Assembly (NCBI GenBank): GCA_902598525.1
Contig: CACKBZ010000004.1
Coordinates: forward strand, 1-64,000
Direction of reading: 5' to 3'
DNA from: an uncultured Bacteroidota bacterium
Lineage (GTDB): Bacteria > Bacteroidota > Bacteroidia > Flavobacteriales > Flavobacteriaceae
DNA: 64,000 nt
This document shows positions 1-64,000 of the stretch, piece after piece. Both the position numbers and the translations under genes were made by a program. Under the pieces are notes generated by a model, which saw only the letters and a list, made by a program, of their open reading frames with translations, made no database searches and was not told the DNA's origin. Position 1 is the first letter of the stretch; every line of letters begins with the position of its first letter.

Positions 1-207
1 CGTCAATGGTTAATACAAAATAATTTTCAAGGAAAAGATGGTCAAAAACTACCTAAAATCAATGATCAGATAGTTAAGGATGTTTCAGAAAGATACATTG
101 AACTTTACAACAAAATTACTGGTAGTAAGTTTGATAATTCAGTTTCTACAAATACAGTTGATCAAATTGAAGAAAATGTTATTAAAGCTTTAAAACTCAT
201 CAGTTAA
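1..207 (+). CDS. purC: PurC C-terminal fragment (SAICAR synthase), cut by left edge
   Basis: Reading frame 1 from the first base gives 68 residues beginning RQWLIQNNFQGKDGQ and ending in TAA. It contains SERYIELYNKITG, the closing helix typical of the roughly 310-residue flavobacterial phosphoribosylaminoimidazole-succinocarboxamide synthase, which joins aspartate to CAIR in purine synthesis. The remaining part of the enzyme is not upstream on this strand within the window. Instead the N-terminal 189 residues of PurC lie at 367-933 on the opposite strand. The two pieces look complementary: about 189 residues, plus roughly 50 missing ones off the left edge, plus 68, would make one normal PurC. 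The stop overlaps the convergent M20 peptidase fragment by 18 bases, as compact convergent genes do. So this 3' junction is probably the native one, and the break lies at about 366. Confidence 0.85.
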   Translation, partial: RQWLIQNNFQGKDGQKLPKINDQIVKDVSERYIELYNKITGSKFDNSVSTNTVDQIEENVIKALKLIS

Positions 208-366
208 TATTCCTAAGTAAGTTTCAATACCTGTTATATAATTATCAATTCTAATATTTTCATTGGGACTGTGTTGGTTATTATCTTGATTAACTGTAGG
301 TACAGTTACAGCCGGAATACCAAGTGTATTTACAAATGGAGAGATTGGAACAGATCCTCCACTTGT
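190..366 (-). pseudogene. M20-family peptidase C-terminal fragment fused to purC
   Basis: The last 58 residues of the chimeric frame, from TSGGSVPISPF to the stop, match the end of M20 dipeptidases/carboxypeptidases. The RxGGSxPI stretch, GIPAVTVPTV, the HSPNENIRI segment holding the late metal- or substrate-contacting histidine, and a final helix of the NYxxGIETYLGIL type are all present. No metal-binding N-terminal half, dimerisation domain or start codon is present on this side of the junction. It is therefore a fragment. Its convergent overlap with the purC 3' end at 190-207 suggests that an intact M20 gene naturally follows purC in the genome, on the opposite strand. Confidence 0.75.
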
Positions 367-376
367 TCTTTTTTTT
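360..376. other. Inverted chimeric junction purC / M20 peptidase
   Basis: At about 364-372 the minus-strand frame changes from PurC (AKKR) to an M20 peptidase (TSGGS) without losing frame. The join sits in a run of A residues on the minus strand, a likely spot for microhomology. Beyond it the order is reversed: the M20 C-terminus, then the purC 3' end pointing back. A fold-back of this sort, with an intervening deletion, is the pattern left by template switching in multiple-displacement amplification. It could also come from a real inversion. I cannot tell these apart from one sequence. Confidence 0.8.
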
Positions 377-933
377 GCTATTTCAGAACCTCTAGTGAAC
401 AATTTAAATGTTATTTCCTCTATTTCCTCATATTGATCTGATGTCAAAATACCATTTTTTATAATATCAAATATATCTTCATCGTGACCATATTCTGCTT
501 TTGTACTTGGAGTAATAATTGGATTATCAAACTTTTCGTTTAAGGATAATCCATCTGGCAATTTAACTCCACAAATACTTCTAGCTCCAGAACTATACAA
601 TCTTGCGGAGTGTCCACTTAAATAGCCCCTAATAACCATTTCTACTTTTATAGGTTTAAGTCTCTTTCCAATAGAAACATTTGGATCTGGAGATGATATT
701 AGCCAATTTTGAATTATATCCTCAGTGGATTTGAGCATATCTACTGAAATTTGATTTAATATCTGCCCTTTGAAGGGTATTGGTTTAGGCATAATAATAT
801 CAAAGGCGGAGATTCTATCAGAAGCTACAATTACTAAGATATCATCCTCTAAAGAGTATACGTCTCTTACTTTACCCTCATATTTGGATATTTGACGAGG
901 AAACTTAAAATCTGTTTTAAAAATAGTATTCAA
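367..933 (-). CDS. purC: PurC N-terminal part, 3' end replaced (chimeric ORF)
   Basis: The first 189 residues of a 247-residue open frame are the N-terminal two thirds of SAICAR synthase. KYEGKVRDVY near residue 18 is the nucleotide-binding start, and SDRISAFD, KPIKVEMVIRGYLSGHSA and TKAEYGHDED are family signatures. Translation probably begins at a TTG, as no ATG lies upstream, and flavobacterial PurC starts with the same spacing. The gene begins 3 bases after the phoH stop, the usual flavobacterial phoH-purC order. After AKKR, where PurC should continue with a strand of the GLILVDTKYEFG type, the frame passes straight into an M20 peptidase C-terminus (190-366). The protein as written lacks the end of the active site and should not work as SAICAR synthase. 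The missing end is at 1-207 on the other strand. Confidence 0.9.
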
Positions 934-936
934 AAC

Positions 937-1869
937 CTATTTATTTTCAATTTTATTATATGCATCAATAACTTTTTTAACAATCGGATGCCTAATTACG
1001 TCTGAATCATCAAGATAAATTATATCAATGTGCTTTGTTTTTGAGAGTATTTTAATTGCATCTTTTAAACCAGAATTTACTTTTCTTGGAAGATCTACCT
1101 GGCCTGGATCTCCAGTGACCATAAACTTAGCATTCATACCCATTCTTGTTAAAAACATTTTCATTTGAGCATTGGTTGTATTCTGTGCTTCATCTAGAAT
1201 TACAAAAGCATTATCTAAGGTTCTTCCTCTCATGAATGCCAGAGGAGCAATTTCAATTGTCCTGTCCTCAAGAAATTTTTTGAGTTTGTTAAGAGGTATC
1301 ATATCTAATAGTGCATCATATAGAGGCTGCATATATGGATCTAGCTTTTCCTTTAAATCTCCTGGTAAATACCCTAAATTTTCTCCAGCTTCAACTGCAG
1401 GTCTCGTTAATATAATTTTTTTTATTTCTTTTTCTTTCAAAGCTTTCACAGCCATTGCGACACCAGTATAGGTTTTTCCTGTTCCTGCAGGCCCAATAGC
1501 AAAGATTAAATCGTTATTCAAAATTGACTTATGAAGTTTTTTCTGATTTACAGTTTTGGCTAGTATAGGTTTACCTGACACACCATGTAAGATTAACGAG
1601 GGTTTATTACCATTAAATTTTATATTATTAACAACTATATCATTAATTACATCAGGATCAATATTGTTGTAGTCTGAGTAATAGTTTAAAAGAGTCCTAA
1701 ATTTATTATTAAATAACTTTAATTCACTCTTTTCTCCAAAAGCTTTTATAGTATGCCCTCTTTGAACTAGTTTCAGTTTAGGAAAACTTGATTTTAGGGA
1801 ATTTAAATTATCTCTTGAGAAAAAATCTTGGAGATCAACATCGGTTAGTTCAAATTCAAGTTCACTCAA
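937..1869 (-). CDS. phoH: PhoH-family ATPase
   Basis: A 310-residue PhoH-like P-loop NTPase, the usual flavobacterial length. An N-terminal region of about 100 residues (SELEFELTDVDLQDFF, KLKLVQRGHTIKAFG) resembles the KH-like part of YbeZ/PhoH2 proteins. The ATPase core follows, with Walker A GPAGTGKT at residues 126-133, LTRPAVEAGENLGYLPGD at 154-171 and Walker B VILDEAQN at 223-230. Relatives are linked to RNA metabolism and ribosome maturation together with YbeY, and are cytoplasmic. The start is a TTG codon. No upstream ATG is available and the N-terminus aligns in length with the family. It is followed 3 bases later by purC, so the two are probably co-transcribed. Upstream it diverges from the SAM hydroxide adenosyltransferase gene. 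Confidence 0.93.
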   Translation of the reverse strand: MSELEFELTDVDLQDFFSRDNLNSLKSSFPKLKLVQRGHTIKAFGEKSELKLFNNKFRTLLNYYSDYNNIDPDVINDIVVNNIKFNGNKPSLILHGVSGKPILAKTVNQKKLHKSILNNDLIFAIGPAGTGKTYTGVAMAVKALKEKEIKKIILTRPAVEAGENLGYLPGDLKEKLDPYMQPLYDALLDMIPLNKLKKFLEDRTIEIAPLAFMRGRTLDNAFVILDEAQNTTNAQMKMFLTRMGMNAKFMVTGDPGQVDLPRKVNSGLKDAIKILSKTKHIDIIYLDDSDVIRHPIVKKVIDAYNKIENK

Positions 1870-1947
1870 TAGATTTAATTTAAAAATTTGTTATAGTAGA
1901 TTATTTAATTCAAATTTACATAAAATTTATAAAGTTTATCTCAATTA

Positions 1948-2775
1948 ATGTCTATCATAACCTTAACTACAGATTATGGAAATAAGGACTATTTTGTTAG
2001 TTCGTTGAAAGCAAAAATAGTTTCAGAAATTGAGTCAGGGGAAATAATCGATATATCCCATAATATTAGTCCATTTAATTTGACAGAAGCTGGATATATT
2101 CTTGAGGGAGCCTATAGAGAGTTTCCAAAAGGAACAATTCATTTGCTTTGTGTAGATTCTGAACTTACACCAGAAAATAAGCATATAGTTATTAAATATG
2201 AAGATTCCTTTTTTGTTGGAGCTGATAATGGTGTATTCTCATTGATATTTAAAGATATTATACCAGAAGAGATTTTTGAAATTAATTTACACAGTAGTTT
2301 TAACTATAAAATATCTTCTGATGATTTATTTGTGAAAGTAATAGGGCATATTTTAAGATCAGGACCTTTAAATGTTGTTGGTACAAAAATCAACAAAATT
2401 AAAGAGATAACAAATTTAAGACCTACTGTAAATAAAAAACAGAATCAAATTATTGGCAGTGTGATATATATAGATAACTATGGGAATGTTATTACAAATA
2501 TTACAGAAAAACTATTTAAGGAAATTTCAAAAACAAGATCGTTTACAATTAATGCTAGAAATGTAAAATTTACAAAAATTTATAAAAACTATTCTGATGC
2601 AATTGATTTTAGCTTAAAAAGAGAAGAAAGGGAAGAAGACGGAAAGAAAATGGCAATTTTTAATAGTCTTGGTTACTTACAGTTAAGTATTTATAAGAGT
2701 AATCCTCAAACTGTAGGAAGTGCTAGCACCTTATTTGGTTTAAATTATCGAGACCCAGTAAGTATTTATTTTTAG
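1948..2775 (+). CDS. SAM hydroxide adenosyltransferase (DUF62 family)
   Basis: 275 residues beginning SIITLTTDYGNKDYFVSSLK, the signature start of the DUF62/SAM hydrolase-chlorinase-fluorinase family. Characterised members without the halogenase insertion use water to split S-adenosylmethionine into adenosine and methionine. The N-terminal domain holds DISHNISPFNL and FVGADNGVFSL. The C-terminal barrel holds IGSVIYIDNYGNVITNI and ends LFGLNYRDPVSIYF. I see no reason to expect halogenase activity, since ordinary Bacteroidota carry this version. It diverges from phoH across 78 bases and precedes dnaN by 78 bases on the same strand. The in vivo role of the enzyme is not settled. Confidence 0.9.
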   Translation: MSIITLTTDYGNKDYFVSSLKAKIVSEIESGEIIDISHNISPFNLTEAGYILEGAYREFPKGTIHLLCVDSELTPENKHIVIKYEDSFFVGADNGVFSLIFKDIIPEEIFEINLHSSFNYKISSDDLFVKVIGHILRSGPLNVVGTKINKIKEITNLRPTVNKKQNQIIGSVIYIDNYGNVITNITEKLFKEISKTRSFTINARNVKFTKIYKNYSDAIDFSLKREEREEDGKKMAIFNSLGYLQLSIYKSNPQTVGSASTLFGLNYRDPVSIYF

Positions 2776-2834
2776 TGTTTGTATCCAGTAGATAACTTTT
2801 ATAAGTAATTATAAGAATTATAGCATCAATTAAA

Positions 2835-2842
2835 TATATTTG
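2835..2842 (+). promoter_or_regulatory. TAnnTTTG -7 box for dnaN
   Basis: TATATTTG ends 11 bases before the dnaN ATG and matches the Bacteroidota -7 consensus. No clear -33 TTG is seen at the usual spacing. The leader would be only about 6-8 bases. Confidence 0.5.
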
Positions 2843-2853
2843 AAAAAAAACTT

Positions 2854-3975
2854 ATGAAGTTTATTGTTTCATCATCTACTCTTTATAAAGAACTTCAAAC
2901 ATTAGGGGGTATAATTAACTCCACAAACACCATACCTATACTTGATAATTTTCTATTTGAAGTAGATAATAATAACCTTAAAATAAGTTCATCAGATCTG
3001 GAATCAACCATGACATCGGAAATTGACATTGAGTCTCAATCCACAGATAAAATAGCAATTTCTGCAAAACTTTTAATAGATATTCTAAAGACTTTCTCAG
3101 ATCAACCATTAACATTTATTAAGACGGATAATAATACTATTGAAATTAGTGCAAGTAATGGTAAATACTCTTTAGCGTTTTTAGATGGAGATGAATTTCC
3201 AAAGCAAATTGAAATATTAGACGCCAATGAGACAAAAATTAGAGGTATTGAACTTGGTGATGCAATAAATTCAACAATTTTTGCCTCTGGGAATGATGAT
3301 TTAAGACCTATAATGAGTGGAGTATTTTTTCAATTTAATAGTGAGTCTCTAAAGTTTGTTGCAACTGATGCGCATAAATTGGTGAAGTTTGAGACATCTG
3401 ATTACAGTTCAAAAGAGATTTCTGAATTTATAATGCCAAAAAAACCCTTACAAATTCTAAAAGGAATTTTACAAACATATGATTCTGAAATAACAATTCA
3501 ACATAACGACTCTAACGCAAAGTTTATTTTTGGAAAAAGTTCGATTACTTGTAGACTTATTGATGGAAAATTCCCTAATTATGAAGCTGTAATTCCAAAA
3601 GATAATCCTAATGTACTTACAATTGACAGGGAGCTTTTTTTAAATTCTGTTAGAAGAGTTAGTATTTTTTCAAATAAAACTACAAATCAAATTAAATTAA
3701 AGATTGCAGGATCTCTTCTTAACATAAGTGCTGAAGACTTTGATTATAGTAATAAAGCCGACGAAAATTTAGAGTGTGAGTATTCAGGTGATGATATTCA
3801 GATTGGATTCAATTCTAAATTTTTATACGAAATGTTGAATAATTTGGATTCCGAATCCATAACTCTATCAATGTCACACCCTAACAGAGCTGGGATCATT
3901 AGACCGGTTGATGAAAAGAATTCCAAAAGTAAATCAATAACTATGCTAGTTATGCCAGTTATGTTAAATGATTAG
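2854..3975 (+). CDS. dnaN: DNA polymerase III beta sliding clamp
   Basis: 373 residues, the standard length of the beta clamp, which encircles DNA and tethers polymerase III and other partners. Three tandem clamp domains of about 120 residues can be followed: MKFIVSSSTLYKELQTLGG and NTIPILDNFLFEV (domain 1), FASGNDDLRPIMSGVFFQF (domain 2), and DGKFPNYEAVIPKDNP leading into domain 3. It ends with SITMLVMPVMLND, where the C-terminal MPVML helps form the partner-binding pocket. The gene stands alone: there is no dnaA, recF or gyrB next to it, so it does not mark the replication origin. Its stop codon overlaps the convergent acyltransferase gene by 4 bases. Confidence 0.97.
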   Translation: MKFIVSSSTLYKELQTLGGIINSTNTIPILDNFLFEVDNNNLKISSSDLESTMTSEIDIESQSTDKIAISAKLLIDILKTFSDQPLTFIKTDNNTIEISASNGKYSLAFLDGDEFPKQIEILDANETKIRGIELGDAINSTIFASGNDDLRPIMSGVFFQFNSESLKFVATDAHKLVKFETSDYSSKEISEFIMPKKPLQILKGILQTYDSEITIQHNDSNAKFIFGKSSITCRLIDGKFPNYEAVIPKDNPNVLTIDRELFLNSVRRVSIFSNKTTNQIKLKIAGSLLNISAEDFDYSNKADENLECEYSGDDIQIGFNSKFLYEMLNNLDSESITLSMSHPNRAGIIRPVDEKNSKSKSITMLVMPVMLND

Positions 3976-5228
3976 TCAACAGACTCCTCTATCCCCTTAG
4001 AAGCTTTTTTGTAAATTCCTTTTTCTAATTTTTTTCTAATTGATGAAAAAGCATCAAGAGTTTCGTTAATATCATCTATATTATGAGATGCTGTAGGAAT
4101 TAATCTAAGAAGAATTAATCCTTTTGGAATAACTGGATAAACTACAATTGAACAAAAGATAAAATAGTTTTCTCTTAAATCTTTAACCAGGGCCATTGCC
4201 TCAGGTATACTACCCTTTAAATATACAGGAGTAACACAACTTTGAGTTGAACCAATATCAAAGCCTCTATCTTTTAACCCACTCTGAAGTAAGCTGACAT
4301 TTTCCCAAAGTTTCTGTTTAAATTCTGGTCTTGTTCTTATTAATTCAAGTCTTTTAAGTGCACCAACAACTAATTGCATCTGTAGAGACTTTGCAAACAT
4401 CTGAGATCTCATATTATATTTTAAAAACTCAATTATTTCAGAATCACCTGCAATAAATGCACCAGTTGAAGCAAGTGATTTTGCAAAAGTTGCAAAGTAT
4501 ACATCAATTTGATCTTGAACACCTTGTTCCTCCCCTGCTCCTGCACCAGTTTTACCCAAGGTTCCAAATCCATGAGCATCATCTACAAGAAGTCTAAATT
4601 TAAATTTGTCTTTGAGTGCAACTATTTCCTTTAGTTTACCTTGCTCTCCCCTCATTCCAAAAACACCCTCAGAGATTACTAATACTCCTCCACCTGTTTG
4701 CTCTGCGAGTTTTGTGGCTCTCTCAAGATTTTTTTCTAAACTATTCATATCATTATGTTGATATGTAAATCTTTTACCCATATGAAGTCTAACTCCATCT
4801 ATTATACATGCATGAGAGTCAATATCATAAACAATAATATCATTTTTAGTTACTAAAGTATCTATAGTTGAGAGTATTCCTTGATATCCAAAATTAAGAA
4901 GATATGCAGACTCCTTAGAAACAAATTTAGCAAGTTCAGATTCTAATTGTTCATGAAGATTAGTATGACCAGACATCATTCTAGCTCCCATTGGATAAGC
5001 ACTTCCATACATTTCAGAAGCTTTAGCATCAACCTCTCTTACCTCTGGATTATTTGCTAAACCTAAATAGTCATTTACACTCCATGTAATAACTTCTTTG
5101 CCATTAAACATCATTCTGTTTGAAATTGGACCTTCAAGTTTAGGAAAGACGAAATAGCCTTCGGCAATAGATGCCCATTTGCCTAGTGGACCTTTATTTT
5201 TGTATATTTTATCAAATAAATCTTGCAT
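3972..5228 (-). CDS. alpha-oxoamine synthase, probable cysteate fatty acyltransferase (capnine synthesis)
   Basis: 418 residues of a fold-type I PLP enzyme of the alpha-oxoamine synthase family (relatives: serine palmitoyltransferase, KBL, BioF). It shows NDYLGLANN, GSAYPMGARMMSGHTNLHEQLE, histidine 139 in DIDSHAC that stacks on PLP, DDAHG at 216-220, and the PLP lysine K250 in FATFAKSLAST. Family members join an amino acid to a fatty acyl thioester with loss of CO2. In Flavobacterium johnsoniae a close serine-palmitoyltransferase-like enzyme uses cysteate to make capnine, the base of sulfonolipids. Here the gene follows a cystathionine-synthase-like gene by 5 bases, which fits cysteate supply. 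A sphingoid (serine-using) activity is the main alternative. The enzyme acts in the cytoplasm or at the membrane. Confidence 0.82.
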   Translation of the reverse strand: MQDLFDKIYKNKGPLGKWASIAEGYFVFPKLEGPISNRMMFNGKEVITWSVNDYLGLANNPEVREVDAKASEMYGSAYPMGARMMSGHTNLHEQLESELAKFVSKESAYLLNFGYQGILSTIDTLVTKNDIIVYDIDSHACIIDGVRLHMGKRFTYQHNDMNSLEKNLERATKLAEQTGGGVLVISEGVFGMRGEQGKLKEIVALKDKFKFRLLVDDAHGFGTLGKTGAGAGEEQGVQDQIDVYFATFAKSLASTGAFIAGDSEIIEFLKYNMRSQMFAKSLQMQLVVGALKRLELIRTRPEFKQKLWENVSLLQSGLKDRGFDIGSTQSCVTPVYLKGSIPEAMALVKDLRENYFIFCSIVVYPVIPKGLILLRLIPTASHNIDDINETLDAFSSIRKKLEKGIYKKASKGIEESVD

Positions 5229-5233
5229 GTAGG

Positions 5234-6274
5234 TTATATATAATTAATTGAATTCTTCTTGGGTTGATAAAAACTAGAATCATAGAAACCTTGATTGTTC
5301 ATCCATTCATCAGAATATATTTTACTTAAATACCTTGAACCATGATCAGGAAACACTACTACTACACAACTTGAGTCATCAAATTCATTTTCATCATTTA
5401 ATATTTTTACAGCTTGAAAAGCAGCACCTGAAGTATATCCAACAAACAATCCTTCATTTAAAGTTATCTCTCTTGCCATATGAGCACTATCTGAATCAGT
5501 AACTTTTACAAACTTATCGATAATTTTAAAATCAGTCGCAGAAGGTACAATATTTTTACCCAGTCCCTCTATTCTATATGAATATATTTCATTTGGATCT
5601 ATTTGACCGGTTTCATGATATTTTTTTAGAATTGAACCATATGCATCAACACCAATAATTTTTATACCATTATTTTTTTCTTTTAAGAATCTCCCTATTC
5701 CAGATATTGTACCACCAGTTCCACTACAAGCAATTAGGTGAGTTATCTTTCCATTTGTTTGATTCCATATTTCTGGTCCAGTAGTTTGATAGTGAGCTTC
5801 AACGTTCAAATCATTAAAATATTGATTAATGTAAACAGAACCTTTAATTTCGTTATTCAATCTCTTTGCAACTTCATAATATGACCTTGGATCGTCAGAT
5901 TTTACATTTGAAGGACAAACATATATTTCAGCACCTAAACATTTCATCATATTAATTTTATCTTTAGATGCCTTTGAACTTACAGCTAATATACATTTAT
6001 ATCCTTTTAATAAAGAAACAAGAGCTAGACTAAAACCAGTATTACCAGATGTGGTTTCGATTATAGTACTTCCTCTACTTAGTATACCTTTTTCTTCAGC
6101 CTGGTTAATAATATGAAGAGCAATTCTGTCTTTATTGGAGTGACCAGGGTTAAAACCTTCGAACTTAGTAAAGTATGTACCCTTAAAATTTTTAGTGACC
6201 TCATTTAATTTGATTAATGGAGTATTCCCTATGAGCTCTAAAATATTATTATAAGGATTATTATCTGATGGCAT
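5234..6274 (-). CDS. PLP beta-replacement enzyme of the cysteine/cystathionine synthase family (possible cysteate synthase)
   Basis: 346 residues from the chosen ATG. Motifs of fold-type II cysteine/cystathionine beta-synthases are clear: NTPLIKL, the PLP lysine K48 in NPGHSNKDR, the substrate loop TTSGNTG at 74-80, and the phosphate-binding GTGGT at 185-189. It is closer to the CBS catalytic core than to CysK ([18 protein letters not shown]) and has no regulatory CBS domain. A longer frame starts at a GTG (6295), but that GTG overlaps the last base of a TAAATTTG promoter box. The inner ATG is therefore the better start. The next gene, 5 bases on, is a probable cysteate acyltransferase, which suggests a sulfite-dependent cysteate synthase. 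Ordinary cysteine or cystathionine synthesis cannot be excluded. Confidence 0.72.
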
Positions 6275-6294
6275 TAGATCATAAAAATAATGCA

Positions 6295-6302
6295 CAAATT
6301 TA
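6295..6302 (-). promoter_or_regulatory. TAnnTTTG -7 box for the capnine-pair operon
   Basis: TAAATTTG on the minus strand ends 20 bases before the ATG at 6274. It argues against translation from the GTG at 6295, which would lie upstream of the expected transcript start. Confidence 0.5.
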
Positions 6303-6313
6303 ATTAAAAATAA

Positions 6314-8680
6314 CTAGTAATCACATGAAAAATCTCCAATTGGAGATCCATCAGGAATTTTAGTCTTTTCAATTGGTATATATTGGTTAGGGTTAGCATA
6401 AAAGCCATTTATTTTTGTAATCAAGAAATCATTATACTCAGATCTATTTTTCATTAAATAACTCATTAAATTATTGATTCTAGAATATATCTTAGATTTT
6501 GAAATGTCATTAGTTTGCTTATTATTATAAGCCATAAATAAATGATCTAAAAATAAAGATTGGGTATTTTTATTGATGGAATTCTCATATTCATTCATTT
6601 TTATTTTCTTAAAAATAGAATTCTGAATTTCATTAAGATAGTCTTCAAGAGATAAAATCTTTCTTCCAAACATATTCTGCTGATGAACCCTATTTAATCT
6701 TTCTGGATTTAACATATAAGTAAAGACATGATTAATAATTGCACTTGATGCATTTATATAATCAAACCCAACACCAGTATTTGAAATAAAGTTTTCTCTA
6801 GTCCTTGGATTCCTAAAAGATCTTGGACCTAGAATCTCAATTAAGTTTTGCGGAATGGTTAGACTAGATGGATCAATAACTTTAAGAAGGGAATTTAATG
6901 ATTTAATTTGCAAATCTTTATCAGCAAACCTTACCTTATCACTTCTGTCATTTTTTACATAATATAGATAATCTATACCTCCAATAGCCTTTGCTGTTGC
7001 TTCAATTTGATATCTATGTAACATATATATAGGAACCATTATGTCTTCAATTCTATCGTAGGGTTCACCATTTTTTAAGTTATCCAAATCAAGATTCATA
7101 AGGGCTTGTTTTCTAACTTTTAATAACTTGTCAAGCTCTTTATATGCAAGATCTCCATTATCCCATAAATGAGAGTATGGATTTGCACTACTAACTGGTC
7201 TTGAATCAGAGTCACTTATATAGTACAAACCATTTTCAACAGCATCATCTAAGATTTTGTTAAGTTCTTGATCTTCATTAATTGAGTTTGAAAAATCAGA
7301 GTACGCATACTGAACACTTACTTTATCCCAATCTCCAATATCTTTTGCATATGCATTATCAATATTTATCTGATTGTCTATATATGAAATTTTTGGGTGT
7401 GGATAATCCATTACTGAAACCCTATTATTAGCACTAGAAATAAAATTATGACCAAAACCAAGAGTATGTCCAATTTCATGTGCAGATAGTTGTCTAATCC
7501 TATCTAAAGAAGTTTCTTTTATTAATTTTTTATTTTCTTCTGTATTTGGATTATCTATTAACCCACTGAGAATCATATAATCTTGCCTAACTCTTAAGCT
7601 TCCTAAACTTACTTGACCTTTTATAATTTCACCTGTTCTTGGGTCAACAATACTAGCTCCATAACTCCAACCTCTAGTTGATCTATGAATCCACTGAATT
7701 AGATTATATCTCACATCCATTGGATCAGCATCTTCAGGTAAAACCTCAATTCTAAAAGCATTTTTATATCCAGCACTTTCAAATGCCTGATTCCACCAAT
7801 TCCCTCCTTCAATAAGTGCAGACTTTACTGGCTCTGGTGTTCCGTTGTCTATATAGTAAATAATTGGTTCAATTGGCTCACTTATTAATTGATCAGGATA
7901 TTTTTTATTTAATCTATGTCTGACTATAAACCTCTGCTCTAGACTTTCATCGATTGGAGTTGAATAATCATAAACTATGAAAGGATTACTTCCGCTTCTA
8001 GGGTCAAATTTTCTTTTTTTATAGTTATTATCAGGAAGTTCAACAAAAGAATGATGCTGATTCACAGTAATATTTGATGGAGTTGGAGTAACACTTCTAA
8101 CAAGGTTGCCCGTGGGATTACCAGTGAAAGTCAAGATTACATCAAATTCTATATTTTTTGGAAAGGCTTTTGTTCTATCAAGTTCAATTGCAGACATTAA
8201 TTTATTTAAAGAATAATTACCAGAATTAGAGTACCTTAATCTTTCTGCAACACCATGAGCATCATTAATAAGGAGAGGAGTTAAGTCTATTACGTAATTA
8301 TTATTTTTTTCTTCAATTATTTCAAATGAAAATAACACAGATCTTGCAAAAGCTTCCTCAACAGCCCTATTTTCAAGATAATTATTAGAATTAGAAACAT
8401 ATTTAGTATTAGGTTGAATTAATAAAATTTTATTTCCTCTTTTAGTAAAAAAAACTATTCTAGTATTACCAAGTTGACCTCTATCTAGTCCCAGATCATT
8501 GTTTCCAATTCCTCTACTTAATGAATTTATATATAAAAACTCTTTATCAAGATTATTTACCTCAAGATGAATTTTACCTAAATTACTACTGTAAGAAAAA
8601 TTCATAAATCCTTCAAAATCAATATTTTGAGAAAATATAAAATTTGAAAATATTATTGTAGTAAATAGTATTTTTTTCAT
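6314..8680 (-). CDS. secreted zinc metalloprotease, DUF5117/DUF5118 (EcxA-like) family
   Basis: 788 residues with a signal peptide (MKKILFTTIIFSNFIFSQ) and no lipobox. The catalytic zinc site is explicit: HEIGHTLGFGHNF at 401-413, a metzincin-like HExxHxxGxxH, followed by VMDYPHP around 424 as the Met-turn. The N-terminal part (residues 30-250) corresponds to the DUF5118/DUF5117 regions seen in large Bacteroidota metalloproteases, with LGLDRGQLG and the VRHRLNKK stretch. A helical C-terminal region follows. Characterised members of this broad family are few, and periplasmic or outer-membrane protein degradation is the reasonable guess. It is transcribed on its own, ending 18 bases before the probable end of the capnine operon promoter region. 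Confidence 0.87.
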   Translation of the reverse strand: MKKILFTTIIFSNFIFSQNIDFEGFMNFSYSSNLGKIHLEVNNLDKEFLYINSLSRGIGNNDLGLDRGQLGNTRIVFFTKRGNKILLIQPNTKYVSNSNNYLENRAVEEAFARSVLFSFEIIEEKNNNYVIDLTPLLINDAHGVAERLRYSNSGNYSLNKLMSAIELDRTKAFPKNIEFDVILTFTGNPTGNLVRSVTPTPSNITVNQHHSFVELPDNNYKKRKFDPRSGSNPFIVYDYSTPIDESLEQRFIVRHRLNKKYPDQLISEPIEPIIYYIDNGTPEPVKSALIEGGNWWNQAFESAGYKNAFRIEVLPEDADPMDVRYNLIQWIHRSTRGWSYGASIVDPRTGEIIKGQVSLGSLRVRQDYMILSGLIDNPNTEENKKLIKETSLDRIRQLSAHEIGHTLGFGHNFISSANNRVSVMDYPHPKISYIDNQINIDNAYAKDIGDWDKVSVQYAYSDFSNSINEDQELNKILDDAVENGLYYISDSDSRPVSSANPYSHLWDNGDLAYKELDKLLKVRKQALMNLDLDNLKNGEPYDRIEDIMVPIYMLHRYQIEATAKAIGGIDYLYYVKNDRSDKVRFADKDLQIKSLNSLLKVIDPSSLTIPQNLIEILGPRSFRNPRTRENFISNTGVGFDYINASSAIINHVFTYMLNPERLNRVHQQNMFGRKILSLEDYLNEIQNSIFKKIKMNEYENSINKNTQSLFLDHLFMAYNNKQTNDISKSKIYSRINNLMSYLMKNRSEYNDFLITKINGFYANPNQYIPIEKTKIPDGSPIGDFSCDY

Positions 8681-8737
8681 AATTAATTTTTTGGAAATAT
8701 AATTTTTTTTTTTGAGATCATATAATTAATTTAAATC

Positions 8738-9821
8738 ATGTTTTCTAAAGAAAATTTAAAAGGAATTAAAAAACGTATTGATACGTTAAGGGGGTTTCTT
8801 TGACCTTGAATCTAAAGAGACAATTCTTTCTAACTTGGAAATTAAAGCTTCTGAACCAAGTTTCTGGACCAATCCTAAAGATGCAGAAAAAGTTGTCAAA
8901 GAAATACAGCAAATTAAATCTTCCATATCTGAATTTAATATTTTAATCACTAAATATGATGATATGACCGTTCTAGCTGAATTTTTCTTAAATAAAGAGA
9001 TTAGTGAAAATGAGATAAACGAATCATATAATCAATTAGAGAGTCTTATTGAAAATATGGAATTTAAAATGATGCTTAGTAAAAAAGAGGATTCTATGTC
9101 TGCAATTCTGCAGATTACTGCTGGAGCGGGTGGAACTGAATCTTGTGATTGGGCTGAAATGCTCTTTAGAATGTATTTTATGTGGGGTGAAAAAAATAAT
9201 TTTAAAATTAAAGAGCTTAATAGTCAACCTGGTGATGTTGCTGGAATAAAAACTGCAACGATTCAAATTGATGGGGACTTTGCCTTTGGATGGTTAAAAG
9301 GAGAAAATGGTGTTCATAGATTAGTAAGAATTTCACCTTTTGATAGTAATGCAAAAAGACACACCTCTTTTGCTTCTGTATATGTATACCCACTTGTTGA
9401 TGATTCAATAGAAATTAAAATAAACCCCTCAGATCTATTATGGGAGACTATGAGGTCTGGAGGAGCTGGTGGTCAAAGTGTGAACAAATTGGAGACGGCT
9501 GTTAGACTTAAGCATAAACCGACAGGAATCACTGTTGAAAACTCAGAAACAAGATCGCAATTAGATAATAAACAAAAAGCACTAATGCTTCTAAAATCTC
9601 AGCTTTATGAGATTGAGATTCAAAAAAACAACGAGGAAAGAAAAAAAATTGAAGAATCTAAGAAAAAAATTGAGTGGGGATCACAAATTAGAAATTATGT
9701 ATTACATCCATATAAAATTATAAAGGATGTTAGAACAGGTCATGAATCAGGAAATACTGAGGCAGTACTAAACGGAGACCTCAATGAATTCTTAAAGTCA
9801 TTTCTTTTAAAAGGAAATTAA
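8738..9821 (+). CDS. prfB: peptide chain release factor 2 (programmed +1 frameshift)
   Basis: RF2, which releases peptides at UGA and UAA. The first 21 codons run from the ATG at 8738 to an in-frame TGA at 8801-8803. A +1 shift after CTT (8798-8800) moves to GAC at 8802 and continues to the stop at 9821, giving about 360 residues, the normal RF2 length. The SPF discriminator tripeptide (residues 199-201) and the catalytic GGQ (244-246, in [14 protein letters not shown]) are both present. RF2 therefore controls its own synthesis: low RF2 at the UGA favours the frameshift. Annotation pipelines may start this gene at the TTG at 8835 and lose the N-terminal helix. It converges on dnaB with no gap (stop at 9821, dnaB stop at 9822). 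Confidence 0.96.
8789..8804 (+). promoter_or_regulatory. prfB recoding site
   Basis: The site reads AGGGGG TTT CTT TGA C: a Shine-Dalgarno-like AGGGGG, three bases, then the slippery CTT and the UGA followed by C. It differs from the classical E. coli site only at the codon before CTT (TTT instead of TAT). It is one of very few strong SD-like sequences in the window. Confidence 0.93.
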
Positions 9822-11327
9822 TTAAAATGGGATATCCTCATCATCATCTTTATTTGATGGCTCACTAAAGTCACTTAATTTATTATCTGAATTAAGTTTT
9901 GATTGAAATTCAAAAGGAGAATCAAAGTTATCAATATCTTCAAATTTTGCAAGGTTAGCAATAAATTTAAGTTTGATTGAATCTAAAGCACCATTTCTAT
10001 GTTTAGCGACAATAAATTCTCCCTGTCCCTCTGATGGAGTTTTCATATCATCATCCCATTCAGTAATTCCATAGTACTCAGGTCTATATAAGAATGATAC
10101 AATATCAGCATCCTGTTCAATTGCACCTGATTCCCTTAGATCAGAAAGTATTGGCCTTTTAGTACCACCTCTAGTCTCTACTGCCCTTGATAGCTGAGAC
10201 AAAGCAATAACTGGAATATTAAGCTCTTTAGCTAACGCTTTAAGATTTCTAGAAATAGTTGATATTTCTTGTTCACGATTACCAGCTTTAGTAGAAGATC
10301 CTAGATTCATCAATTGTAGGTAGTCAATTATTATTAACTTAATTCCATGAGAGGAAGCTAACCTTCTAGCTTTGGCTCTCAATTCAAAAATAGTTAAAGC
10401 AGCACTATCGTCTATATAAAGGGGAGCAGATTCAAGATCTGATACTTTAATATTTAATTGTTGCCACTCATGATCAGCAAGCTTACCTGTTCTTAATTTG
10501 TCAGAGGATAAACCTGTTTCAGAGGAGATAAGTCTGGTAATTAATTGAACTGATGACATCTCAAGAGAGAAGAATGCTACGGGTATCTTTTTTTGAACAG
10601 AAACATTTCTCGCCATAGAAAGGGCAAGAGCAGTCTTACCCATACCAGGTCTAGCAGCAACAATTATTAAGTCACTTGCCTGCCAACCTGAAGTTAATTT
10701 ATCTAGCTTATCGAAACCTGTTGATATACCGCTTAATCCTTCTTGCTTTGATATTTCTTCGATTCTATTTTTTGCCTGAATTACAAGATTTTGAGCAGTC
10801 TCTGAAGTACCTTTAATATTATTTTGTGCAATATCGTAAAGCTTAGATTCAGCCTCATCTAGTAAATCAATTACATCTGTACTTTCATTATAAGATTTCT
10901 GAATAATTTCATTGGAAATAGTAATTAATTTCCTTTGAATAAACTTTTGCTGAATAATTCTAGAATGATACTCAATATGGGCAGACGAAGAAACTTTTTG
11001 CGACAGATTTATTAAGTAAAAGTCACCCCCTATTGCCTCGAAATTCTTATTTTTTTTTAGATCTGCTGAAACCGTTAGAAGGTCTATTGGTTCAGATTCT
11101 CTAAATAATCTTTGAATAGACTCAAAAATAAGTTGATGAGCCTTTTTATAAAATACGTCAGGGGAGAGTATATCTATAACCTCATTTACACCTTTTTCAT
11201 CTATAAGCATTGCTCCTAAAACTGCCTCCTCTAGGTCAATTGCTTGAGGTGGAATTCTTCCATCAGATAGGTTTACAATAGATTGATTTTCATTTTCGTA
11301 TATTTTTAGAGGTTCTCTCTTCTCCAT
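9822..11327 (-). CDS. dnaB: replicative DNA helicase
   Basis: 501 residues. The N-terminal helical domain starts with RIPPQAIDLEEAVLGAMLID at residues 24-43. The RecA-like motor follows the linker, with Walker A ARPGMGKTA at 225-233, FFSLEMSS near 252, Walker B LIIIDYLQLM at 331-340, RNLKALAKELNIPVIALSQLSR, and the arginine finger region DLRESGAIEQDAD. No intein is inserted. DnaB forms the hexamer that unwinds the replication fork. The acidic tail (SNKDDDEDIPF) is common in Bacteroidota. It lies 111 bases downstream of accA, a gap holding repeats (see 11394-11432), so it may have its own promoter. Confidence 0.97.
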   Translation of the reverse strand: MEKREPLKIYENENQSIVNLSDGRIPPQAIDLEEAVLGAMLIDEKGVNEVIDILSPDVFYKKAHQLIFESIQRLFRESEPIDLLTVSADLKKNKNFEAIGGDFYLINLSQKVSSSAHIEYHSRIIQQKFIQRKLITISNEIIQKSYNESTDVIDLLDEAESKLYDIAQNNIKGTSETAQNLVIQAKNRIEEISKQEGLSGISTGFDKLDKLTSGWQASDLIIVAARPGMGKTALALSMARNVSVQKKIPVAFFSLEMSSVQLITRLISSETGLSSDKLRTGKLADHEWQQLNIKVSDLESAPLYIDDSAALTIFELRAKARRLASSHGIKLIIIDYLQLMNLGSSTKAGNREQEISTISRNLKALAKELNIPVIALSQLSRAVETRGGTKRPILSDLRESGAIEQDADIVSFLYRPEYYGITEWDDDMKTPSEGQGEFIVAKHRNGALDSIKLKFIANLAKFEDIDNFDSPFEFQSKLNSDNKLSDFSEPSNKDDDEDIPF

Positions 11328-11393
11328 ATAGTAAATGTATGGAAAAAGAATTTTTAAAGAGATAAAAAAATTATCTTGTTCTAAATTTCTTTA

Positions 11394-11432
11394 AACAAAT
11401 GATTTGTTAATAAGTGGATGATTTTGTTAATA
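11394..11432. repeat. palindrome plus repeated motif upstream of dnaB
   Basis: AACAAAT-G-ATTTGTT forms a 15-base palindrome at 11394-11408. On the minus strand TATTAACAAAATCAT and TATTAACAAATCAT occur 18 bases apart, both upstream of dnaB. They could be operator half-sites or chance in AT-rich DNA. Confidence 0.35.
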
Positions 11433-11438
11433 GTGTCT

Positions 11439-12392
11439 CTATGATCTGAACTTACCAATTTTAGTAAATTTATTTCTCCTTTGATTTATCATTTTCTTTT
11501 TAGATAATGATCTAACTTTTTTTGTAAAATAAACTATATTCTCTTTTACAGACTCGTAAGCTTCAGATGGATCAAAATGAGCTCCCCCCAAAGGTTCTCT
11601 AATTATTTTATCGATGAGTTTATTTTTAAGCATATCATCTGCAGTTAATTTTAATGCCTCTGCTGCTAATTCTTTATACTCCCAACTTCTCCATAGAATT
11701 GATGAACAAGACTCTGGAGATATTACAGAATACCAGGTATTCTCTAACATTAAAATTTTGTCTCCAACGCCAATCCCAAGAGCACCACCGGATGCGCCCT
11801 CACCAATAACTATACAGATAATAGGCACGTTAATATTCATCATCTCATAAATATTTCTTGCTATTGCCTCACCTTGGCCTCTTTCTTCTGCCTCTAATCC
11901 AGGATATGCACCAGGCGTGTCAATTAGGGTTACAATTGGTATATTAAATTTTTCAGCTTTTTTCATTAATCTTAGTGCTTTCCTATATCCCTCTGGATTT
12001 GCCATTCCGAAATTCCTATATTGTCTAGTCTTGGTATTATAACCTTTTTGAGTCCCAATAAACATATAAGATTCATCTCCTATCTTACCAAGTCCGCCAA
12101 TCATTGCTTTATCATCTTTAACATTTCTATCACCATGCAATTCCAGGAATGAATCACCACATATATTTTTTATATAGTCAAGAGCATATGGTCTATTTGG
12201 ATGTCTTGAAAGTTGAACTCTTTGCCATGCAGAAAGATTTCCATATATATCTTTCTTTGTTTCGACTAATTTCTTTTGAAGCAAATTGAATGTCTTTGTG
12301 ATATCAACATCACTTTCGTCTTCTATAGACTTACATTTGTCTATTTGATCTAAAATTTCTTTTACGGGGACTTCAAAATCTAAAAACTCCAC
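11439..12392 (-). CDS. accA: acetyl-CoA carboxylase carboxyltransferase, alpha subunit
   Basis: 317 residues, matching AccA, half of the carboxyltransferase that moves CO2 from biotin to acetyl-CoA to make malonyl-CoA for fatty acids. Signatures are [62 protein letters not shown] (oxyanion region) and [15 protein letters not shown]. Translation starts at a GTG, and no ATG lies nearby upstream or in the first 60 codons at a position consistent with the family. It probably precedes dnaB in the same direction and follows an LptF/LptG-type permease by 37 bases, an arrangement common in flavobacteria. AccD is not in the window. Confidence 0.96.
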
Positions 12393-12429
12393 AATAAAAA
12401 TTTTTTATAAATATAGTTTAATTATACAA

Positions 12430-13497
12430 TCATCTAACTGCTTTTTTCAATAAAAATAATGCAATGATAAAAAAGACTAAAAGTACCCCCCATGAGGCTA
12501 ATGCAGGGGAAAAATTAGACTTTATAACAAGTACACTGAAAATTTTATCAAGAAAAATATATAGAAATCCTAATGCAACACCTATTGCTAAATTAGAACC
12601 TGTTCCACCCCTTCTTTTAACTGAAGATACAGATATAGCAATTATAGTAAGTATAAAACAGGATAGCGGAATAGTAAACCTTTTATGTCTTACTAAAAGA
12701 TGAGAGTTAATTAAGGGAGAACCTGCTCTTTTTTCATATCTAATCAAGTTATTTAGTTCAAAAAAATTTAATGTTTCAGCTACATAGTTTAACGGGGCTA
12801 GATCTTTGATGTCAAAATCAAGGATTGTATCTTTTCTAGTTACTTTTTCAATTATCTCTTCATTGTCTAAAATTGATCTTTTTACATAATTTGTAAGTCT
12901 AAAAATAGAGTCATCCCATCTAATAGTAGATGCAGAAATCTTATGTTTTAGAGTGTTTTTATCAAAATTTTCAAGTGTAAAATTTAAACCTCTTTGTCTA
13001 TTTGGATCATAACTGCTAACATAAATAAATTCATTATCATTTATTTGTTTAAATAATCGTGAAGTATTTCTTTTATCCTCTGATTTAATATTTTCTGAAA
13101 TAAATTCATTAAAGTTTTTATTTGATTTAGGAACAATAAACATCACTGATATTATGGCAAAAACTACAACAATTGATGCAGATATGAAATATGGCTTAGC
13201 AAACCTTTGGAAAGAAATTCCAGATGATAAAATTGCAGTAATTTCGGTATTGTTGGCTATTCTTGAAGTAAACCATATTACAGCAAGAAAGAGGAAAACA
13301 GGGTATAACTGACTTCCAAAATACCATATAAAGTCGATGTAATAATTAAAAATTAAGTCACCTGGTATCTCGTTTTCTCTAAACTTATCTATTTTTTCTG
13401 CAAAATCAACCATTATTCCTATTGGAATAAATAAGCCAAACATAATAAAGAATGTTCCTAAGTATTTTTTAATTATGTACTTGTCAAGAATCTTCAT
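12430..13497 (-). CDS. LptF/LptG-family lipopolysaccharide export permease
   Basis: 355 residues. MKILDKYIIKKYLGTFFIMFGLFIPIGIMVDF gives the first membrane helix after a short amphipathic start, typical of YjgP/YjgQ proteins. Further helices lie at about 60-85 and 105-125. A periplasmic beta-jellyroll-like domain covers roughly residues 130-270, and three helices end the protein. LptF and LptG form the membrane part of the ABC transporter that pulls LPS from the inner membrane to the LptC/A/D bridge. Only one of the pair is present here, and in flavobacteria the partner is usually elsewhere. I cannot assign F versus G. A TAATTTTG box lies 5 bases upstream of the start. Confidence 0.9.
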   Translation of the reverse strand: MKILDKYIIKKYLGTFFIMFGLFIPIGIMVDFAEKIDKFRENEIPGDLIFNYYIDFIWYFGSQLYPVFLFLAVIWFTSRIANNTEITAILSSGISFQRFAKPYFISASIVVVFAIISVMFIVPKSNKNFNEFISENIKSEDKRNTSRLFKQINDNEFIYVSSYDPNRQRGLNFTLENFDKNTLKHKISASTIRWDDSIFRLTNYVKRSILDNEEIIEKVTRKDTILDFDIKDLAPLNYVAETLNFFELNNLIRYEKRAGSPLINSHLLVRHKRFTIPLSCFILTIIAISVSSVKRRGGTGSNLAIGVALGFLYIFLDKIFSVLVIKSNFSPALASWGVLLVFFIIALFLLKKAVR

Positions 13498-13502
13498 TTA
13501 AT

Positions 13503-13510
13503 CAAAATTA
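13503..13510 (-). promoter_or_regulatory. TAnnTTTG -7 box for the LptF/G gene
   Basis: TAATTTTG on the minus strand ends 5 bases before the ATG at 13497. The transcript would start at or almost at the start codon, a nearly leaderless message. Confidence 0.5.
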
Positions 13511-13593
13511 GAAATTAAATAAAACAAAAATCAATTGTTAACTATTTATGTGAAATTTATGATAAAAAGGAATTAAAGAATTTTGAAAGTGAA

Positions 13594-14442
13594 ATGTATA
13601 ATCCTACATTTACGAAAATGATGGAAGATCTAAACAAACTTGTAACTCAAGTTAGAAGAGATATACTCAGAATGGTTCATGCTGTAAACTCTGGCCATCC
13701 AGGAGGTTCATTAGGATGTGTTGAATTCTTTGTTACTCTTTATAAAAGAATTTTAAATCAAAGCGATTCTAAATCAGAAGATTTATTTATATTATCAAAT
13801 GGTCATATATCTCCTGTTTTATATAGTATTCTTGCAAGAACTGGTCACTTTGATTTAGATGAGTTAAGCACATTTAGAAAAATTGATTCCAGACTTCAGG
13901 GCCATCCTACTAATCATGATAATCTCCCAGGTATTAATATTTCATCTGGATCTCTTGGTCAAGGATTATCTGTTGGTATTGGAATAGGATTATCCAAAAA
14001 ATTAAATAATGATAAGTCTCTAGTATATGTTTTAACTGGCGATGGAGAACTACAAGAAGGTCAAAATTGGGAAGCTTTAATGTTTGGCGCAGCAAAAGAG
14101 GTTGATAATATTATTGTTACTGTTGATTTTAATGGTCAACAAATTGATGGATCTACAAAAGATGTTCTAGATATTGGAGATCTTGATAAAAAATTAGAAT
14201 CATTTGGATGGGAAGTTCTCAAAATAGAAAATGGTAATTCACTTGATGAAGTTTTTGAAGTTATTTCATTAGCCAAAGAGAAAACTGGAAAAGGTAAGCC
14301 AGTTATCATAATTATGAAAACAGTTATGGGAAATGGTGTCGATTTTATGATGCATACCCATAATTGGCATGGAGTCGCACCAAATGATGAACAGCTAGAA
14401 ATTGCACTTAGTCAAAATCCACAAACTTTAGGAGATTATTAA
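13594..14442 (+). CDS. transketolase, N-terminal (TPP-binding) subunit
   Basis: 282 residues forming the thiamine-diphosphate-binding half of a two-gene transketolase. RRDILRMVHAVNSGHPGGSLG (residues 21-41), DLFILSNGHISPVLYS, SSGSLGQGLSVGIG and the TPP/metal motif GDGELQEGQNWE from residue 149 are all present. Together with the next gene it moves two-carbon units between sugar phosphates in the non-oxidative pentose phosphate pathway. The split form is usual in Bacteroidota. The ATG at 13594 is used here. An ATG-ATG pair 24-27 bases downstream (13618/13621) would remove a nonconserved stretch and is a reasonable alternative. The partner starts 2 bases after the stop. Confidence 0.95.
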   Translation: MYNPTFTKMMEDLNKLVTQVRRDILRMVHAVNSGHPGGSLGCVEFFVTLYKRILNQSDSKSEDLFILSNGHISPVLYSILARTGHFDLDELSTFRKIDSRLQGHPTNHDNLPGINISSGSLGQGLSVGIGIGLSKKLNNDKSLVYVLTGDGELQEGQNWEALMFGAAKEVDNIIVTVDFNGQQIDGSTKDVLDIGDLDKKLESFGWEVLKIENGNSLDEVFEVISLAKEKTGKGKPVIIIMKTVMGNGVDFMMHTHNWHGVAPNDEQLEIALSQNPQTLGDY

Positions 14443-14444
14443 TT

Positions 14445-15401
14445 ATGGTAGAATACATAAATCAGGGAAATAATGATACTAGGTCTGGATTTGGTGAGGG
14501 ACTTACTGAGCTTGGTAGGTCAAACAATGATGTTGTTGCTCTTTGTGCAGACTTAACTGGATCACTTAAAATGAATGTATTTGCAAAAGAAAATCCTAAT
14601 AGATTTTTTCAAACTGGAATTGCAGAAGCTAATATGATTGGTATAGCTGCAGGTCTTGCTGTAGGAGGAAAAATACCATTCACTGGAACCTTTGCAAACT
14701 TTTCTACAGGTAGAGTATATGATCAAATAAGACAATCGGTTGCATATTCAAATCAAAATGTAAAAATATGTGCCTCTCACGCTGGAGTGACCCTAGGTGA
14801 AGATGGTGCAACACATCAAATTTTAGAGGATATAGGATTAATGAAGATGTTACCCGGAATGACTGTTATAAACACTTGTGATTTTAATCAAACAAAATTG
14901 GCAACAATTGAAATTTCAAAGACAGATGGTCCAGTTTATTTAAGATTTGGAAGACCCAAAGTTCCTAATTTCACAAAAAAAGAAGAAGGGTTCAATATAG
15001 GAAAAGGAATTTTATTAAAAAAAGGCTCTGATGTCACTATTGCAGCTACTGGTCATTTAGTTTGGGAGGCATTAGAAGCATCTAAGGATTTGGAGAAAAA
15101 TGGAATTAGCTCTGAGGTTATAAATATTCATACAATTAAGCCTTTAGATGAAGATATAATTCTCAACTCTATATCAAAAACTGGTTGTATAGTTTCAGCA
15201 GAAGAGCATAATATATACGGAGGTCTTGGAGAAAGCATTTCGAGGATATTAGCTTTAAATCATCCTACACCACAAGAGTTTGTTGGAACCAATGATACTT
15301 TCGGAGAATCTGGTACTCCAAGTGAATTAATGAAAAAATATGGTCTAGATAAAGATTCGATATTTAATGCCTCAATCAAAGTATTAAAAAGAAAAAAATA
15401 G
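14445..15401 (+). CDS. transketolase, C-terminal (pyrimidine-binding) subunit
   Basis: 318 residues carrying the PYR and C-terminal domains of transketolase: TRSGFGEGLTELG, LCADLTGSLKM, FFQTGIAEANMIGIAAGLA with the glutamate that activates TPP, GVTLGEDGATHQILEDIGLM, GPVYLRFGRPKVP, then the C-terminal domain with VINIHTIKPLDED and SAEEHNIYGGLGESI. It completes the enzyme begun by the preceding gene and the two surely work as one complex. A small gap (2 bases before, 4 bases after) points to one transcript with the following beta-barrel gene. Confidence 0.95.
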   Translation: MVEYINQGNNDTRSGFGEGLTELGRSNNDVVALCADLTGSLKMNVFAKENPNRFFQTGIAEANMIGIAAGLAVGGKIPFTGTFANFSTGRVYDQIRQSVAYSNQNVKICASHAGVTLGEDGATHQILEDIGLMKMLPGMTVINTCDFNQTKLATIEISKTDGPVYLRFGRPKVPNFTKKEEGFNIGKGILLKKGSDVTIAATGHLVWEALEASKDLEKNGISSEVINIHTIKPLDEDIILNSISKTGCIVSAEEHNIYGGLGESISRILALNHPTPQEFVGTNDTFGESGTPSELMKKYGLDKDSIFNASIKVLKRKK

Positions 15402-15405
15402 GACT

Positions 15406-16053
15406 ATGAGATTACTTTTTTTTCTACTTATTTTTTCGTCTAGTTTGTATGCTCAAGGTAACCTAGGGTTTCAATTTGGTTTAAATGACGACAACTTCGG
15501 CTCAATTGAAAATTTTAAAAGAAAAATAGATAATTACGATTTAAACTTAAAAAATTCAACTGGATTTCATTTTGGCTTTTTTACTGAAATTGATTTAATA
15601 ACATTTTATATAAGGCCTGAGCTAAATTTAATTTTTTCAAAATCAAAAAATGCTGCTGCTTATTCTTCAGATGAGGGCATAAATATTGCAGAACATAAGT
15701 ATAGATCATCAGAAATTCAATTACCCGTAATTTTTGGTTATAAAATTTTTGGTCCAATTAGTGTTTTTGGAGGACCCTCATTTAAATATAATCTATCAAA
15801 TTCAAGTAATTTTAATTTAGATGAGATTAAGGATAAGTATACATTAAGTCTTTTACTTGGAACTAGATTTAAAATAAGATCTATTAGTGTTGGATTAAGA
15901 TATGAAAGAGGTTTGAATGACAACGAAGTATCAATAATCAATGCAAATGGAATTGGTTTAAATGAAGCGAATGTAGATTTAACAACAAACAAACTTTCGC
16001 TTAATATCTCATACGATATACCCTATGGATTATTTAGGAAAAAAAATAAATAA
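15406..16053 (+). CDS. outer-membrane beta-barrel protein (PorT-like)
   Basis: 215 residues with a signal peptide ending LYAQ (MRLLFFLLIFSSSLYAQ). The mature part alternates short polar turns with strands such as GFHFGFFTEIDLITFYIRPE, EIQLPVIFGYKIF and SISVGLRYERGLND. This is the pattern of small 8-stranded barrels annotated as outer-membrane beta-barrel or PorT-family proteins in Bacteroidota. No catalytic motif is visible. It sits 4 bases after the transketolase gene, probably by read-through rather than function, and converges on the FKBP lipoprotein gene with no gap. Substrate and role are unknown. Confidence 0.7.
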   Translation: MRLLFFLLIFSSSLYAQGNLGFQFGLNDDNFGSIENFKRKIDNYDLNLKNSTGFHFGFFTEIDLITFYIRPELNLIFSKSKNAAAYSSDEGINIAEHKYRSSEIQLPVIFGYKIFGPISVFGGPSFKYNLSNSSNFNLDEIKDKYTLSLLLGTRFKIRSISVGLRYERGLNDNEVSIINANGIGLNEANVDLTTNKLSLNISYDIPYGLFRKKNK

Positions 16054-16929
16054 TCAATTATTTGGATCTAAATAATCAGGGGTGCCATCACCATCAGTAT
16101 CATCAATTACACCATCTTCATTTTTATCTAATTCATTTATAGTTAATATGCCATCATTGTCATCATCAGTATCATACATATTCCATAACCTATCACCATC
16201 AGAATCATCTCCAAATGGACTTCCATCGCCATCAATATCCTCTAGGATTGATAAAACTCCATCACTATCATGATCTGCTTTGTTGTATGTCATTAACTTA
16301 ACAGAAAATACTAAAGGCGAATACTCAGGGATTCCAGGACTGCTACTTTCAAAGTAACCAAGTCCAGATGGAAAGAAAAATATACCAACACCAAATGAAC
16401 TATATTCAATTGTACCATCTGAGTTTTCTATATAAACACCTGATTTAAGTTTAGATACACCTTCTCTAAATCCTCGGACTACATTGGTCAAATCAAGCCA
16501 TACTGGAAAATTGATTTTATCAAATGTACTTCCATTTGTTAATTTACCTTCATAAGCAACATATACAGAATCTACAATAGATGGATTTTCTTTTATTCCA
16601 TCTCTAGCAATAATATAGTATAAATTATGAGGAACATTTTCTCCGTTAGCATCAGGCACATCAATAGATTGAACACTTGCCATATCAAATAATGATAATT
16701 CTGTAGAATTATCTCCAAGGACTTTAATATCAACATCAATATTAGAGTTGCTATTAAAGTCTTCATAATTATATGTATGCGACTGGAGATACTCTTCTAG
16801 TGCTATTTGATCTTCTATAACCTGATCACTATACTCTCTTGCTTCATACTCGGAAATAGTATCATCATCTTTTTTACATTGAATAATCACAAAGGAAATT
16901 AATAAGAGTATAAATAATTTTTTCTTCAT
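16054..16929 (-). CDS. FKBP-type peptidyl-prolyl isomerase lipoprotein with thrombospondin type 3 repeats
   Basis: 291 residues with a lipoprotein signal (MKKKLFILLLISFVIIQC, cysteine 18). The central domain, about residues 118-215, is FKBP-like: DSVYVAYEGKLTNGSTFD, VVRGFREGVSKLKSG, FFFPSGLGYFESSSPGIPEYSPLVFSVKLM. The tail from about residue 220 is a run of calcium-binding DxDxDG repeats (DHDSDGVLSILEDIDGDG and so on) of the thrombospondin type 3 kind. It probably acts as a periplasmic or surface foldase. Flavobacterial gliding lipoprotein GldI is a related FKBP lipoprotein, but this one is not shown to be GldI. A TATCTTCG sequence, one base off the -7 consensus, lies 11 bases upstream. Confidence 0.85.
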   Translation of the reverse strand: MKKKLFILLLISFVIIQCKKDDDTISEYEAREYSDQVIEDQIALEEYLQSHTYNYEDFNSNSNIDVDIKVLGDNSTELSLFDMASVQSIDVPDANGENVPHNLYYIIARDGIKENPSIVDSVYVAYEGKLTNGSTFDKINFPVWLDLTNVVRGFREGVSKLKSGVYIENSDGTIEYSSFGVGIFFFPSGLGYFESSSPGIPEYSPLVFSVKLMTYNKADHDSDGVLSILEDIDGDGSPFGDDSDGDRLWNMYDTDDDNDGILTINELDKNEDGVIDDTDGDGTPDYLDPNN

Positions 16930-16981
16930 AATTTAGTGCGAAGATACAATATTACTTTATTTATTGAATAACTTAAATTTT

Positions 16982-17488
16982 ATGAAAAATATTGAAGAAA
17001 ATATAATATTAACCAATCTTGATATAGAAAAAAAAATTGAAAGAATTAGTTTACAAATTCTTGAAAGCAATAGTGACGAAAAGAAAATTATCTTTTTTGG
17101 TATATCAGATAATGGAATTCTAATAGCAAAAAAAATCATTAATATCATAAATAAAAATTCAAATCTTGATGTAGAACTTTTTAAAGCATCAATTAAAAAA
17201 TCCGAGAAAGTTAGTTCTATAAAATATGATAAACCATTTGATATAAACAATATTCCAATTCTTATAGTTGATGACATTTCTCAATCTGGAAAAACATTAC
17301 AATTTGTTATTAGTGATTTATTTAAGTTTAATCCAAGGAAGATCCAGACAATTGTTATAGTTAATAGGGATCAAACACTCTTTCCTGTTAAAATTGACTA
17401 CTCAGGGATAAGCTTATCAACGTCAGTAAATGAACATGTAAGTTTTATTAAAGACAAAAATGATAAAGTAACAATTTATTTAAACTAA
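16982..17488 (+). CDS. phosphoribosyltransferase-family protein (PyrR-like)
   Basis: 168 residues from the ATG at 16982. An upstream TTG at 16964 is in frame but unnecessary. The PRPP-binding motif is ILIVDDISQSGKTLQ at about residues 92-106, and a hydrophobic core IIFFGISDNGILIAKKI precedes it. The family covers purine/pyrimidine PRTases and PyrR, and the substrate hood here does not let me choose. In flavobacteria a gene of this kind next to shikimate kinase is common. It faces aroK, overlapping its 3' end by 9 bases. The length fits a single-domain type I PRTase. Confidence 0.8.
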   Translation: MKNIEENIILTNLDIEKKIERISLQILESNSDEKKIIFFGISDNGILIAKKIINIINKNSNLDVELFKASIKKSEKVSSIKYDKPFDINNIPILIVDDISQSGKTLQFVISDLFKFNPRKIQTIVIVNRDQTLFPVKIDYSGISLSTSVNEHVSFIKDKNDKVTIYLN

Positions 17489-18007
17489 GCTATTTTCTAT
17501 TTGCTTTGATATCTCAGAAACCTTTAGATCATCAGTGTTTATTTTTATTTTAGCTTTTTCATAATAAAAACTTCTTTCAAAAAGATGTTTCGTTATAAAT
17601 TCTGTTAATTCAATAGAAGATTTTATATGAGAGATAAGAGGTCTTTTAGCTCTACCGCCAGTTAATCTTTTTTGGAGTTCCTCAACAGAACACTTTAAAT
17701 AAATTGAAGTTGAATTTGGAGTATTTTGAATAATATTTTGATTATTCTCAAAACAAGGAGTACCACCTCCAAGTGATATTATTTTTTTCTCTACTTTATT
17801 AGAAAGTAAGTCTAAATATTTATTTTCTAATTTTCTAAAATGCACCTCATTATGATCATGAAAAATATCTGAAACCTTTTTATTCTCTCTTGATTCAATA
17901 AAATTATCTAAATCATAAAACTTATAATTTGTAGAATTAGAGAGATATTTTCCAACTACAGTTTTACCTGAACCCATATATCCCATAAGAAAAACTGTAT
18001 TGATCAT
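17480..18007 (-). CDS. aroK: shikimate kinase
   Basis: 175 residues. Walker A GYMGSGKTVVGK near residue 8, the shikimate-binding DLDNFIE around 33, FRKLENKYL, the GGGTP motif (SLGGGTPCFE) and the lid arginine region RLTGGRAKRPLI are all in order. It phosphorylates the 3-hydroxyl of shikimate in aromatic amino-acid synthesis. A TAAATTTG promoter box ends 7 bases upstream of the ATG, so the leader is very short. The gene is transcribed away from the tRNA-Lys/tRNA-Leu pair. Confidence 0.96.
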   Translation of the reverse strand: MINTVFLMGYMGSGKTVVGKYLSNSTNYKFYDLDNFIESRENKKVSDIFHDHNEVHFRKLENKYLDLLSNKVEKKIISLGGGTPCFENNQNIIQNTPNSTSIYLKCSVEELQKRLTGGRAKRPLISHIKSSIELTEFITKHLFERSFYYEKAKIKINTDDLKVSEISKQIENSLV

Positions 18008-18014
18008 ACATTAA

Positions 18015-18022
18015 CAAATTTA
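18015..18022 (-). promoter_or_regulatory. TAnnTTTG -7 box for aroK
   Basis: TAAATTTG on the minus strand lies 7 bases before the aroK ATG, a consensus match with near-leaderless geometry. Confidence 0.5.
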
Positions 18023-18037
18023 TAATAAAAAAGATGA

Positions 18038-18067
18038 TTGTAGAATGAATATTTCAATGTATATTTG
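18038..18067 (+). promoter_or_regulatory. promoter of tRNA-Lys/tRNA-Leu
   Basis: TTG at 18038-18040, a 19-base spacer, then TATATTTG at 18060-18067. This is the full Bacteroidota -33/-7 arrangement and the best promoter match in the window. Transcription would start about 18072-18074, a few bases before mature tRNA-Lys. Confidence 0.75.
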
Positions 18068-18079
18068 ACCTCTTTTTTA

Positions 18080-18152
18080 GACCTGGTAGCTCAGTTGGTA
18101 GAGCATCTCCCTTTTAAGGAGAGGGTCCTGGGTTCGAGACCCAGCCAGGTCA
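18080..18152 (+). tRNA. tRNA-Lys (TTT)
   Basis: The cloverleaf is complete: acceptor GACCTGG pairs with CCAGGTC, followed by discriminator A. The D arm has AGCTCAGTTGGTAGAGC, the anticodon loop CTTTTAA holds TTT, and the T arm is GGGTTCGAGACCC. CCA is not encoded. tRNA-Leu follows after 17 bases, probably in one transcript. Confidence 0.97.
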
Positions 18153-18169
18153 CTACCCTACTTTTTATT

Positions 18170-18253
18170 GCCTACGTGGTGAAATTGGTATACACGCTAC
18201 CTTGAGGGGGTAGTGAGCTTTAGCTCGTGCTGGTTCGAGTCCAGTCGTAGGCA
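18170..18253 (+). tRNA. tRNA-Leu (GAG)
   Basis: Acceptor GCCTACG pairs with CGTAGGC, discriminator A. The anticodon loop TTGAGGG between CTACC and GGTAG holds GAG. The long variable arm (TGAGCTTTAGCTCGT) is that of a class II leucine tRNA, and the T arm is TGGTTCGAGTCCA. CCA is not encoded. Confidence 0.96.
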
Positions 18254-18302
18254 CAATTCTCTTTCAACGATATTAGACTTTCTAGTATATAATATAGTTT
18301 AA

Positions 18303-19070
18303 CTATTTCCTTTTGAAAATACTCTTTATTTTAGAGAATATTCCTAGAGATTTTTTCTTCTCCTCCGCTACTGCTTCTTCTAACTCCTCCGCTACTGCTT
18401 CTTCCACCTTCTCCTCTACTACTTCTTCCACCTTCTGCTCTACTACTTCTTCCACCTTCTCCTCTACTACTTCTTCCACCTTCTGCTCTACTGCTTCATC
18501 AACTACTTTCTTTTGTTTCTGAGCCTCTTTCATCATCTGTTCTTCCATTTCTTTACCTTTCTTGAATACAAAAGTTTTTTCTAAGTTTTTGTTGAACAAA
18601 TCAGTATTAAATTCTCCATCACCTTTTTTTAGACTTAACCATTCCCCGTTTTCAAAAATTTCAATATCTAGGTTATTTATACTCATTGGACTAAAAGTCG
18701 CATACCATTCAGAGGGGTCTGCACCTTTAGATTTTCCTATTTCAGCCATTTTATCCCACAATAGTGGATTAACCTTTGATTTATGTTTGTATTTTGCAAA
18801 GGTGACAAATAATGAATTAAGATTTGTTATCAACCTTGCACAACCAATATATTTTTCAAATTCTTCTGGAGTATTTAGATCAAATTCTTTCTTTCCATCA
18901 TTAAATCTCTTAAATGCAGAATATTCCCATTTTGAATTTGTAGAAAACCATAAACCAGGTTTCTTTACCTTAAGCATTTTCTCGGTTTGAGATGTAAGGA
19001 CTTTCCCAACTTTAAAAATTTCAATTAAATGAGATAATGAAGTATAGTGATATAATAAAGTTTTTTCCAT
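18303..19070 (-). CDS. unknown protein with possible ADP-ribosyltransferase-like N-domain and repeat tail
   Basis: 255 residues from the ATG at 19070. A TTG two codons upstream overlaps the promoter box. I do not recognise the family with confidence. The N-terminal 160 residues (TLLYHYTSLSHLIEIFKVGKV, then KKPGLWFSTNSKWEYSA) resemble the opening of small ART-fold proteins of the YHYTS...GLWF type, but no catalytic residue is proven. Residues from about 180 on are low complexity: five 8-residue repeats of the KVEEVVEE / KVEEVVEQ type, strongly acidic and probably a single long helix. A basic amphipathic end, SLGIFSKIKSIFKRK, could touch membrane or nucleic acid. No signal peptide. It lies between the tRNA pair and crtB with its own promoter, a position often used by accessory genes. 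Confidence 0.55.
   Translation of the reverse strand: MEKTLLYHYTSLSHLIEIFKVGKVLTSQTEKMLKVKKPGLWFSTNSKWEYSAFKRFNDGKKEFDLNTPEEFEKYIGCARLITNLNSLFVTFAKYKHKSKVNPLLWDKMAEIGKSKGADPSEWYATFSPMSINNLDIEIFENGEWLSLKKGDGEFNTDLFNKNLEKTFVFKKGKEMEEQMMKEAQKQKKVVDEAVEQKVEEVVEEKVEEVVEQKVEEVVEEKVEEAVAEELEEAVAEEKKKSLGIFSKIKSIFKRK
18374..18493. repeat. 24-bp tandem repeat, five copies, in the unknown protein gene
   Basis: The last four units start CTTCTTCCACCTTCT at 18398, 18422, 18446 and 18470. They alternate CTCCTC and CTGCTC, giving E and Q in turn, so the higher-order period is 48 bp. An older, diverged unit sits at 18374-18397. The near identity at DNA level suggests recent slippage or copy-number change. 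Confidence 0.9.
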
Positions 19071-19073
19071 ATT

Positions 19074-19081
19074 CAAAGATA
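19074..19081 (-). promoter_or_regulatory. TAnnTTTG -7 box for the repeat-protein gene
   Basis: TATCTTTG on the minus strand is followed after three bases by the ATG, so the message should be leaderless or nearly so. Confidence 0.5.
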
Positions 19082-19104
19082 TGAATTGATTTATTCATTT
19101 TACG

Positions 19105-19112
19105 TATTTTTG
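19105..19112 (+). promoter_or_regulatory. TAnnTTTG -7 box for crtB
   Basis: TATTTTTG ends 4 bases before the GTG start of crtB. A TTG at 19086-19088 lies 16 bases upstream, a little short for a -33 element. Confidence 0.45.
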
Positions 19113-19116
19113 TTAT

Positions 19117-19965
19117 GTGAAATCTATCTTTGATAAAGTTTCTGAAGATTCTAGTAAACTAGTGATTAAGAAGTATAGTACATCTTTCTTCTTCTCAAGT
19201 AGTCTTTTATCTAAGTCAATAAGACAAGATATATTTAATATTTATGGTTTTGTTAGACTTGCAGATGAAATTGTTGATACATTCCATGAATATCCAAAGA
19301 AGGAACTACTTATGGATTTCGAAACTGAACTTTGGAGAAGTTTAGAAAATAAAATTAGCCTTAATCCTATTCTAAACTCATTTCAAAAAACTGTCAATAA
19401 ATATTCAATTCCAAAAAAATTAATTAGTTCTTTTCTTGATAGTATGAAAATGGACCTTGAAAAGAAAGAATATGATACAGTAGAAGAGTACAAAAAGTAC
19501 ATTTATGGTTCAGCAGATGTTGTAGGCCTCATGTGTTTAAAAGTATTTGTCGGTGGTTCTAAAAAAAAATATAACGATTTAAGTAAATATGCGATCTCAC
19601 TAGGGTCGGCATTTCAAAAAGTAAATTTTTTGCGAGATATGAAAGATGATTCAAATATTTTAAAAAGAGTTTATTTTCCTAACGTCAATATGGATCATTT
19701 TAATGAAAAATCAAAAAGAGATATCATTCATGAGATTGAACTTGATTTTAAAAATGCAATTAAAGGAATTGCCAAACTTCCAAAAAATTCTAGATTTGCA
19801 GTGTATATAGCATACAGATATTACAATAAGCTTCTAAAGAAGTTAAAAAGAACATCATCTGAAAACATTATTAACAAAAGGATTAGAATACACAACTTTC
19901 AAAAATTTGCTGTTATTGCTCGTTCTTACATTAAATATCAACTAAACTTAATTCAATGGATATAG
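19117..19965 (+). CDS. crtB: phytoene synthase
   Basis: 282 residues of the squalene/phytoene synthase family, which joins two geranylgeranyl diphosphates into phytoene, the first carotenoid step. The two aspartate-rich metal-binding sites are visible: RLADEIVDTF (DEIVD at 50-54) and NFLRDMKDD (173-178), with KKYSTSFFFSSSLL at the substrate end. The start is GTG. The ATG one base away is out of frame and the family N-terminus fits. It overlaps crtZ by 10 bases, so the two are translationally coupled. The desaturase crtI and cyclase crtY, often neighbours, are not in the window. Confidence 0.95.
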   Translation: MKSIFDKVSEDSSKLVIKKYSTSFFFSSSLLSKSIRQDIFNIYGFVRLADEIVDTFHEYPKKELLMDFETELWRSLENKISLNPILNSFQKTVNKYSIPKKLISSFLDSMKMDLEKKEYDTVEEYKKYIYGSADVVGLMCLKVFVGGSKKKYNDLSKYAISLGSAFQKVNFLRDMKDDSNILKRVYFPNVNMDHFNEKSKRDIIHEIELDFKNAIKGIAKLPKNSRFAVYIAYRYYNKLLKKLKRTSSENIINKRIRIHNFQKFAVIARSYIKYQLNLIQWI

Positions 19966-20399
19966 CTATTTGGATCTTAACTTTGATCAGCACCTTTTTA
20001 ATAACAGAGTTTACAGCATGGTTTAATCATAAATATATAATGCATGGTCCTCTATGGATTCTTCATAAAGATCACCACAAAAAAGACCATAAATCTTGGT
20101 TTGAAAGAAATGATTTATTCTTTTTTTTCTATGCTTTTTTAAGTGTTAGTTTTGTTGTTCTTTGGGGTGAGGGATTTTGGCTTGGCCTTCCTATTGCAAT
20201 TGGAATTGGATTGTATGGGTTAGCATACTTTATTGTACACGATATTTTTATTCACCAGAGATTTAAGATCTTCAGAAATATTAACAACAAATATGCAAGA
20301 GGAGTTAGAAGAGCTCACAAGATTCATCATAAAAATATAAATAAAGAAGGTGGTGAATGTTTTGGAATGTTAATTGTCCCTTTTAAGTACTTTAAATAA
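19956..20399 (+). CDS. crtZ: beta-carotene hydroxylase
   Basis: 147 residues of the fatty-acid-hydroxylase/CrtZ di-iron membrane family. Histidine clusters that bind the irons are HKYIMHG, HKDHHKKDH, HDIFIHQRF and RRAHKIHHKN. Membrane helices run at residues 3-20 and about 50-85. It adds hydroxyl groups to the rings of beta-carotene, giving zeaxanthin, the usual yellow pigment of marine flavobacteria and a partner of proteorhodopsin in some. It is coupled to crtB by a 10-base overlap and ends flush against the convergent surA gene. Confidence 0.94.
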   Translation: MDIAIWILTLISTFLITEFTAWFNHKYIMHGPLWILHKDHHKKDHKSWFERNDLFFFFYAFLSVSFVVLWGEGFWLGLPIAIGIGLYGLAYFIVHDIFIHQRFKIFRNINNKYARGVRRAHKIHHKNINKEGGECFGMLIVPFKYFK

Positions 20400-21746
20400 T
20401 TATTCTTTTTTCCAATTATAAGCAAAGTTACAGTAATTACTATCAGAGTTGATACTAACATATGTGTCATTAATTTTATCTACCATCCATTTTTTAACTG
20501 CTTTTAACTGTTTATCAGTCAAAGCTAAATCTTTGATTTTGACATAATCCAATGAAAAATCAGCAACATGTTCTTCAAATCTGTTAGTAACTTTAAGAAT
20601 TTTGTATTTAGAAATAAAATTATCAGAGTTATCAAGCAAGGGCATACTTATCTGGTTATCGGCAAGGTCCTTTACCTGAGAGTATAAAACAGGGTCCATT
20701 TTTGTTAATTCAAATCTAGTATCATTTGTGCTAGGGTTAATAATTACACCTCCATTTAATCTAGTCTCTCTTTCATCAGAGAATTGAAGTGCCGCGTCAG
20801 AAAAGGAAATTTCTCCATTTGTTATTCTTTCTCTAATCTTATCTATTTCTTCTTTTGCGATATTCATTTCTGCTTGCGAAATCTTTGGAATTAGAAGTAT
20901 ATGCCTTACATCAATCTCTTGTCCTCTAACATTATCAAGCTGAATAATATGCCAACCGAATTGAGATTTGAAAGGTTCTGATATTTCACCTTCAGTAAGA
21001 CTGAAAGCTACATCTCTAAATGCCTTATCCTCTCTTGGTTTCTTTCTATTAAGTGTAAACCTACCTCCTTTACTTCTAGAACCTGGGTCTTGAGAATAGA
21101 GAAGAGCTTTAGAGGCAAAACTCATACCACCTTCAAGTATATCCTCTCTAAATAAATTCAACTGATCAATAATCCTCTGATTTTCTTCTTCAGATACTTT
21201 AGGCTCAATGACAATTTGGGCAATTTCAAGTTCAGTTCCAAAAATAGGTAAATCAATTCTGGGAATAGCATTATAGAATTGTCTGACTTCCTCTGGGGTA
21301 ATTTCAACTTTTTCAACAATTTTTTGCTGCATCATTTCAGATAATCTCTGAGTTTTATTTATTTCAAAAAGCTCGTCTCTAAAAGACAACTCATCTCTTT
21401 TATTATAAAACTCTAGAACTTTTTCAATTCCACCTAATTGTTCTGTAAAATAATCAATCTGTCTATCAACATAATCATAAATCTCATTATCAGACAACTC
21501 TAAACTGTCCTGAATAGCATGGTGGGCATAAAGCTTATCCTCCATTAGTTTTCCGAGAAGCTGACATCTAGAAATCCCTCGTGTTGAAAGACCTTGTGAC
21601 TCCATATCGATTAGCACTTTATCAATGTCTGAATCCAGAATTATAAAATCCCCTACTACTGAGGAAATTCCATCCACTTTTATTTTTTCTTGAGAAAATG
21701 ATAAATTAAGAAAAAGAATTAATAATAAACTATTTAAATACTTCAT
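20400..21746 (-). CDS. surA: SurA-like periplasmic chaperone / parvulin PPIase
   Basis: 448 residues with a signal peptide (MKYLNSLLLILFLNLSFSQ). A SurA N-domain (IKVDGISSVVGDFIILDSDID) is followed by two parvulin domains. The first has SQDPGSRSKGGRFTLNRKK and AFRDVAFSLTEGEISEPFKSQFGWHIIQLD, about residues 170-280. The second starts at DVRHILLIPK and carries ALQFSDERETRLNGGVI. SurA escorts unfolded outer-membrane proteins. Its first 17 bases overlap the preceding lipoprotein gene, and guaB lies upstream again, the usual guaB-PPIase-SurA cluster of flavobacteria. Confidence 0.9.
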   Translation of the reverse strand: MKYLNSLLLILFLNLSFSQEKIKVDGISSVVGDFIILDSDIDKVLIDMESQGLSTRGISRCQLLGKLMEDKLYAHHAIQDSLELSDNEIYDYVDRQIDYFTEQLGGIEKVLEFYNKRDELSFRDELFEINKTQRLSEMMQQKIVEKVEITPEEVRQFYNAIPRIDLPIFGTELEIAQIVIEPKVSEEENQRIIDQLNLFREDILEGGMSFASKALLYSQDPGSRSKGGRFTLNRKKPREDKAFRDVAFSLTEGEISEPFKSQFGWHIIQLDNVRGQEIDVRHILLIPKISQAEMNIAKEEIDKIRERITNGEISFSDAALQFSDERETRLNGGVIINPSTNDTRFELTKMDPVLYSQVKDLADNQISMPLLDNSDNFISKYKILKVTNRFEEHVADFSLDYVKIKDLALTDKQLKAVKKWMVDKINDTYVSINSDSNYCNFAYNWKKE

Positions 21747-22569
21747 ATTTGCTGGATTTCATGGCATCTTCCAATACTTCTTTATTGATGCTTTTAATTA
21801 AATTAAGTTTTCTTTGATTTATAATATTTGTTTTTATTCTATCGTAAAGATAAGATAATGGTGGAATATTTCCAGACTTTAAAAGATCCTTGACAATAAA
21901 AAAAGTTAAATACTGATCATCTGCAACTTCGAACAATCTATTTACTTTTATATAGTTTGATTTATTTCTTTGATTTATAAAATCTATTGAGGAGATTACC
22001 TCTCTTTCTGTGAACCATATTGTATCATTAATTTTAATATCAGCAAATTGAAAATTAAGAGAATCTAGAAAATTTCTATCATCATTATTTAGTCTTTGAA
22101 TATATGCTCTAATATTGTCAATATTAATATTACCAACAGGTAGTTTTAAATACCTATACTTTACAAGGTTCTCATTAAGCTTAAAATTATTTACATTTCT
22201 ATTGTAAAAAGACTCAATCTCCTCATAAGTTACAAGAGAATCAATCCTCGAATTTACAAGTAGATCCTTGTATGAGTTAATATAGAGATCTACTCTATAT
22301 TTCTCAACAAGTATATCAAGATCATTTTTTTTAGTTTGAGATAAATTTGTTAATGATAGATCATATAAAATTTTTTCCTTAGCCCAAGATTCAATATAGT
22401 TTGTATACCTAAGTAAACTATCTTCTAATGAAGAAAAAGATGGCAACTCATTTTGGTAAAGAAAATTTCCCCCGGCTCTAGCAATCAAGTCATCAGATTT
22501 ATCCTCGCTTATTACCTCACAACCTATAAATAAAAAAGTTATAAAAATATATGATGCTAATCTTTTCAA
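21730..22569 (-). CDS. lipoprotein, PpiC/SurA-related, function uncertain
   Basis: 279 residues with a lipobox (ASYIFITFLFIGCEV, cysteine 17). The rest is largely helical, with charged stretches such as TNLSQTKKNDLDILVEKYRVDLYINSY, and resembles the N-domain of SurA-like chaperones. No convincing parvulin core is seen: the YRYLKLPVGNINIDNIRAYIQRL part could be a degenerate one. Position between guaB (3 bases away) and surA (17-base overlap) suggests a periplasmic foldase or chaperone partner that works with SurA. A general envelope lipoprotein is the alternative. Confidence 0.65.
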   Translation of the reverse strand: MKRLASYIFITFLFIGCEVISEDKSDDLIARAGGNFLYQNELPSFSSLEDSLLRYTNYIESWAKEKILYDLSLTNLSQTKKNDLDILVEKYRVDLYINSYKDLLVNSRIDSLVTYEEIESFYNRNVNNFKLNENLVKYRYLKLPVGNINIDNIRAYIQRLNNDDRNFLDSLNFQFADIKINDTIWFTEREVISSIDFINQRNKSNYIKVNRLFEVADDQYLTFFIVKDLLKSGNIPPLSYLYDRIKTNIINQRKLNLIKSINKEVLEDAMKSSKYEVFK

Positions 22570-22572
22570 AAA

Positions 22573-24048
22573 TTATAATTTTGGGGGACTATAATTAGGA
22601 GCCTCCTTTGTAATTGACACATTGTGAGGATGACTTTCTCTAATTCCTGATCCTGTAATTTTTACAAATTTGGAAGAATTTTTGAGGGATTCAATATCCT
22701 TAGATCCACAGTAACCCATTCCAGATCTAAGTCCACCAACAAACTGGTGTATGCTTTCATTTAATTGACCTTTATAAGGTACCCTGCCAACAATACCCTC
22801 AGGAACTAATTTTTTATTATCAGACTCATCTGATTGAAAATAACGATCCTTACTACCCTTTTGCATAGCCTCAACGGACCCCATACCTCTATAAGTTTTG
22901 AACTTTCTTCCCTCATAAATTACCGTTTCACCTGGTGACTCTTCAGTTCCTGCAAGAAGAGAACCAAGCATCACAGAGTCAGCACCAGCAGCAATTGCTT
23001 TTGATATATCTCCAGTGTACTTTACACCGCCATCCGCTATTAAAGGAACAGATGAATTTTTTAAAACTTCTGAAATGTTTATAATCGCAGATAATTGAGG
23101 ATATCCTACACCTGCAACAACTCTCGTTGTACATATAGAACCGGGCCCAATTCCTACCTTTATTGCATCAGCCCCATTTTCCATTAAATATTTAGCAGCA
23201 TCAGCAGTTGCTATATTTCCGACGACAATATCTGTATCGCTAAATGTATCCTTTAAATCTTTTAAAACATCACCTACTCTGCTTGAATGTGCGTGTGCAG
23301 TATCAACAACAATAGCATCTACTCCACTCTCAACTAGTTTTTTTGCTCTTTTTTTATAATCACTATCTGTACCAATTGCAGCAGCTACAATCAATCTACC
23401 TAGTTTATCTTTATTTGAAACCGGTTTTTCAGAGTGCTTGTTAATATCTCTAAAAGTTATAAGTCCAATAAGGATTCCCTTTGAATCAACCACCGGTAGT
23501 TTTTCAATTTTATGAGTTTGCAAAATTTCTTCAGCTTCAATCATTGAAGTACCTGCTTCAGCCGTAATCAAATTTTTACTAGTCATTATATCTGATAACT
23601 TTTTATCATTGTCTTTTTCAAATCTTAGATCTCGATTCGTAACAATGCCAATTAATTTTCCAGAATTTTTTACAATAGGGATTCCTCCAATTCTATATTT
23701 TTTCATGTTATTTTTTGCATCTCTCACCAATGAATCTGAACTTAATGTAACAGGATCTATTATCATTCCGGATTCAGCTCTTTTTACAAGCCTTACCTCA
23801 TTTGATTGATTTTCAATTGATAAATTTTTATGAATTACCCCTATACCACCCTCGCTGGCAATCGCAATAGCCATCTTACTTTCTGTAACTGTATCCATTG
23901 CAGCTGAAATTATCGGAATGTTTAGATCAATATTCCTGCTAAACTTTGTTTTTAAGGAAACTTCTGATGGAAGAATTTGAGAATATGCTGGAACAAGCAA
24001 AACATCATCGTAGGTTAAACCTTCCCCAACAAATTTTGATTTAGACAT
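22573..24048 (-). CDS. guaB: inosine-5'-monophosphate dehydrogenase
   Basis: 491 residues from the ATG at 24048; an in-frame TTG two codons upstream is not needed. [18 protein letters not shown] opens the barrel. Two CBS domains fill residues 95-210 ([53 protein letters not shown]). The catalytic loop is [20 protein letters not shown], with the nucleophile cysteine in SICTT, and the flap follows [10 protein letters not shown]. It oxidises IMP to XMP, committing to guanine nucleotides. It leads a probable operon with the lipoprotein and surA. A TATATTTG box is found 28 bases upstream. Confidence 0.97.
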
Positions 24049-24076
24049 AAGCAATTAATTATAAACTAATTGCATG

Positions 24077-24084
24077 CAAATATA
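24077..24084 (-). promoter_or_regulatory. TAnnTTTG -7 box for guaB
   Basis: TATATTTG on the minus strand, 28 bases before the ATG at 24048, leaves room for a leader of about 22 bases. Confidence 0.5.
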
Positions 24085-24103
24085 CAAATTTAAATCAAGT
24101 GGT

Positions 24104-24685
24104 TTATATCAGGATGAGTATACAAATAACAACGTATATAAAAAACTTAAAATATTTGAAACTTCTATTTTTTATATTGATGACATAGCGGATTAGTCTA
24201 TTAGATAAAAGTGAAATAGAGATAAATACTAATAGAGCTTGAATTATAAATATGCATCCAAGTATTAGGAACTGAACAGATATATCAATTAAGTCTGAAA
24301 ATAAAAAATTTGGGAAATAGGCAAGAAAAAATAATAGAACTTTAGGATTGATTAAATTCATGTATAAACCTCTTAGGTATATTTTACTATCAATATTTTC
24401 ATTTGATTTTATATTTGATTTCAGTTCAGTAAAACCTAGATATAATACGTAAATAGCACCGAAATACTTTAGATAAATAATAAAATCGTTATTTAATTGA
24501 ATAATAGTAGAAACTCCAAAAACCAAAAACATAGTATGAAAAACTAATCCTGAGCATAAACCTAAAGATGTTATAATTCCATGTTTCTTATTTACTACAC
24601 TTTGGTTTATTACAAATAATATGTCAGGACCAGGCATTAAGGTCAATGCTAATGATGATATAAGAAACAATAATATTTCCTGCAT
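24104..24685 (-). CDS. LysE/RhtB-family amino-acid exporter
   Basis: 193 residues with six hydrophobic segments. The family signature LTLMPGPDILFVINQS lies at residues 14-29, followed by GIITSLGLCSGLVFHTMFLVFG. Another typical stretch is LYMNLINPKVLLFFLAYFPNF, near residue 110. Such inner-membrane proteins export lysine, threonine or homoserine lactones; the substrate cannot be read here. The gene stands alone, diverging from DUF3050. Confidence 0.88.
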   Translation of the reverse strand: MQEILLFLISSLALTLMPGPDILFVINQSVVNKKHGIITSLGLCSGLVFHTMFLVFGVSTIIQLNNDFIIYLKYFGAIYVLYLGFTELKSNIKSNENIDSKIYLRGLYMNLINPKVLLFFLAYFPNFLFSDLIDISVQFLILGCIFIIQALLVFISISLLSNRLIRYVINIKNRSFKYFKFFIYVVICILILI

Positions 24686-24706
24686 GTGTTGAATTTAATT
24701 ATTATT

Positions 24707-24714
24707 TATATTTG
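24707..24714 (+). promoter_or_regulatory. TAnnTTTG -7 box for the DUF3050-M28 operon
   Basis: TATATTTG ends 17 bases before the ATG at 24732. Confidence 0.5.
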
Positions 24715-24731
24715 AGCCCAAAATATTTCAT

Positions 24732-25511
24732 ATGAATAATATTTCTAAAAATCTAGAACCATTAAAAAATAAATTAAGAAATCACTCTCTTTATGGGTCA
24801 ATGGACAGTATAAATGATCTCAGAATTTTTACAAGTGCACACGTTTATGCAGTTTGGGATTTTATGTCATTGTTAAAATTTTTACAAATAAAATTAACTA
24901 CAATTACAATTCCCTGGATGCCTAGCGAGAATACCACAACTGCGAAACTGATTAATGAGATTGTGGCAGGTGAAGAAACTGATGAAAATGAAAGCGGAAA
25001 ACCAATGTCACATTTTGAAATGTACCTAGAGTCCATTGAGTCGATTGATGTTAAAACAGATCAAATTCTTACTAATATAAATTCATTAAATAATCTAGAA
25101 ACAATAGAAGAAGATATTGAGAAACTTGAGATTAAGGATTATGTCAAAGATTTTTTAAAGTTTACATTCTCAGTAATTAAAAGAGGTAAAATACATGAAG
25201 TCGCAGCTGTTTTTACTTTTGGAAGAGAAGACTTAATACCGGATATGTTTATGCCACTGTTGGAAGGAATAAATTCAGAGAATAATGAGCTTAATAAATT
25301 AATTTATTACTTTAAACGTCATATTGAAGTAGATGGAGATATGCATGGACCAATGTCTATGGAAATGCTTTCTTATTTATGTAATAATGATGAAGAGAGA
25401 ATACTTGAAGCAAAAATAATTTCAGAAAAAGCCCTTCTTTCCAGAATATCACTATGGGATGGTATTGAGAGTGAAATTAAAACCAAAAAAAAGTTTTATG
25501 AAAAAGTATAG
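24732..25511 (+). CDS. DUF3050 protein (heme-oxygenase-like fold)
   Basis: 259 residues matching the DUF3050 pattern: LEPLKNKLRNHSLYGSMDSINDLRIFTSAHVYAVWDFMSLLK at the start, then LTTITIPWMPSENTTTAKLINEIVAGEE, and HIEVDGDMHGPMSMEMLSYLC near the end. Histidines and glutamates repeated along the helices (EEIV..E, H..E, HxxxDxxxH-like) fit the heme-oxygenase-like helical fold, some members of which hold a di-iron centre. The product is not known. Its end overlaps the M28 peptidase start by 14 bases, so translation is coupled, though the two activities have no known link. No signal peptide, so cytoplasmic. Confidence 0.85.
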   Translation: MNNISKNLEPLKNKLRNHSLYGSMDSINDLRIFTSAHVYAVWDFMSLLKFLQIKLTTITIPWMPSENTTTAKLINEIVAGEETDENESGKPMSHFEMYLESIESIDVKTDQILTNINSLNNLETIEEDIEKLEIKDYVKDFLKFTFSVIKRGKIHEVAAVFTFGREDLIPDMFMPLLEGINSENNELNKLIYYFKRHIEVDGDMHGPMSMEMLSYLCNNDEERILEAKIISEKALLSRISLWDGIESEIKTKKKFYEKV

Positions 25512-26541
25512 CATAATATTCTTATTGCTAGCTATATCTTTTAGTTGCTCTCAAGAAAAAATATCAAATAAATATGCTGAGACAATTACCTCAAAAGACT
25601 TGCAAAGTTTATTAGTGACATACTCATCTGATAAGTTTGAGGGTAGACAGACCGGTGAGTATGGTGAAATGCTTGCTGTAAATTTCTTAAGAGATTTTTA
25701 TATCGAGAATGAAATTAAACCAGCAAAAAATACTAATAATTATTTTCAAAATTATCAATTAAACTTACCTGGTCAAATGATAGATATAAGTTATTCTTTT
25801 CCTGAGAAACTTAGAGGTTATGATAGGTATGCAAGAGGAGAAAATTTAGTTGATACACAAAATGTTGCCTCAATAATTGAGGGTGAAACTTATCCAAATA
25901 GTTACATTATTATAACCGGACATTTAGATCATGTTGGCCTAGATGGAGATGTTGTGTATAACGGAGCTGATGATAATGGAAGTGGAACTGTATCTATTCT
26001 TGAAATTGCACAAGCTTTTCAAACAGCTGTTAAAGATGGAATAAGACCAAAAAAGTCAATTGTTTTTCTTCATGTTTCTGGAGAAGAAGAAGGTTTACTT
26101 GGATCAGAGTACTATGTCAATAATTCATTATATCCATTAGAGAATACGTATGTTAACTTAAATCTTGACATGATTGGTAGGACTGATCCTAAAAGAGGTT
26201 ATGAAGATGAAAACTACATATATTCCATAGGTTCTGATAGAATAACAAAAAAACTAAAAAAAATTAGTGAAAAAGTTAACAGGCAAACAATTAATTTAAA
26301 GCTTGACTATAGATTTGATATCCCCAATGACCCAAATGACTTTTACGAAAGAAGTGATCATTTCAATTTTGCAAAAAATAATATTCCTGTGATTTTTTTC
26401 TTCAGCGGAACACATGAGGACTATCACGGTCCTGGTGATACCTCGGATAAGATAAGATATGACTTACTCACCAAGAGAGCTAGACTTATTTTCCATACTG
26501 CTTGGGAACTAGCAAATATGGACGATGAAAGTTTATACTAG
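25498..26541 (+). CDS. M28-family metallopeptidase lipoprotein
   Basis: 347 residues from the ATG at 25498, which gives a clean lipoprotein signal (MKKYSIIFLLLAISFSCSQ, cysteine 17). The longer open frame would spoil the signal. M28 zinc ligands and acid/base residues appear in order: TGHLDHVG, GADDNGSGT, GEEEGLLGSEYY, NLDMIGR and, near the end, FFSGTHEDYHGPGDT. A probable substrate is short peptides in the periplasm or at the cell surface, with aminopeptidase activity. It overlaps the DUF3050 gene by 14 bases. A small membrane-protein gene follows 29 bases later. Confidence 0.92.
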   Translation: MKKYSIIFLLLAISFSCSQEKISNKYAETITSKDLQSLLVTYSSDKFEGRQTGEYGEMLAVNFLRDFYIENEIKPAKNTNNYFQNYQLNLPGQMIDISYSFPEKLRGYDRYARGENLVDTQNVASIIEGETYPNSYIIITGHLDHVGLDGDVVYNGADDNGSGTVSILEIAQAFQTAVKDGIRPKKSIVFLHVSGEEEGLLGSEYYVNNSLYPLENTYVNLNLDMIGRTDPKRGYEDENYIYSIGSDRITKKLKKISEKVNRQTINLKLDYRFDIPNDPNDFYERSDHFNFAKNNIPVIFFFSGTHEDYHGPGDTSDKIRYDLLTKRARLIFHTAWELANMDDESLY

Positions 26542-26570
26542 ATTGTAGAAAAGAATTATAGATTAGAGAT

Positions 26571-26783
26571 ATGAAAATAAACAATAAATGGCCAATTATA
26601 TGTGGTGGATTACTATGCATTTTAATGATTGCTTCTGATTATCATGGATTTACCACCGAGATGGCTGTCGTTGAGTTTAAAGGTGAAGTTTTTGAAAAAA
26701 AGTTTTTTCCAAATTGGGGAAGTTTTATTGTTCCACTATTAATTATTTTAATTGCTTTTTTACCTGATTCAAAAAAAAAATAG
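26571..26783 (+). CDS. small membrane protein, unknown function
   Basis: 70 residues with two hydrophobic helices, WPIICGGLLCILMIASDY (about 6-23) and FIVPLLIILIAFLP (about 52-65), separated by a loop holding MAVVEFKGEVFEKKFFPNWG. It ends in KKK. I do not recognise it. The ATG is well placed after the M28 stop and the codon pattern is like its neighbours. It is likely a real gene, possibly in the same transcript. Confidence 0.55.
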   Translation: MKINNKWPIICGGLLCILMIASDYHGFTTEMAVVEFKGEVFEKKFFPNWGSFIVPLLIILIAFLPDSKKK

Positions 26784-26912
26784 CTTGAATTTTTCTAAAC
26801 AGTTAACTACAACCCCTAAACATCCATTTTACCTTAATTTAACTGTCTCAGTACTGCCAATTAGTAGCATTTTTGAGCTATTTTTGTAAATTAACATAGT
26901 CTTAAGAGTCGT

Positions 26913-26943
26913 AAATAAAAAAACCCTTATTTGATTAAGGGTT
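26913..26943 (-). terminator. intrinsic terminator after tRNA-His
   Basis: The arms AACCCTTA (26922-26929) and TAAGGGTT (26936-26943) pair perfectly around a 6-base loop. On the minus strand the hairpin is followed by a T-rich run (the A-run at 26913-26921). It ends transcription of tRNA-His. The roughly 130 bases between it and the small gene hold nothing I can name. Confidence 0.85.
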
Positions 26944-26974
26944 AATTTTATTGATAAAACAGAAGATTTATTTG

Positions 26975-27049
26975 GGTGGAAGACCGGATTCGAACCGGCG
27001 ACATCTAGAACCACAATCTAGCGCTCTAACCTACTGAGCTACAACCACC
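26975..27049 (-). tRNA. tRNA-His (GTG), acceptor stem with two U-U mismatches
   Basis: On the minus strand the D arm (GCTCAGTAGGTTAGAGC), the anticodon arm CTAGA-TTGTGGT-TCTAG with GTG, and the T arm GCCGG-TTCGAAT-CCGGT are intact. The histidine-specific extra G at -1 faces C73. In the acceptor, GTGGTTG faces CTTCCAC: pairs 5-68 and 6-67 are U-U, where CAACCAC would give a perfect stem. No other tRNA-His is in the window. It may be a real variant, a functional but weakened stem, or a two-base sequence error. CCA is not encoded. Confidence 0.88.
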
Positions 27050-27105
27050 ATATTCAATGGCAAAAATAGGTGATTTAAAAAAAATAATAAAGATTTTTGT
27101 AAAAA

Positions 27106-27819
27106 TTATATAAGATCAGATATGTCATTTATTCCTATATTTCTTCTTGACTGAAAAGCCTCTGCATAGTCCACATCAATAAGCCTTCCGTAATTTTTGG
27201 ATCTATAAGAAATACTATCTATAAAATCTTCTGTGTTAATTTTAGTAGATTTTGAAGTATGATTTTTGATTACTTGACTATTGTATGATAGAATTGATTC
27301 TATTTTTGTTTCCATATAGTTTGTGACATCAATTAATACATCCGGATCAAAGTCATTCCACTGCTGATAATTAAGATTAATTTTTGGCCTCCATGGGTCT
27401 TGATTGCTACCTTCAAAAGATGTTTTAAGTTTTGACAAGCCACTTATAAAACAAGCATCGTATATTAAGTCAGAAGCTTTACCATGATCAGAATGACGAT
27501 CAATTTGAGTATTAGATAAAACAATATCTGGCTTATAATGTCGAATAACTTCTACAATTTTAATTTGGCTTTCTTTATTATTAAAAATAAATCCATCCTC
27601 AAGTTCAAGATTCATTCGAAAAGAGACACCTAAAATTTTGGAAGCTACATTTGCTTCTTCTTCTCTAATCTCAACAGTTCCATTAGTTCCAAGCTCACCT
27701 CTAGTTAGATCAACAATACCGACTTTTTTACCATTTGATGTAGATTTTGCAATTGTACCACCACATCCCATCTCTACATCGTCTGGATGAGCACCAAAAG
27801 CTAGAATATCTAGTTTCAT
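27106..27819 (-). CDS. bshB1: bacillithiol biosynthesis deacetylase BshB1
   Basis: 237 residues of the LmbE/PIG-L deacetylase family with the zinc-binding AHPDDVEMGCGG at residues 9-20. DLTRGELGTNGT is typical of the BshB1 branch, and HSDHG carries the third ligand region. It removes the acetyl group from N-acetylglucosaminyl-malate, giving the amine to which BshC adds cysteine. It is the last gene of a run glutathione peroxidase, transsulfuration enzyme, bshB1, with a 4-base ATGA overlap with the middle gene. The cell should therefore make bacillithiol, with bshA and bshC elsewhere. Confidence 0.93.
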   Translation of the reverse strand: MKLDILAFGAHPDDVEMGCGGTIAKSTSNGKKVGIVDLTRGELGTNGTVEIREEEANVASKILGVSFRMNLELEDGFIFNNKESQIKIVEVIRHYKPDIVLSNTQIDRHSDHGKASDLIYDACFISGLSKLKTSFEGSNQDPWRPKINLNYQQWNDFDPDVLIDVTNYMETKIESILSYNSQVIKNHTSKSTKINTEDFIDSISYRSKNYGRLIDVDYAEAFQSRRNIGINDISDLI

Positions 27820-28973
27820 ATTAAAGAGTTTTTAATTGCTTGGTCTAGATCATTAAAAAGATCTTTATAAGATTCTATTCCAACAGACAGTCTAATTAAT
27901 TTATTTCCAATTCCTTGGTTATCTCTCTCATCCTGTGTAAGAAGACCGTGAGAAGTTTTCATCGGAAAGTTAACTGTAGTTTCAACACCAGCTAGACTCA
28001 TTCCTGGTTTAACAACTTTAAGATTTTTTAAAAATTTATAGACATCAATATTTTCATTCAAATCAAAGGACATCATTGCTCCAAAGTCTTTCATTTGATT
28101 CTTAGCAATTAGATAAGAAGGATGAGACTCAAGACCTGGGTAATAGACCCTTGAAATATTAGAGTTTTCCTCTAACATTTTTGCTAATAATTTTGCATTA
28201 TTAGTTTGTTCTCTGACTCTTATAAACAAAGTTTTCATACTTCTCTCTAATAGCCAGACAGTGTAATCACTTAGATTTCCACCAAAGTTTTTGGCAGAAT
28301 TCAATATGAGATTAATATTTTTCTCAGTGCTTACAACTGCACCAGCAGAAATATCACTATGACCTCCAAGATATTTTGTTGCACTATGGATTACGATATC
28401 TATTCCATGATCAATAGGATTCTGATTTACTGGACTTGCAAAAGTATTATCTATCATGGTCCAAATTGAATTTTCTTTTGCAACAGAAGAAATAGATTTT
28501 AAATCAACAATCTTAAGGAGCGGATTACTGGGTGTCTCGACATATATACCAACAGTATTATCTCTTATTTCATTTGTAAAATCTTCAGATTCAAGGCCCT
28601 TAGTGAAAGAATATTCAATACCGTATTTATCAAATTCAGTTTTGATAAAGTTTCTAGTACCTCCATAAAGATCCTCCTGAAATATAACATGATCTCCACT
28701 TTTGACATTAGCCATAATTGATGTACTAATTGCAGCCATACCTGACGTAAATATTAAAGCTTTTTCTCCATTTTCCAACGAAGCTATTTTCTTTGATAAA
28801 AATTCTTGATTTGGAGTATTAAAATATCTTGGGTAAGGTTTCTTTTCAGCATCTCCTCCAAACCAAGGATATGTAGTTGACATAAACAAAGGAGAAACAA
28901 TACCTTGATACATCGTATCTTTTATTTCACCATCGTGAACACAACGGGTTGAGAATTTATTTTTAGTCGACAT
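27816..28973 (-). CDS. Cys/Met-metabolism PLP enzyme (cystathionine gamma-synthase / lyase family)
   Basis: 385 residues from the ATG at 28973, 11 bases inside the end of the upstream peroxidase gene. A TTG 6 codons further up is less likely. Family marks are RYFNTPNQEFLSKKIASLENGEKALIFTSGMAAIS, the PLP-binding GGTRN region, YVETPSNPLLKIVD, DNTFASPVNQNP and the PLP lysine K200 in HSATKYLGGHSDISAG. Members include MetB (gamma-synthase), MetC (beta-lyase), methionine gamma-lyase and O-acetylhomoserine sulfhydrylase. Context, between a peroxidase and bshB1, favours cysteine supply for bacillithiol, but the exact reaction is open. Confidence 0.88.
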   Translation of the reverse strand: MSTKNKFSTRCVHDGEIKDTMYQGIVSPLFMSTTYPWFGGDAEKKPYPRYFNTPNQEFLSKKIASLENGEKALIFTSGMAAISTSIMANVKSGDHVIFQEDLYGGTRNFIKTEFDKYGIEYSFTKGLESEDFTNEIRDNTVGIYVETPSNPLLKIVDLKSISSVAKENSIWTMIDNTFASPVNQNPIDHGIDIVIHSATKYLGGHSDISAGAVVSTEKNINLILNSAKNFGGNLSDYTVWLLERSMKTLFIRVREQTNNAKLLAKMLEENSNISRVYYPGLESHPSYLIAKNQMKDFGAMMSFDLNENIDVYKFLKNLKVVKPGMSLAGVETTVNFPMKTSHGLLTQDERDNQGIGNKLIRLSVGIESYKDLFNDLDQAIKNSLI

Positions 28974-29517
28974 CAGTAATCCAAGATACAACTTCTTCAG
29001 AATCTGGTCTAGTCCTTGGAGAAATTATTTTTTCAATGCGACCGTCTTTATTTATAAGGTATTTTTGAAAATTCCAAGTAACTCTAGAGTCTTTAAAATT
29101 ATTCTTAGATTTTTCAGTTAAAAACTGATATATTGGATGCTTTTTTGAGCCTTTGACTGTAACTTTACTCATCATCGGAAAGGTTACACCATAATTCTCC
29201 TCACAAAAGTCAATTATTTCCTCATTTGAGCCAGGCTCTTGCCACAAAAAGTCATTAGAAGGAAAACCAATAACAATGAAATTCAAGTCTTTATATTGAG
29301 AATATAACTTTTGAAGAGCTTCATATTGAAAAGTTAATCCACATTTAGAAGCGGTATTAACAATCATAACCTTTTTACCTTTTAACTTAGAGAAATCAAA
29401 AATATCACCATAAATGTCAGCAACTTTAAATTGATGAATAGAATTGTTGACCATGGTTTGAGAATTCAAAGTTAAAGACATAATGGATATTAAAGTTAAT
29501 ATTGTTTTCTTAAACAT
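28963..29517 (-). CDS. glutathione-peroxidase-family thiol peroxidase, exported
   Basis: 184 residues with an N-terminal signal (MFKKTILTLISIMSLTLNSQ), so probably periplasmic. The catalytic tetrad is cysteine C59 (NTASKCGLT), glutamine Q93 (LWQEPGS), W148 and N149 (VTWNFQKYL). C105 in DFCEENYGV is at the place of the resolving cysteine in thioredoxin-dependent members, so true glutathione use is unlikely. It reduces hydroperoxides. It leads the operon that continues with the transsulfuration enzyme (11-base overlap) and bshB1. A TATATTTG box is 7 bases upstream of its ATG. Confidence 0.92.
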   Translation of the reverse strand: MFKKTILTLISIMSLTLNSQTMVNNSIHQFKVADIYGDIFDFSKLKGKKVMIVNTASKCGLTFQYEALQKLYSQYKDLNFIVIGFPSNDFLWQEPGSNEEIIDFCEENYGVTFPMMSKVTVKGSKKHPIYQFLTEKSKNNFKDSRVTWNFQKYLINKDGRIEKIISPRTRPDSEEVVSWITDVD

Positions 29518-29524
29518 AATGGTG

Positions 29525-29532
29525 CAAATATA
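29525..29532 (-). promoter_or_regulatory. TAnnTTTG -7 box for the peroxidase-bshB1 operon
   Basis: TATATTTG on the minus strand, 7 bases from the ATG at 29517. Confidence 0.5.
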
Positions 29533-29566
29533 ACTTTATAAAAAAAGCATGATTCACAAATTAATG

Positions 29567-30235
29567 TTAAATAGAATTCAGAATACCTTCAAAATGATCA
29601 ATTTTTGTGGAAGCTCCTCCAACCAATACTCCATCAACATAATCAGATTCAAGAATATCTCTAGAATTAGACGGATTAACACTGCCACCGTAAAGAATAG
29701 GTATCTCAAGTGAAAAATCTTCAAGTTTTAACTTAACTTTTTTGTGAATTTCATTTATATGATCGATAGAAGCGGTCTCTCCTGTTCCAATAGCCCATAC
29801 AGGCTCATAAGCAAGAATAATCTCAAATTTATTAGTAAGTAAATTAAATGGAATTTGATCAATCTCCTCAAAACATAATACAAATTGATAAGCTATTGGA
29901 ATAATTTCTTCAAGAACCTTTTGAGGGTTCTTTTCTCTAATTCTTGATTCTGAATGAGCGACAATTGATCTTTTTATATTTAAATTTTTAAGATTTGATA
30001 CTGTAATTCCACCAGTATCAGATTTAGATTCTGAAGATGTTACATTTTGAGCTATAACTTCAATATTAGTTTCATTAAAAATTTGATTAATCTCATTTAA
30101 ATATAGGTGATTGGGTGATACCATAACCCGAACATTATTTGAAATATTAATCTTAGATATCTTCTTTGAAAGATGAATTGACTCTTGATAATTTAAATAA
30201 TTTTTCCAATTACCAATAATTATTTTTTTCTTCAT
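29567..30235 (-). CDS. tpiA: triosephosphate isomerase, short form
   Basis: 222 residues, against about 250 for usual bacterial enzymes. The active site is complete: K11 in GNWKNY, H94 and E96 in VAHSESR, catalytic E144 in AYEPVWAIGTG, then YGGSV and the phosphate-binding VGGAS. It interconverts dihydroxyacetone phosphate and glyceraldehyde 3-phosphate. The shortening lies in surface helices between about residues 50 and 130, as in archaeal and some candidate-phylum enzymes. The place, 5 bases after a DUF1599 gene, is the usual Bacteroidota tpiA locus, so this seems to be the only copy in the cell. A divergent core gene or a replacement by transfer are both possible. Confidence 0.88.
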   Translation of the reverse strand: MKKKIIIGNWKNYLNYQESIHLSKKISKINISNNVRVMVSPNHLYLNEINQIFNETNIEVIAQNVTSSESKSDTGGITVSNLKNLNIKRSIVAHSESRIREKNPQKVLEEIIPIAYQFVLCFEEIDQIPFNLLTNKFEIILAYEPVWAIGTGETASIDHINEIHKKVKLKLEDFSLEIPILYGGSVNPSNSRDILESDYVDGVLVGGASTKIDHFEGILNSI

Positions 30236-30240
30236 TTAAT

Positions 30241-30777
30241 TTATTCTTTTAATAAAATTTGTGCAAAAACTGAGTAGTTTAAAATGTCTTGAAAGTTAGC
30301 ATCAATTCCCTCACTTACAGATGTCTTTCCATCATTTTTTAAGATACTTTTCATTCTAAATATTTTTTGGATTATAAGATCTGTCAAACTAATAACTTCC
30401 ATATCTCTCCAAGCCTCTCCATAATCATGGTTTTTTGCTAACATTAGATCAAATGTTTCAGATACTTTTGTATCATATAGTTCAAAAATATCATCAAGCT
30501 TTAAATCTGGTTCATCAACTACTCCAATCTCAAGCTGAATAAGACCCATTATAGAATAATTTATTATTCCATAGAATTCTGAAATTTGACCTTCATCAAT
30601 TTTATTTGAAATATTGTTTTGTAGGTTCCTTATTCTTTGAGCCTTAATATGTATTTGATCTACCAATGAAATTACTCTTAAAATTCTCCATGATGATCCA
30701 TAGTCGCTATTTTTATCTTCAAAAATTTTTCTTGATTTACTTATTACTCTTTGATATTGCAACTTTGTATCTCCCAT
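30241..30777 (-). CDS. DUF1599 (nucleotide-modification-associated domain 1) protein
   Basis: 178 residues made of two similar halves: KNSDYGSSWRILRVISLVDQI at about 23-43 and KNHDYGEAWRDMEVISLTDLI at about 119-139. This is the pattern of the DUF1599/Nmad1 domain, a family whose N-terminal members are common in Bacteroidota next to folP and tpiA. The function of the stand-alone protein is not known; a role in nucleotide metabolism is a guess from phage relatives. It diverges from folP and is followed by tpiA. Confidence 0.85.
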   Translation of the reverse strand: MGDTKLQYQRVISKSRKIFEDKNSDYGSSWRILRVISLVDQIHIKAQRIRNLQNNISNKIDEGQISEFYGIINYSIMGLIQLEIGVVDEPDLKLDDIFELYDTKVSETFDLMLAKNHDYGEAWRDMEVISLTDLIIQKIFRMKSILKNDGKTSVSEGIDANFQDILNYSVFAQILLKE

Positions 30778-30789
30778 ATCAGATTTTAA

Positions 30790-30797
30790 TATATTTG
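30790..30797 (+). promoter_or_regulatory. TAnnTTTG -7 box for folP
   Basis: TATATTTG, 17 bases before the folP ATG. A TTTG at 30764-30767 lies 22 bases upstream, slightly far for a -33 element. Confidence 0.5.
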
Positions 30798-30814
30798 GAA
30801 AAGAGCTTAAAAAT

Positions 30815-31636
30815 ATGACATTAAATTGTAATGATAAAATTATAGATTTTAATACTCAGAAAATTATGGGTATTCTCAATCTTTCTAAGGATTCATTTTA
30901 CGATGGAGGAAAATACAGTTCATTAGAAGAAGTTATTTCACGTGTTTCTGAAATGATCGATCAAGGTGCTGAAATTATTGATATTGGAGCTGTCAGTTCA
31001 AGGCCAGGATCAAAGATTATAAAGGGAAACGATGAATTAAAATTAATAAAAGATTATATAGTTGAGTTAACAAGTAATTTTAAAAAAATATCTTTTTCTA
31101 TTGATACTTATAATTCAGTAGTTGCAGATTTTGCTCTTAAAAATGGTTTTAATATTATTAATGATATTAGTTCAGGTAAATATGATGTAAGACTTTTAGA
31201 TATTATCAAAGAATATCAAGCAGGATATGTTATTATGCATATGCAGGGTGATCCAGAGAATATGCAAGAAAAACCTAAATATAAAAATGTAGTGCGTTCA
31301 ATATCTGGTTTTTTTGATTCAAAGATTGAAGAGCTTCACAATCAAAATATTGAAAATATTATTATTGATCCTGGATTTGGTTTTGGAAAAAGTATTGAAC
31401 ATAATTTTCAGATTCTTAACAACTTGAAAGAATTTAAAAAGTATAAAAAACCTTTATTGATTGGATTATCAAGAAAATCCATGATATACAAATTCTTAAA
31501 TATTAGCCCTGATGATGCTCTAAATGGAACATCAATTCTAAATATGATAGGATTACAAAATGGCGCTAATATCCTAAGAGTTCATGACATTAAAGAAGCA
31601 AAAGAGTGTATTTCGTTGTTTGGTAAATTAAATTAA
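30815..31636 (+). CDS. folP: dihydropteroate synthase
   Basis: 273 residues. IMGILNLSKDSFYDGGKYSS matches the pterin-pyrophosphate loop (usually NVTPDSFSDGG, here LSKDSFYDGG). GAEIIDIGAVSSRPGS and FSIDTYNSVVADFAL follow, then NDISSGKYD, and PGFGFGKSIEHNFQIL and LIGLSRKSMIY near the end. It condenses the pterin with p-aminobenzoate in folate synthesis and is the sulfonamide target. It converges with the ABC exporter, overlapping by 9 bases. Confidence 0.96.
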   Translation: MTLNCNDKIIDFNTQKIMGILNLSKDSFYDGGKYSSLEEVISRVSEMIDQGAEIIDIGAVSSRPGSKIIKGNDELKLIKDYIVELTSNFKKISFSIDTYNSVVADFALKNGFNIINDISSGKYDVRLLDIIKEYQAGYVIMHMQGDPENMQEKPKYKNVVRSISGFFDSKIEELHNQNIENIIIDPGFGFGKSIEHNFQILNNLKEFKKYKKPLLIGLSRKSMIYKFLNISPDDALNGTSILNMIGLQNGANILRVHDIKEAKECISLFGKLN

Positions 31637-33394
31637 CTCTTCAATGAGAAGCTGCTCCTTGTGTAGTTTTTTATATTTACCATCTTCGATTTTCAAAAGC
31701 TCTTTGTGATTACCTTGCTCAAGTATCACACCGTTTTCCATATAAATAATTTTATCTGCAGATTCGATAGTTGAAAGTCTATGTGCAATAATTATTGATG
31801 TTTTTCCTTTAGTGATTTTTTTTGTTGCATTTTTAATTAAATCTTCAGAATAAGAATCTATTGATGAAGTAGCTTCATCTAATATTAATATATCAGGATT
31901 ATTTACCAGAACTCTTAAAAAGGCTATTAACTGTCTTTGTCCTGAAGAAAGAGTTACACCTCTTTCACTTACATTAAAATTGTAACCATTTGGTAAAGAA
32001 CTTATAAATTCATGTATCTCTAGTTTTTTAGCAGCACTTTGAACATCTTTAAGTGAGATTTGATCATTATAAAGTGCAATATTGTTAAATATTGTATCAG
32101 CAAAAAGAAATACATCTTGAAGTATAATTCCAACCTTGTTTCTAATGTTATCTAGCTTTAAATCATTAATATCAACTCCATCAATTAAAATCTCACCTTT
32201 ATCATATTCATAAAATCTTGTAATTAAGTTTGTAATGGTTGTTTTACCACTTCCAGTTGGACCAACAATGGCAAGTGTTTCCCCAGACTTAACCTTAAAA
32301 GATATGTCATCAATGACTTTCTCATTTTTTACATAAGAAAAAGTCACATTTTTAAACTCAATCATACCATTTATATTATCCATTGATATAACGCCTTTAT
32401 CTTGAACAATTGAATCATCCTCTAAAATTTTAAAAATTCTTTCTGTTGAAACCATTCCCATTTGAAGAGTATTGAATCTATCAGCTATTTGCCTAAGAGG
32501 TCTAAATAATAGTCCTGACATTGATATAAATAAGAAAAGTGTACCAAGAGAGATATTATCTCCCTGAATATTATTAAACCCTCCATACCAGACTAAAAGC
32601 CCTATACAAATTGATGTGGAGATTTCAGCGATAGGAAAGAAAATAGAGTTAATCCAGACTGTTTTAAGCCAGGCATCTTTGTGCCTTGAATTTATTTCTT
32701 GGAAATTTTTAATTTCAAGTGATTCTCTACTAAAAATTTGTACAATTTTAATTCCACTAATTCTCTCTTGGACAAAAGAGTTTAAATTAGCAACCTCGGT
32801 TCTTACTTTTTCAAATGCAACTTTCATTGTTTTTTGAAAGACTCTTGTAGCATAAATTAATAAAGGAAATATAGAAATGACAACAAGAGTAAGCTCCCAA
32901 CTTATAACTAACATTACAATTAAAACTGTGAGCATTTTAAGTATATCGGCAATAATTGTAAATAAGCCTTGAGAAAAAATACTAGCAATTGTTTCTATAT
33001 CATTAACAGTCCGAGTAACAAGTCTTCCAACTGCATTATTATCAAAAAAAGACATTTTGAATTTTATGATTTTTTGAAAAATACTAACTCTTAAATCTTT
33101 GATTACCTTTTGACCAAGCCAATTTGCATAAAAAGTGAATAAATACATGAATATAACCTCCAGAAATAATATTCCAACCATTATCATTATTAATGCCAGC
33201 ATACCATCATAATTTTTTAAAAGAATATAATCATCTACAATTATTTTTAATAAATAGGGTGTTAAAGTTGAAAGTATTGAGATTATAATTGCAGAGGCCA
33301 TCACACCATAGAAGGATAACTTGTACGGATTAACAAAGACCATCAGCTTGTTAAATAAGTTTAAATCAAAAATCTTACCCTTTACTTTTTCCAA
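31628..33394 (-). CDS. ABC exporter, fused permease and ATPase (MsbA-like)
   Basis: 588 residues: an N-terminal six-helix permease (about 25-320) with the coupling motif VGRLVTRTVNDIETI, then an ATPase with Walker A IVGPTGSGKTTI, Q-loop GIILQDVFLF, signature LSSGQRQLIAF, Walker B ILILDEATSS and H-loop IIAHRLSTI. Half-size exporters of this form move lipids, lipid A precursors or drugs from the inner membrane. The substrate is not readable. Its start overlaps truA by 13 bases; the upstream truA-ABC pair is a common flavobacterial arrangement. Confidence 0.93.
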   Translation of the reverse strand: MEKVKGKIFDLNLFNKLMVFVNPYKLSFYGVMASAIIISILSTLTPYLLKIIVDDYILLKNYDGMLALIMIMVGILFLEVIFMYLFTFYANWLGQKVIKDLRVSIFQKIIKFKMSFFDNNAVGRLVTRTVNDIETIASIFSQGLFTIIADILKMLTVLIVMLVISWELTLVVISIFPLLIYATRVFQKTMKVAFEKVRTEVANLNSFVQERISGIKIVQIFSRESLEIKNFQEINSRHKDAWLKTVWINSIFFPIAEISTSICIGLLVWYGGFNNIQGDNISLGTLFLFISMSGLLFRPLRQIADRFNTLQMGMVSTERIFKILEDDSIVQDKGVISMDNINGMIEFKNVTFSYVKNEKVIDDISFKVKSGETLAIVGPTGSGKTTITNLITRFYEYDKGEILIDGVDINDLKLDNIRNKVGIILQDVFLFADTIFNNIALYNDQISLKDVQSAAKKLEIHEFISSLPNGYNFNVSERGVTLSSGQRQLIAFLRVLVNNPDILILDEATSSIDSYSEDLIKNATKKITKGKTSIIIAHRLSTIESADKIIYMENGVILEQGNHKELLKIEDGKYKKLHKEQLLIEELI

Positions 33395-34143
33395 CTCTCT
33401 AAAAAAATATTTTCATAGTTAACATTAATCAAGGTTAAACCAGATGCTGGTACTGAGAAACCTGCTTTACCACGATCTCTGGATAAAAGTATCATCTCAA
33501 AATCTTCAATTGAGATTTTTGACCTTCCAACATCAATCATTGTACCTACAATTGAGCGTACCATGTTTCTTAAAAATCTATCTGAGGTAATATTAAAAAT
33601 ATACTCATTATTAACTTTTTGCCATTTAGCAAATGATATATTACAAATATATGTTTTAACGTCTGTATTAGATTTAGAAAAACACTTAAAATCATCATGG
33701 TTAATTAATAATTTGCAACAATTATTCATATTATTTAAATCGAGATCATCTTTTAAATAATATGAGAATTTAAGATTAAATGGGTTCTTAACCTGAGAAA
33801 TAATATACCTGTAAGATCTAGATAAAGCATCAAACCTTGCATGGTCATTATTTGAAACTAAATTAATCGATTCAATACAGATATCTTTAGGTAACATACT
33901 ATTCAATCTTTTGCAAAAAATATTTCTATCAAATTCTTTATCTGTATCAAAATGAGCGTACATTTGTTTAGCATGTACTCCAGCATCTGTTCTTCCAGCT
34001 AATACTAAATTAATAGGACAGCCGATAAACTTCCCAAAATTCTCCTCTATCACCTCCTGAATAGTTAAAGAATTAGGTTGCCTTTGGATACCATGATAGT
34101 TAGATCCATCATAAGAAAACTCAATAAAATATCTCGAAGTCAT
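33382..34143 (-). CDS. truA: tRNA pseudouridine synthase A
   Basis: 253 residues. RYFIEFSYDGSNYHGIQRQP opens it, and the catalytic aspartate sits in LAGRTDAGVHAKQM. SRSYRYII and DRFLRNMVRSIVGTMIDVGRS follow, ending with PASGLTLINVNY. TruA makes pseudouridine at positions 38-40 of the anticodon arm of many tRNAs. It overlaps the ABC exporter by 13 bases and diverges from rho. A TATCTTTA near-match to the -7 box lies about 8 bases upstream. Confidence 0.97.
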   Translation of the reverse strand: MTSRYFIEFSYDGSNYHGIQRQPNSLTIQEVIEENFGKFIGCPINLVLAGRTDAGVHAKQMYAHFDTDKEFDRNIFCKRLNSMLPKDICIESINLVSNNDHARFDALSRSYRYIISQVKNPFNLKFSYYLKDDLDLNNMNNCCKLLINHDDFKCFSKSNTDVKTYICNISFAKWQKVNNEYIFNITSDRFLRNMVRSIVGTMIDVGRSKISIEDFEMILLSRDRGKAGFSVPASGLTLINVNYENIFLESWKK

Positions 34144-34175
34144 TAGTTATTAAAGATATTAACTCAAATTAAAAA

Positions 34176-34191
34176 TAAATTTGTAAATTTG
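34176..34191 (+). promoter_or_regulatory. tandem -7 boxes for rho
   Basis: TAAATTTG occurs twice back to back (34176-34183 and 34184-34191), both matching TAnnTTTG. Starts from the two would differ by 8 bases and leave a leader of about 70-80 bases before the rho ATG. Confidence 0.5.
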
Positions 34192-34266
34192 AGTAATTAT
34201 TTCTTACCAAGAAGTACTTTCTAATAATATTTCAAATCAAATTTCAAATCAAAACCACTATTATAT
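34192..34266 (+). promoter_or_regulatory. G-free leader of rho, candidate autoregulatory rut site
   Basis: From about 34217 to the ATG no G occurs while C recurs every few bases, and the 12-base unit TTTCAAATCAAA stands in perfect tandem (34230-34241 and 34242-34253). Rho prefers C-containing, G-poor, unpaired RNA. In other bacteria rho limits its own mRNA through its leader, so this could be an autogenous control site. Inferred from sequence only. Confidence 0.35.
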
Positions 34267-35661
34267 ATGCACGATATTAAAATGCTTAAGGCTAAAAAAT
34301 TAGCTGAACTATATGAAATCGCTGAACAAATTGGCATTGAAAATTTAAAGGGCCTAAAGAAACAGCAAGTTATAGACAAAATACTAGATAGCTCTAAAGA
34401 AAAGAAATCTGATGAATTAGATAGTGAGAGCAAAATTTCAAAAAATAATTTTAAAGAAAACAGGTCTAACGGAAATAATAAAAATCGAGAGAATAAAAAC
34501 TTTAATAGAGATAATAGGAGGAGATATAAAGAACCAGATTTTGAATTTGATGGAATTATTGACTCCGAAGGTGTATTGGAAATTATGCAGGATGGATATG
34601 GTTTTCTAAGATCCTCAGATTATAACTATTTATCATCTCCAGATGATATTTATGTTTCTCAATCTCAAATAAAATTATTTGGCTTAAAAACTGGTGATAC
34701 TGTTCATGGAACCGTAAGACCACCAAAAGATGGAGAGAAGTATTTTCCTCTCATTAAAATAAATAAAATTAATGGTTTAGATCCTGGTGTCGTTAGAGAT
34801 AGAGTATCCTTTGAACATTTAACACCACTATTTCCTGAAGAAAAATTTAATATTTCATTAAATCAAAGTACAGTTTCAACTAGAGTAATTGATCTTTTTT
34901 CTCCGATTGGAAAGGGTCAAAGAGGAATGATTGTTTCGCAACCAAAAACAGGTAAAACAATGCTTCTAAAAGATGTAGCAAATGCTATTGCTGCAAATCA
35001 TCCTGAAGTATTTCAAATTATTTTATTGATTGATGAGAGACCAGAGGAAGTGACTGATATGCAAAGAAATGTAAAAGGTGAGGTTGTTGCCTCAACATTC
35101 GATGAACCTGCAGACAGGCATGTTAGAGTAGCAAATATAGTTCTTGAAAAAGCAAAAAGACTTGTAGAATGTGGTCATGATGTTGTTATACTGCTTGATT
35201 CAATTACAAGGCTTGCTCGAGCTTACAACACAGTTCAACCAGCATCTGGTAAAATTTTAAGTGGTGGTGTTGATGCAAATGCACTTCATAAACCAAAAAG
35301 ATTTTTTGGAGCTGCAAGAAATATAGAGAACGGTGGATCACTTTCAATAATTTCAACTGCACTTACCGAGACTGGATCGAAAATGGATGAAGTTATATTT
35401 GAGGAGTTTAAAGGAACAGGAAATATGGAGCTTCAACTAGATAGAAGAATTTCAAATAGAAGAATATTTCCTGCGATTGACCTGGTTTCTTCAAGCACAA
35501 GAAGGGATGATCTTCTTCTCGATGAGAACACAATTCAAAGAATGTGGATAATGAGAAAGTACTTAGCTGATATGAATCCAGTTGAAGCAATGGAATTTAT
35601 TAATGATAGGATTAAAAAAACTAAGAGTAATGAAGAATTTCTAATTTCAATGAACTCCTAA
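34267..35661 (+). CDS. rho: transcription termination factor Rho
   Basis: 464 residues. An N-terminal SAP-like helical part ([20 protein letters not shown]) is followed by a basic disordered stretch rich in N and R (about residues 58-88). The cold-shock RNA-binding domain comes next ([17 protein letters not shown]), with the ATPase after it: Walker [13 protein letters not shown] near 225, [37 protein letters not shown], and the closing [14 protein letters not shown]. The Asn/Arg-rich insertion, often over 100 residues in flavobacteria, is only about 30 here, in line with a streamlined genome. Start at ATG 34267, matching the family N-terminus. It converges with rpsT. Confidence 0.96.
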
Positions 35662-35904
35662 CTATTGAAGTTTACTAAGTTTTGACTTTAGATTTGATGC
35701 TTTATTCTTGTGAATTACATTCTTTTTAGCAAGCTTATCAATTAGAGAAACAACATTAGGAAAAAGCTTTTTAGCTTCTTTTTTTGATTTTGCATCTTTT
35801 AACTTCTTAATAGCATTTCTTGTTGTTTTATGCTGAAGTTTATTCAAAGACTTTTTTGTTTCGTTTGAACGAATTCTTTTTAAAGCAGATTTATGATTTG
35901 CCAT
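35662..35904 (-). CDS. rpsT: 30S ribosomal protein S20
   Basis: 80 residues, very basic: MANHKSALKRIRSNETKKSLN, the characteristic start of bS20, then helices of K-rich sequence ending ASNLKSKLSKL. It binds 16S rRNA early in 30S assembly. The ATG lies only 13 bases after tRNA-Glu on the same strand, so the two may share a transcript and tRNA processing would free the rpsT message. No SD is visible before the start. Confidence 0.97.
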   Translation of the reverse strand: MANHKSALKRIRSNETKKSLNKLQHKTTRNAIKKLKDAKSKKEAKKLFPNVVSLIDKLAKKNVIHKNKASNLKSKLSKLQ

Positions 35905-35917
35905 AATAATTAATTTG

Positions 35918-35989
35918 TAGCCCGTAGGGGAATCGAACCCCTCTTTCCAGGATGAAAACCTGAGGTCCTAACCGATAGACGAACGGGCC
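35918..35989 (-). tRNA. tRNA-Glu (TTC)
   Basis: On the minus strand, acceptor GGCCCGT faces ACGGGCT (G1-U72 wobble, as common in Bacteroidota tRNA-Glu) and discriminator A. The anticodon loop TTTTCAT between CAGG and CCTG holds TTC. The T arm is GAGGGGTTCGATTCCCCT. It lies just upstream of rpsT. Confidence 0.96.
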
Positions 35990-36024
35990 AAACAGGTTGC
36001 AAATTTAATTTAAATTTTAATATT

Positions 36025-37503
36025 TCAATAAGATTTTGAAAATATTACTTTATACGCTGCAGGTTTACCAGAATATATGCATTTGAGACCTTTAGAATCA
36101 TTGTCTTCAGGTATACATCTTATTGTTGCCTTTGTCTCATTTTTTATAGCTTCCTCAGTCTCTTTTGATCCATCCCAACCTGCAATAACAAAACCACTTT
36201 GAGATTTAATTAATTTTTTAAAATCATCGTAATCGTTTACTTCATGTGTACTATCAGTTAGTCTTTTATTTGATTTTTTTATCATTTTACTTTGAATAAT
36301 TTCAATAGATTCCAAAACTTTTTTTGGAATTTCATCAAATGAAACTTCAAACTTTGACATATCATGTCTAAAGAAAATATCAGCTTTACTATTTTCTAAT
36401 TCTTTTTGACCTATGATAATTCTCATTGGGATACCTTTTACCTCAGAGTCGTTAAGTTTATAACCTAAACTTATGTTTTCACGATCATCCAGTTTAACTC
36501 TTAATCCTAAAGTTTCTAATGACTTAAATATCTGATTAGATTTTTCTTCAATTTCATTAACATTTTCTTTACTTTTTGTAACTGGAATTATAATTACTTG
36601 AATTGGAGCAAGGACAGGTGGAAGAACCAATCCGTTATCATCACTATGTGACATAATCAATGCACCCATTAGTCTAGTAGAAACTCCCCAAGAAGTCGCC
36701 CATACATGTTCAAGTTTACCAGATTTGTCTGCAAACTTTACATCGAAAGCTTTTGCAAAATTTTGACCAAGAAAATGGGATGTACCAGCTTGTAGTGCTT
36801 TTCCATCTTGCATTAGAGCTTCAATACAAAGAGTCTCTTCAGCACCAGCGAATCTTTCAGATTCAGATTTATATCCCTTGACAACTGGCATAGCCATATA
36901 CTTTTCAGCAAATTCTGCATATATGTTATTTATTAATTTTGTTTCTTCAATAGCTTCCTCTTTTGTTGCATGAGCAGTATGCCCTTCTTGCCATAAAAAT
37001 TCTGTTGTCCTTAAAAAGAGTCTTGTTCTCATTTCCCATCTCACAACATTGGCCCACTGATTTATAAGAATAGGTAAATCCCTATATGACTGGATCCACT
37101 TCTTATATGTTTTCCAAATTATAGCTTCACTCGTGGGCCTTACTATTAATTCCTCTTCTAACTTTGAATCTGGATCAACTATTAATTTAGCTTTTTTCTT
37201 TGGATCATTTTTTAGCCTGTAGTGAGTAACAACTGCGCACTCTTTTGCAAAACCCTCAGCGTTTTTTTCTTCTGCTTCAAAAAGCGACTTTGGAACAAAC
37301 AAAGGAAAGTATGCATTTTCGTGACCAGTTTCTTTAAACATTTTATCTAACTGAGATCTCATCAATTCCCAAATAGAAAATCCATACGGTTTAATCACCA
37401 TGCATCCCCTAACATCAGAGGATTCAGCTAAATCAGCCTCAGAGATAATATCATTGTACCATTTAGAGTAGTCATCTTTTCTCGAAGTTATTTTATTTCC
37501 CAT
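36025..37503 (-). CDS. proS: prolyl-tRNA synthetase, short (ProS type 3) form
   Basis: 492 residues of the archaeal/eukaryotic-like class without the insertion editing domain. Class II motifs are found: motif 1 around [19 protein letters not shown], motif 2 [21 protein letters not shown], motif 3 [24 protein letters not shown], preceded by [12 protein letters not shown]. An anticodon-binding domain and a C-terminal zinc-like domain follow (ending YKVIFSKSY). It charges tRNA-Pro with proline. It starts at an ATG, transcribed toward tRNA-Glu. Confidence 0.96.
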
Positions 37504-37586
37504 TTTATTCTGGCATAATTTTTGAACTTAATAAGAAGTAGTAAAATTACATTATTTATAATTAAGAATTTTAATTAAATTTATAA

Positions 37587-38687
37587 ATGCTAAAATTGTT
37601 AAGATTAGTAAAAATTTCTCTCTTTTCAGCCTTATTTTTGAGCTGTTCATCTTATTATCTTGCATCATATTATGAAGATGATGGTATATATGGAGTCAGA
37701 AGTAATGTTGCATTGTATGAAAGCTACTTTAGTGAGCTAGCAGAGGAGCCATTAGATAATTCTTCATCAGATATAAATGGGAATCTCCCTTGGGGAGCAA
37801 ACCCAGATTCGAGAGAGGTGTCCATTAATTTTATTCCAACTTGGGGTAGATCTTATTTTAATTCATTTTATTATAATCCTTACAGGTATGGAAGATATGG
37901 TTTTGGATATCCATATCAATTTAGGCCCTATGAGTATTATTTTTACCCTTACAGCGACTATTATCAAAATTATTTTTATTGGAATCTTCATCCATACTCT
38001 AGGTTTTACCCATGGTATAACTCTGCAAAATATTATTATGGTTCAGAATCAAGCATTTCTTACGATAGTAAAAATAAAATTCAATCTAGACCATCTTTTA
38101 GTAACTCTGCCTCTAGAAGGGGAGAAAAGTCTCGTTACACTGAAATAGCAAGTTCTATGGACTCTGAAGGTATTAGAAGCACAAGAAGGTATTCTAGTAA
38201 TAATACTTCAGGTTCAATAAATATTGACAGAAAACAAATTGTTAATTATGATAGAGTTATTGCACCAAACTTAAGGCAACTAAAACAAAATAACTTAATT
38301 GGTGTCTATAGGTCTAGGGGAAATTATTCAAGAAATAATAATCAAATTAGATTGATTCCTAATCTTAGAGCTATAAAAACTGACGTTATTAGAAATACCT
38401 ACGAAAAAATCAGATTTTCTGATCGAAATCGAAGAGGAAATTTTTATTCAAGAGAATCTAACTACTCAAACTATAACTTTAACAGAAACTCTACAAACTC
38501 TGGTAGTTTTGATAGTAGATCACAAATTTCAAGAGGTTCTAATCAAATATCAAGAGGTTCCAATTATTCAGCACCAAGATCAATTGGGAGAAGTGGAAAT
38601 TTCAGCTCAGGTTCATCAAGTAGGGGTTCATCTGGTGCATCTAAATCAAGCGCTCCAAGCGCAGGAGCTGGAAGAAGTATTAACTGA
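37587..38687 (+). CDS. lipoprotein with tyrosine- and Ser/Arg/Asn-rich regions, unknown function
   Basis: 366 residues. The lipoprotein signal ends LFSALFLSCSS (cysteine 20). Residues about 85-160 are extremely rich in tyrosine and aromatic residues (FNSFYYNPYRYGRYGFGYPYQ). The rest, to the C-terminus, is low complexity with R, N, S and G (SRGSSGASKSSAPSAGAGR). Proteins of this kind lie beside OmpP1-like barrels in flavobacteria, and an envelope or surface role is likely, but nothing more can be read. Its stop overlaps the next start by one base (TGATG), so the two are coupled. Confidence 0.6.
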   Translation: MLKLLRLVKISLFSALFLSCSSYYLASYYEDDGIYGVRSNVALYESYFSELAEEPLDNSSSDINGNLPWGANPDSREVSINFIPTWGRSYFNSFYYNPYRYGRYGFGYPYQFRPYEYYFYPYSDYYQNYFYWNLHPYSRFYPWYNSAKYYYGSESSISYDSKNKIQSRPSFSNSASRRGEKSRYTEIASSMDSEGIRSTRRYSSNNTSGSINIDRKQIVNYDRVIAPNLRQLKQNNLIGVYRSRGNYSRNNNQIRLIPNLRAIKTDVIRNTYEKIRFSDRNRRGNFYSRESNYSNYNFNRNSTNSGSFDSRSQISRGSNQISRGSNYSAPRSIGRSGNFSSGSSSRGSSGASKSSAPSAGAGRSIN

Positions 38688-40186
38688 TGGACATCAAGTT
38701 TATTTTTAAGATATACCTAATATTTGGTATCACATTTTCATATTCTCAAACATACCAAGATGTATTAAGATATAATTCATACAATCATGAAGGTACGTCA
38801 AGGTTCAATTCAATGGGAGGAGCATTTGGTGCTTTAGGAGGTGATTTATCATCCATATCTATTAACCCTGCTGGTTCCTCTATATTTCTTGATTCTGAGT
38901 TTGGAGTTACATTAAATTATAAAAATCAAGAGATAAAAAATATTTTTAATAATTCTCAGTCTCTATCTAAGGATGATTTACTTTCTTATAACAATATTGG
39001 TTTAGTTCTTGTATATGGAAACAATAGATCTAAATTTTCGTTAGGATACAACATGAATAGATTGAATGATTATAATAGTTCATTTTCTTTTACTGGAAAA
39101 AATAGTATTGGTATAGATAGTTATTTCTTGGATTATTCTACTGGAGTACCAAGTTCAAATCTATCTGTATTTGATGGGGAGAGCATTCAATCTGTATACA
39201 AAGCACTTGGAGATTCATATGGATATGGTGACCAACAAGCTTTTCTAGGATATCAAAGCTATTTAATTAATCATGTTGACGACTTACCGAATAATTATGT
39301 TTCAAATGCACTTTATTCTAATGTCGATCAATTATTATCTATAGATAGAAAAGGAGATCACTTAGTCCATTCGCTAAACTTAAGTACTTCATATAATGAT
39401 AATGTTTATTTAGGACTAAACTTTAATTTTCATTCAATTGAATTCGAAGAGTATAAATTTTTTAAAGAATCAGGTTATTCAAGTAATTCTAATGTGAAAA
39501 GAGTTCAATTTGAAGAAAATCTATTTTCATATGGTCAAGGGCTATCTATTCAATTAGGTTCCTTATTAAAATTTAATAATTTTAGAGTAGGATTATCCTA
39601 CACATCTCCCACCTACTTGAAAATTGAAGAGGAGTCATCTCAATACATTGAATCTGATATCATAGAGGATGATACCTTAAAGACTCTTACAGTTGATCCA
39701 AATACAATTAATCTTTTTGAGGATTATAGGCTAATACTCCCATCCAAAACAATGTTAAGCCTTGCATATATATTTAGATCTAGAGGTTTGATAAGTGTTG
39801 ATTATGAATTAACTAAATATAATAATTCAAAATTCGATGATAATAATGGAAGAGATTCCTATTTAAAATCATTAAATAATTCAATAAAAAATAATTTTAA
39901 TGGATTATCTAAGTCTATTAGACTTGGAGGAGAATATAGAATAAGAAATTATACTCTAAGGTCTGGTTATTTTATTTATGAAGGACCAGATTCAATATCT
40001 GATAGCCAAATTTCAGGAATATCAGCAGGTTTAGGAATTAATTATGGATATATTGATATTGATTTCAGTCTTACAAAATCAAACAATTACTATACAAACA
40101 GTTTATATAATAGAGGTTTAACTAGTTTTTATTCAATTGAAAATGATTTAATTACTTTCTCAACAACCTTTACAATTAAACTTTAA
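38687..40186 (+). CDS. OmpP1/FadL/TodX-like outer-membrane transporter
   Basis: 499 residues with a signal peptide ending TFSYSQ. The opening TYQDVLRYNSYNHEGTSRFNSMGGAFGALGGDLSSISINPAGSSIF is a hallmark of the OmpP1/FadL group, with the NPAG motif, and of proteins sometimes labelled hemin receptor in flavobacteria. The rest alternates strands consistent with a 14-stranded barrel, ending ENDLITFSTTFTIKL with a C-terminal aromatic/leucine pattern. FadL carries hydrophobic compounds such as fatty acids; the substrate is open. It is translationally coupled to the preceding lipoprotein gene, which suggests the two act together. Confidence 0.85.
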   Translation: MDIKFIFKIYLIFGITFSYSQTYQDVLRYNSYNHEGTSRFNSMGGAFGALGGDLSSISINPAGSSIFLDSEFGVTLNYKNQEIKNIFNNSQSLSKDDLLSYNNIGLVLVYGNNRSKFSLGYNMNRLNDYNSSFSFTGKNSIGIDSYFLDYSTGVPSSNLSVFDGESIQSVYKALGDSYGYGDQQAFLGYQSYLINHVDDLPNNYVSNALYSNVDQLLSIDRKGDHLVHSLNLSTSYNDNVYLGLNFNFHSIEFEEYKFFKESGYSSNSNVKRVQFEENLFSYGQGLSIQLGSLLKFNNFRVGLSYTSPTYLKIEEESSQYIESDIIEDDTLKTLTVDPNTINLFEDYRLILPSKTMLSLAYIFRSRGLISVDYELTKYNNSKFDDNNGRDSYLKSLNNSIKNNFNGLSKSIRLGGEYRIRNYTLRSGYFIYEGPDSISDSQISGISAGLGINYGYIDIDFSLTKSNNYYTNSLYNRGLTSFYSIENDLITFSTTFTIKL

Positions 40187-40237
40187 CTTCTATTTAACTT
40201 CATAATAACTATCTTTACATAACTCAAATTTTTAAAA

Positions 40238-40924
40238 ATGAAACTACAAGAATTATTAGACAAAGAAATTGATGCAATCGGAGATAACCACGTTGGTTCA
40301 AACTCTGAGGAAACACCAATAAAAAAAGGAGCTTTTGATATACCCGATAAAGAAAAAATTAGTCTCATACAAGAAAAGGTTTATGAGATCCTAGATATAT
40401 TAGGAATGGATTTAACAGATGATAGTCTCAAGGGTACTCCTAGGAGGGTTGCTAAAATGTTTGTAAATGAAATTTTTTCAGGAATAAACCCTAAGAATAA
40501 GCCTGAAATGTCAACTTTTGAGAATAAATATAACTACGGTGAAATGCTTGTAGAAAAAAATATCACGTTATATTCTACATGCGAACATCACCTATTGCCG
40601 ATAGTTGGTTTAGCTCATGTTGCATATATTTCAAATGGTAATGTTGTTGGATTATCAAAAATAAACAGAATTGTAAGGTATTTCGCAGAAAGACCTCAAG
40701 TACAAGAAAGGTTAACAATTCAAATAGTCAGAGAGCTTCAAAAAGCATTAAATACTGATGACGTTGCATGTGTTATTGATGCAAAACACCTATGTGTTAA
40801 TTCAAGGGGAATTAAAGATATATCCTCTAGTACTGTTACTTCTGAATTTGGAGGGAAGTTCAAAAAAGAAAAATTGAAGAGAGAGTTTTTAGATTATATA
40901 AAACTTGAGTCTGATCTTAAATGA
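40238..40924 (+). CDS. folE: GTP cyclohydrolase I
   Basis: 228 residues. After a variable N-terminal of about 40 residues comes VYEILDILGMDLTDDSLKGTPRRVAKMF, then the zinc and substrate motif LYSTCEHHLLPIVGLAHVAYISNGNVVGLSKINRIV, with cysteine and histidine ligands, ERPQVQERLTIQIVREL and DVACVIDAKHLCVNSRGI. It makes dihydroneopterin triphosphate, the first step of folate synthesis. Its stop shares four bases with the cysS start (ATGA). A TATCTTTA sequence near the -7 consensus lies upstream. Confidence 0.96.
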   Translation: MKLQELLDKEIDAIGDNHVGSNSEETPIKKGAFDIPDKEKISLIQEKVYEILDILGMDLTDDSLKGTPRRVAKMFVNEIFSGINPKNKPEMSTFENKYNYGEMLVEKNITLYSTCEHHLLPIVGLAHVAYISNGNVVGLSKINRIVRYFAERPQVQERLTIQIVRELQKALNTDDVACVIDAKHLCVNSRGIKDISSSTVTSEFGGKFKKEKLKREFLDYIKLESDLK

Positions 40925-42357
40925 ACTCGAAAGATCTTCACATATATAATTCATTAACAAGTTCTAAAGAGAAGTTTAAACCCCTAAAAAATAACAGAGT
41001 TGGAATGTATGTGTGTGGACCTACTGTTTACAGTGAAGTTCATCTAGGTAATTGTAGGACATTCATTTCATTTGATGTCATATTCAGATATCTCTCTTTT
41101 CTTGGTTATAATGTTAGATATGTAAGAAACATTACAGACGTTGGACATCTTGAAGATAGCGGAGAGGACAAAATCTCCAAAAAAGCCAAGATTGAGCAGC
41201 TCGAACCAATGGAAATAGCTCAAAAATATACAAATAGTTTCAAAGAAGTTTTAAATAAGTTTAATGTTTTAAACCCCAGTATTGAACCTGTTGCCTCTGG
41301 TCATATTACTGAACAAATTTCAATTATTGAAGACTTAATAGATAAAGACTTGGCTTATGAGTCAAATGGCTCAGTGTATTTTGATATTTCTAAGTATAAT
41401 AAAATTGACTCATATGGAAAACTCTCAGGAAGAGACTTAGATAAAATAAAGTCTAACTCCAGAGATCTTAGTAATCAAGATGATAAAAAAAATAATTTTG
41501 ATTTTTCACTTTGGAAAAAAGCTGATGATAGTCATCTAATGAAATGGGATTCACCTTGGAGCAAAGGATTTCCTGGGTGGCATCTTGAGTGTACTGCAAT
41601 GAGTAATAAGTATCTTGGAGAAGAATTTGACATTCATGGTGGAGGAATAGATCTAAAGTTTCCACATCATGATTGTGAAATTGCTCAAGCTGTCGGTTAC
41701 ACTGGAAAACAACCTGCAAAATTCTGGATCCATACCAATATGCTGACATTGAATAATAAAAAGATGTCAAAGTCTCTAGATAATAATATATTGCCAGATG
41801 ATTTGTTCTCTGGTGAAAACAATTTTTTTTCAAAGCCCTATGATCCAAATGTTATAAGATTTTTCTTTCTTCAAGCTCACTATAGAAACGAGTTGGATAT
41901 CAGTGAATCTGCAATTCAAGCCTCAGAGAAAGGTTTAAATCGACTAATGGAAATGACTAGTAGACTTAATGATTTACAAGTTTCAAATATAGATAATGAT
42001 AAGATTTTTTTTAAAATAAAGGATTGGGAGAAAAAATGTTTTGATTGCTTAAATGATGACTTTAATACACCTATGTTAATCGCTGAGATTTTTAACTCTT
42101 CAAAGCTTATAAATGAGATATATACTGAAGGAGATTGTGGAGAAAGAGAAAAGCGTTATTTTTTAGATCTATTCGATATTTTTTTAAATAAAATATTGGG
42201 AGTAGATTATAACAAATCCAATAGTGATAATGATTCAATACTTGAGATCCTTTTGGGTATAAGAGATAAAGCTAGAGCTAATAAAGACTTTGAATTATCT
42301 GACTCAATAAGAGATCAATTATTAAAATTAGGGATAAGAATAAATGATAAAGATTAA
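40921..42357 (+). CDS. cysS: cysteinyl-tRNA synthetase
   Basis: 478 residues. HIGH-like motif: [15 protein letters not shown] at about residues 30-44, with the zinc ligands at the cysteine and later in GWHLECTAM and [24 protein letters not shown] is the KMSKS loop. The C-terminal anticodon domain ends [15 protein letters not shown]. It charges tRNA-Cys. It overlaps folE by 4 bases and yidD by 14, a tight operon with lgt. Confidence 0.97.
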
Positions 42358-42574
42358 TAAACTTCTTGCAATTCCATTTATTTATCTAATAAAGTTTTAT
42401 AGATTTTTTATTTCTCCCATGTTAGGTAGTAATTGCAGACACTCTCCTACATGCTCTGAATATGGCTTAATTGCACTAAAAAAATATGGAGTTTTTAAAG
42501 GTATATATTTAACTACTAAGCGAATAATTAAGTGTAATTCTTTATTCAAGGGAGGATATGATCCTGTTCCATAA
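42344..42574 (+). CDS. yidD: membrane protein insertion efficiency factor YidD
   Basis: 76 residues of the YidD family: FIYLIKFYRFFISPMLGSNCRHSPTCSEYGLIALKKYG and a KGGYDPVP end. It has conserved cysteines (CRHSPTC), is basic and amphipathic, and supports YidC insertion at the inner membrane. It overlaps cysS by 14 bases and lies just before lgt. Confidence 0.95.
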   Translation: MIKINKLLAIPFIYLIKFYRFFISPMLGSNCRHSPTCSEYGLIALKKYGVFKGIYLTTKRIIKCNSLFKGGYDPVP

Positions 42575-42593
42575 ATTATACATATATTTAAAC

Positions 42594-43454
42594 ATGCTTA
42601 TTTATCAAATTAATTGGTCGCCTGATGAAGTATTGATTGAAATTCTTGGCTTCTCAATATATGTTTATAGTTTGATGTTCATTTTAGCATTTTTCGTTGG
42701 CTTCAAATTATTTCAGTCTTTCTTTATTAAGGAAAATGTAGATCAGAAATATTTAGATCCAATGTTAGTATACATGGTGATCTCAATTTTTTTAGGAGCT
42801 AGATTAGGTGAAGTGTTTTTTTATCAATGGGGTTATTATCAAAACCACTTAGTAGAGATTCTTTTACCAATACAAGAGTCACCAAACTCATCTTTACTTG
42901 GACTTATAGATGGTTACGAATTTACAGGTTATCGAGGCTTAGCAAGTCATGGTGCTGCAATTGGGGTTTTTATTGGACTGTATTTATTCATTAAGAGGTA
43001 CAATTTCAAAAACTTTCTATGGATTTTTGATAGATTAACAATTCCAATTTCAATAGGTGGTGCATTTGTTAGAATTGGGAACTTTTTTAATTCTGAAATA
43101 TTAGGAAAATATACCGATTCAAATTGGGGTATTATTTTTGAGAACAGAGGAGAAACATTACCAAGACATCCTGCTCAACTATACGAGTCATTAGGTTATA
43201 TAATTCTTTTTTTTATTCTTTACAGGCTTTATCAATCACAAAATGTTAGAGATAGACAAGGTATTTTATCAGGTTATTTTCTAATTGGACTTTGTTTCAT
43301 AAGATTTATGGTTGAATTTGTTAAAGAGAGTCAAGGAGGTATTGAAAGCTTTCTTCCTGGATTATCAACTGGCCAGTGGTTGAGTATTCCATTTATAATT
43401 TTAGGATTAATATTACTTTTAAAGAAAAAAGGAGATATTAGGTCTGTAAATTAG
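42594..43454 (+). CDS. lgt: prolipoprotein diacylglyceryl transferase
   Basis: 286 residues from the ATG at 42594. An in-frame ATG at 42558 would place 12 extra residues inside yidD and is less likely. Seven membrane helices are seen. GYRGLASHGAAIGVFIGLYLF holds the catalytic histidine motif, and RIGNFFNSEILGKYTDSNWGI carries arginine and glutamate residues. RHPAQLYESLGY is the third family box. Lgt attaches diacylglycerol to the lipobox cysteine, serving the many lipoproteins encoded around. Its 3' end overlaps convergent secDF by 17 bases. Confidence 0.95.
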   Translation: MLIYQINWSPDEVLIEILGFSIYVYSLMFILAFFVGFKLFQSFFIKENVDQKYLDPMLVYMVISIFLGARLGEVFFYQWGYYQNHLVEILLPIQESPNSSLLGLIDGYEFTGYRGLASHGAAIGVFIGLYLFIKRYNFKNFLWIFDRLTIPISIGGAFVRIGNFFNSEILGKYTDSNWGIIFENRGETLPRHPAQLYESLGYIILFFILYRLYQSQNVRDRQGILSGYFLIGLCFIRFMVEFVKESQGGIESFLPGLSTGQWLSIPFIILGLILLLKKKGDIRSVN

Positions 43455-46374
43455 ATTTTCTCTTTTTGTATGAGTCAAACATTATTGGTGTTGCTATAAA
43501 CACAGATGAGTATGTACCTACCATTACACCAATAATTAATGCAAACATAAATCCTCTTATTGATTCACCTCCGAAAATAAAAATTGCTGTAAGTACAATT
43601 AGAGTAGTTAGTGAAGTGTTTAAAGTTCTACTTAATGTACTGTTGAGAGCAGTATTCACTGTAGTTTCGCTATCCCAAGAAGAATGTATCTTGAAAAACT
43701 CACGAATTCTATCAAACACTACAACTGTATCATTTAGGGAATAACCAATAACTGTTAGGAGCGCAGCAATAAATGCTTGATTTATCTCCATATTGAAAGG
43801 CATAATTTTATAAGTCAATGAAAAAATTCCTAGAACTATGAGAACATCATGGAAAACAGCTGAAACAGCACCAAGAGAAAACTGCCATTTTTGAAATCTC
43901 AATAGAATATAAAAGAAAACAATAACGAGAGATCCAAAAATAGCCCATACAGAATTTTGCTTAATATCGTCAGCTATGGTTGGACCAACTTTTATGCTTG
44001 ACATTATACCTAAGTTTTCGCCCGAGGAAAACTCATCAAATGTTAAAGGCTGAGTATATACGTTATTTAAGCCTTCAAATAACATATTTTTAATTTCGTT
44101 ATCAACCTCGAGACCCTCTTGATCTACTTTATATTTTGTAGTTATTTTAAGTTGATTTGCCGAACCAAAAGTTTTAACCTCGGCACTACCAAATGAAGTA
44201 TTTAACGTTGATTCTATATCAGCAGATTTAACTTCTTTATCAAACCTTACTATGTAAGATCTTCCGCCTAAAAAATCAACACCCTGATTCAACCCTTGAA
44301 ATACTAATGAGCTTAAGCTTATAAGTATAAGAAATGTTGAAATAATATATGTAGTTTTTCTTTTTCCTAAAAACTTAATTTTAAGATTACTAAAAAGATC
44401 TTTTGTAGTTTTAGTTGAGAATGAAAGTTTACCTGTTTTAAATACTCTGTTGTCTATTAACAATCTAGTAATAAAGATTGCAGTGAATAATGATGTAGCA
44501 ATTCCGATTAGAAGGGTTGTTGCAAAGCCCTTTATCGGTCCAGTACCAAAAATGTATAGAACTAAAGCTGTTAAACCAGTTGTAATATTAGCATCCAGAA
44601 TTGATGACAATGCATTATTAAAACCATCGTTGATGGACTGTTTTAATCCTTTTTCTTTCTTAAGCTCTTCTCTTACTCTTTCGAAAATTAAAACGTTAGC
44701 ATCAACAGAAATACCAATTGTAAGAACAATTCCCGCAATTCCAGGAAGAGTTAATACAGCACCAAGACCAGCAAGTACTCCGAAAATTAGGACTATATTT
44801 AGTATAAGTGCTATATCTGCGAATATACCAGAAGGGCCATAATAGAATATCATCCAAATTAAAACAAATGTAAGTGCTATTAGAAATGAATAAATACCAC
44901 TATCAATTGCTTCTTGCCCAAGAGATGGTCCAACTACTTCAGACTGAATAATCGATGCTGATGCAGGTAATTTTCCAGCTCTGAGAACATTTGCCAGATC
45001 AATTGCCTCGTTTAAGTTAAAATCTCCTGTAATTTCAGATCTACCCCCACTTATTGCACCTCTTGTTACACCTGGGGCAGAATAAACAATATCATCAAGG
45101 ACTATAGCTATGTTAGAATTTTGTTTATAAGCAACATCTGTGAGATTTTCCCATATTCTAGCACCTTGAGCATTCATTTGCATAGAAACTGCAGGATTTC
45201 CGAGAGCATCATAGCTTTGAGCTGCGTCGACAACAACACCACCACTTAGAGGAGGTAAATCATCTCTATTAGACTTAATAGCATAAAGATCAGAAAGACC
45301 ATCTTGATCTACCTTACCCCAAACAAATTTTGCATATCTATAATCTCGAGGTAAAAGCTTTCTAACCTCAGGCATTGAAAGGTATGAATTTACTAAATCT
45401 TGATCTCTTGGTAAAAATCTTGCGATTACAGGGCCTCCCTGAAAACTGTAAGTTCTTACTAAACTAAGAAGAGGGTTTGAAGTGTTTTGAATAGTATCTG
45501 ATGATTGTTCTACCTCAGATAAAAGATCATCAATATCTGATTCATCAGAATCGATATCCTGATTTTCAAGCTCAAGAGATGATAAGTATTGGTTTGCAGA
45601 TATTAAAAAACTAACAAGTTCATCATTTTTGTGAGTTTCCCAAAATTCAAGTTGAGCAGTGCTTTGAAGTAAATTTTGGATTCTGTCAATATCCTTGGCT
45701 CCAGGAAGTTCAATCAATATTCTCCCAGATGAACCTAATCTTTGAATGTTTGGTTGAGTAACACCAAATTTATCAATACGTTTTCTTAATACTTCAAATG
45801 CTGATACAATTGATTCATCAATCTTAGATCTTAATATTGACTTCATATCATCATCCGTAGTCTCGAAAGAGACCTCAGAACTTAATGTTCTATTACCAAA
45901 GATTTCAGGTGATGTAAGTCTAGTTTCATCAGAGTTTGAGTCAAAAGCTTCAAAAAATGACTCAAGATATGTTTGGTCAGATTGTTTTTGAAGATTATCA
46001 GCATCATCTAGTGCCTGAATAAACTTTTCATTGACTGAGTTTTCTGCAAGACCTTTAAGTAAATCTTTTATCGAGATTTGTAGGATTACATTAATACCAC
46101 CTTTTAAATCTAAACCTTGGTTTAACTCTTTTTGTTTTGCATCATTGTAGGAAGAATAAATTAAAACTGGAAGATCTCCAATTGAATCAAGAAATCTAAT
46201 TTCTTCTCTTGCTCTTTTTTCTGCAAATGAAATTTCATCTTCTGAAATTTTTTCTATTGCTGCATTCCTAGCCTTATTTTCAAGAGTATTTGATATAAAG
46301 GTAAAAGAAAGTTGATATATACTTACTATACCAAATAAAATCGCAAAAGTTTTAATTAACGAATTTCCTTGCAT
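43438..46374 (-). CDS. secDF: protein translocase subunit SecDF (fused)
   Basis: 978 residues, the SecD and SecF halves in one chain as usual in Bacteroidota. The SecD half has the P1 domain motif GLDLKGGINVIL (about 77), LGSSGRILIELPGAKD and the membrane part with GPSLGQEAIDSGIYSF, then GIVLTIGISVDANVLIFERVREE. The SecF half starts near QGLNQGVDFLGGRSYIVRF, with ALLTVIGYSLNDTVVVFDRIRE. It uses the proton gradient to help finish Sec export. A TATATTTG box is found 19 bases upstream of the ATG. It converges with lgt. Confidence 0.96.
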   Translation of the reverse strand: MQGNSLIKTFAILFGIVSIYQLSFTFISNTLENKARNAAIEKISEDEISFAEKRAREEIRFLDSIGDLPVLIYSSYNDAKQKELNQGLDLKGGINVILQISIKDLLKGLAENSVNEKFIQALDDADNLQKQSDQTYLESFFEAFDSNSDETRLTSPEIFGNRTLSSEVSFETTDDDMKSILRSKIDESIVSAFEVLRKRIDKFGVTQPNIQRLGSSGRILIELPGAKDIDRIQNLLQSTAQLEFWETHKNDELVSFLISANQYLSSLELENQDIDSDESDIDDLLSEVEQSSDTIQNTSNPLLSLVRTYSFQGGPVIARFLPRDQDLVNSYLSMPEVRKLLPRDYRYAKFVWGKVDQDGLSDLYAIKSNRDDLPPLSGGVVVDAAQSYDALGNPAVSMQMNAQGARIWENLTDVAYKQNSNIAIVLDDIVYSAPGVTRGAISGGRSEITGDFNLNEAIDLANVLRAGKLPASASIIQSEVVGPSLGQEAIDSGIYSFLIALTFVLIWMIFYYGPSGIFADIALILNIVLIFGVLAGLGAVLTLPGIAGIVLTIGISVDANVLIFERVREELKKEKGLKQSINDGFNNALSSILDANITTGLTALVLYIFGTGPIKGFATTLLIGIATSLFTAIFITRLLIDNRVFKTGKLSFSTKTTKDLFSNLKIKFLGKRKTTYIISTFLILISLSSLVFQGLNQGVDFLGGRSYIVRFDKEVKSADIESTLNTSFGSAEVKTFGSANQLKITTKYKVDQEGLEVDNEIKNMLFEGLNNVYTQPLTFDEFSSGENLGIMSSIKVGPTIADDIKQNSVWAIFGSLVIVFFYILLRFQKWQFSLGAVSAVFHDVLIVLGIFSLTYKIMPFNMEINQAFIAALLTVIGYSLNDTVVVFDRIREFFKIHSSWDSETTVNTALNSTLSRTLNTSLTTLIVLTAIFIFGGESIRGFMFALIIGVMVGTYSSVFIATPIMFDSYKKRKSNLQT

Positions 46375-46393
46375 GATAAATTTATAATGCCTG

Positions 46394-46401
46394 CAAATAT
46401 A
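46394..46401 (-). promoter_or_regulatory. TAnnTTTG -7 box for secDF
   Basis: TATATTTG on the minus strand, 19 bases from the secDF ATG. Confidence 0.45.
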
Positions 46402-46430
46402 AGATTAGAATGTTAATCAAACAACTTTAT

Positions 46431-47363
46431 CTAAATTAAACCAATAAGGGAGGAGTTTGTTTCCTTTACAGCTTTAATACTATTTTTAAACATTTCTAAT
46501 TCTTTATTGCTTAGATCTAATTCTACAACTTCTTCAAATCCATCTTTACCAATTAATACCGGAACTCCAATACATAGATCTTTAGCTCCATATTCTCCAT
46601 CTAGCAAAACAGAACAAGGAAGTATTTCTTTGGTATCATTTAAAATAGCATTTACTAAATATGAAACAGAAGCTCCAGGAGCGTACCAAGCTGATGTTCC
46701 TAGAAGTTTTGTCAATGTAGCTCCTCCAACCATTGTATTTGACGCAATTTCCGTAATCTGATTTTCCGATAAGATTTTTGTCAATAATTTATTATTACAT
46801 TTTGCTAAAGATATTATGGGTATCATAGTAGTGTCTCCATGACCACCTATAACCATAGCTTCAATTTCATGTTGAGAGCAGCCTGTTGCTTTTGATATAT
46901 ATGTTTTAAATCTTGAACTATCTAGGATACCACCCATTCCAATTATTCTATTTTTAGGTAATTTAAATGATTGATTGATTAAATACGTCATTGTATCCAT
47001 AGGATTTGAAACAACAATAATTATTGCATTAGGAGAATAATCAAGAAGATTTTCTGTTACAGATTTGACTATTCCAGCATTGATACCTATTAGCTCTTCC
47101 CTTGTCATTCCTGGCTTTCTTGGAATACCAGAAGTAATTACAACAATATCACTATCAGCAGTTTTAGTATAATTATTAGTAACACCATATACTTTTGAAG
47201 TAAATCCAAGTGTACTTTTAGTCTGAGTAAGATCTAAGGCTTTACCTTCAGCGAAACCCTCCTTAATATCTAGAAGAACAATTTCTTCTGCAATTTGTTT
47301 TATTAGTATGTATTCTGCACAAGAGGCACCGACATTACCCGCTCCAACAATTGTTACTTTCAT
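46431..47363 (-). CDS. mdh: malate dehydrogenase (lactate-dehydrogenase-like type)
   Basis: 310 residues of the LDH/MDH superfamily. The NAD-binding GAGNVGASCAEYI lies near residue 7, and the mobile loop GIPRKPGMTREELIGINAGI has arginine residues for a dicarboxylate substrate. IVVSNPMDTMTYL and the catalytic histidine in VIGGHGDTTMIP follow. It oxidises malate to oxaloacetate in the TCA cycle. The start is an ATG 2 bases after the gyrB stop; gyrB, mdh and possibly secDF run in the same direction. Confidence 0.95.
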   Translation of the reverse strand: MKVTIVGAGNVGASCAEYILIKQIAEEIVLLDIKEGFAEGKALDLTQTKSTLGFTSKVYGVTNNYTKTADSDIVVITSGIPRKPGMTREELIGINAGIVKSVTENLLDYSPNAIIIVVSNPMDTMTYLINQSFKLPKNRIIGMGGILDSSRFKTYISKATGCSQHEIEAMVIGGHGDTTMIPIISLAKCNNKLLTKILSENQITEIASNTMVGGATLTKLLGTSAWYAPGASVSYLVNAILNDTKEILPCSVLLDGEYGAKDLCIGVPVLIGKDGFEEVVELDLSNKELEMFKNSIKAVKETNSSLIGLI

Positions 47364-47365
47364 AA

Positions 47366-49315
<1,950 letters not shown>

Positions 49316-49405
49316 TTAGCTAATAGAATATACCTGTAAATATACTAAAAAATGATGGTGAAGATGTTCTGTAAAGTCTAGTATTTATAGTAACTTATCA
49401 ACATT

Positions 49406-51073
49406 TTATTCATAAGATTCATTATGAATATTTGATATAGATCTACCACTTGGATCATTAAGATTTTTAAATGATTCATCCCATTTAAGAGCATGAGGTG
49501 TACTACATGCAACAGAAGGAACAGAAGGAACGGATTTCGCAGCTGCATTACTAGGAAAATGTTCATAAAAAATAGTCCTGTAATAGTATTCTTCTTTATT
49601 CAGTGGAGTGTTAATTGGGAATATATCTGATGCTTTTTTTAGATCAAGATCTGAAACCTCTTTAGAGACTAGTTCTTTTAAACTATCAATCCATGAATAC
49701 CCCACTCCATCAGAAAATTGTTCTTTCTGTCTCCATAAAACACTTTCAGGCAGGTATTCTTTAAAAGCTTCTCTAAGGACCCATTTTTCTATCCTTCCGT
49801 TTTTAATCATTTTATCGTCAGGATTAATAGTCATAGCTGTTTCAATAAATTCTTTATCCAGAAAAGGTACCCTTCCTTCAATTCCCCATGCGGCTAAAGA
49901 TTTATTTGCTCTTAGACAGTCATATTGATGAAGCTTATCAAGTTTCCTTACAGTTTCCTCATGGAACTCTTTAGAGTCTGGAGCTTTATGAAAATATAAG
50001 TATCCTCCAAATAATTCATCTGCTCCCTCACCAGAAAGTACCATTTTAATACCTAAGGATTTTATTGCTCTTGCCATCAAATACATTGGTGTTGAAGCTC
50101 TAACAGTTGTAATATCATATGTTTCCAAATGATAGATAACATCTCTAATAGCATCAATCCCTTCTTGAACAGTAAAATTTATTTCATGATGAACAGTTCC
50201 AATATGATCTGCGACAATCTTAGCTGCCTTAAGGTCTGGAGCTCCTTTAAGTCCAACAGAGAATGAATGAAGCTGAGGCCACCATGCTTCTTGTTTATCT
50301 CCAGTCTCAATTCTTTTTGATGCAAATTTTTTAGCTAAAGCTGAAGTTATAGATGAATCAAGTCCACCAGAAAGTAAAACTCCATACGGTACATCACTCA
50401 TAAGTTGTCTTTTTACTGCATCAGAAAGGGAATCATGAATTTTAGATATGTTTGTTTCTGCATTCTTTACATTATTGAAAGAGGTCCAATCTGGCTTATA
50501 CCACTTTTTTATCTCCATATCATTACTGCACAGATAATGTCCAGGTGGAAAAAGCTCAATTTTATCACATACCCCTTCTAAAGACTTCAATTCTGAAGAA
50601 ACATAAAATACATTTTTGTCATCCCAACCCATATATAATGGTATTATTCCCATATGATCTCTAGCAATCAAATAAGTATTTGTTGAAGAATCATAAAGTG
50701 CAAAAGCGAATATTCCATTTAGGTCATTAAGAAAATTAACGCCTTTCAACTCATATAAAGGAATTATTACTTCGCAGTCAGATTGAGTTTTAAAACTGTA
50801 GTCTTTTAAAGAATTTTGCCTAAGGATTTGATGATTATATATTTCACCATTAACGGCAACTATTTTTTTACCATCTTGAGAAATTAAAGGTTGTTTTCCA
50901 GATGTAGGATCAACTATAGCAAGTCTTTCATGAGCTAAAATAGCATTATCATTTGAGTAGATTCCACTCCAATCTGGACCACGATGCCTGACTTTTTGAG
51001 CCATTTTTAAGACATTTGATCTAATTAACTCTTTATTATCCTTTATATTAAAGGCACAAACTATTCCACACAT
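49406..51073 (-). CDS. asnB: asparagine synthetase B (glutamine-hydrolysing)
   Basis: 555 residues. Cysteine 2 (MCGIVCAFN) is the glutaminase nucleophile, with VRHRGPDWSGIY, NGEIYNHQ and SDCEVIIPLYE in the N-terminal class II amidotransferase domain. The synthetase domain has the PP-loop VLLSGGLDSSITSALAKKF, VLSGEGADELFGGY and RVPFLDKEFIETAM. It makes asparagine from aspartate and glutamine. It starts 3 bases after the amidohydrolase stop and probably shares its transcript. About 90 bases of AT-rich DNA without recognisable content separate it from gyrB. Confidence 0.97.
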   Translation of the reverse strand: MCGIVCAFNIKDNKELIRSNVLKMAQKVRHRGPDWSGIYSNDNAILAHERLAIVDPTSGKQPLISQDGKKIVAVNGEIYNHQILRQNSLKDYSFKTQSDCEVIIPLYELKGVNFLNDLNGIFAFALYDSSTNTYLIARDHMGIIPLYMGWDDKNVFYVSSELKSLEGVCDKIELFPPGHYLCSNDMEIKKWYKPDWTSFNNVKNAETNISKIHDSLSDAVKRQLMSDVPYGVLLSGGLDSSITSALAKKFASKRIETGDKQEAWWPQLHSFSVGLKGAPDLKAAKIVADHIGTVHHEINFTVQEGIDAIRDVIYHLETYDITTVRASTPMYLMARAIKSLGIKMVLSGEGADELFGGYLYFHKAPDSKEFHEETVRKLDKLHQYDCLRANKSLAAWGIEGRVPFLDKEFIETAMTINPDDKMIKNGRIEKWVLREAFKEYLPESVLWRQKEQFSDGVGYSWIDSLKELVSKEVSDLDLKKASDIFPINTPLNKEEYYYRTIFYEHFPSNAAAKSVPSVPSVACSTPHALKWDESFKNLNDPSGRSISNIHNESYE

Positions 51074-51076
51074 ATA

Positions 51077-52702
51077 TCAATTAAATCTTCTGTTAAATAC
51101 AAGCTCGCCGTTTACGAATGTTGCAACAATTTTAGTATTAGGAATTCTATTTTCCTGTATATTGAGTAGATCATTATCAAGAATGATAAAGTCTGCAAAC
51201 TTTCCCACTTCAATGCTTCCCTTTTCGTTCTCTTCAAAATTTGCATATGCTCCATGTCTTGTCATCCCAATAAGAGCCTCAAGTCTAGAAAGTGCATTTT
51301 CAGTTTGAAATCCATCTTCTGGATATTCATTAATATCTTTTCTTACAACAGCTGAGTAGAAAGTCATTATAGGACTAACATCTTCTACTGGAAAATCAGT
51401 TCCCAAAGCAATGACATTGGATTTATTTAATAGCGATTTATATGCATATGCATTTTCAGCTCTTTTTTTACCAATTCTATCATAAAGCCAATACATATCA
51501 CTTGTTGCATGAGTCGGCTGTACAGATGGAATTATTTTGTAGTTAAAAAGGTCGATGTCATCTTCAGATATTACCTGTGCATGTTCAATTCTCCATCGAG
51601 GATCTCTATAATCAAAAAGTGCATCTCTGTATGCATTAAGAACAATCCTATTGGCTCTATCTCCAATTGCATGAGTATTCATTTGAAATTTAGTGCCTGC
51701 AAGTTTAAAGGCCAAGCTAGATATTGAATCAATTGGAGTAACAATAATTCCTTTGTGACCTTTTCTATCACTATAATCATCAATTAATAGAGCACCTCTT
51801 GAACCTAAAGCTCCATCTACATATACTTTAACAGATCTTACATTTAATCTATCAGTTTTATATGGACCTGTTTTCAAAAAATGATTTATTGAACTGGAGT
51901 CATTTTGGATCATTGCATACATTCTAATTTTTAGAATTCCATCTTGATGTAACTCATCAATTAAATCGATTTGATTTTTTGTTAATCCAGCGTCAGAAAT
52001 AGTTGTTAAACCATTTTTAAATGCTATCTCTTGTGCACTTAGTAAAGCTTTAATTGCTTCATCTTTTGATGGTTCAGGGATGATCTTATCAACTAAATTC
52101 ATTGAGTTATCAATTAATACACCTGTAAGCTTTCCTCTATCGATAATAATCTCACCGCCATTAACTTTGGTAGAGAGATCAATTCCAGCAAGGTCTAGCA
52201 CAAAATCATTAACTAAATATGCGTGACCATCAATTCTTCTAAGAATAACTGGTTTATCTGGAAATGCCTTATTTAAAACATCATTTGAAGGAAGACTCTT
52301 TTTTGTCCAATCATTCTGATCCCAGCCCCTACCAATAATAAAACTTGGATTATTCTGAATATTAAATTCTTGAAGTCTTTCAATTATTTCGTCTAAACTA
52401 TTTGTATTTTTTAAATCAACTTGATTCGTATAATAACCAAGATCATAAAAATGGGCATGAGAATCTATAAAACCAGGATAAATCGGTAATTCTTGGGCAT
52501 TAATAACATTTGACGATGTATAATTTGAAAAAATTTCGTCACCACCAACATATACAAACTTTCCATCTTTAACAGCTAGTGAAGAATAAGAATTATAAGA
52601 TTCATCAGCTGAAAAAATAGATGCATTATGAACTATTAAATCTACTCGATCCGAACAAGAGCTTAATAAAACCAAACAAAGAATGAAGACTTTTTTACCC
52701 AT
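51077..52702 (-). CDS. amidohydrolase lipoprotein, YtcJ-like
   Basis: 541 residues. Lipoprotein signal with cysteine 16 (FILCLVLLSSCSDR). Metal-dependent amidohydrolase of the YtcJ/AmyR group: the metal ligands HAH in GFIDSHAHFYDLG, the long insertion near DGALGSRGALLIDDYS, THAIGDRANR, WRIEHAQVI and the last aspartate in GTDFPVEDVSP. Family members hydrolyse amide or imide bonds in diverse substrates, so the true substrate is unknown; the signal places it in the periplasm or at the surface. It is followed after 3 bases by asnB. Confidence 0.9.
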   Translation of the reverse strand: MGKKVFILCLVLLSSCSDRVDLIVHNASIFSADESYNSYSSLAVKDGKFVYVGGDEIFSNYTSSNVINAQELPIYPGFIDSHAHFYDLGYYTNQVDLKNTNSLDEIIERLQEFNIQNNPSFIIGRGWDQNDWTKKSLPSNDVLNKAFPDKPVILRRIDGHAYLVNDFVLDLAGIDLSTKVNGGEIIIDRGKLTGVLIDNSMNLVDKIIPEPSKDEAIKALLSAQEIAFKNGLTTISDAGLTKNQIDLIDELHQDGILKIRMYAMIQNDSSSINHFLKTGPYKTDRLNVRSVKVYVDGALGSRGALLIDDYSDRKGHKGIIVTPIDSISSLAFKLAGTKFQMNTHAIGDRANRIVLNAYRDALFDYRDPRWRIEHAQVISEDDIDLFNYKIIPSVQPTHATSDMYWLYDRIGKKRAENAYAYKSLLNKSNVIALGTDFPVEDVSPIMTFYSAVVRKDINEYPEDGFQTENALSRLEALIGMTRHGAYANFEENEKGSIEVGKFADFIILDNDLLNIQENRIPNTKIVATFVNGELVFNRRFN

Positions 52703-52806
52703 AAAAAAATAATGTACAAATTAAGTCAAATGATGTTTATATAGCAAAAAAAAACTTAATAATAATTAATAAAAAAAATTAATTATTTGTTACATTCATA
52801 AACAAT

Positions 52807-53481
52807 ATGTCAATAGTTAAAATTTTAAATACCGACTTACATATAGGCAAAAAAAATATTTTAAATGATATAAACTTTCAATTAGATGATGGTGAATTAA
52901 TTTTTTTAATTGGTAAAACGGGAAGTGGGAAAACAACATTTATTAATTCAATTTTTGGTAACCTAGAAATAGTAAAGTCTAAAAAGTTTAAGGTATTAGA
53001 TTTTGACCTAACATCAATTAGCGAAAAAGAAATTCCTTTTTTAAGAAGAAAAATTGGATTTGTATTTCAGGATTTCAAATTACTTAAAGATAGATCAATA
53101 TACAGTAATCTAGAGTTTGTTTTAAAAGCTACTGGCCAAAAAAATAATTCAGAAATTAACAATAGAATTAATGAGGTTTTAGACTTAGTTGGAATCAAAA
53201 CTTCTTTAGATAAATTTCCCGGAGAGTTATCAGGGGGCGAACAACAAAGAATAGCAATTTCAAGATCATTATTAAATAATCCAAAGTTAATAATAGCTGA
53301 TGAACCTACCGGGAATCTAGATCCAGATACTAGTCTTGAGATAATTGATCTATTTCAAAGACTTAATAAAATGGGCACATCAATAATAATAGCTACTCAT
53401 GATTATAATCTTATTCACAAGCTTGAGGGTAAAATATTTAAGTGTGAAGATGGAAGAGTATTTGAAGTTAAAAGGAAATAA
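52807..53481 (+). CDS. ftsE: cell-division ABC ATPase FtsE
   Basis: 224 residues of a stand-alone ABC ATPase: Walker A LIGKTGSGKTTFI, the FtsE-typical FLRRKIGFVFQDFKLLKDRSIYSNLEFVL, signature ELSGGEQQRIAI, Walker B LIIADEPTGNLDP and ATHDYNLIHKL. FtsE works with FtsX to activate cell-wall hydrolases at the septum. FtsX is not adjacent here. A LolD- or MacB-like ATPase is the alternative, since these share the LSGGEQQR region, but the QDFKLL motif supports FtsE. kdsA follows 17 bases on. Confidence 0.82.
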   Translation: MSIVKILNTDLHIGKKNILNDINFQLDDGELIFLIGKTGSGKTTFINSIFGNLEIVKSKKFKVLDFDLTSISEKEIPFLRRKIGFVFQDFKLLKDRSIYSNLEFVLKATGQKNNSEINNRINEVLDLVGIKTSLDKFPGELSGGEQQRIAISRSLLNNPKLIIADEPTGNLDPDTSLEIIDLFQRLNKMGTSIIIATHDYNLIHKLEGKIFKCEDGRVFEVKRK

Positions 53482-53497
53482 TTATTAATATTGAACT

Positions 53498-54298
53498 ATG
53501 ATTACAAATAACATTAAAAAGGATAAATTTTTAGTAGTTTCAGGACCATGTGTTATTGAGGGAGAGGATATTGCTTTTAAAATAGCAGAAAAGTTAGTTT
53601 CTATATGCTCAAAACTTTCATTACCAATTGTTTTTAAAGGTAGCTACAGGAAAGCTAATAGGACTCGTCTAGATAGTTTTACAGGAATTGGTGATACCAA
53701 GGCTTTAAAAATACTTGGAGCTATTGGTTCAAAATTTGAAATCCCAGTTACTACAGATATCCATAGTTCAGTTGAAGCAAAGATGGCAGCTGAATATGTG
53801 GATATAATTCAAATACCTGCTTTCCTTGCCAGACAAACTGATATTTTAGTTAGTGCTGCAAAGACAGGTAAAGTAATTAATATTAAAAAAGGACAATTTA
53901 TGAGTTCAGAAAGTATGAAGCATGCAGTTGATAAAGTAGTTGAATCTGGAAATCAAAAAGTAATGCTTACTGAAAGAGGAACACAATTTGGATACAATGA
54001 TTTAATAGTTGACTTTAGAGGTATCAGTGAGTTAAAAAAACTGGCTCCAACAATATTGGATGTTACTCACTCAGTTCAGAAACCTAATCAAACTTCAGGA
54101 ATTACAGGAGGAAATCCAGAATATATTGAGTCACTGGCAAGAGCGGGTATTGTTAATGGTATTGATGGAATTTTCTTTGAAACACATACTGATAGATCTA
54201 AAGCCAAAAGTGATAGCGCAAATATGTTTGACATAGATAAAGTTGAAGATCTACTAGTAAATCTTTTATCTATAAGAGAAGCCACATCTAAATTTTAG
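53498..54298 (+). CDS. kdsA: 3-deoxy-8-phosphooctulonate synthase (KDO8P synthase)
   Basis: 266 residues of the DAHP/KDO8P synthase barrel: VVSGPCVIEGEDIAFKIAE, KGSYRKANRTRLDSFTGIG, VTTDIHSSVEAKMAAEYVDIIQIPAFLARQTDIL and NIKKGQFMSSESMKHAVDKV. ERGTQFGYNDLIVDFR and ILDVTHSVQKPN follow. It joins arabinose 5-phosphate and phosphoenolpyruvate to make KDO-8-P for the LPS inner core. It follows ftsE on the same strand and ends 44 bases before tmRNA. Confidence 0.96.
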   Translation: MITNNIKKDKFLVVSGPCVIEGEDIAFKIAEKLVSICSKLSLPIVFKGSYRKANRTRLDSFTGIGDTKALKILGAIGSKFEIPVTTDIHSSVEAKMAAEYVDIIQIPAFLARQTDILVSAAKTGKVINIKKGQFMSSESMKHAVDKVVESGNQKVMLTERGTQFGYNDLIVDFRGISELKKLAPTILDVTHSVQKPNQTSGITGGNPEYIESLARAGIVNGIDGIFFETHTDRSKAKSDSANMFDIDKVEDLLVNLLSIREATSKF

Positions 54299-54310
54299 AC
54301 TTATTTATCA

Positions 54311-54318
54311 TATCTTTG
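54311..54318 (+). promoter_or_regulatory. possible -7 box for tmRNA
   Basis: TATCTTTG matches TAnnTTTG 24 bases before the mature 5' end, which would leave a short 5' extension removed by RNase P. A TTG-like -33 is not clear. Confidence 0.4.
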
Positions 54319-54342
54319 CAAATCTTTGTACTTTGAAATTTT

Positions 54343-54738
54343 GGGGTCGACTGGTTTTGACAGCAGGTCTAATTTAGTTATTTGCAAGTCGAGTGTTGAA
54401 AAAAATCTCGTAAATCTATTTTTCAAACTTTAAATGGCGAAAATAACTACGCTCTAGCTGCATAATTGACTGAATTATAGTAGGTCCATGCATATTTCAA
54501 CAAGGTTGAAAAGCTAGATATCTCATAAAAACTTTGATTGGCAGTTTTTATATTTGAGATACCATTAAGTTAATCTAGAGTTTTACAATCACTGGGTAAA
54601 ACTTAAAACTAAAAGTGATAAGGTTAATGTTATGGTTGCTATCTACCTAATATTTTCTCGAAAAATTAAAGATAGATAAACTTGTAGAAGGTAATTTAAT
54701 TACTTGTTTGGACGCGGGTTCGAGTCCCGCCGACTCCA
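54343..54738 (+). ncRNA. ssrA: tmRNA (transfer-messenger RNA)
   Basis: The 5' end GGGGTCG pairs with CGACTCC at 54731-54737, with discriminator A, and keeps the G3-U70 wobble by which alanyl-tRNA synthetase knows the molecule. The tRNA-like T arm is CGGGTTCGAGTCCCG. The resume/tag reading frame at 54436-54465 reads GENNYALAA then TAA, the known flavobacterial-type degradation tag. The middle part holds the pseudoknot-forming repeats, which I did not fold. It frees ribosomes stalled on broken messages with SmpB. Confidence 0.96.
54436..54465 (+). other. tmRNA tag-peptide reading frame
   Basis: GGC GAA AAT AAC TAC GCT CTA GCT GCA TAA encodes GENNYALAA, which follows the charged alanine and marks proteins for ClpXP-type proteolysis. 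Confidence 0.93.
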
Positions 54739-54912
54739 CTATTTATCAAATCATTAAAATACTTATCGTATTTATCATAATTTAATATTATTATATAGGA
54801 TATATTATCAAATCATTAAAATAATTTCATCTTTATGTTAAATAATTTTATTTAAATTCATTCTGAATAATTATTTATTAAATTCGCTGATCAGAAAAAA
54901 TTATACAATTAT
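54739..54912 (+). other. AT-rich gap with a 19-bp direct repeat
   Basis: 174 bases between tmRNA and the first secreted-family gene. TTATCAAATCATTAAAATA occurs at 54743-54761 and again at 54805-54823, spaced 62 bases start to start. The first copy begins 5 bases after the tmRNA 3' end. No promoter box with a full TAnnTTTG match is seen before the next gene. No terminator hairpin for tmRNA is visible. Confidence 0.8.
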
Positions 54913-55665
54913 ATGAGAAACTTATTATTAGCATTAGTTTTATTATTTACTGCTAGTGCATACTCACAATCAACTACTTGGATACCAATAGTTATCGAAG
55001 ATGGTAAGGATACAGAATATCTTGCTTACGAGAAAAACTGGATGAAAATAAATCAAGCATTAATTGATGCTGGTTACAGGACAGGATGGTCCGTTTGGAA
55101 AAGAACACCTAAAGAAGGTGATGATGGATGGGCTCAATATTATGTCGTTGTAGGAAATAATGATCAAAAGCAGCTAAGCCAAGATGAATGGCCTTCATTT
55201 ATTCAGGATGCACTTGGAAGAAACCAAAGAACAGTAGCTAAGATGATGGACAGCAGTGGTATTGTCTCAGAGGCAAGACCTATCCAACTCTCATGGGTTG
55301 GAGGAACAGTTTACGCTGGACCATCAATTAAACCAGGGGATAAGATGTATTTTCATTACATGACTCAACAAAATGATAATTTTGAAAGTCTAGAATTAAA
55401 TGTTTGGAGACCAATTGCTGAGGATCAAATTGTTGAGGGAATCAGGAAATTTTGGGGACTCGCAAAGGTAACTGAAAAAAGTGAAAATTTCCCTGGAGAT
55501 GCAACTCACGTTGCTTTTAATATAATGAATGGAGACACGTTTTCTCAAACACAAAGCTCAACTCCAAATTGGGATTACAACACAACACAGTTAATGAATC
55601 TAGTTCAAAATTCAAGAGAAATGTTAGAAGCAGAAGAGTTAACTTGTATTTATATAATTAATTAA
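54913..55665 (+). CDS. secreted tandem-paralog family, member 1 (unknown function)
   Basis: 250 residues with a signal peptide (RNLLLALVLLFTASAYSQ) and no lipobox, so periplasmic or exported. It is the most diverged of four tandem paralogs. Shared landmarks: an N-terminal beta-strand (TWIPIVIEDGKDTEYL), a helix, then GYRTGWSVWKRTPKEG, a second strand-pair with a stretch like YYVVVGNNDQKQL, PGDKMYFHYM near residue 155, and THVAFNIMN. The pattern is two ferredoxin-like (ABM-like) halves in one chain. I know no function. It begins an operon of four genes with short gaps (11, 19 and 17 bases). Confidence 0.7.
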   Translation: MRNLLLALVLLFTASAYSQSTTWIPIVIEDGKDTEYLAYEKNWMKINQALIDAGYRTGWSVWKRTPKEGDDGWAQYYVVVGNNDQKQLSQDEWPSFIQDALGRNQRTVAKMMDSSGIVSEARPIQLSWVGGTVYAGPSIKPGDKMYFHYMTQQNDNFESLELNVWRPIAEDQIVEGIRKFWGLAKVTEKSENFPGDATHVAFNIMNGDTFSQTQSSTPNWDYNTTQLMNLVQNSREMLEAEELTCIYIIN

Positions 55666-55676
55666 AAATAAAAAAC

Positions 55677-56426
55677 ATGAAAAATATATTATACTCATTA
55701 ATAGCTCTATTTTTCTCAACTACATTAAATGCGCAATTTTATTGGACTAGCGAACATGTTGTGCTAAATGAAGGAATGGAAGAAGAATATGAGAAGTTTG
55801 AAGAATTTTGGGGTGTTGCTAAAGAGAAGGCAATAGCCGATGGTATTCAAGCCGGGTGGTCAATCTGGAAAGTTGACCCAAGTAGTAACGACGATAACCC
55901 TTGGGCAGATTACATTATTGTAAATATTTATCAATCTAAAGAGCAAATGGATGCTAATGTTGATTGGATGCAAATAATTCAAGATGCTCATAAAGGAAAA
56001 ACCAAAAGATCAGTAATAAGAAAGTATATAAAAGAAAGTACAGAAAATAAGTATAGAGCTAGCTCTAGATCCTATACTATGCAAAGTATCTCTAATCTTT
56101 CTGAAGAGGGACTTGATCCTGAGGCAACAATTAAAGCAACATATATAGGTATGGAAGCATTAAATGATGACTATGTTGAATTTGAAAAACAATTTTTTAG
56201 AGAACAGCACAAAGGAAATAAATACTGGTGGGATTTATCTGAAATAATTGATAGGTCAGATAATGCATATAAACCAATTACACATTCAATTTTTGAAATT
56301 AATAAAGATAATTCTAACTCAGGTGGGACTGAACAATCTTTTACAAATGAGATGATGTATAAATATGGTATGGCTTCTCGTGAGATGCACGGATGGTTGC
56401 AACTTACATTTGTCATGGGGAAATAA
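55677..56426 (+). CDS. secreted tandem-paralog family, member 2 (unknown function)
   Basis: 249 residues, signal peptide ending LNAQ. The family layout is retained: WTSEHVVLNEGMEEEYEKFEEFWGVAKEKAI, then GIQAGWSIWKVDPSS, ADYIIVNIYQSKEQMDA, KGKTKRSVIRKY, and a second half with YVEFEKQFFREQHKG and ITHSIFEIN. In this member PGDxM is missing from the middle linker (EEGLDPEATIKATYIG stands there), the clearest deviation. The function is unknown. It lies 11 bases after member 1. Confidence 0.7.
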   Translation: MKNILYSLIALFFSTTLNAQFYWTSEHVVLNEGMEEEYEKFEEFWGVAKEKAIADGIQAGWSIWKVDPSSNDDNPWADYIIVNIYQSKEQMDANVDWMQIIQDAHKGKTKRSVIRKYIKESTENKYRASSRSYTMQSISNLSEEGLDPEATIKATYIGMEALNDDYVEFEKQFFREQHKGNKYWWDLSEIIDRSDNAYKPITHSIFEINKDNSNSGGTEQSFTNEMMYKYGMASREMHGWLQLTFVMGK

Positions 56427-56445
56427 TTAACTAAAATACAATAAA

Positions 56446-57228
56446 ATGAAAAAATTAATTTTAACACTAACAATATTATTTTCGATTTCAATTAATGCTC
56501 AATATGCAATTATAAGTGCAGTTGACATAAAAGAGGGAGCTGATGAGGGCTATCTTAAACTCGAGGAGTTTTTTGGTCCTATTCACGATGCTACAATTGA
56601 AGCTGGGGTACAGAACAGCCAAACAGTCTTTAAAGTAACATCGGAGGGACAAAATTCAGATTATCCTGACTACATAATTATTACAGGTTTTTCAAGCAAA
56701 GAACAATTAGCAGCTTACAATGAAAGCTGGTCCGGTGACGCTTGGACAAACTTTGCAAGAAGAGTTTATAGAGGTAAAATGTCAAGAGGTGCAATTACAA
56801 GGATGATGAGTTCAGTTGGTGATTACAGTAATGAGCGAAGAAATTATCATGTCGAATTAATTGATGCAACTCCATTTATTGGAGGTGATTGGAATCCTGG
56901 AGATAAAGCATCTATGAATCCAATGGTCAAGAAAAATGATGACTTTGAAAATTATGAAACAAAAGTTTGGATGCCCTTAATTCAGAAAGAAGTTATGAAA
57001 GGTAACCATGGTGGTTGGGCTTTCCTTAATATATATGAAAAGACTCCAAATGCCTATGAAAATTTAACCCATATGGTGTTTAACAAGCAAGTAAGTTCAC
57101 CTAATACTGATAATAGCGAGATGATGGAAACAATGAGTTCTTTCAAATATCAAAAGCTATGGGAAGGTCTTGAAGCATCAAGAGATATGTTAGATGCAAT
57201 AACTTTGGAAGTAATATCGTCACATTAA
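56446..57228 (+). CDS. secreted tandem-paralog family, member 3 (unknown function)
   Basis: 260 residues, signal peptide ending SINAQ. First half: YAIISAVDIKEGADEGYLKLEEFFGPIHDATIEAG, TVFKVTSEG, DYIIITGFSSKEQLAAY, then RGKMSRGAITRMM. Second half: NYHVELIDATPFIGGDWNPGDKASMN, a helix, NAYENLTHMVFNKQV. Members 3 and 4 are the closest pair, sharing long stretches such as RGKMSRxAITRM and NAYENxTHxxFN, and probably come from the most recent duplication. No catalytic signature is recognised. Confidence 0.7.
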   Translation: MKKLILTLTILFSISINAQYAIISAVDIKEGADEGYLKLEEFFGPIHDATIEAGVQNSQTVFKVTSEGQNSDYPDYIIITGFSSKEQLAAYNESWSGDAWTNFARRVYRGKMSRGAITRMMSSVGDYSNERRNYHVELIDATPFIGGDWNPGDKASMNPMVKKNDDFENYETKVWMPLIQKEVMKGNHGGWAFLNIYEKTPNAYENLTHMVFNKQVSSPNTDNSEMMETMSSFKYQKLWEGLEASRDMLDAITLEVISSH

Positions 57229-57245
57229 CAATTAAAATATAATTT

Positions 57246-58016
57246 ATGAAAAAACTAATTTTTTTATTTATACTACTTTTTTCAGTTAATTCTTTTAGTC
57301 AATATGCAATAGTAAGTGCAGTAGACCTTAAAGAGGGTTCCGAGTCTGAATATCTTAAGACTGAAAAATTTTGGGGACCACTACACAAGAGAGCAATTGA
57401 AGATGGAGTTCAAACTCAGCAAGCTGTTTGGAAAGTTATTCAAACAAATGATGAGAGAGAAAATCCAGCTGATTACTTTATAATTACAAGTTTTTCTAGT
57501 AAAGAACAGTTAGAAAATTACAGTTCGGCTGACTACGCTGCTTATGCCCAAGAAGTTTACAGGGGTAAAATGTCAAGAAGAGCAATTACAAGAATGTTTG
57601 AAAATTCTCCAAACTCAAGTAATGTTAGGAGAAATTATCATCTAGAAGCCGTATCTAGGACTATTCTTGCTGGCGGAGGTCTTGTACCAGGAGATAGAAT
57701 GAGCATTACCTCAACTATTGCTAAATCTGATGAATTTGAAACATGGGAAACTGAAATCATAAAACCAATGGTTGAAAAAGAAATTTTAATGGGACAGCAT
57801 AGGTATTGGGGTCTAGCTAAAATTTATGAAAGAACTGAAAACGCTTACGAGAATGCAACTCACTTTTTCTTTAACATTGGAGTCCCTGGTGTTCAAAGAA
57901 CTGGATGGCAAAAGCTAGGAAGTACTTTTAAAGGTCTAAAATTAAGAGAGGGAGTTCAATCTGCAAGTGAACATCAGAACTTTGTAACTCTTGAATTAGT
58001 ATCAATCCATAACTAA
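57246..58016 (+). CDS. secreted tandem-paralog family, member 4 (unknown function)
   Basis: 256 residues, signal peptide ending SFSQ. Half 1: YAIVSAVDLKEGSESEYLKTEKFWGPLHKRAIEDG, AVWKVIQTN, YFIITSFSSKEQLENY. Half 2 after PGDRMSI: FETWETEIIKPMVEKEILMGQHRYWGLAKIYERTENAYENATHFFF. The repeated strand-helix-strand-strand-helix-strand order in each half is what a fused dimeric alpha-beta barrel would give. Such folds bind small hydrophobic molecules or heme in other proteins, but none is indicated here. It is the last gene before the terminator at 58041. Confidence 0.7.
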   Translation: MKKLIFLFILLFSVNSFSQYAIVSAVDLKEGSESEYLKTEKFWGPLHKRAIEDGVQTQQAVWKVIQTNDERENPADYFIITSFSSKEQLENYSSADYAAYAQEVYRGKMSRRAITRMFENSPNSSNVRRNYHLEAVSRTILAGGGLVPGDRMSITSTIAKSDEFETWETEIIKPMVEKEILMGQHRYWGLAKIYERTENAYENATHFFFNIGVPGVQRTGWQKLGSTFKGLKLREGVQSASEHQNFVTLELVSIHN

Positions 58017-58040
58017 TAAACCAATTTTTATTAGAAAAAA

Positions 58041-58071
58041 ACCCGCCTTTATGGTGGGTTTTTTATTTTTG
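58041..58071 (+). terminator. intrinsic terminator of the four-gene operon, overlapping mscS promoter
   Basis: The arms ACCCGCC (58041-58047) and GGTGGGT (58053-58059) flank TTTAT, with one G-T pair, and a long T-run follows. The T-run contains TATTTTTG at 58064-58071, a match to the TAnnTTTG -7 box for the mscS gene, whose ATG lies 4 bases later. Confidence 0.9.
58064..58071 (+). promoter_or_regulatory. TAnnTTTG -7 box for the mechanosensitive channel
   Basis: TATTTTTG within the terminator T-run, 4 bases before the ATG at 58076; the message would be leaderless. Confidence 0.5.
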
Positions 58072-58075
58072 TAAA

Positions 58076-59287
58076 ATGTTTAAAGATCAAATTTTAGAGT
58101 TTCTTAATAATTATGGAGTTCCAAATGGCTTTTCAAATCTATTAGCTTCAGGACTAATTTTCATATCAATTGTATTAATAGTTTTAATAATTAATTTTAT
58201 TGGTAGAATAATAATATTATCATTTTTTAGAAGAATTGCAAAGTCTACTGCTAACGCTTTTGATGATTTATTAATAAAAAATAAAGTTCCTAGACTATTA
58301 TCATTTGTTCCATCATTGTTTTTTCTGTTTTGGATTATACCAATATATAATGAAGATTTATTAATAATATTGGAAGCTTTAACAATAATCCTCTTTATTG
58401 TAACAGTGAAGTCTGTATTAGGCACAGTCAAGGATTATTTTAAATTAAGTTCCTCATTAAAGCATATACCAATAGATAGTTACATTCAAGTAGTAATGCT
58501 ATTTCTTTGGTTTATTGGTATAATTCTAATATTATCGGTTCTTACTGGCAGAGAAATTGGTACTTTTCTTGCATCTCTTGGTGCATTATCAGCAATAATT
58601 ATCCTTGTATTCCGAGATACGATACTTGGATTTGTTTCAAGTATTCAAATTACAGTAAACGATACAGTAAGAATTGGGGATTGGATTACTATGAAGGGAT
58701 CTGATGCAGATGGTACGGTCATAGAAGTTAATCTTTCTACAGTTAAGGTTCAAAACTTTGACAACACCATTACTACTATACCAACATATAAACTTGTGTC
58801 TGATTCATTTATTAATTGGAGAGGCATGGAGGAGTCAAAGGGTAGAAGAATCAAAAGATCATTACTTATTAAGCCCAGTTCTGTAAAGTTTCTGGAAAAT
58901 GATGATATTGAAAAGCTAAAAAAAGTTGATTTAATATCAGATTATATTAAATCCAGAGTTAAAGAGATTAATAACCATAATACAAAGAATAATATTGATA
59001 AGTCAATGCTCTTAAATGGAAGGAATCTGACCAATTTAGGATTATTTAGAGTTTATGTTGAAAAATATTTAAAGAATCATCCGATGACTAATGATAATTT
59101 GACTTTAATGTGTAGACAACTAGAGCCGACTTCTCAGGGTATTCCTATTCAGATCTATACTTTTTCAAAAGACAAAGAATGGACAAAATATGAGGGTTTA
59201 ACCTCTGATATTTTTGACCATCTTCTATCTTCTGTTAAATATTTTGATTTAGAATGTTTTGAACTAAATCAAAGTATTTCTAGTTAA
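58076..59287 (+). CDS. mechanosensitive channel, MscS family (YbdG-like)
   Basis: 403 residues. Several N-terminal membrane helices (about residues 18-45, 75-100, 130-155) precede the pore helix ASLGALSAIIILVFRDTILGFVSSIQI. The cytoplasmic beta domain follows, with VRIGDWITMKGSDADGTVIEVNLSTVKVQNFDNTITTIPTYKLV. SFINWRGMEESKGRRIKRSLLI is typical of the YbdG branch. It releases pressure in hypo-osmotic shock. Its 3' end overlaps the Asp-box protein gene by 8 bases. It is separated from the four paralogs by the terminator, so it is an independent unit. Confidence 0.92.
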   Translation: MFKDQILEFLNNYGVPNGFSNLLASGLIFISIVLIVLIINFIGRIIILSFFRRIAKSTANAFDDLLIKNKVPRLLSFVPSLFFLFWIIPIYNEDLLIILEALTIILFIVTVKSVLGTVKDYFKLSSSLKHIPIDSYIQVVMLFLWFIGIILILSVLTGREIGTFLASLGALSAIIILVFRDTILGFVSSIQITVNDTVRIGDWITMKGSDADGTVIEVNLSTVKVQNFDNTITTIPTYKLVSDSFINWRGMEESKGRRIKRSLLIKPSSVKFLENDDIEKLKKVDLISDYIKSRVKEINNHNTKNNIDKSMLLNGRNLTNLGLFRVYVEKYLKNHPMTNDNLTLMCRQLEPTSQGIPIQIYTFSKDKEWTKYEGLTSDIFDHLLSSVKYFDLECFELNQSISS

Positions 59288-62200
59288 TTCCTGATCCTGA
59301 AATATGCGGGTGATTAAGAGCTTTAATCTTTTCTTCTATATCTTCAATTATAGTATTAATTGACTCAATATCATTTTTATACTCATCAACAAGTTCCCTA
59401 GCTATTTCAAGATTATATTTATTCATACCAGTTGGGCCATAAAAAGTTGATAAACCTTGAGATGCAATTGATAATCTTGATGATATTGTAGGTTTATCCC
59501 ATTCACCAATTTCATTTTTTGCAGGATCTGTCCCATATTTATCCCTGATTGACAAATATTGACTTTTTACATTTTCCAGCTCAATAAACATTTCTTCTGA
59601 CAAAGACTCCGTTAACATTAATGCCTTCTCCAATAAATTTAATTTAGATTGAAATCTTGAAAAAGTATCATAGTATTTTAAATATTCTTTATAAATAATT
59701 GCAAGATCAGCAGCATGAGAATTATATTCTTCAAAAGAAGCACCTTTAAGAACACCTTCTCTTAATAAATTAACACCAAATTCAATCGGTCCATCAATTT
59801 TTTCAAGTGCTCCATCTTTCTGAATGTAAAGAGTTGCGTAATAATTACCTGGCGTGACAAATGGGCCTGACATTTGTCTCCAACCAGATCTGCTTGTAAT
59901 TGTATTATAACTCTTGTGTTTAAGATTCCAAACAATTTTACCTGTACCTTTAGACGCTCTTTGACTAACATTTCTAATTAGATTTCCTTCAGAGTCATTT
60001 ATTGAAAGTAACAACTGAGCTGGTTTCTCTCTCATTTCAGCGGTTAAAGAATCATAGCCAGGAAATGGTATATCCTGATTTTGACTATTTAATGATGATT
60101 CCATCTTTTTTCTTTTTGATTTAATTGTTTCAGGAACATCTTTTAAATAATAGGTAAATACAGCACCAAAGGTAGGATTTTCAGCAACATAATATTGTCC
60201 ACCAGTATTTCCTAATGCGTTTCTTGGTTTAAATAACTTAGCATCTCTTGGTTTAAATAATTTACCTTCACTATTTAAATATTCCTTTTTTACCATTTCT
60301 CTTAAAGCAGAGTAATCATCTAAAACAAAGAATCCTCTTCCAAAAGAGGCAGCCACAAGATCATTCTCTCTTTTTTGTATTACTAAATCCCTAAATGATA
60401 TTGTAGGAGTACCAGGTATTTTTTGCCAATATTTACCTCCATTTAATGATGCGTAAACACCAAATTCAGTAGCAATAAAAAGTAAATCTTTTTCAATATG
60501 ATCTTGAACAAGCCTCCAAATTAATGTTCTTTCAGGTATATTATTAGATATAGACTCCCATGATTCTCCTAAGTCTGTACTTTTAAATAGATAAGGATTT
60601 AAATCACCCTCTTTGTGGTTGTCTAGAGATACATAAACAGTATTTTCATCAAAAAGATCTGCTTTTATATCATTGACAAAAGTTCTTTCAGGTAAACCCA
60701 AATCAGTTACAGGTATTTCTTTCCATGACTCTCCTCCATCTGTTGTCACATGAATAAAACCATCGTCTGTACCTGACCAAATTAATCCCTCTTTTAAAGG
60801 AGATTCCGATAAAGAAGTAATTGTATTATACTGTGACATTGCCTTAACATCCCAAGAATTATCCCAACTTTGTTTTCTACCAAGTATTGGTAGTTCAATA
60901 CGGTTTTCATTTCTAGTTTGATCACCAGATATTGGATTCCAGCTATCTCCTCTATTTTCGGATTGCCAAACCCTATATGAACCTATATATATTCTTGCTG
61001 GATTATGTGGACTAACTATGATTGGAGTATCCCAATTAAATCTTTCGTATGGATCGCCCTCTTCAGGTTGAGGTTTAATATAAACCTGCTCACCTGTTGT
61101 AAGATCAACTCTGTGAAAACCACCTTCTTGAGTTGTAGCATACATAATATCATCATAAACCGGATCTGTAGCAGACTGATGACCATCTGCCATTAATGTC
61201 TTATACCACACTCTATTTGTAATACCATACTCTTCATCTGTAGCAGAAGGACCACCAGCAGACCCATTATCTTGGGTTCCACCAAATATGTGATAAAATG
61301 GCTCTTTATTATTTACTGCAACTTTATAAAATTGAGTTAAAGGTAGGTTTAAGAAGTAGTGCCAATTTTTTGCATCATCAAAACTCTCGTATATACCGGC
61401 ATCAGTTCCAACCATTAAATAGTCTGGATCACTATGTTTGAATGCCATTGCATGATGATCACTATGTTTTTTATCAAAGTAATAATAGAAATTTCTCTCA
61501 TTCGTAAGTTGTTCAAAATTTTTACCACCATCCTTTGAAGTTAAAATATGAACGTTCATAAGATACAATCTATCGAATTCATGTGGACTGGTATAAAGTT
61601 CTTGGTAGTAATGTGGACCTGTTCCACCTGAAACAGTATTTGACATTTTTTTCCAAGATTCTCCTCTATCAGTAGACCTGTAAACACCTCCTTTAGTTCT
61701 ATCTTCTTCAATAGCTGCATAAATAATATCTGGTTTTTGATAAGATATTGCAATTCCTATTTTTCCAAGATTAGATTTTGGTATTCCATTAGTTAATTTT
61801 TTCCAGGTTTCACCGCCATCTTCAGATTTATGTATTCCTGAACCAGGACCTCCACCCATGTACGCAGCAACTGTTCGATGTCTATCCCAAGTTGCTGCAT
61901 AAATTAAGTTAGGATTTCTAGGGTCAATCATAATATCTGTAACCCCTGTCCATTCTGAATTACCTAAAGTTTTATACCAATTTTGCCCACCATCAGTTGT
62001 CTTGTATAATCCTCTCTCTCCGCCACTACTCCAAAGTGGTCCTTGAACTGCAACCCATACTACATCAGAATTATCTGGATGAACAATTATTTTTGAAATA
62101 TGCTCTGATTTTTTTAGTCCTAAATTTTTCCATGACTTACCACCATCCATACTTTTATATATTCCATCCCCATATGCAACGTGTCTACCACCAACATTCT

Positions 62201-62549
62201 CTCCAGTTCCTACCCAAACAATATTTGGATTTGATGAATCTATTGTTATGGCACCAATAGAATATGATGATTCATTGTCAAAAATTGGATTCCAGGTTGT
62301 ACCAGCATTGTCTGTCATCCATACACCACCTGAACCAGCTGCAACATACCAAGTATTTTCGTTTTCTGGGTGAATTGCTATATCTGCTATTCTTCCTGAT
62401 AAAAATCCTGGACCAATATTTCTGAACTTAAATGCATTAAGAGAAACATTCTCAGTTTTAGTATTTTTTTGATTTCTTTTTCTTTGGGAATAAGTTTCCA
62501 TTGGTATAAACAGTAGAAACGATAATAGAATAATTAAAAGTTTTTTCAT
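59280..62549 (-). CDS. secreted Asp-box (VPS10/sortilin-like) beta-propeller protein
   Basis: 1089 residues with a signal peptide (MKKLLIILLSFLLFIPMETYSQ). At least ten Asp-box (SxDGGxxW-type) repeats run through residues 30-740: MTDNAGTTWNP, SMDGGKSWKN, TTDGGQNWYK, SEDGGETWKK, STDRGESWKK, SENRGDSWNP, TTDGGESWKE, STDLGESWES, and weaker ones. Such repeats make sortilin-like or sialidase-type propellers. The C-terminal 350 residues are mixed (KRKKMESSLNSQNQDIPFPGYDS) and helical near the end. Large proteins like this are frequent in Bacteroidota and often labelled glycosyl hydrolase, without a demonstrated activity. No catalytic sialidase residues are seen, so a binding role is as likely. Confidence 0.88.
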   Translation of the reverse strand: MKKLLIILLSFLLFIPMETYSQRKRNQKNTKTENVSLNAFKFRNIGPGFLSGRIADIAIHPENENTWYVAAGSGGVWMTDNAGTTWNPIFDNESSYSIGAITIDSSNPNIVWVGTGENVGGRHVAYGDGIYKSMDGGKSWKNLGLKKSEHISKIIVHPDNSDVVWVAVQGPLWSSGGERGLYKTTDGGQNWYKTLGNSEWTGVTDIMIDPRNPNLIYAATWDRHRTVAAYMGGGPGSGIHKSEDGGETWKKLTNGIPKSNLGKIGIAISYQKPDIIYAAIEEDRTKGGVYRSTDRGESWKKMSNTVSGGTGPHYYQELYTSPHEFDRLYLMNVHILTSKDGGKNFEQLTNERNFYYYFDKKHSDHHAMAFKHSDPDYLMVGTDAGIYESFDDAKNWHYFLNLPLTQFYKVAVNNKEPFYHIFGGTQDNGSAGGPSATDEEYGITNRVWYKTLMADGHQSATDPVYDDIMYATTQEGGFHRVDLTTGEQVYIKPQPEEGDPYERFNWDTPIIVSPHNPARIYIGSYRVWQSENRGDSWNPISGDQTRNENRIELPILGRKQSWDNSWDVKAMSQYNTITSLSESPLKEGLIWSGTDDGFIHVTTDGGESWKEIPVTDLGLPERTFVNDIKADLFDENTVYVSLDNHKEGDLNPYLFKSTDLGESWESISNNIPERTLIWRLVQDHIEKDLLFIATEFGVYASLNGGKYWQKIPGTPTISFRDLVIQKRENDLVAASFGRGFFVLDDYSALREMVKKEYLNSEGKLFKPRDAKLFKPRNALGNTGGQYYVAENPTFGAVFTYYLKDVPETIKSKRKKMESSLNSQNQDIPFPGYDSLTAEMREKPAQLLLSINDSEGNLIRNVSQRASKGTGKIVWNLKHKSYNTITSRSGWRQMSGPFVTPGNYYATLYIQKDGALEKIDGPIEFGVNLLREGVLKGASFEEYNSHAADLAIIYKEYLKYYDTFSRFQSKLNLLEKALMLTESLSEEMFIELENVKSQYLSIRDKYGTDPAKNEIGEWDKPTISSRLSIASQGLSTFYGPTGMNKYNLEIARELVDEYKNDIESINTIIEDIEEKIKALNHPHISGSGIN

Positions 62550-62605
62550 AAGATATTTTTTATTTAATTAAGTAGGTTTTAAAAGTTAATCTAAATATAA
62601 TGATA

Positions 62606-63511
62606 TTAAAATATTTCTGCAATCATACATCTGGCACTTCCACCACCGTAATTCTCAATTGTAGTGATATCCGAATAAATAATTTCTGTATGTTTTAAAA
62701 TTTTTGATAATTGATCTGAATTAATTGATTTAAATGCACTTGTACTCATTACTAATTTTGGATTTGATTCTTTATCAATTAATTGAATACAATTACCTAG
62801 ATAAGATCTCAATTGATCAAATGAAATATCAATTATTTCTAATTCCGAATTCTCTAATGAATTTATAATGCTATTCTTTTCTTTATGGTCTTTAATAGAT
62901 TTTAGACAAATTATGCAAAATTTATTACAGATTGACATCAGCACATTAGTATGATAGATTGGCTTAGAATTATAGAGGGAATTAAATACAATTGGATAAA
63001 AGTTTAGATCATTACAAAATTTTTTAAATAATTCTTCATTGGATCTTTTAGATATTGAACAGTATGCAATTTTATTTTTTCTGTCAAGAACAATACTTCC
63101 TGTTCCCTCTAAAAATTTATTTTGGTCCTCAAAAGAAGAATAGTCATGGGTTACTTTGACTTTTATGCCTTTTTCTAAGAGTTTTTTTAATGTATCAGAA
63201 TTTCTTTCAAATCTTCTGTTCTCTGCAAACATAGGATAAATAACGGCATTATTTTCTCCATGAAAAGATATCCAATTATTGGGGAATACTGCATCAGGAG
63301 TGTCATGTTGACTATTGTCGCTTATTGAATAAACAGAAATACCACTTTCTAAAATAGTTTTTTGTAATAATTCAAACTCTTTATATGCTATTTTCTGGAT
63401 TTTTTTACTAATCTGATTTCTAGATTGAAAAACATTATCATCTTGTGTCAATTCATTTGCTCGAAATTTTTCTGGAGAAATCATTAAAATTTTTGAAGAA
63501 AAATAATTCAT
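62606..63511 (-). CDS. ctlX: citrulline-utilisation hydrolase CtlX-type amidinohydrolase
   Basis: 301 residues from the ATG at 63511, which overlaps the preceding stop by 4 bases. A longer frame is possible but would reach into the upstream gene. It belongs to the guanidino-group modifying superfamily: MISPEKFRANELTQDDNVFQ, TPDAVFPNNWISFH, AVIYPMFAENRRFERN, LEGTGSIVLDRKN, YHTNVLMSI with the catalytic histidine, and the catalytic cysteine C295 in GGGSARCMIAEIF. Members turn guanidino or ureido compounds such as arginine or citrulline derivatives into products. Which substrate it uses here is open. It is coupled to a second enzyme of the same superfamily. Confidence 0.88.
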   Translation of the reverse strand: MNYFSSKILMISPEKFRANELTQDDNVFQSRNQISKKIQKIAYKEFELLQKTILESGISVYSISDNSQHDTPDAVFPNNWISFHGENNAVIYPMFAENRRFERNSDTLKKLLEKGIKVKVTHDYSSFEDQNKFLEGTGSIVLDRKNKIAYCSISKRSNEELFKKFCNDLNFYPIVFNSLYNSKPIYHTNVLMSICNKFCIICLKSIKDHKEKNSIINSLENSELEIIDISFDQLRSYLGNCIQLIDKESNPKLVMSTSAFKSINSDQLSKILKHTEIIYSDITTIENYGGGSARCMIAEIF

Positions 63512-63999
63512 GACTCTCGGTAAAGCGGTAAAGTTGAACATCTAAATAATCCAGACATTTTAGACACATTTGAAAAATTAACCTTTTCAACTAAAATACC
63601 TTTCTCTTTTAACCAATTATTTAATCTTTTAAATTTAGTGTGAGAGACAATTATATCTGGAGAAATCACAAAAACATTAGAATTAAGCATGAATGCTTCT
63701 TCTCGATTAGCAATAAATACATTTTTTTTACCAAAAAGTTTTATTAAATAATCAATATCCTCTTTTTGTTTAAATCCATCAGGACAAATAATTGCTCTAT
63801 CACTAGATATAGTCTGAAAGCAGCAGTCTAGATGAAGAGTATTTTCAAAAATATTTTTATTTGACTTTTTTAAATTAATTGGAATTATTTCTTTACTGGA
63901 AATTAATTTCTTCAGATAATCAACAGATTCAGTATTTGTTCTCGCTGTAATTAAAGAAGAATAATCTTCATCCGAATATGTCCCAATAAAAATTTTATC
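63508..63999 (-). CDS. dimethylargininase / amidinotransferase-family hydrolase, 5' end beyond window
   Basis: The frame runs from the right edge and gives 163 residues of a C-terminus: TLHLDCCFQTISSDRAII, where HLDCCF holds the catalytic histidine, ISPDIIVSHTKFKRLNNWLKEKG, and MSGLFRCSTLPL with the catalytic cysteine. This is the arrangement of DDAH/arginine-deiminase-like enzymes. DDAH hydrolyses methylated arginines to citrulline. The start lies to the right of the window. It overlaps ctlX by an ATGA, so the pair is translated together. Confidence 0.85.
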   Translation of the reverse strand, partial: DKIFIGTYSDEDYSSLITARTNTESVDYLKKLISSKEIIPINLKKSNKNIFENTLHLDCCFQTISSDRAIICPDGFKQKEDIDYLIKLFGKKNVFIANREEAFMLNSNVFVISPDIIVSHTKFKRLNNWLKEKGILVEKVNFSNVSKMSGLFRCSTLPLYRES

Positions 64000-64000
64000 A

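Follow-up and report, generated by a model that had tools for sequence, protein, structure and literature searches.

An array of paralogues behind ssrA

The window, that is, the whole stretch of 64,000 nucleotides that was analysed, carries at positions 54913-58016 four open reading frames that lie on one strand, encode proteins of 249-260 amino acids and are separated, from stop to start, by 11, 19 and 17 bases (Table 1). The initial annotation had described such a series of paralogues downstream of a tmRNA, and both the reading frames and the tmRNA are confirmed here. As judged from the sequences, the relatedness of the four genes is not due to chance because gene 4, used as the query, finds gene 3 with an E-value of 4.6e-69, gene 1 with 5.7e-29 and gene 2 with 1.0e-25. 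The array had also been said to end in a terminator, and a terminator-like hairpin does follow gene 4; its stem is the longest among the six terminator-like sites seen in the interval 54200-58200, for which shuffles give an expectation of 1.4. The tightly spaced genes of the array would be co-transcribed.

Table 1. Features of the array and its immediate flanks (positions within the window)
Feature	Positions	Strand	Basis
tmRNA gene (ssrA), tag GENNYALAA	54343..54739	+	ARAGORN; Rfam RF00023
Gene 1 (P0001, 250 aa), predicted exported double-barrel family member	54913..55665	+	ORF
Gene 2 (P0002, 249 aa), predicted fold as in other members	55677..56426	+	ORF; model
Gene 3 (P0003, 260 aa), genus-specific last-type clade	56446..57228	+	ORF; tree
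Gene 4 (P0004, 256 aa), genus-specific last-type clade	57246..58016	+	ORF; model; tree
Intrinsic-terminator-like stem-loop, 12 pairs, T run	58036..58064	+	Hairpin scan
MscS-type channel gene, right neighbour of the array	58076..59287	+	PF00924, E 2.1e-17

The tmRNA gene is the left neighbour of the array in 17 of the 19 single-contig array loci of the genus, and in the other two (L118 and L119) the contig ends close by; all 20 genus array loci examined contain a gene from the similarity cluster of the MscS-type channel gene, which we do not claim as a component of the array system. These neighbour counts were made after removal of seven loci from repeat genomes and of L125 (a contig fragment of G400 with a split array), and loci that share a genome or genus do not count as independent observations. 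According to an excerpt of PMC11915505, tmRNA genes frequently serve as integration sites. An ssrA-integrated genomic island was considered for the window and rejected because no direct repeat of at least 16 bases involving the 3' end of ssrA was found in 54650-58250, nor any other integrase-sized gene among the reading frames between ssrA and mscS.

Signal-peptide-like starts, predicted duplicated barrel and conserved positions

Each of the four chains opens with a signal-peptide-like stretch that, judged by eye, ends in [AS]-Q, in line with the signal peptides originally assigned to all of them. With the cleavage site placed by eye, a Gln directly follows this stretch in 146 of the 147 rows of the family alignment, which is the pattern of the Q-rule for exported Bacteroidetes proteins as given in an excerpt of PMC5837995. 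Signal peptidase would cut here and expose the Gln, so that the proteins would be located, and act, in the periplasm or further out.

Two of the four genes were modelled with AlphaFold2, and both P0004 (pLDDT 88.9) and P0002 (pLDDT 87.3) come out as single-chain double ferredoxin-like alpha+beta barrels. Within the family profile, the first and second halves match each other (hhalign 98%, pairwise E 1e-13) whereas reversed and unrelated controls reach at most 0.3%. The two modelled proteins contain what defines the dimeric alpha+beta barrel (DABB) superfamily, namely two ferredoxin-like domains in one barrel, and the halves are homologous. The two ferredoxin-like (ABM-like) halves read from the sequence by the initial annotation are thus borne out, and its motifs are in part: PGD occurs in three of the genes but the full PGDxM linker only in genes 1 and 4, the recurring W-K strand is F-K in gene 3, and the TH..FN strand is TH..FE in gene 2.

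Searches of the family libraries are compatible with the earlier statement that no described family could be named. Members of the family gave only chance-level matches in Pfam, NCBIfam, PADLOC and PHROGs, and no ABM match was listed for them in Pfam or NCBIfam. Pfam scans of 4, 28 and 46 members produced no convincing match, the DABB member families included; DUF6614, at E 0.014, is the sole match common to two of the 46, and the lowest E-value, 0.0029, is that of a single member against an unrelated family of repeats. The PDB sequences contain nothing meaningful, and the plasmid collection, searched with gene 4, contains no match; no whole protein strongly matches a characterised family. A description of the family was not found in the literature, which is no proof of absence because the literature searched was open-licence only and covered in part. 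The set of 46 (A3) was chosen from 69 reference sequences and the window genes, leaving out near-duplicates, sequences with X and weak relatives (L048 6107 and 6911, L038 14463, L043 7145, L051 733, L055 11245 and L049 9040), which form separate clusters and had scored in an iterated search that included signal peptides.

In P0004 numbering, W188 is kept in 146 of 147 rows, G54 in 141 and E40 in 128; H206 is found in 68 of the 69 core-clade rows but, across the family, in 88 of 146. A W occupies position 59 in 116 of 147 rows, genes 3 and 4 having Q there; position 192 varies between K, E, N and R, and some putative cavity positions, which were derived from strand alternation rather than coordinates, differ even among the four genes of the window. 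The 147-row alignment contains neither a catalytic set nor a metal-ligand set conserved across the whole family; there is no direct evidence for the radical chemistry that had been suggested.

Could these proteins bind haem in the periplasm, or be enzymes that depend there on haem or porphyrin, as members of the fold of the IsdG, Cld/ChdC or DyP-like kind? DyP, chlorite dismutase, HemQ/ChdC and HmoB, assigned to superfamily SCOP 3000089 and Pfam clan CL0032 in an excerpt of PMC7611857, share the superfamily with the array family, and both the structural matches to HemQ, DyP and HmoB (Z about 10) and the near-invariance of His206 in the core clade speak for such a role. However, the proximal haem His residues of DABB proteins, as tabulated in the excerpted part of PMC4835899, sit on helices, as in IsdG, Cld, DyP and ChdC, whereas the P0004 model places His206 on a strand. 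The array family, unlike the haem barrels, has no conserved helix His, and no second His reaches 85% even within the core clade. Furthermore, the closest solved folds for P0004 and P0002 are 2pgc, sulfur oxygenase reductase (SOR), 3mcs, 3f44, 5f9p, 9kdp and 3gn6 (Z 13.5-16.1), and the two-domain non-haem proteins outscore the DyP/HemQ/HmoB group (Z about 10-11) by 3-6 Z units. We consider a haem-dependent function highly improbable. Bacterial chalcone isomerase is also found among the fold matches (Z about 10-11, rmsd 6.5).

Distribution and turnover of the array

The profile search for copy number and neighbours that had been proposed at the outset detects the family in 24 of 25 genomes of the genus, in 73 of 397 genomes sampled from the family Flavobacteriaceae (324 had no match at E 1e-5) and in 26 of 247 from the phylum. 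The interval between the tmRNA and MscS genes holds 1-6 members in the 19 genus loci, two of them in 13 loci and a single one in L122. The four genes of the window, in a tree from which seven loci repeating already sampled genomes had been removed, fall into three different clades, one of which otherwise occurs away from this array locus: gene 1 is a member of a subfamily common to other genera, genes 3 and 4 to the last-type clade restricted to the genus, and the closest relatives of gene 2 sit at other loci, the usual site of gene 2 being empty in the window's own genome (contig C8). The usual first-type gene of the array is absent from the window. The notion of one fixed, dedicated four-protein system is not supported by these observations. 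In this genus, members of the family would instead be gained, by duplication or capture, and lost in the ssrA-mscS interval.

One alternative is an ordinary uncharacterised exported family whose array grows and shrinks neutrally, the intergenic site being permissive to duplications and losses. The variable array size, down to the lone gene of L122, the many family-level genomes without a match and the mean of 1.2 copies in matching genomes of at least 2.3 Mb are all compatible with it. Yet at least three copies occur in 16 of the 31 matching genomes below 2.3 Mb vs 1 of the 42 larger ones, a comparison that covers the 73 matching genomes only, with copy counts resting on the best 7 scored candidates per genome and a search profile that, being built mostly from small-genome members, favours small genomes. 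Such an excess is the opposite of the chance expectation under genome shrinkage, and no internal stop is reported among the genus matches listed. We consider this alternative unlikely. The small-genome Bacteroidota concerned, with assemblies of 0.8-2.1 Mb, many of them incomplete, and up to 8 family copies, are probably marine, as their isolate names suggest.

Alternatively, the array could be a surface or secreted variable repertoire, for adhesion, antigenic variation or evasion of predators or phages, with selection acting on sequence turnover as such. Array turnover and gene capture would fit, and so would the otherwise divergent genes 2 and 4 of L033, whose 5' ends share a stretch that agrees at 84 of 90 bases (29, 30 and 25 matches in successive 30-base windows, then 18 and 17). 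General gene conversion among array members was rejected since, with the 5' ends of all array pairs compared, the pattern is clear only in these two genes. Against a repertoire, identity between the window's four genes and their putative orthologues from other genomes is 77-91%, and therefore the members are not hypervariable; PADLOC yields nothing at E up to 1; no lipobox Cys was seen, and the chains (the models of P0004 and P0002 and the sequences) stop at the last barrel strand without an added C-terminal domain. This explanation seems quite unlikely, and the surface structure raised initially has no direct evidence in its favour.

Outside the array, the 82 loci contain 12 same-strand adjacent family pairs, in 10 of which the genes are no more than 30 bases apart. 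Exported SnoaL/NTF2-like proteins, whose fold is likewise one that handles small molecules, are no further than two genes from a family member in 17 of these 82 loci; their frequency falls from 16 of 179 genes at distance 1 to 4 of 207 at distance 6 or more, a trend that is biased, and a lead only, because the profile seeds came from neighbours. The SnoaL-like profile used for this count had been trimmed of signal sequences, which avoids the contamination by lipoprotein signals seen with an untrimmed one; for several of the SnoaL-like proteins, Pfam gives nothing or a match below the curated cut-off. None of the neighbouring genes is a constant partner at all loci, and no enzyme neighbour explains the array.

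Proposed role and relation to known systems

We put at about even the chance that the family consists of exported double-barrel small-molecule binders or enzymes that diversify by duplication and capture, ligand binding being the best guess at function. Under this hypothesis, an exported soluble single chain would fold into a pseudo-dimeric alpha+beta (DABB) barrel, with a cavity presumably lined by the pseudo-symmetric pairs 59/W188, Y77/H206 and K63/192 (P0004 numbering). By analogy with ABM-type proteins, this cavity may bind or convert small hydrophobic or aromatic molecules with no bound haem, and the paralogues may differ in specificity. More tentatively, and with somewhat less than even confidence, we propose an undescribed extracytoplasmic double-barrel family, expanded in small-genome, probably marine Bacteroidota, whose paralogues collect at a site behind ssrA. 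There they would be duplicated and lost, would be captured from other parts of the genome and, in one case, would have been re-joined at the export signal, such that the set of small-molecule handlers in the periplasm would differ from species to species. The predicted fold, the conserved residues, the series of one-to-six-gene arrays and one documented relocation make function and array evolution testable. If the proteins act on dissolved aromatics, lipids or quinone-like compounds, this would be an unrecognised step of carbon turnover at the cell envelope.

Among known systems, the top structural match, tied with SOR, is 2pgc, an uncharacterised protein of uncultured marine origin (jcvi_pep_1096685590403) for which we know of no function. 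It aligns with P0004 over 199 residues (Z 16.1, rmsd 2.9) and with P0002 over 193 (Z 15.5, rmsd 3.3), but it is shorter (203-206 aa), only 6-8% identical and without a sequence match to the family.

SOR (2cb2, 6qo0, 6qpa and others; Z 14.4-16.1) likewise combines two ferredoxin-like domains in a single chain, and 2cb2 is among the top matches of both models (Z 15.9 and 15.4). Together with the tight spacing of the paralogues, seen also in pairs at other loci, this raises the possibility that the paralogues co-assemble in the periplasm into an SOR-like large hollow or lattice structure. SOR is, however, a larger (307-310 aa), cytosolic, iron- and cysteine-dependent enzyme that is 6-8% identical to the family, and the match is limited to the shared barrel. 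Its required catalytic cysteine is absent from genes 2, 3 and 4, which have no Cys at all, the lone Cys of gene 1 being residue 245, near the C-terminus. As read from alignment columns, no set like the two His and one Glu of the SOR iron site is conserved family-wide. Array size ranges from 1 to 6, and therefore a fixed stoichiometry is disfavoured. We regard such an assembly as very unlikely.

The preferred reading, small-molecule binding or conversion, draws on the two-domain ABM-type proteins 3f44 and 3mcs (putative monooxygenases), 5f9p (anthrone oxidase-like) and 9kdp (PenE), which consist of fused ABM-like halves and match at Z 13.7-15.3, although identity is 5-12% and the family itself lacks a Pfam ABM match. 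ABM-type cofactor-free enzymes of the DABB fold bind or convert small hydrophobic or aromatic molecules without haem. The fold, then, is already known; the family, its export and the turnover of its arrays look new.

Composition of the array in the window and in relatives

The initial annotation described four genes in one direction with gaps of 11-19 bases, and this description holds: all four lie on the + strand, separated by 11, 19 and 17 bases (see table). Gene 3 is 46% identical to gene 4, gene 1 28-29% and gene 2 26-27%. The DAHP-synthase-family gene on the left is one that we take to be KdsA-like.

Features of the array region in the window
Feature	Position	Strand	Remark
DAHP-synthase-family gene			left of the tmRNA gene; PF00793
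tmRNA gene	54343-54739		upstream of genes 1-4
22-base direct repeat (95%)	54743-54764 and 54805-54826		directly past the tmRNA 3' end
Genes 1-4	54913-58016	+	four open frames
Terminator-like hairpin	58036-58064		closes the array
MscS-type channel gene			downstream of the hairpin; PF00924
Sortilin/BNR-repeat protein gene		opposite	past the MscS-type gene

For 20 genomes of the genus, out of 25, the array locus was read; of the remaining five, G390, G398, G403 and G412 carry family members elsewhere in the genome, and G391 gives no match to A3, the signal-trimmed profile of 46 family sequences. An MscS-cluster gene lies 3' of the array at all 20 loci. At the 19 loci where the array is on a single contig, it comprises two members in 13 cases (L119, which starts near a contig end, may be longer), four in three, the window included, and one, three and six in one case each. 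The tmRNA was found at 17 of these 19 loci, none being seen up to the contig end in L118 and L119. In three genus genomes (L116, L118 and L120), the tmRNA side of the array holds a gene that is presumably ABC-F-like, so that the ssrA-side interval accepts unrelated genes too. In another array, L033, the genes at 6429-7202 and 8001-8768 have 84 of their first 90 bases in common but only 18 and 17 of 30 in the windows that follow, which suggests a recombination exchanging the export signal between two array genes.

Array history and the provenance of gene 2

The 147 rows were placed in a quick maximum-likelihood tree (SH-aLRT support only), whose deeper relations are unsure because of many long branches. 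The tree contains two sister clades restricted to the genus, one of 20 rows, the first type, and one of 25 rows, the last type, which join at support 91. Every one of the 13 two-gene arrays opens with a first-type gene and closes with a last-type gene, and hence this pair is likely to represent the ancestral state. In the window, the first type is absent, and genes 3 and 4 both belong to the last type. Gene 1 falls in a clade of seven rows (support 99), together with genes from the L033, L034 and L126 arrays and single genes from other genera.

So where could gene 2 have come from? Its clade has 11 rows (support 100), and the other ten members are all outside ssrA arrays. In L037 and L177, the gene-2 type is accompanied by another family member, between YceI/esterase-like genes and two SnoaL-like lipoprotein genes; in L039 this neighbourhood holds just the gene-2 type, in L180 and L181 just the other member, and different neighbours surround the gene-2 type in L038, L182 and L183. 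The source genome keeps this neighbourhood on both sides on its contig C8, with ten genes at 52-85% identity. There the YceI- and SnoaL-like genes are 37 bases apart (L199:8422-9508), the esterase and both family members being absent, and at the equivalent site relatives have an esterase-like gene and one or two family members. Given the empty site and the placement of its relatives, gene 2 was probably relocated into the array. The alternative is that gene 2 is an old duplicate surviving in the array alone. In three other genera or records (L040, L053 and L055), a gene-2-type member adjoins, or lies at most two genes from, a gene that we take to be alpha-amylase-like.

Distribution and gene neighbourhoods

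With the source genome counted, profile A3 matches 24 of 25 genus genomes (E 1e-3), 73 of 397 sampled genomes of the taxonomic family (E 1e-5) and 26 of 247 sampled phylum genomes (E 1e-3). Six copies were counted in the source genome, which is 79% complete, and the range across the genus is 0-8 per genome, with a median of 4. In the 73 family genomes with a match, larger assemblies tend to contain fewer copies (Spearman -0.48), with at least three copies in 16 of 31 genomes below 2.3 Mb versus one of 42 above, a trend scored on up to seven candidates per genome with a profile that, drawn mostly from small-genome members, favours small genomes. Judging from isolate names, we presume that these bacteria are marine.

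The 82 non-array loci include 12 adjacent same-strand family pairs, ten of them spaced by at most 30 bases. Exported SnoaL/NTF2-like proteins are encoded within two genes at 17 of the 82, five of the 17 coming from one genus synteny group. L037 also carries a flavodoxin-fold reductase, a pyridine-nucleotide oxidoreductase, a Rieske ring hydroxylase, a second Rieske protein, an esterase and YceI (named via a cluster-mate in L180), a set that may point to aromatic or isoprenoid compounds being oxidised and that was not seen for other subfamilies. Regions around family members encode exported proteins of about 245 aa with a KTKxYN motif (L048:6107-6832, L038:14463-15227, L043:7145-7885), a second unnamed family that is perhaps related to the main one, and similar genomes encode a third, of about 230 aa and likewise exported and unnamed (L055:11245-11925, L048:6911-7612, L049:9040-9747, L051:733-1395); the single member of each that was scanned had no Pfam match. 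In larger Flavobacteriaceae genomes, a few genes from family members, SnoaL-like genes flank another exported unnamed protein (L058:12383-14631, L059:6480-8825, L153, L157), for which L157:1690-2454 gave no Pfam match.

Export, fold and putative function

Of 147 aligned members, 146 have Gln directly after the stretch resembling a signal peptide, which fits the Bacteroidetes Q-rule, described as exposure of Gln by signal peptidase I and its subsequent cyclisation in proteins of the periplasm or beyond (PMC5837995). Genes 2-4 encode no Cys and gene 1 Cys245 alone, so that all four lack a lipobox; no extra C-terminal domain was seen in them. From these sequence features, the products are most likely soluble periplasmic proteins.

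AlphaFold2 models were obtained for gene 4 (28 sequences; pLDDT 88.9, pTM 0.83) and gene 2 (pLDDT 87.3, pTM 0.82), genes 1 and 3 being in the same alignment. In outline, the predicted order is strand-helix-strand-strand-helix-strand, twice. The duplication proposed in the initial annotation is thereby corroborated, as it is by alignment of the N and C halves of the family profile (probability 98%, pairwise E 1e-13; 0.3% for the reversed C half, at most 0.08% for an unrelated profile). This alignment pairs E40/E168, P45/P174, G54/G183, position 59/W188, K63/K192 and Y77/H206 (gene 4 numbering). To judge from strand alternation, such paired positions, 59/W188, K63/K192 and Y77/H206 among them, would face a cavity. 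Genes 1 and 2 encode W at position 59 where genes 3 and 4 encode Q, and at position 192 the residues of genes 1, 2, 3 and 4 are K, E, N and K, respectively; this variation may reflect differing specificities or mean that these positions are not catalytic.

Our preferred reading, at about even odds, is that the four products are exported small-molecule binders or cofactor-free enzymes. A haem-dependent function is unlikely because PMC4835899 lists helix histidines as the haem ligands of this fold, whereas the sole conserved His here, conserved only in the core clade (69 of the 147 rows), is predicted to lie on a strand. Sulfur oxygenase reductase (SOR) chemistry is also unlikely given that genes 2-4 are Cys-free.

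That no described family could be named is borne out by library searches: genes 1-4 had no meaningful family match in Pfam, NCBIfam, PADLOC or PHROGs, alignments of 28 and 46 relatives none in Pfam, the 46-relative alignment none in NCBIfam, and neither gene 4 nor the 28- and 46-relative profiles matched PDB by sequence. By structure (VIA-align), the models resemble 2pgc (an uncharacterised protein), sulfur oxygenase reductase, 3gn6, 3mcs, 3f44, 5f9p and 9kdp, with Z scores of 14.1-16.1 (gene 4) and 13.5-15.5 (gene 2); those of DyP, HemQ and HmoB are near 10. Genes 1-4 belong to a genuine family that the searched libraries do not name and whose fold is already known; what seems unusual here is its export, the way it has expanded in small genomes and the variable array, which appears to have incorporated a gene from elsewhere.
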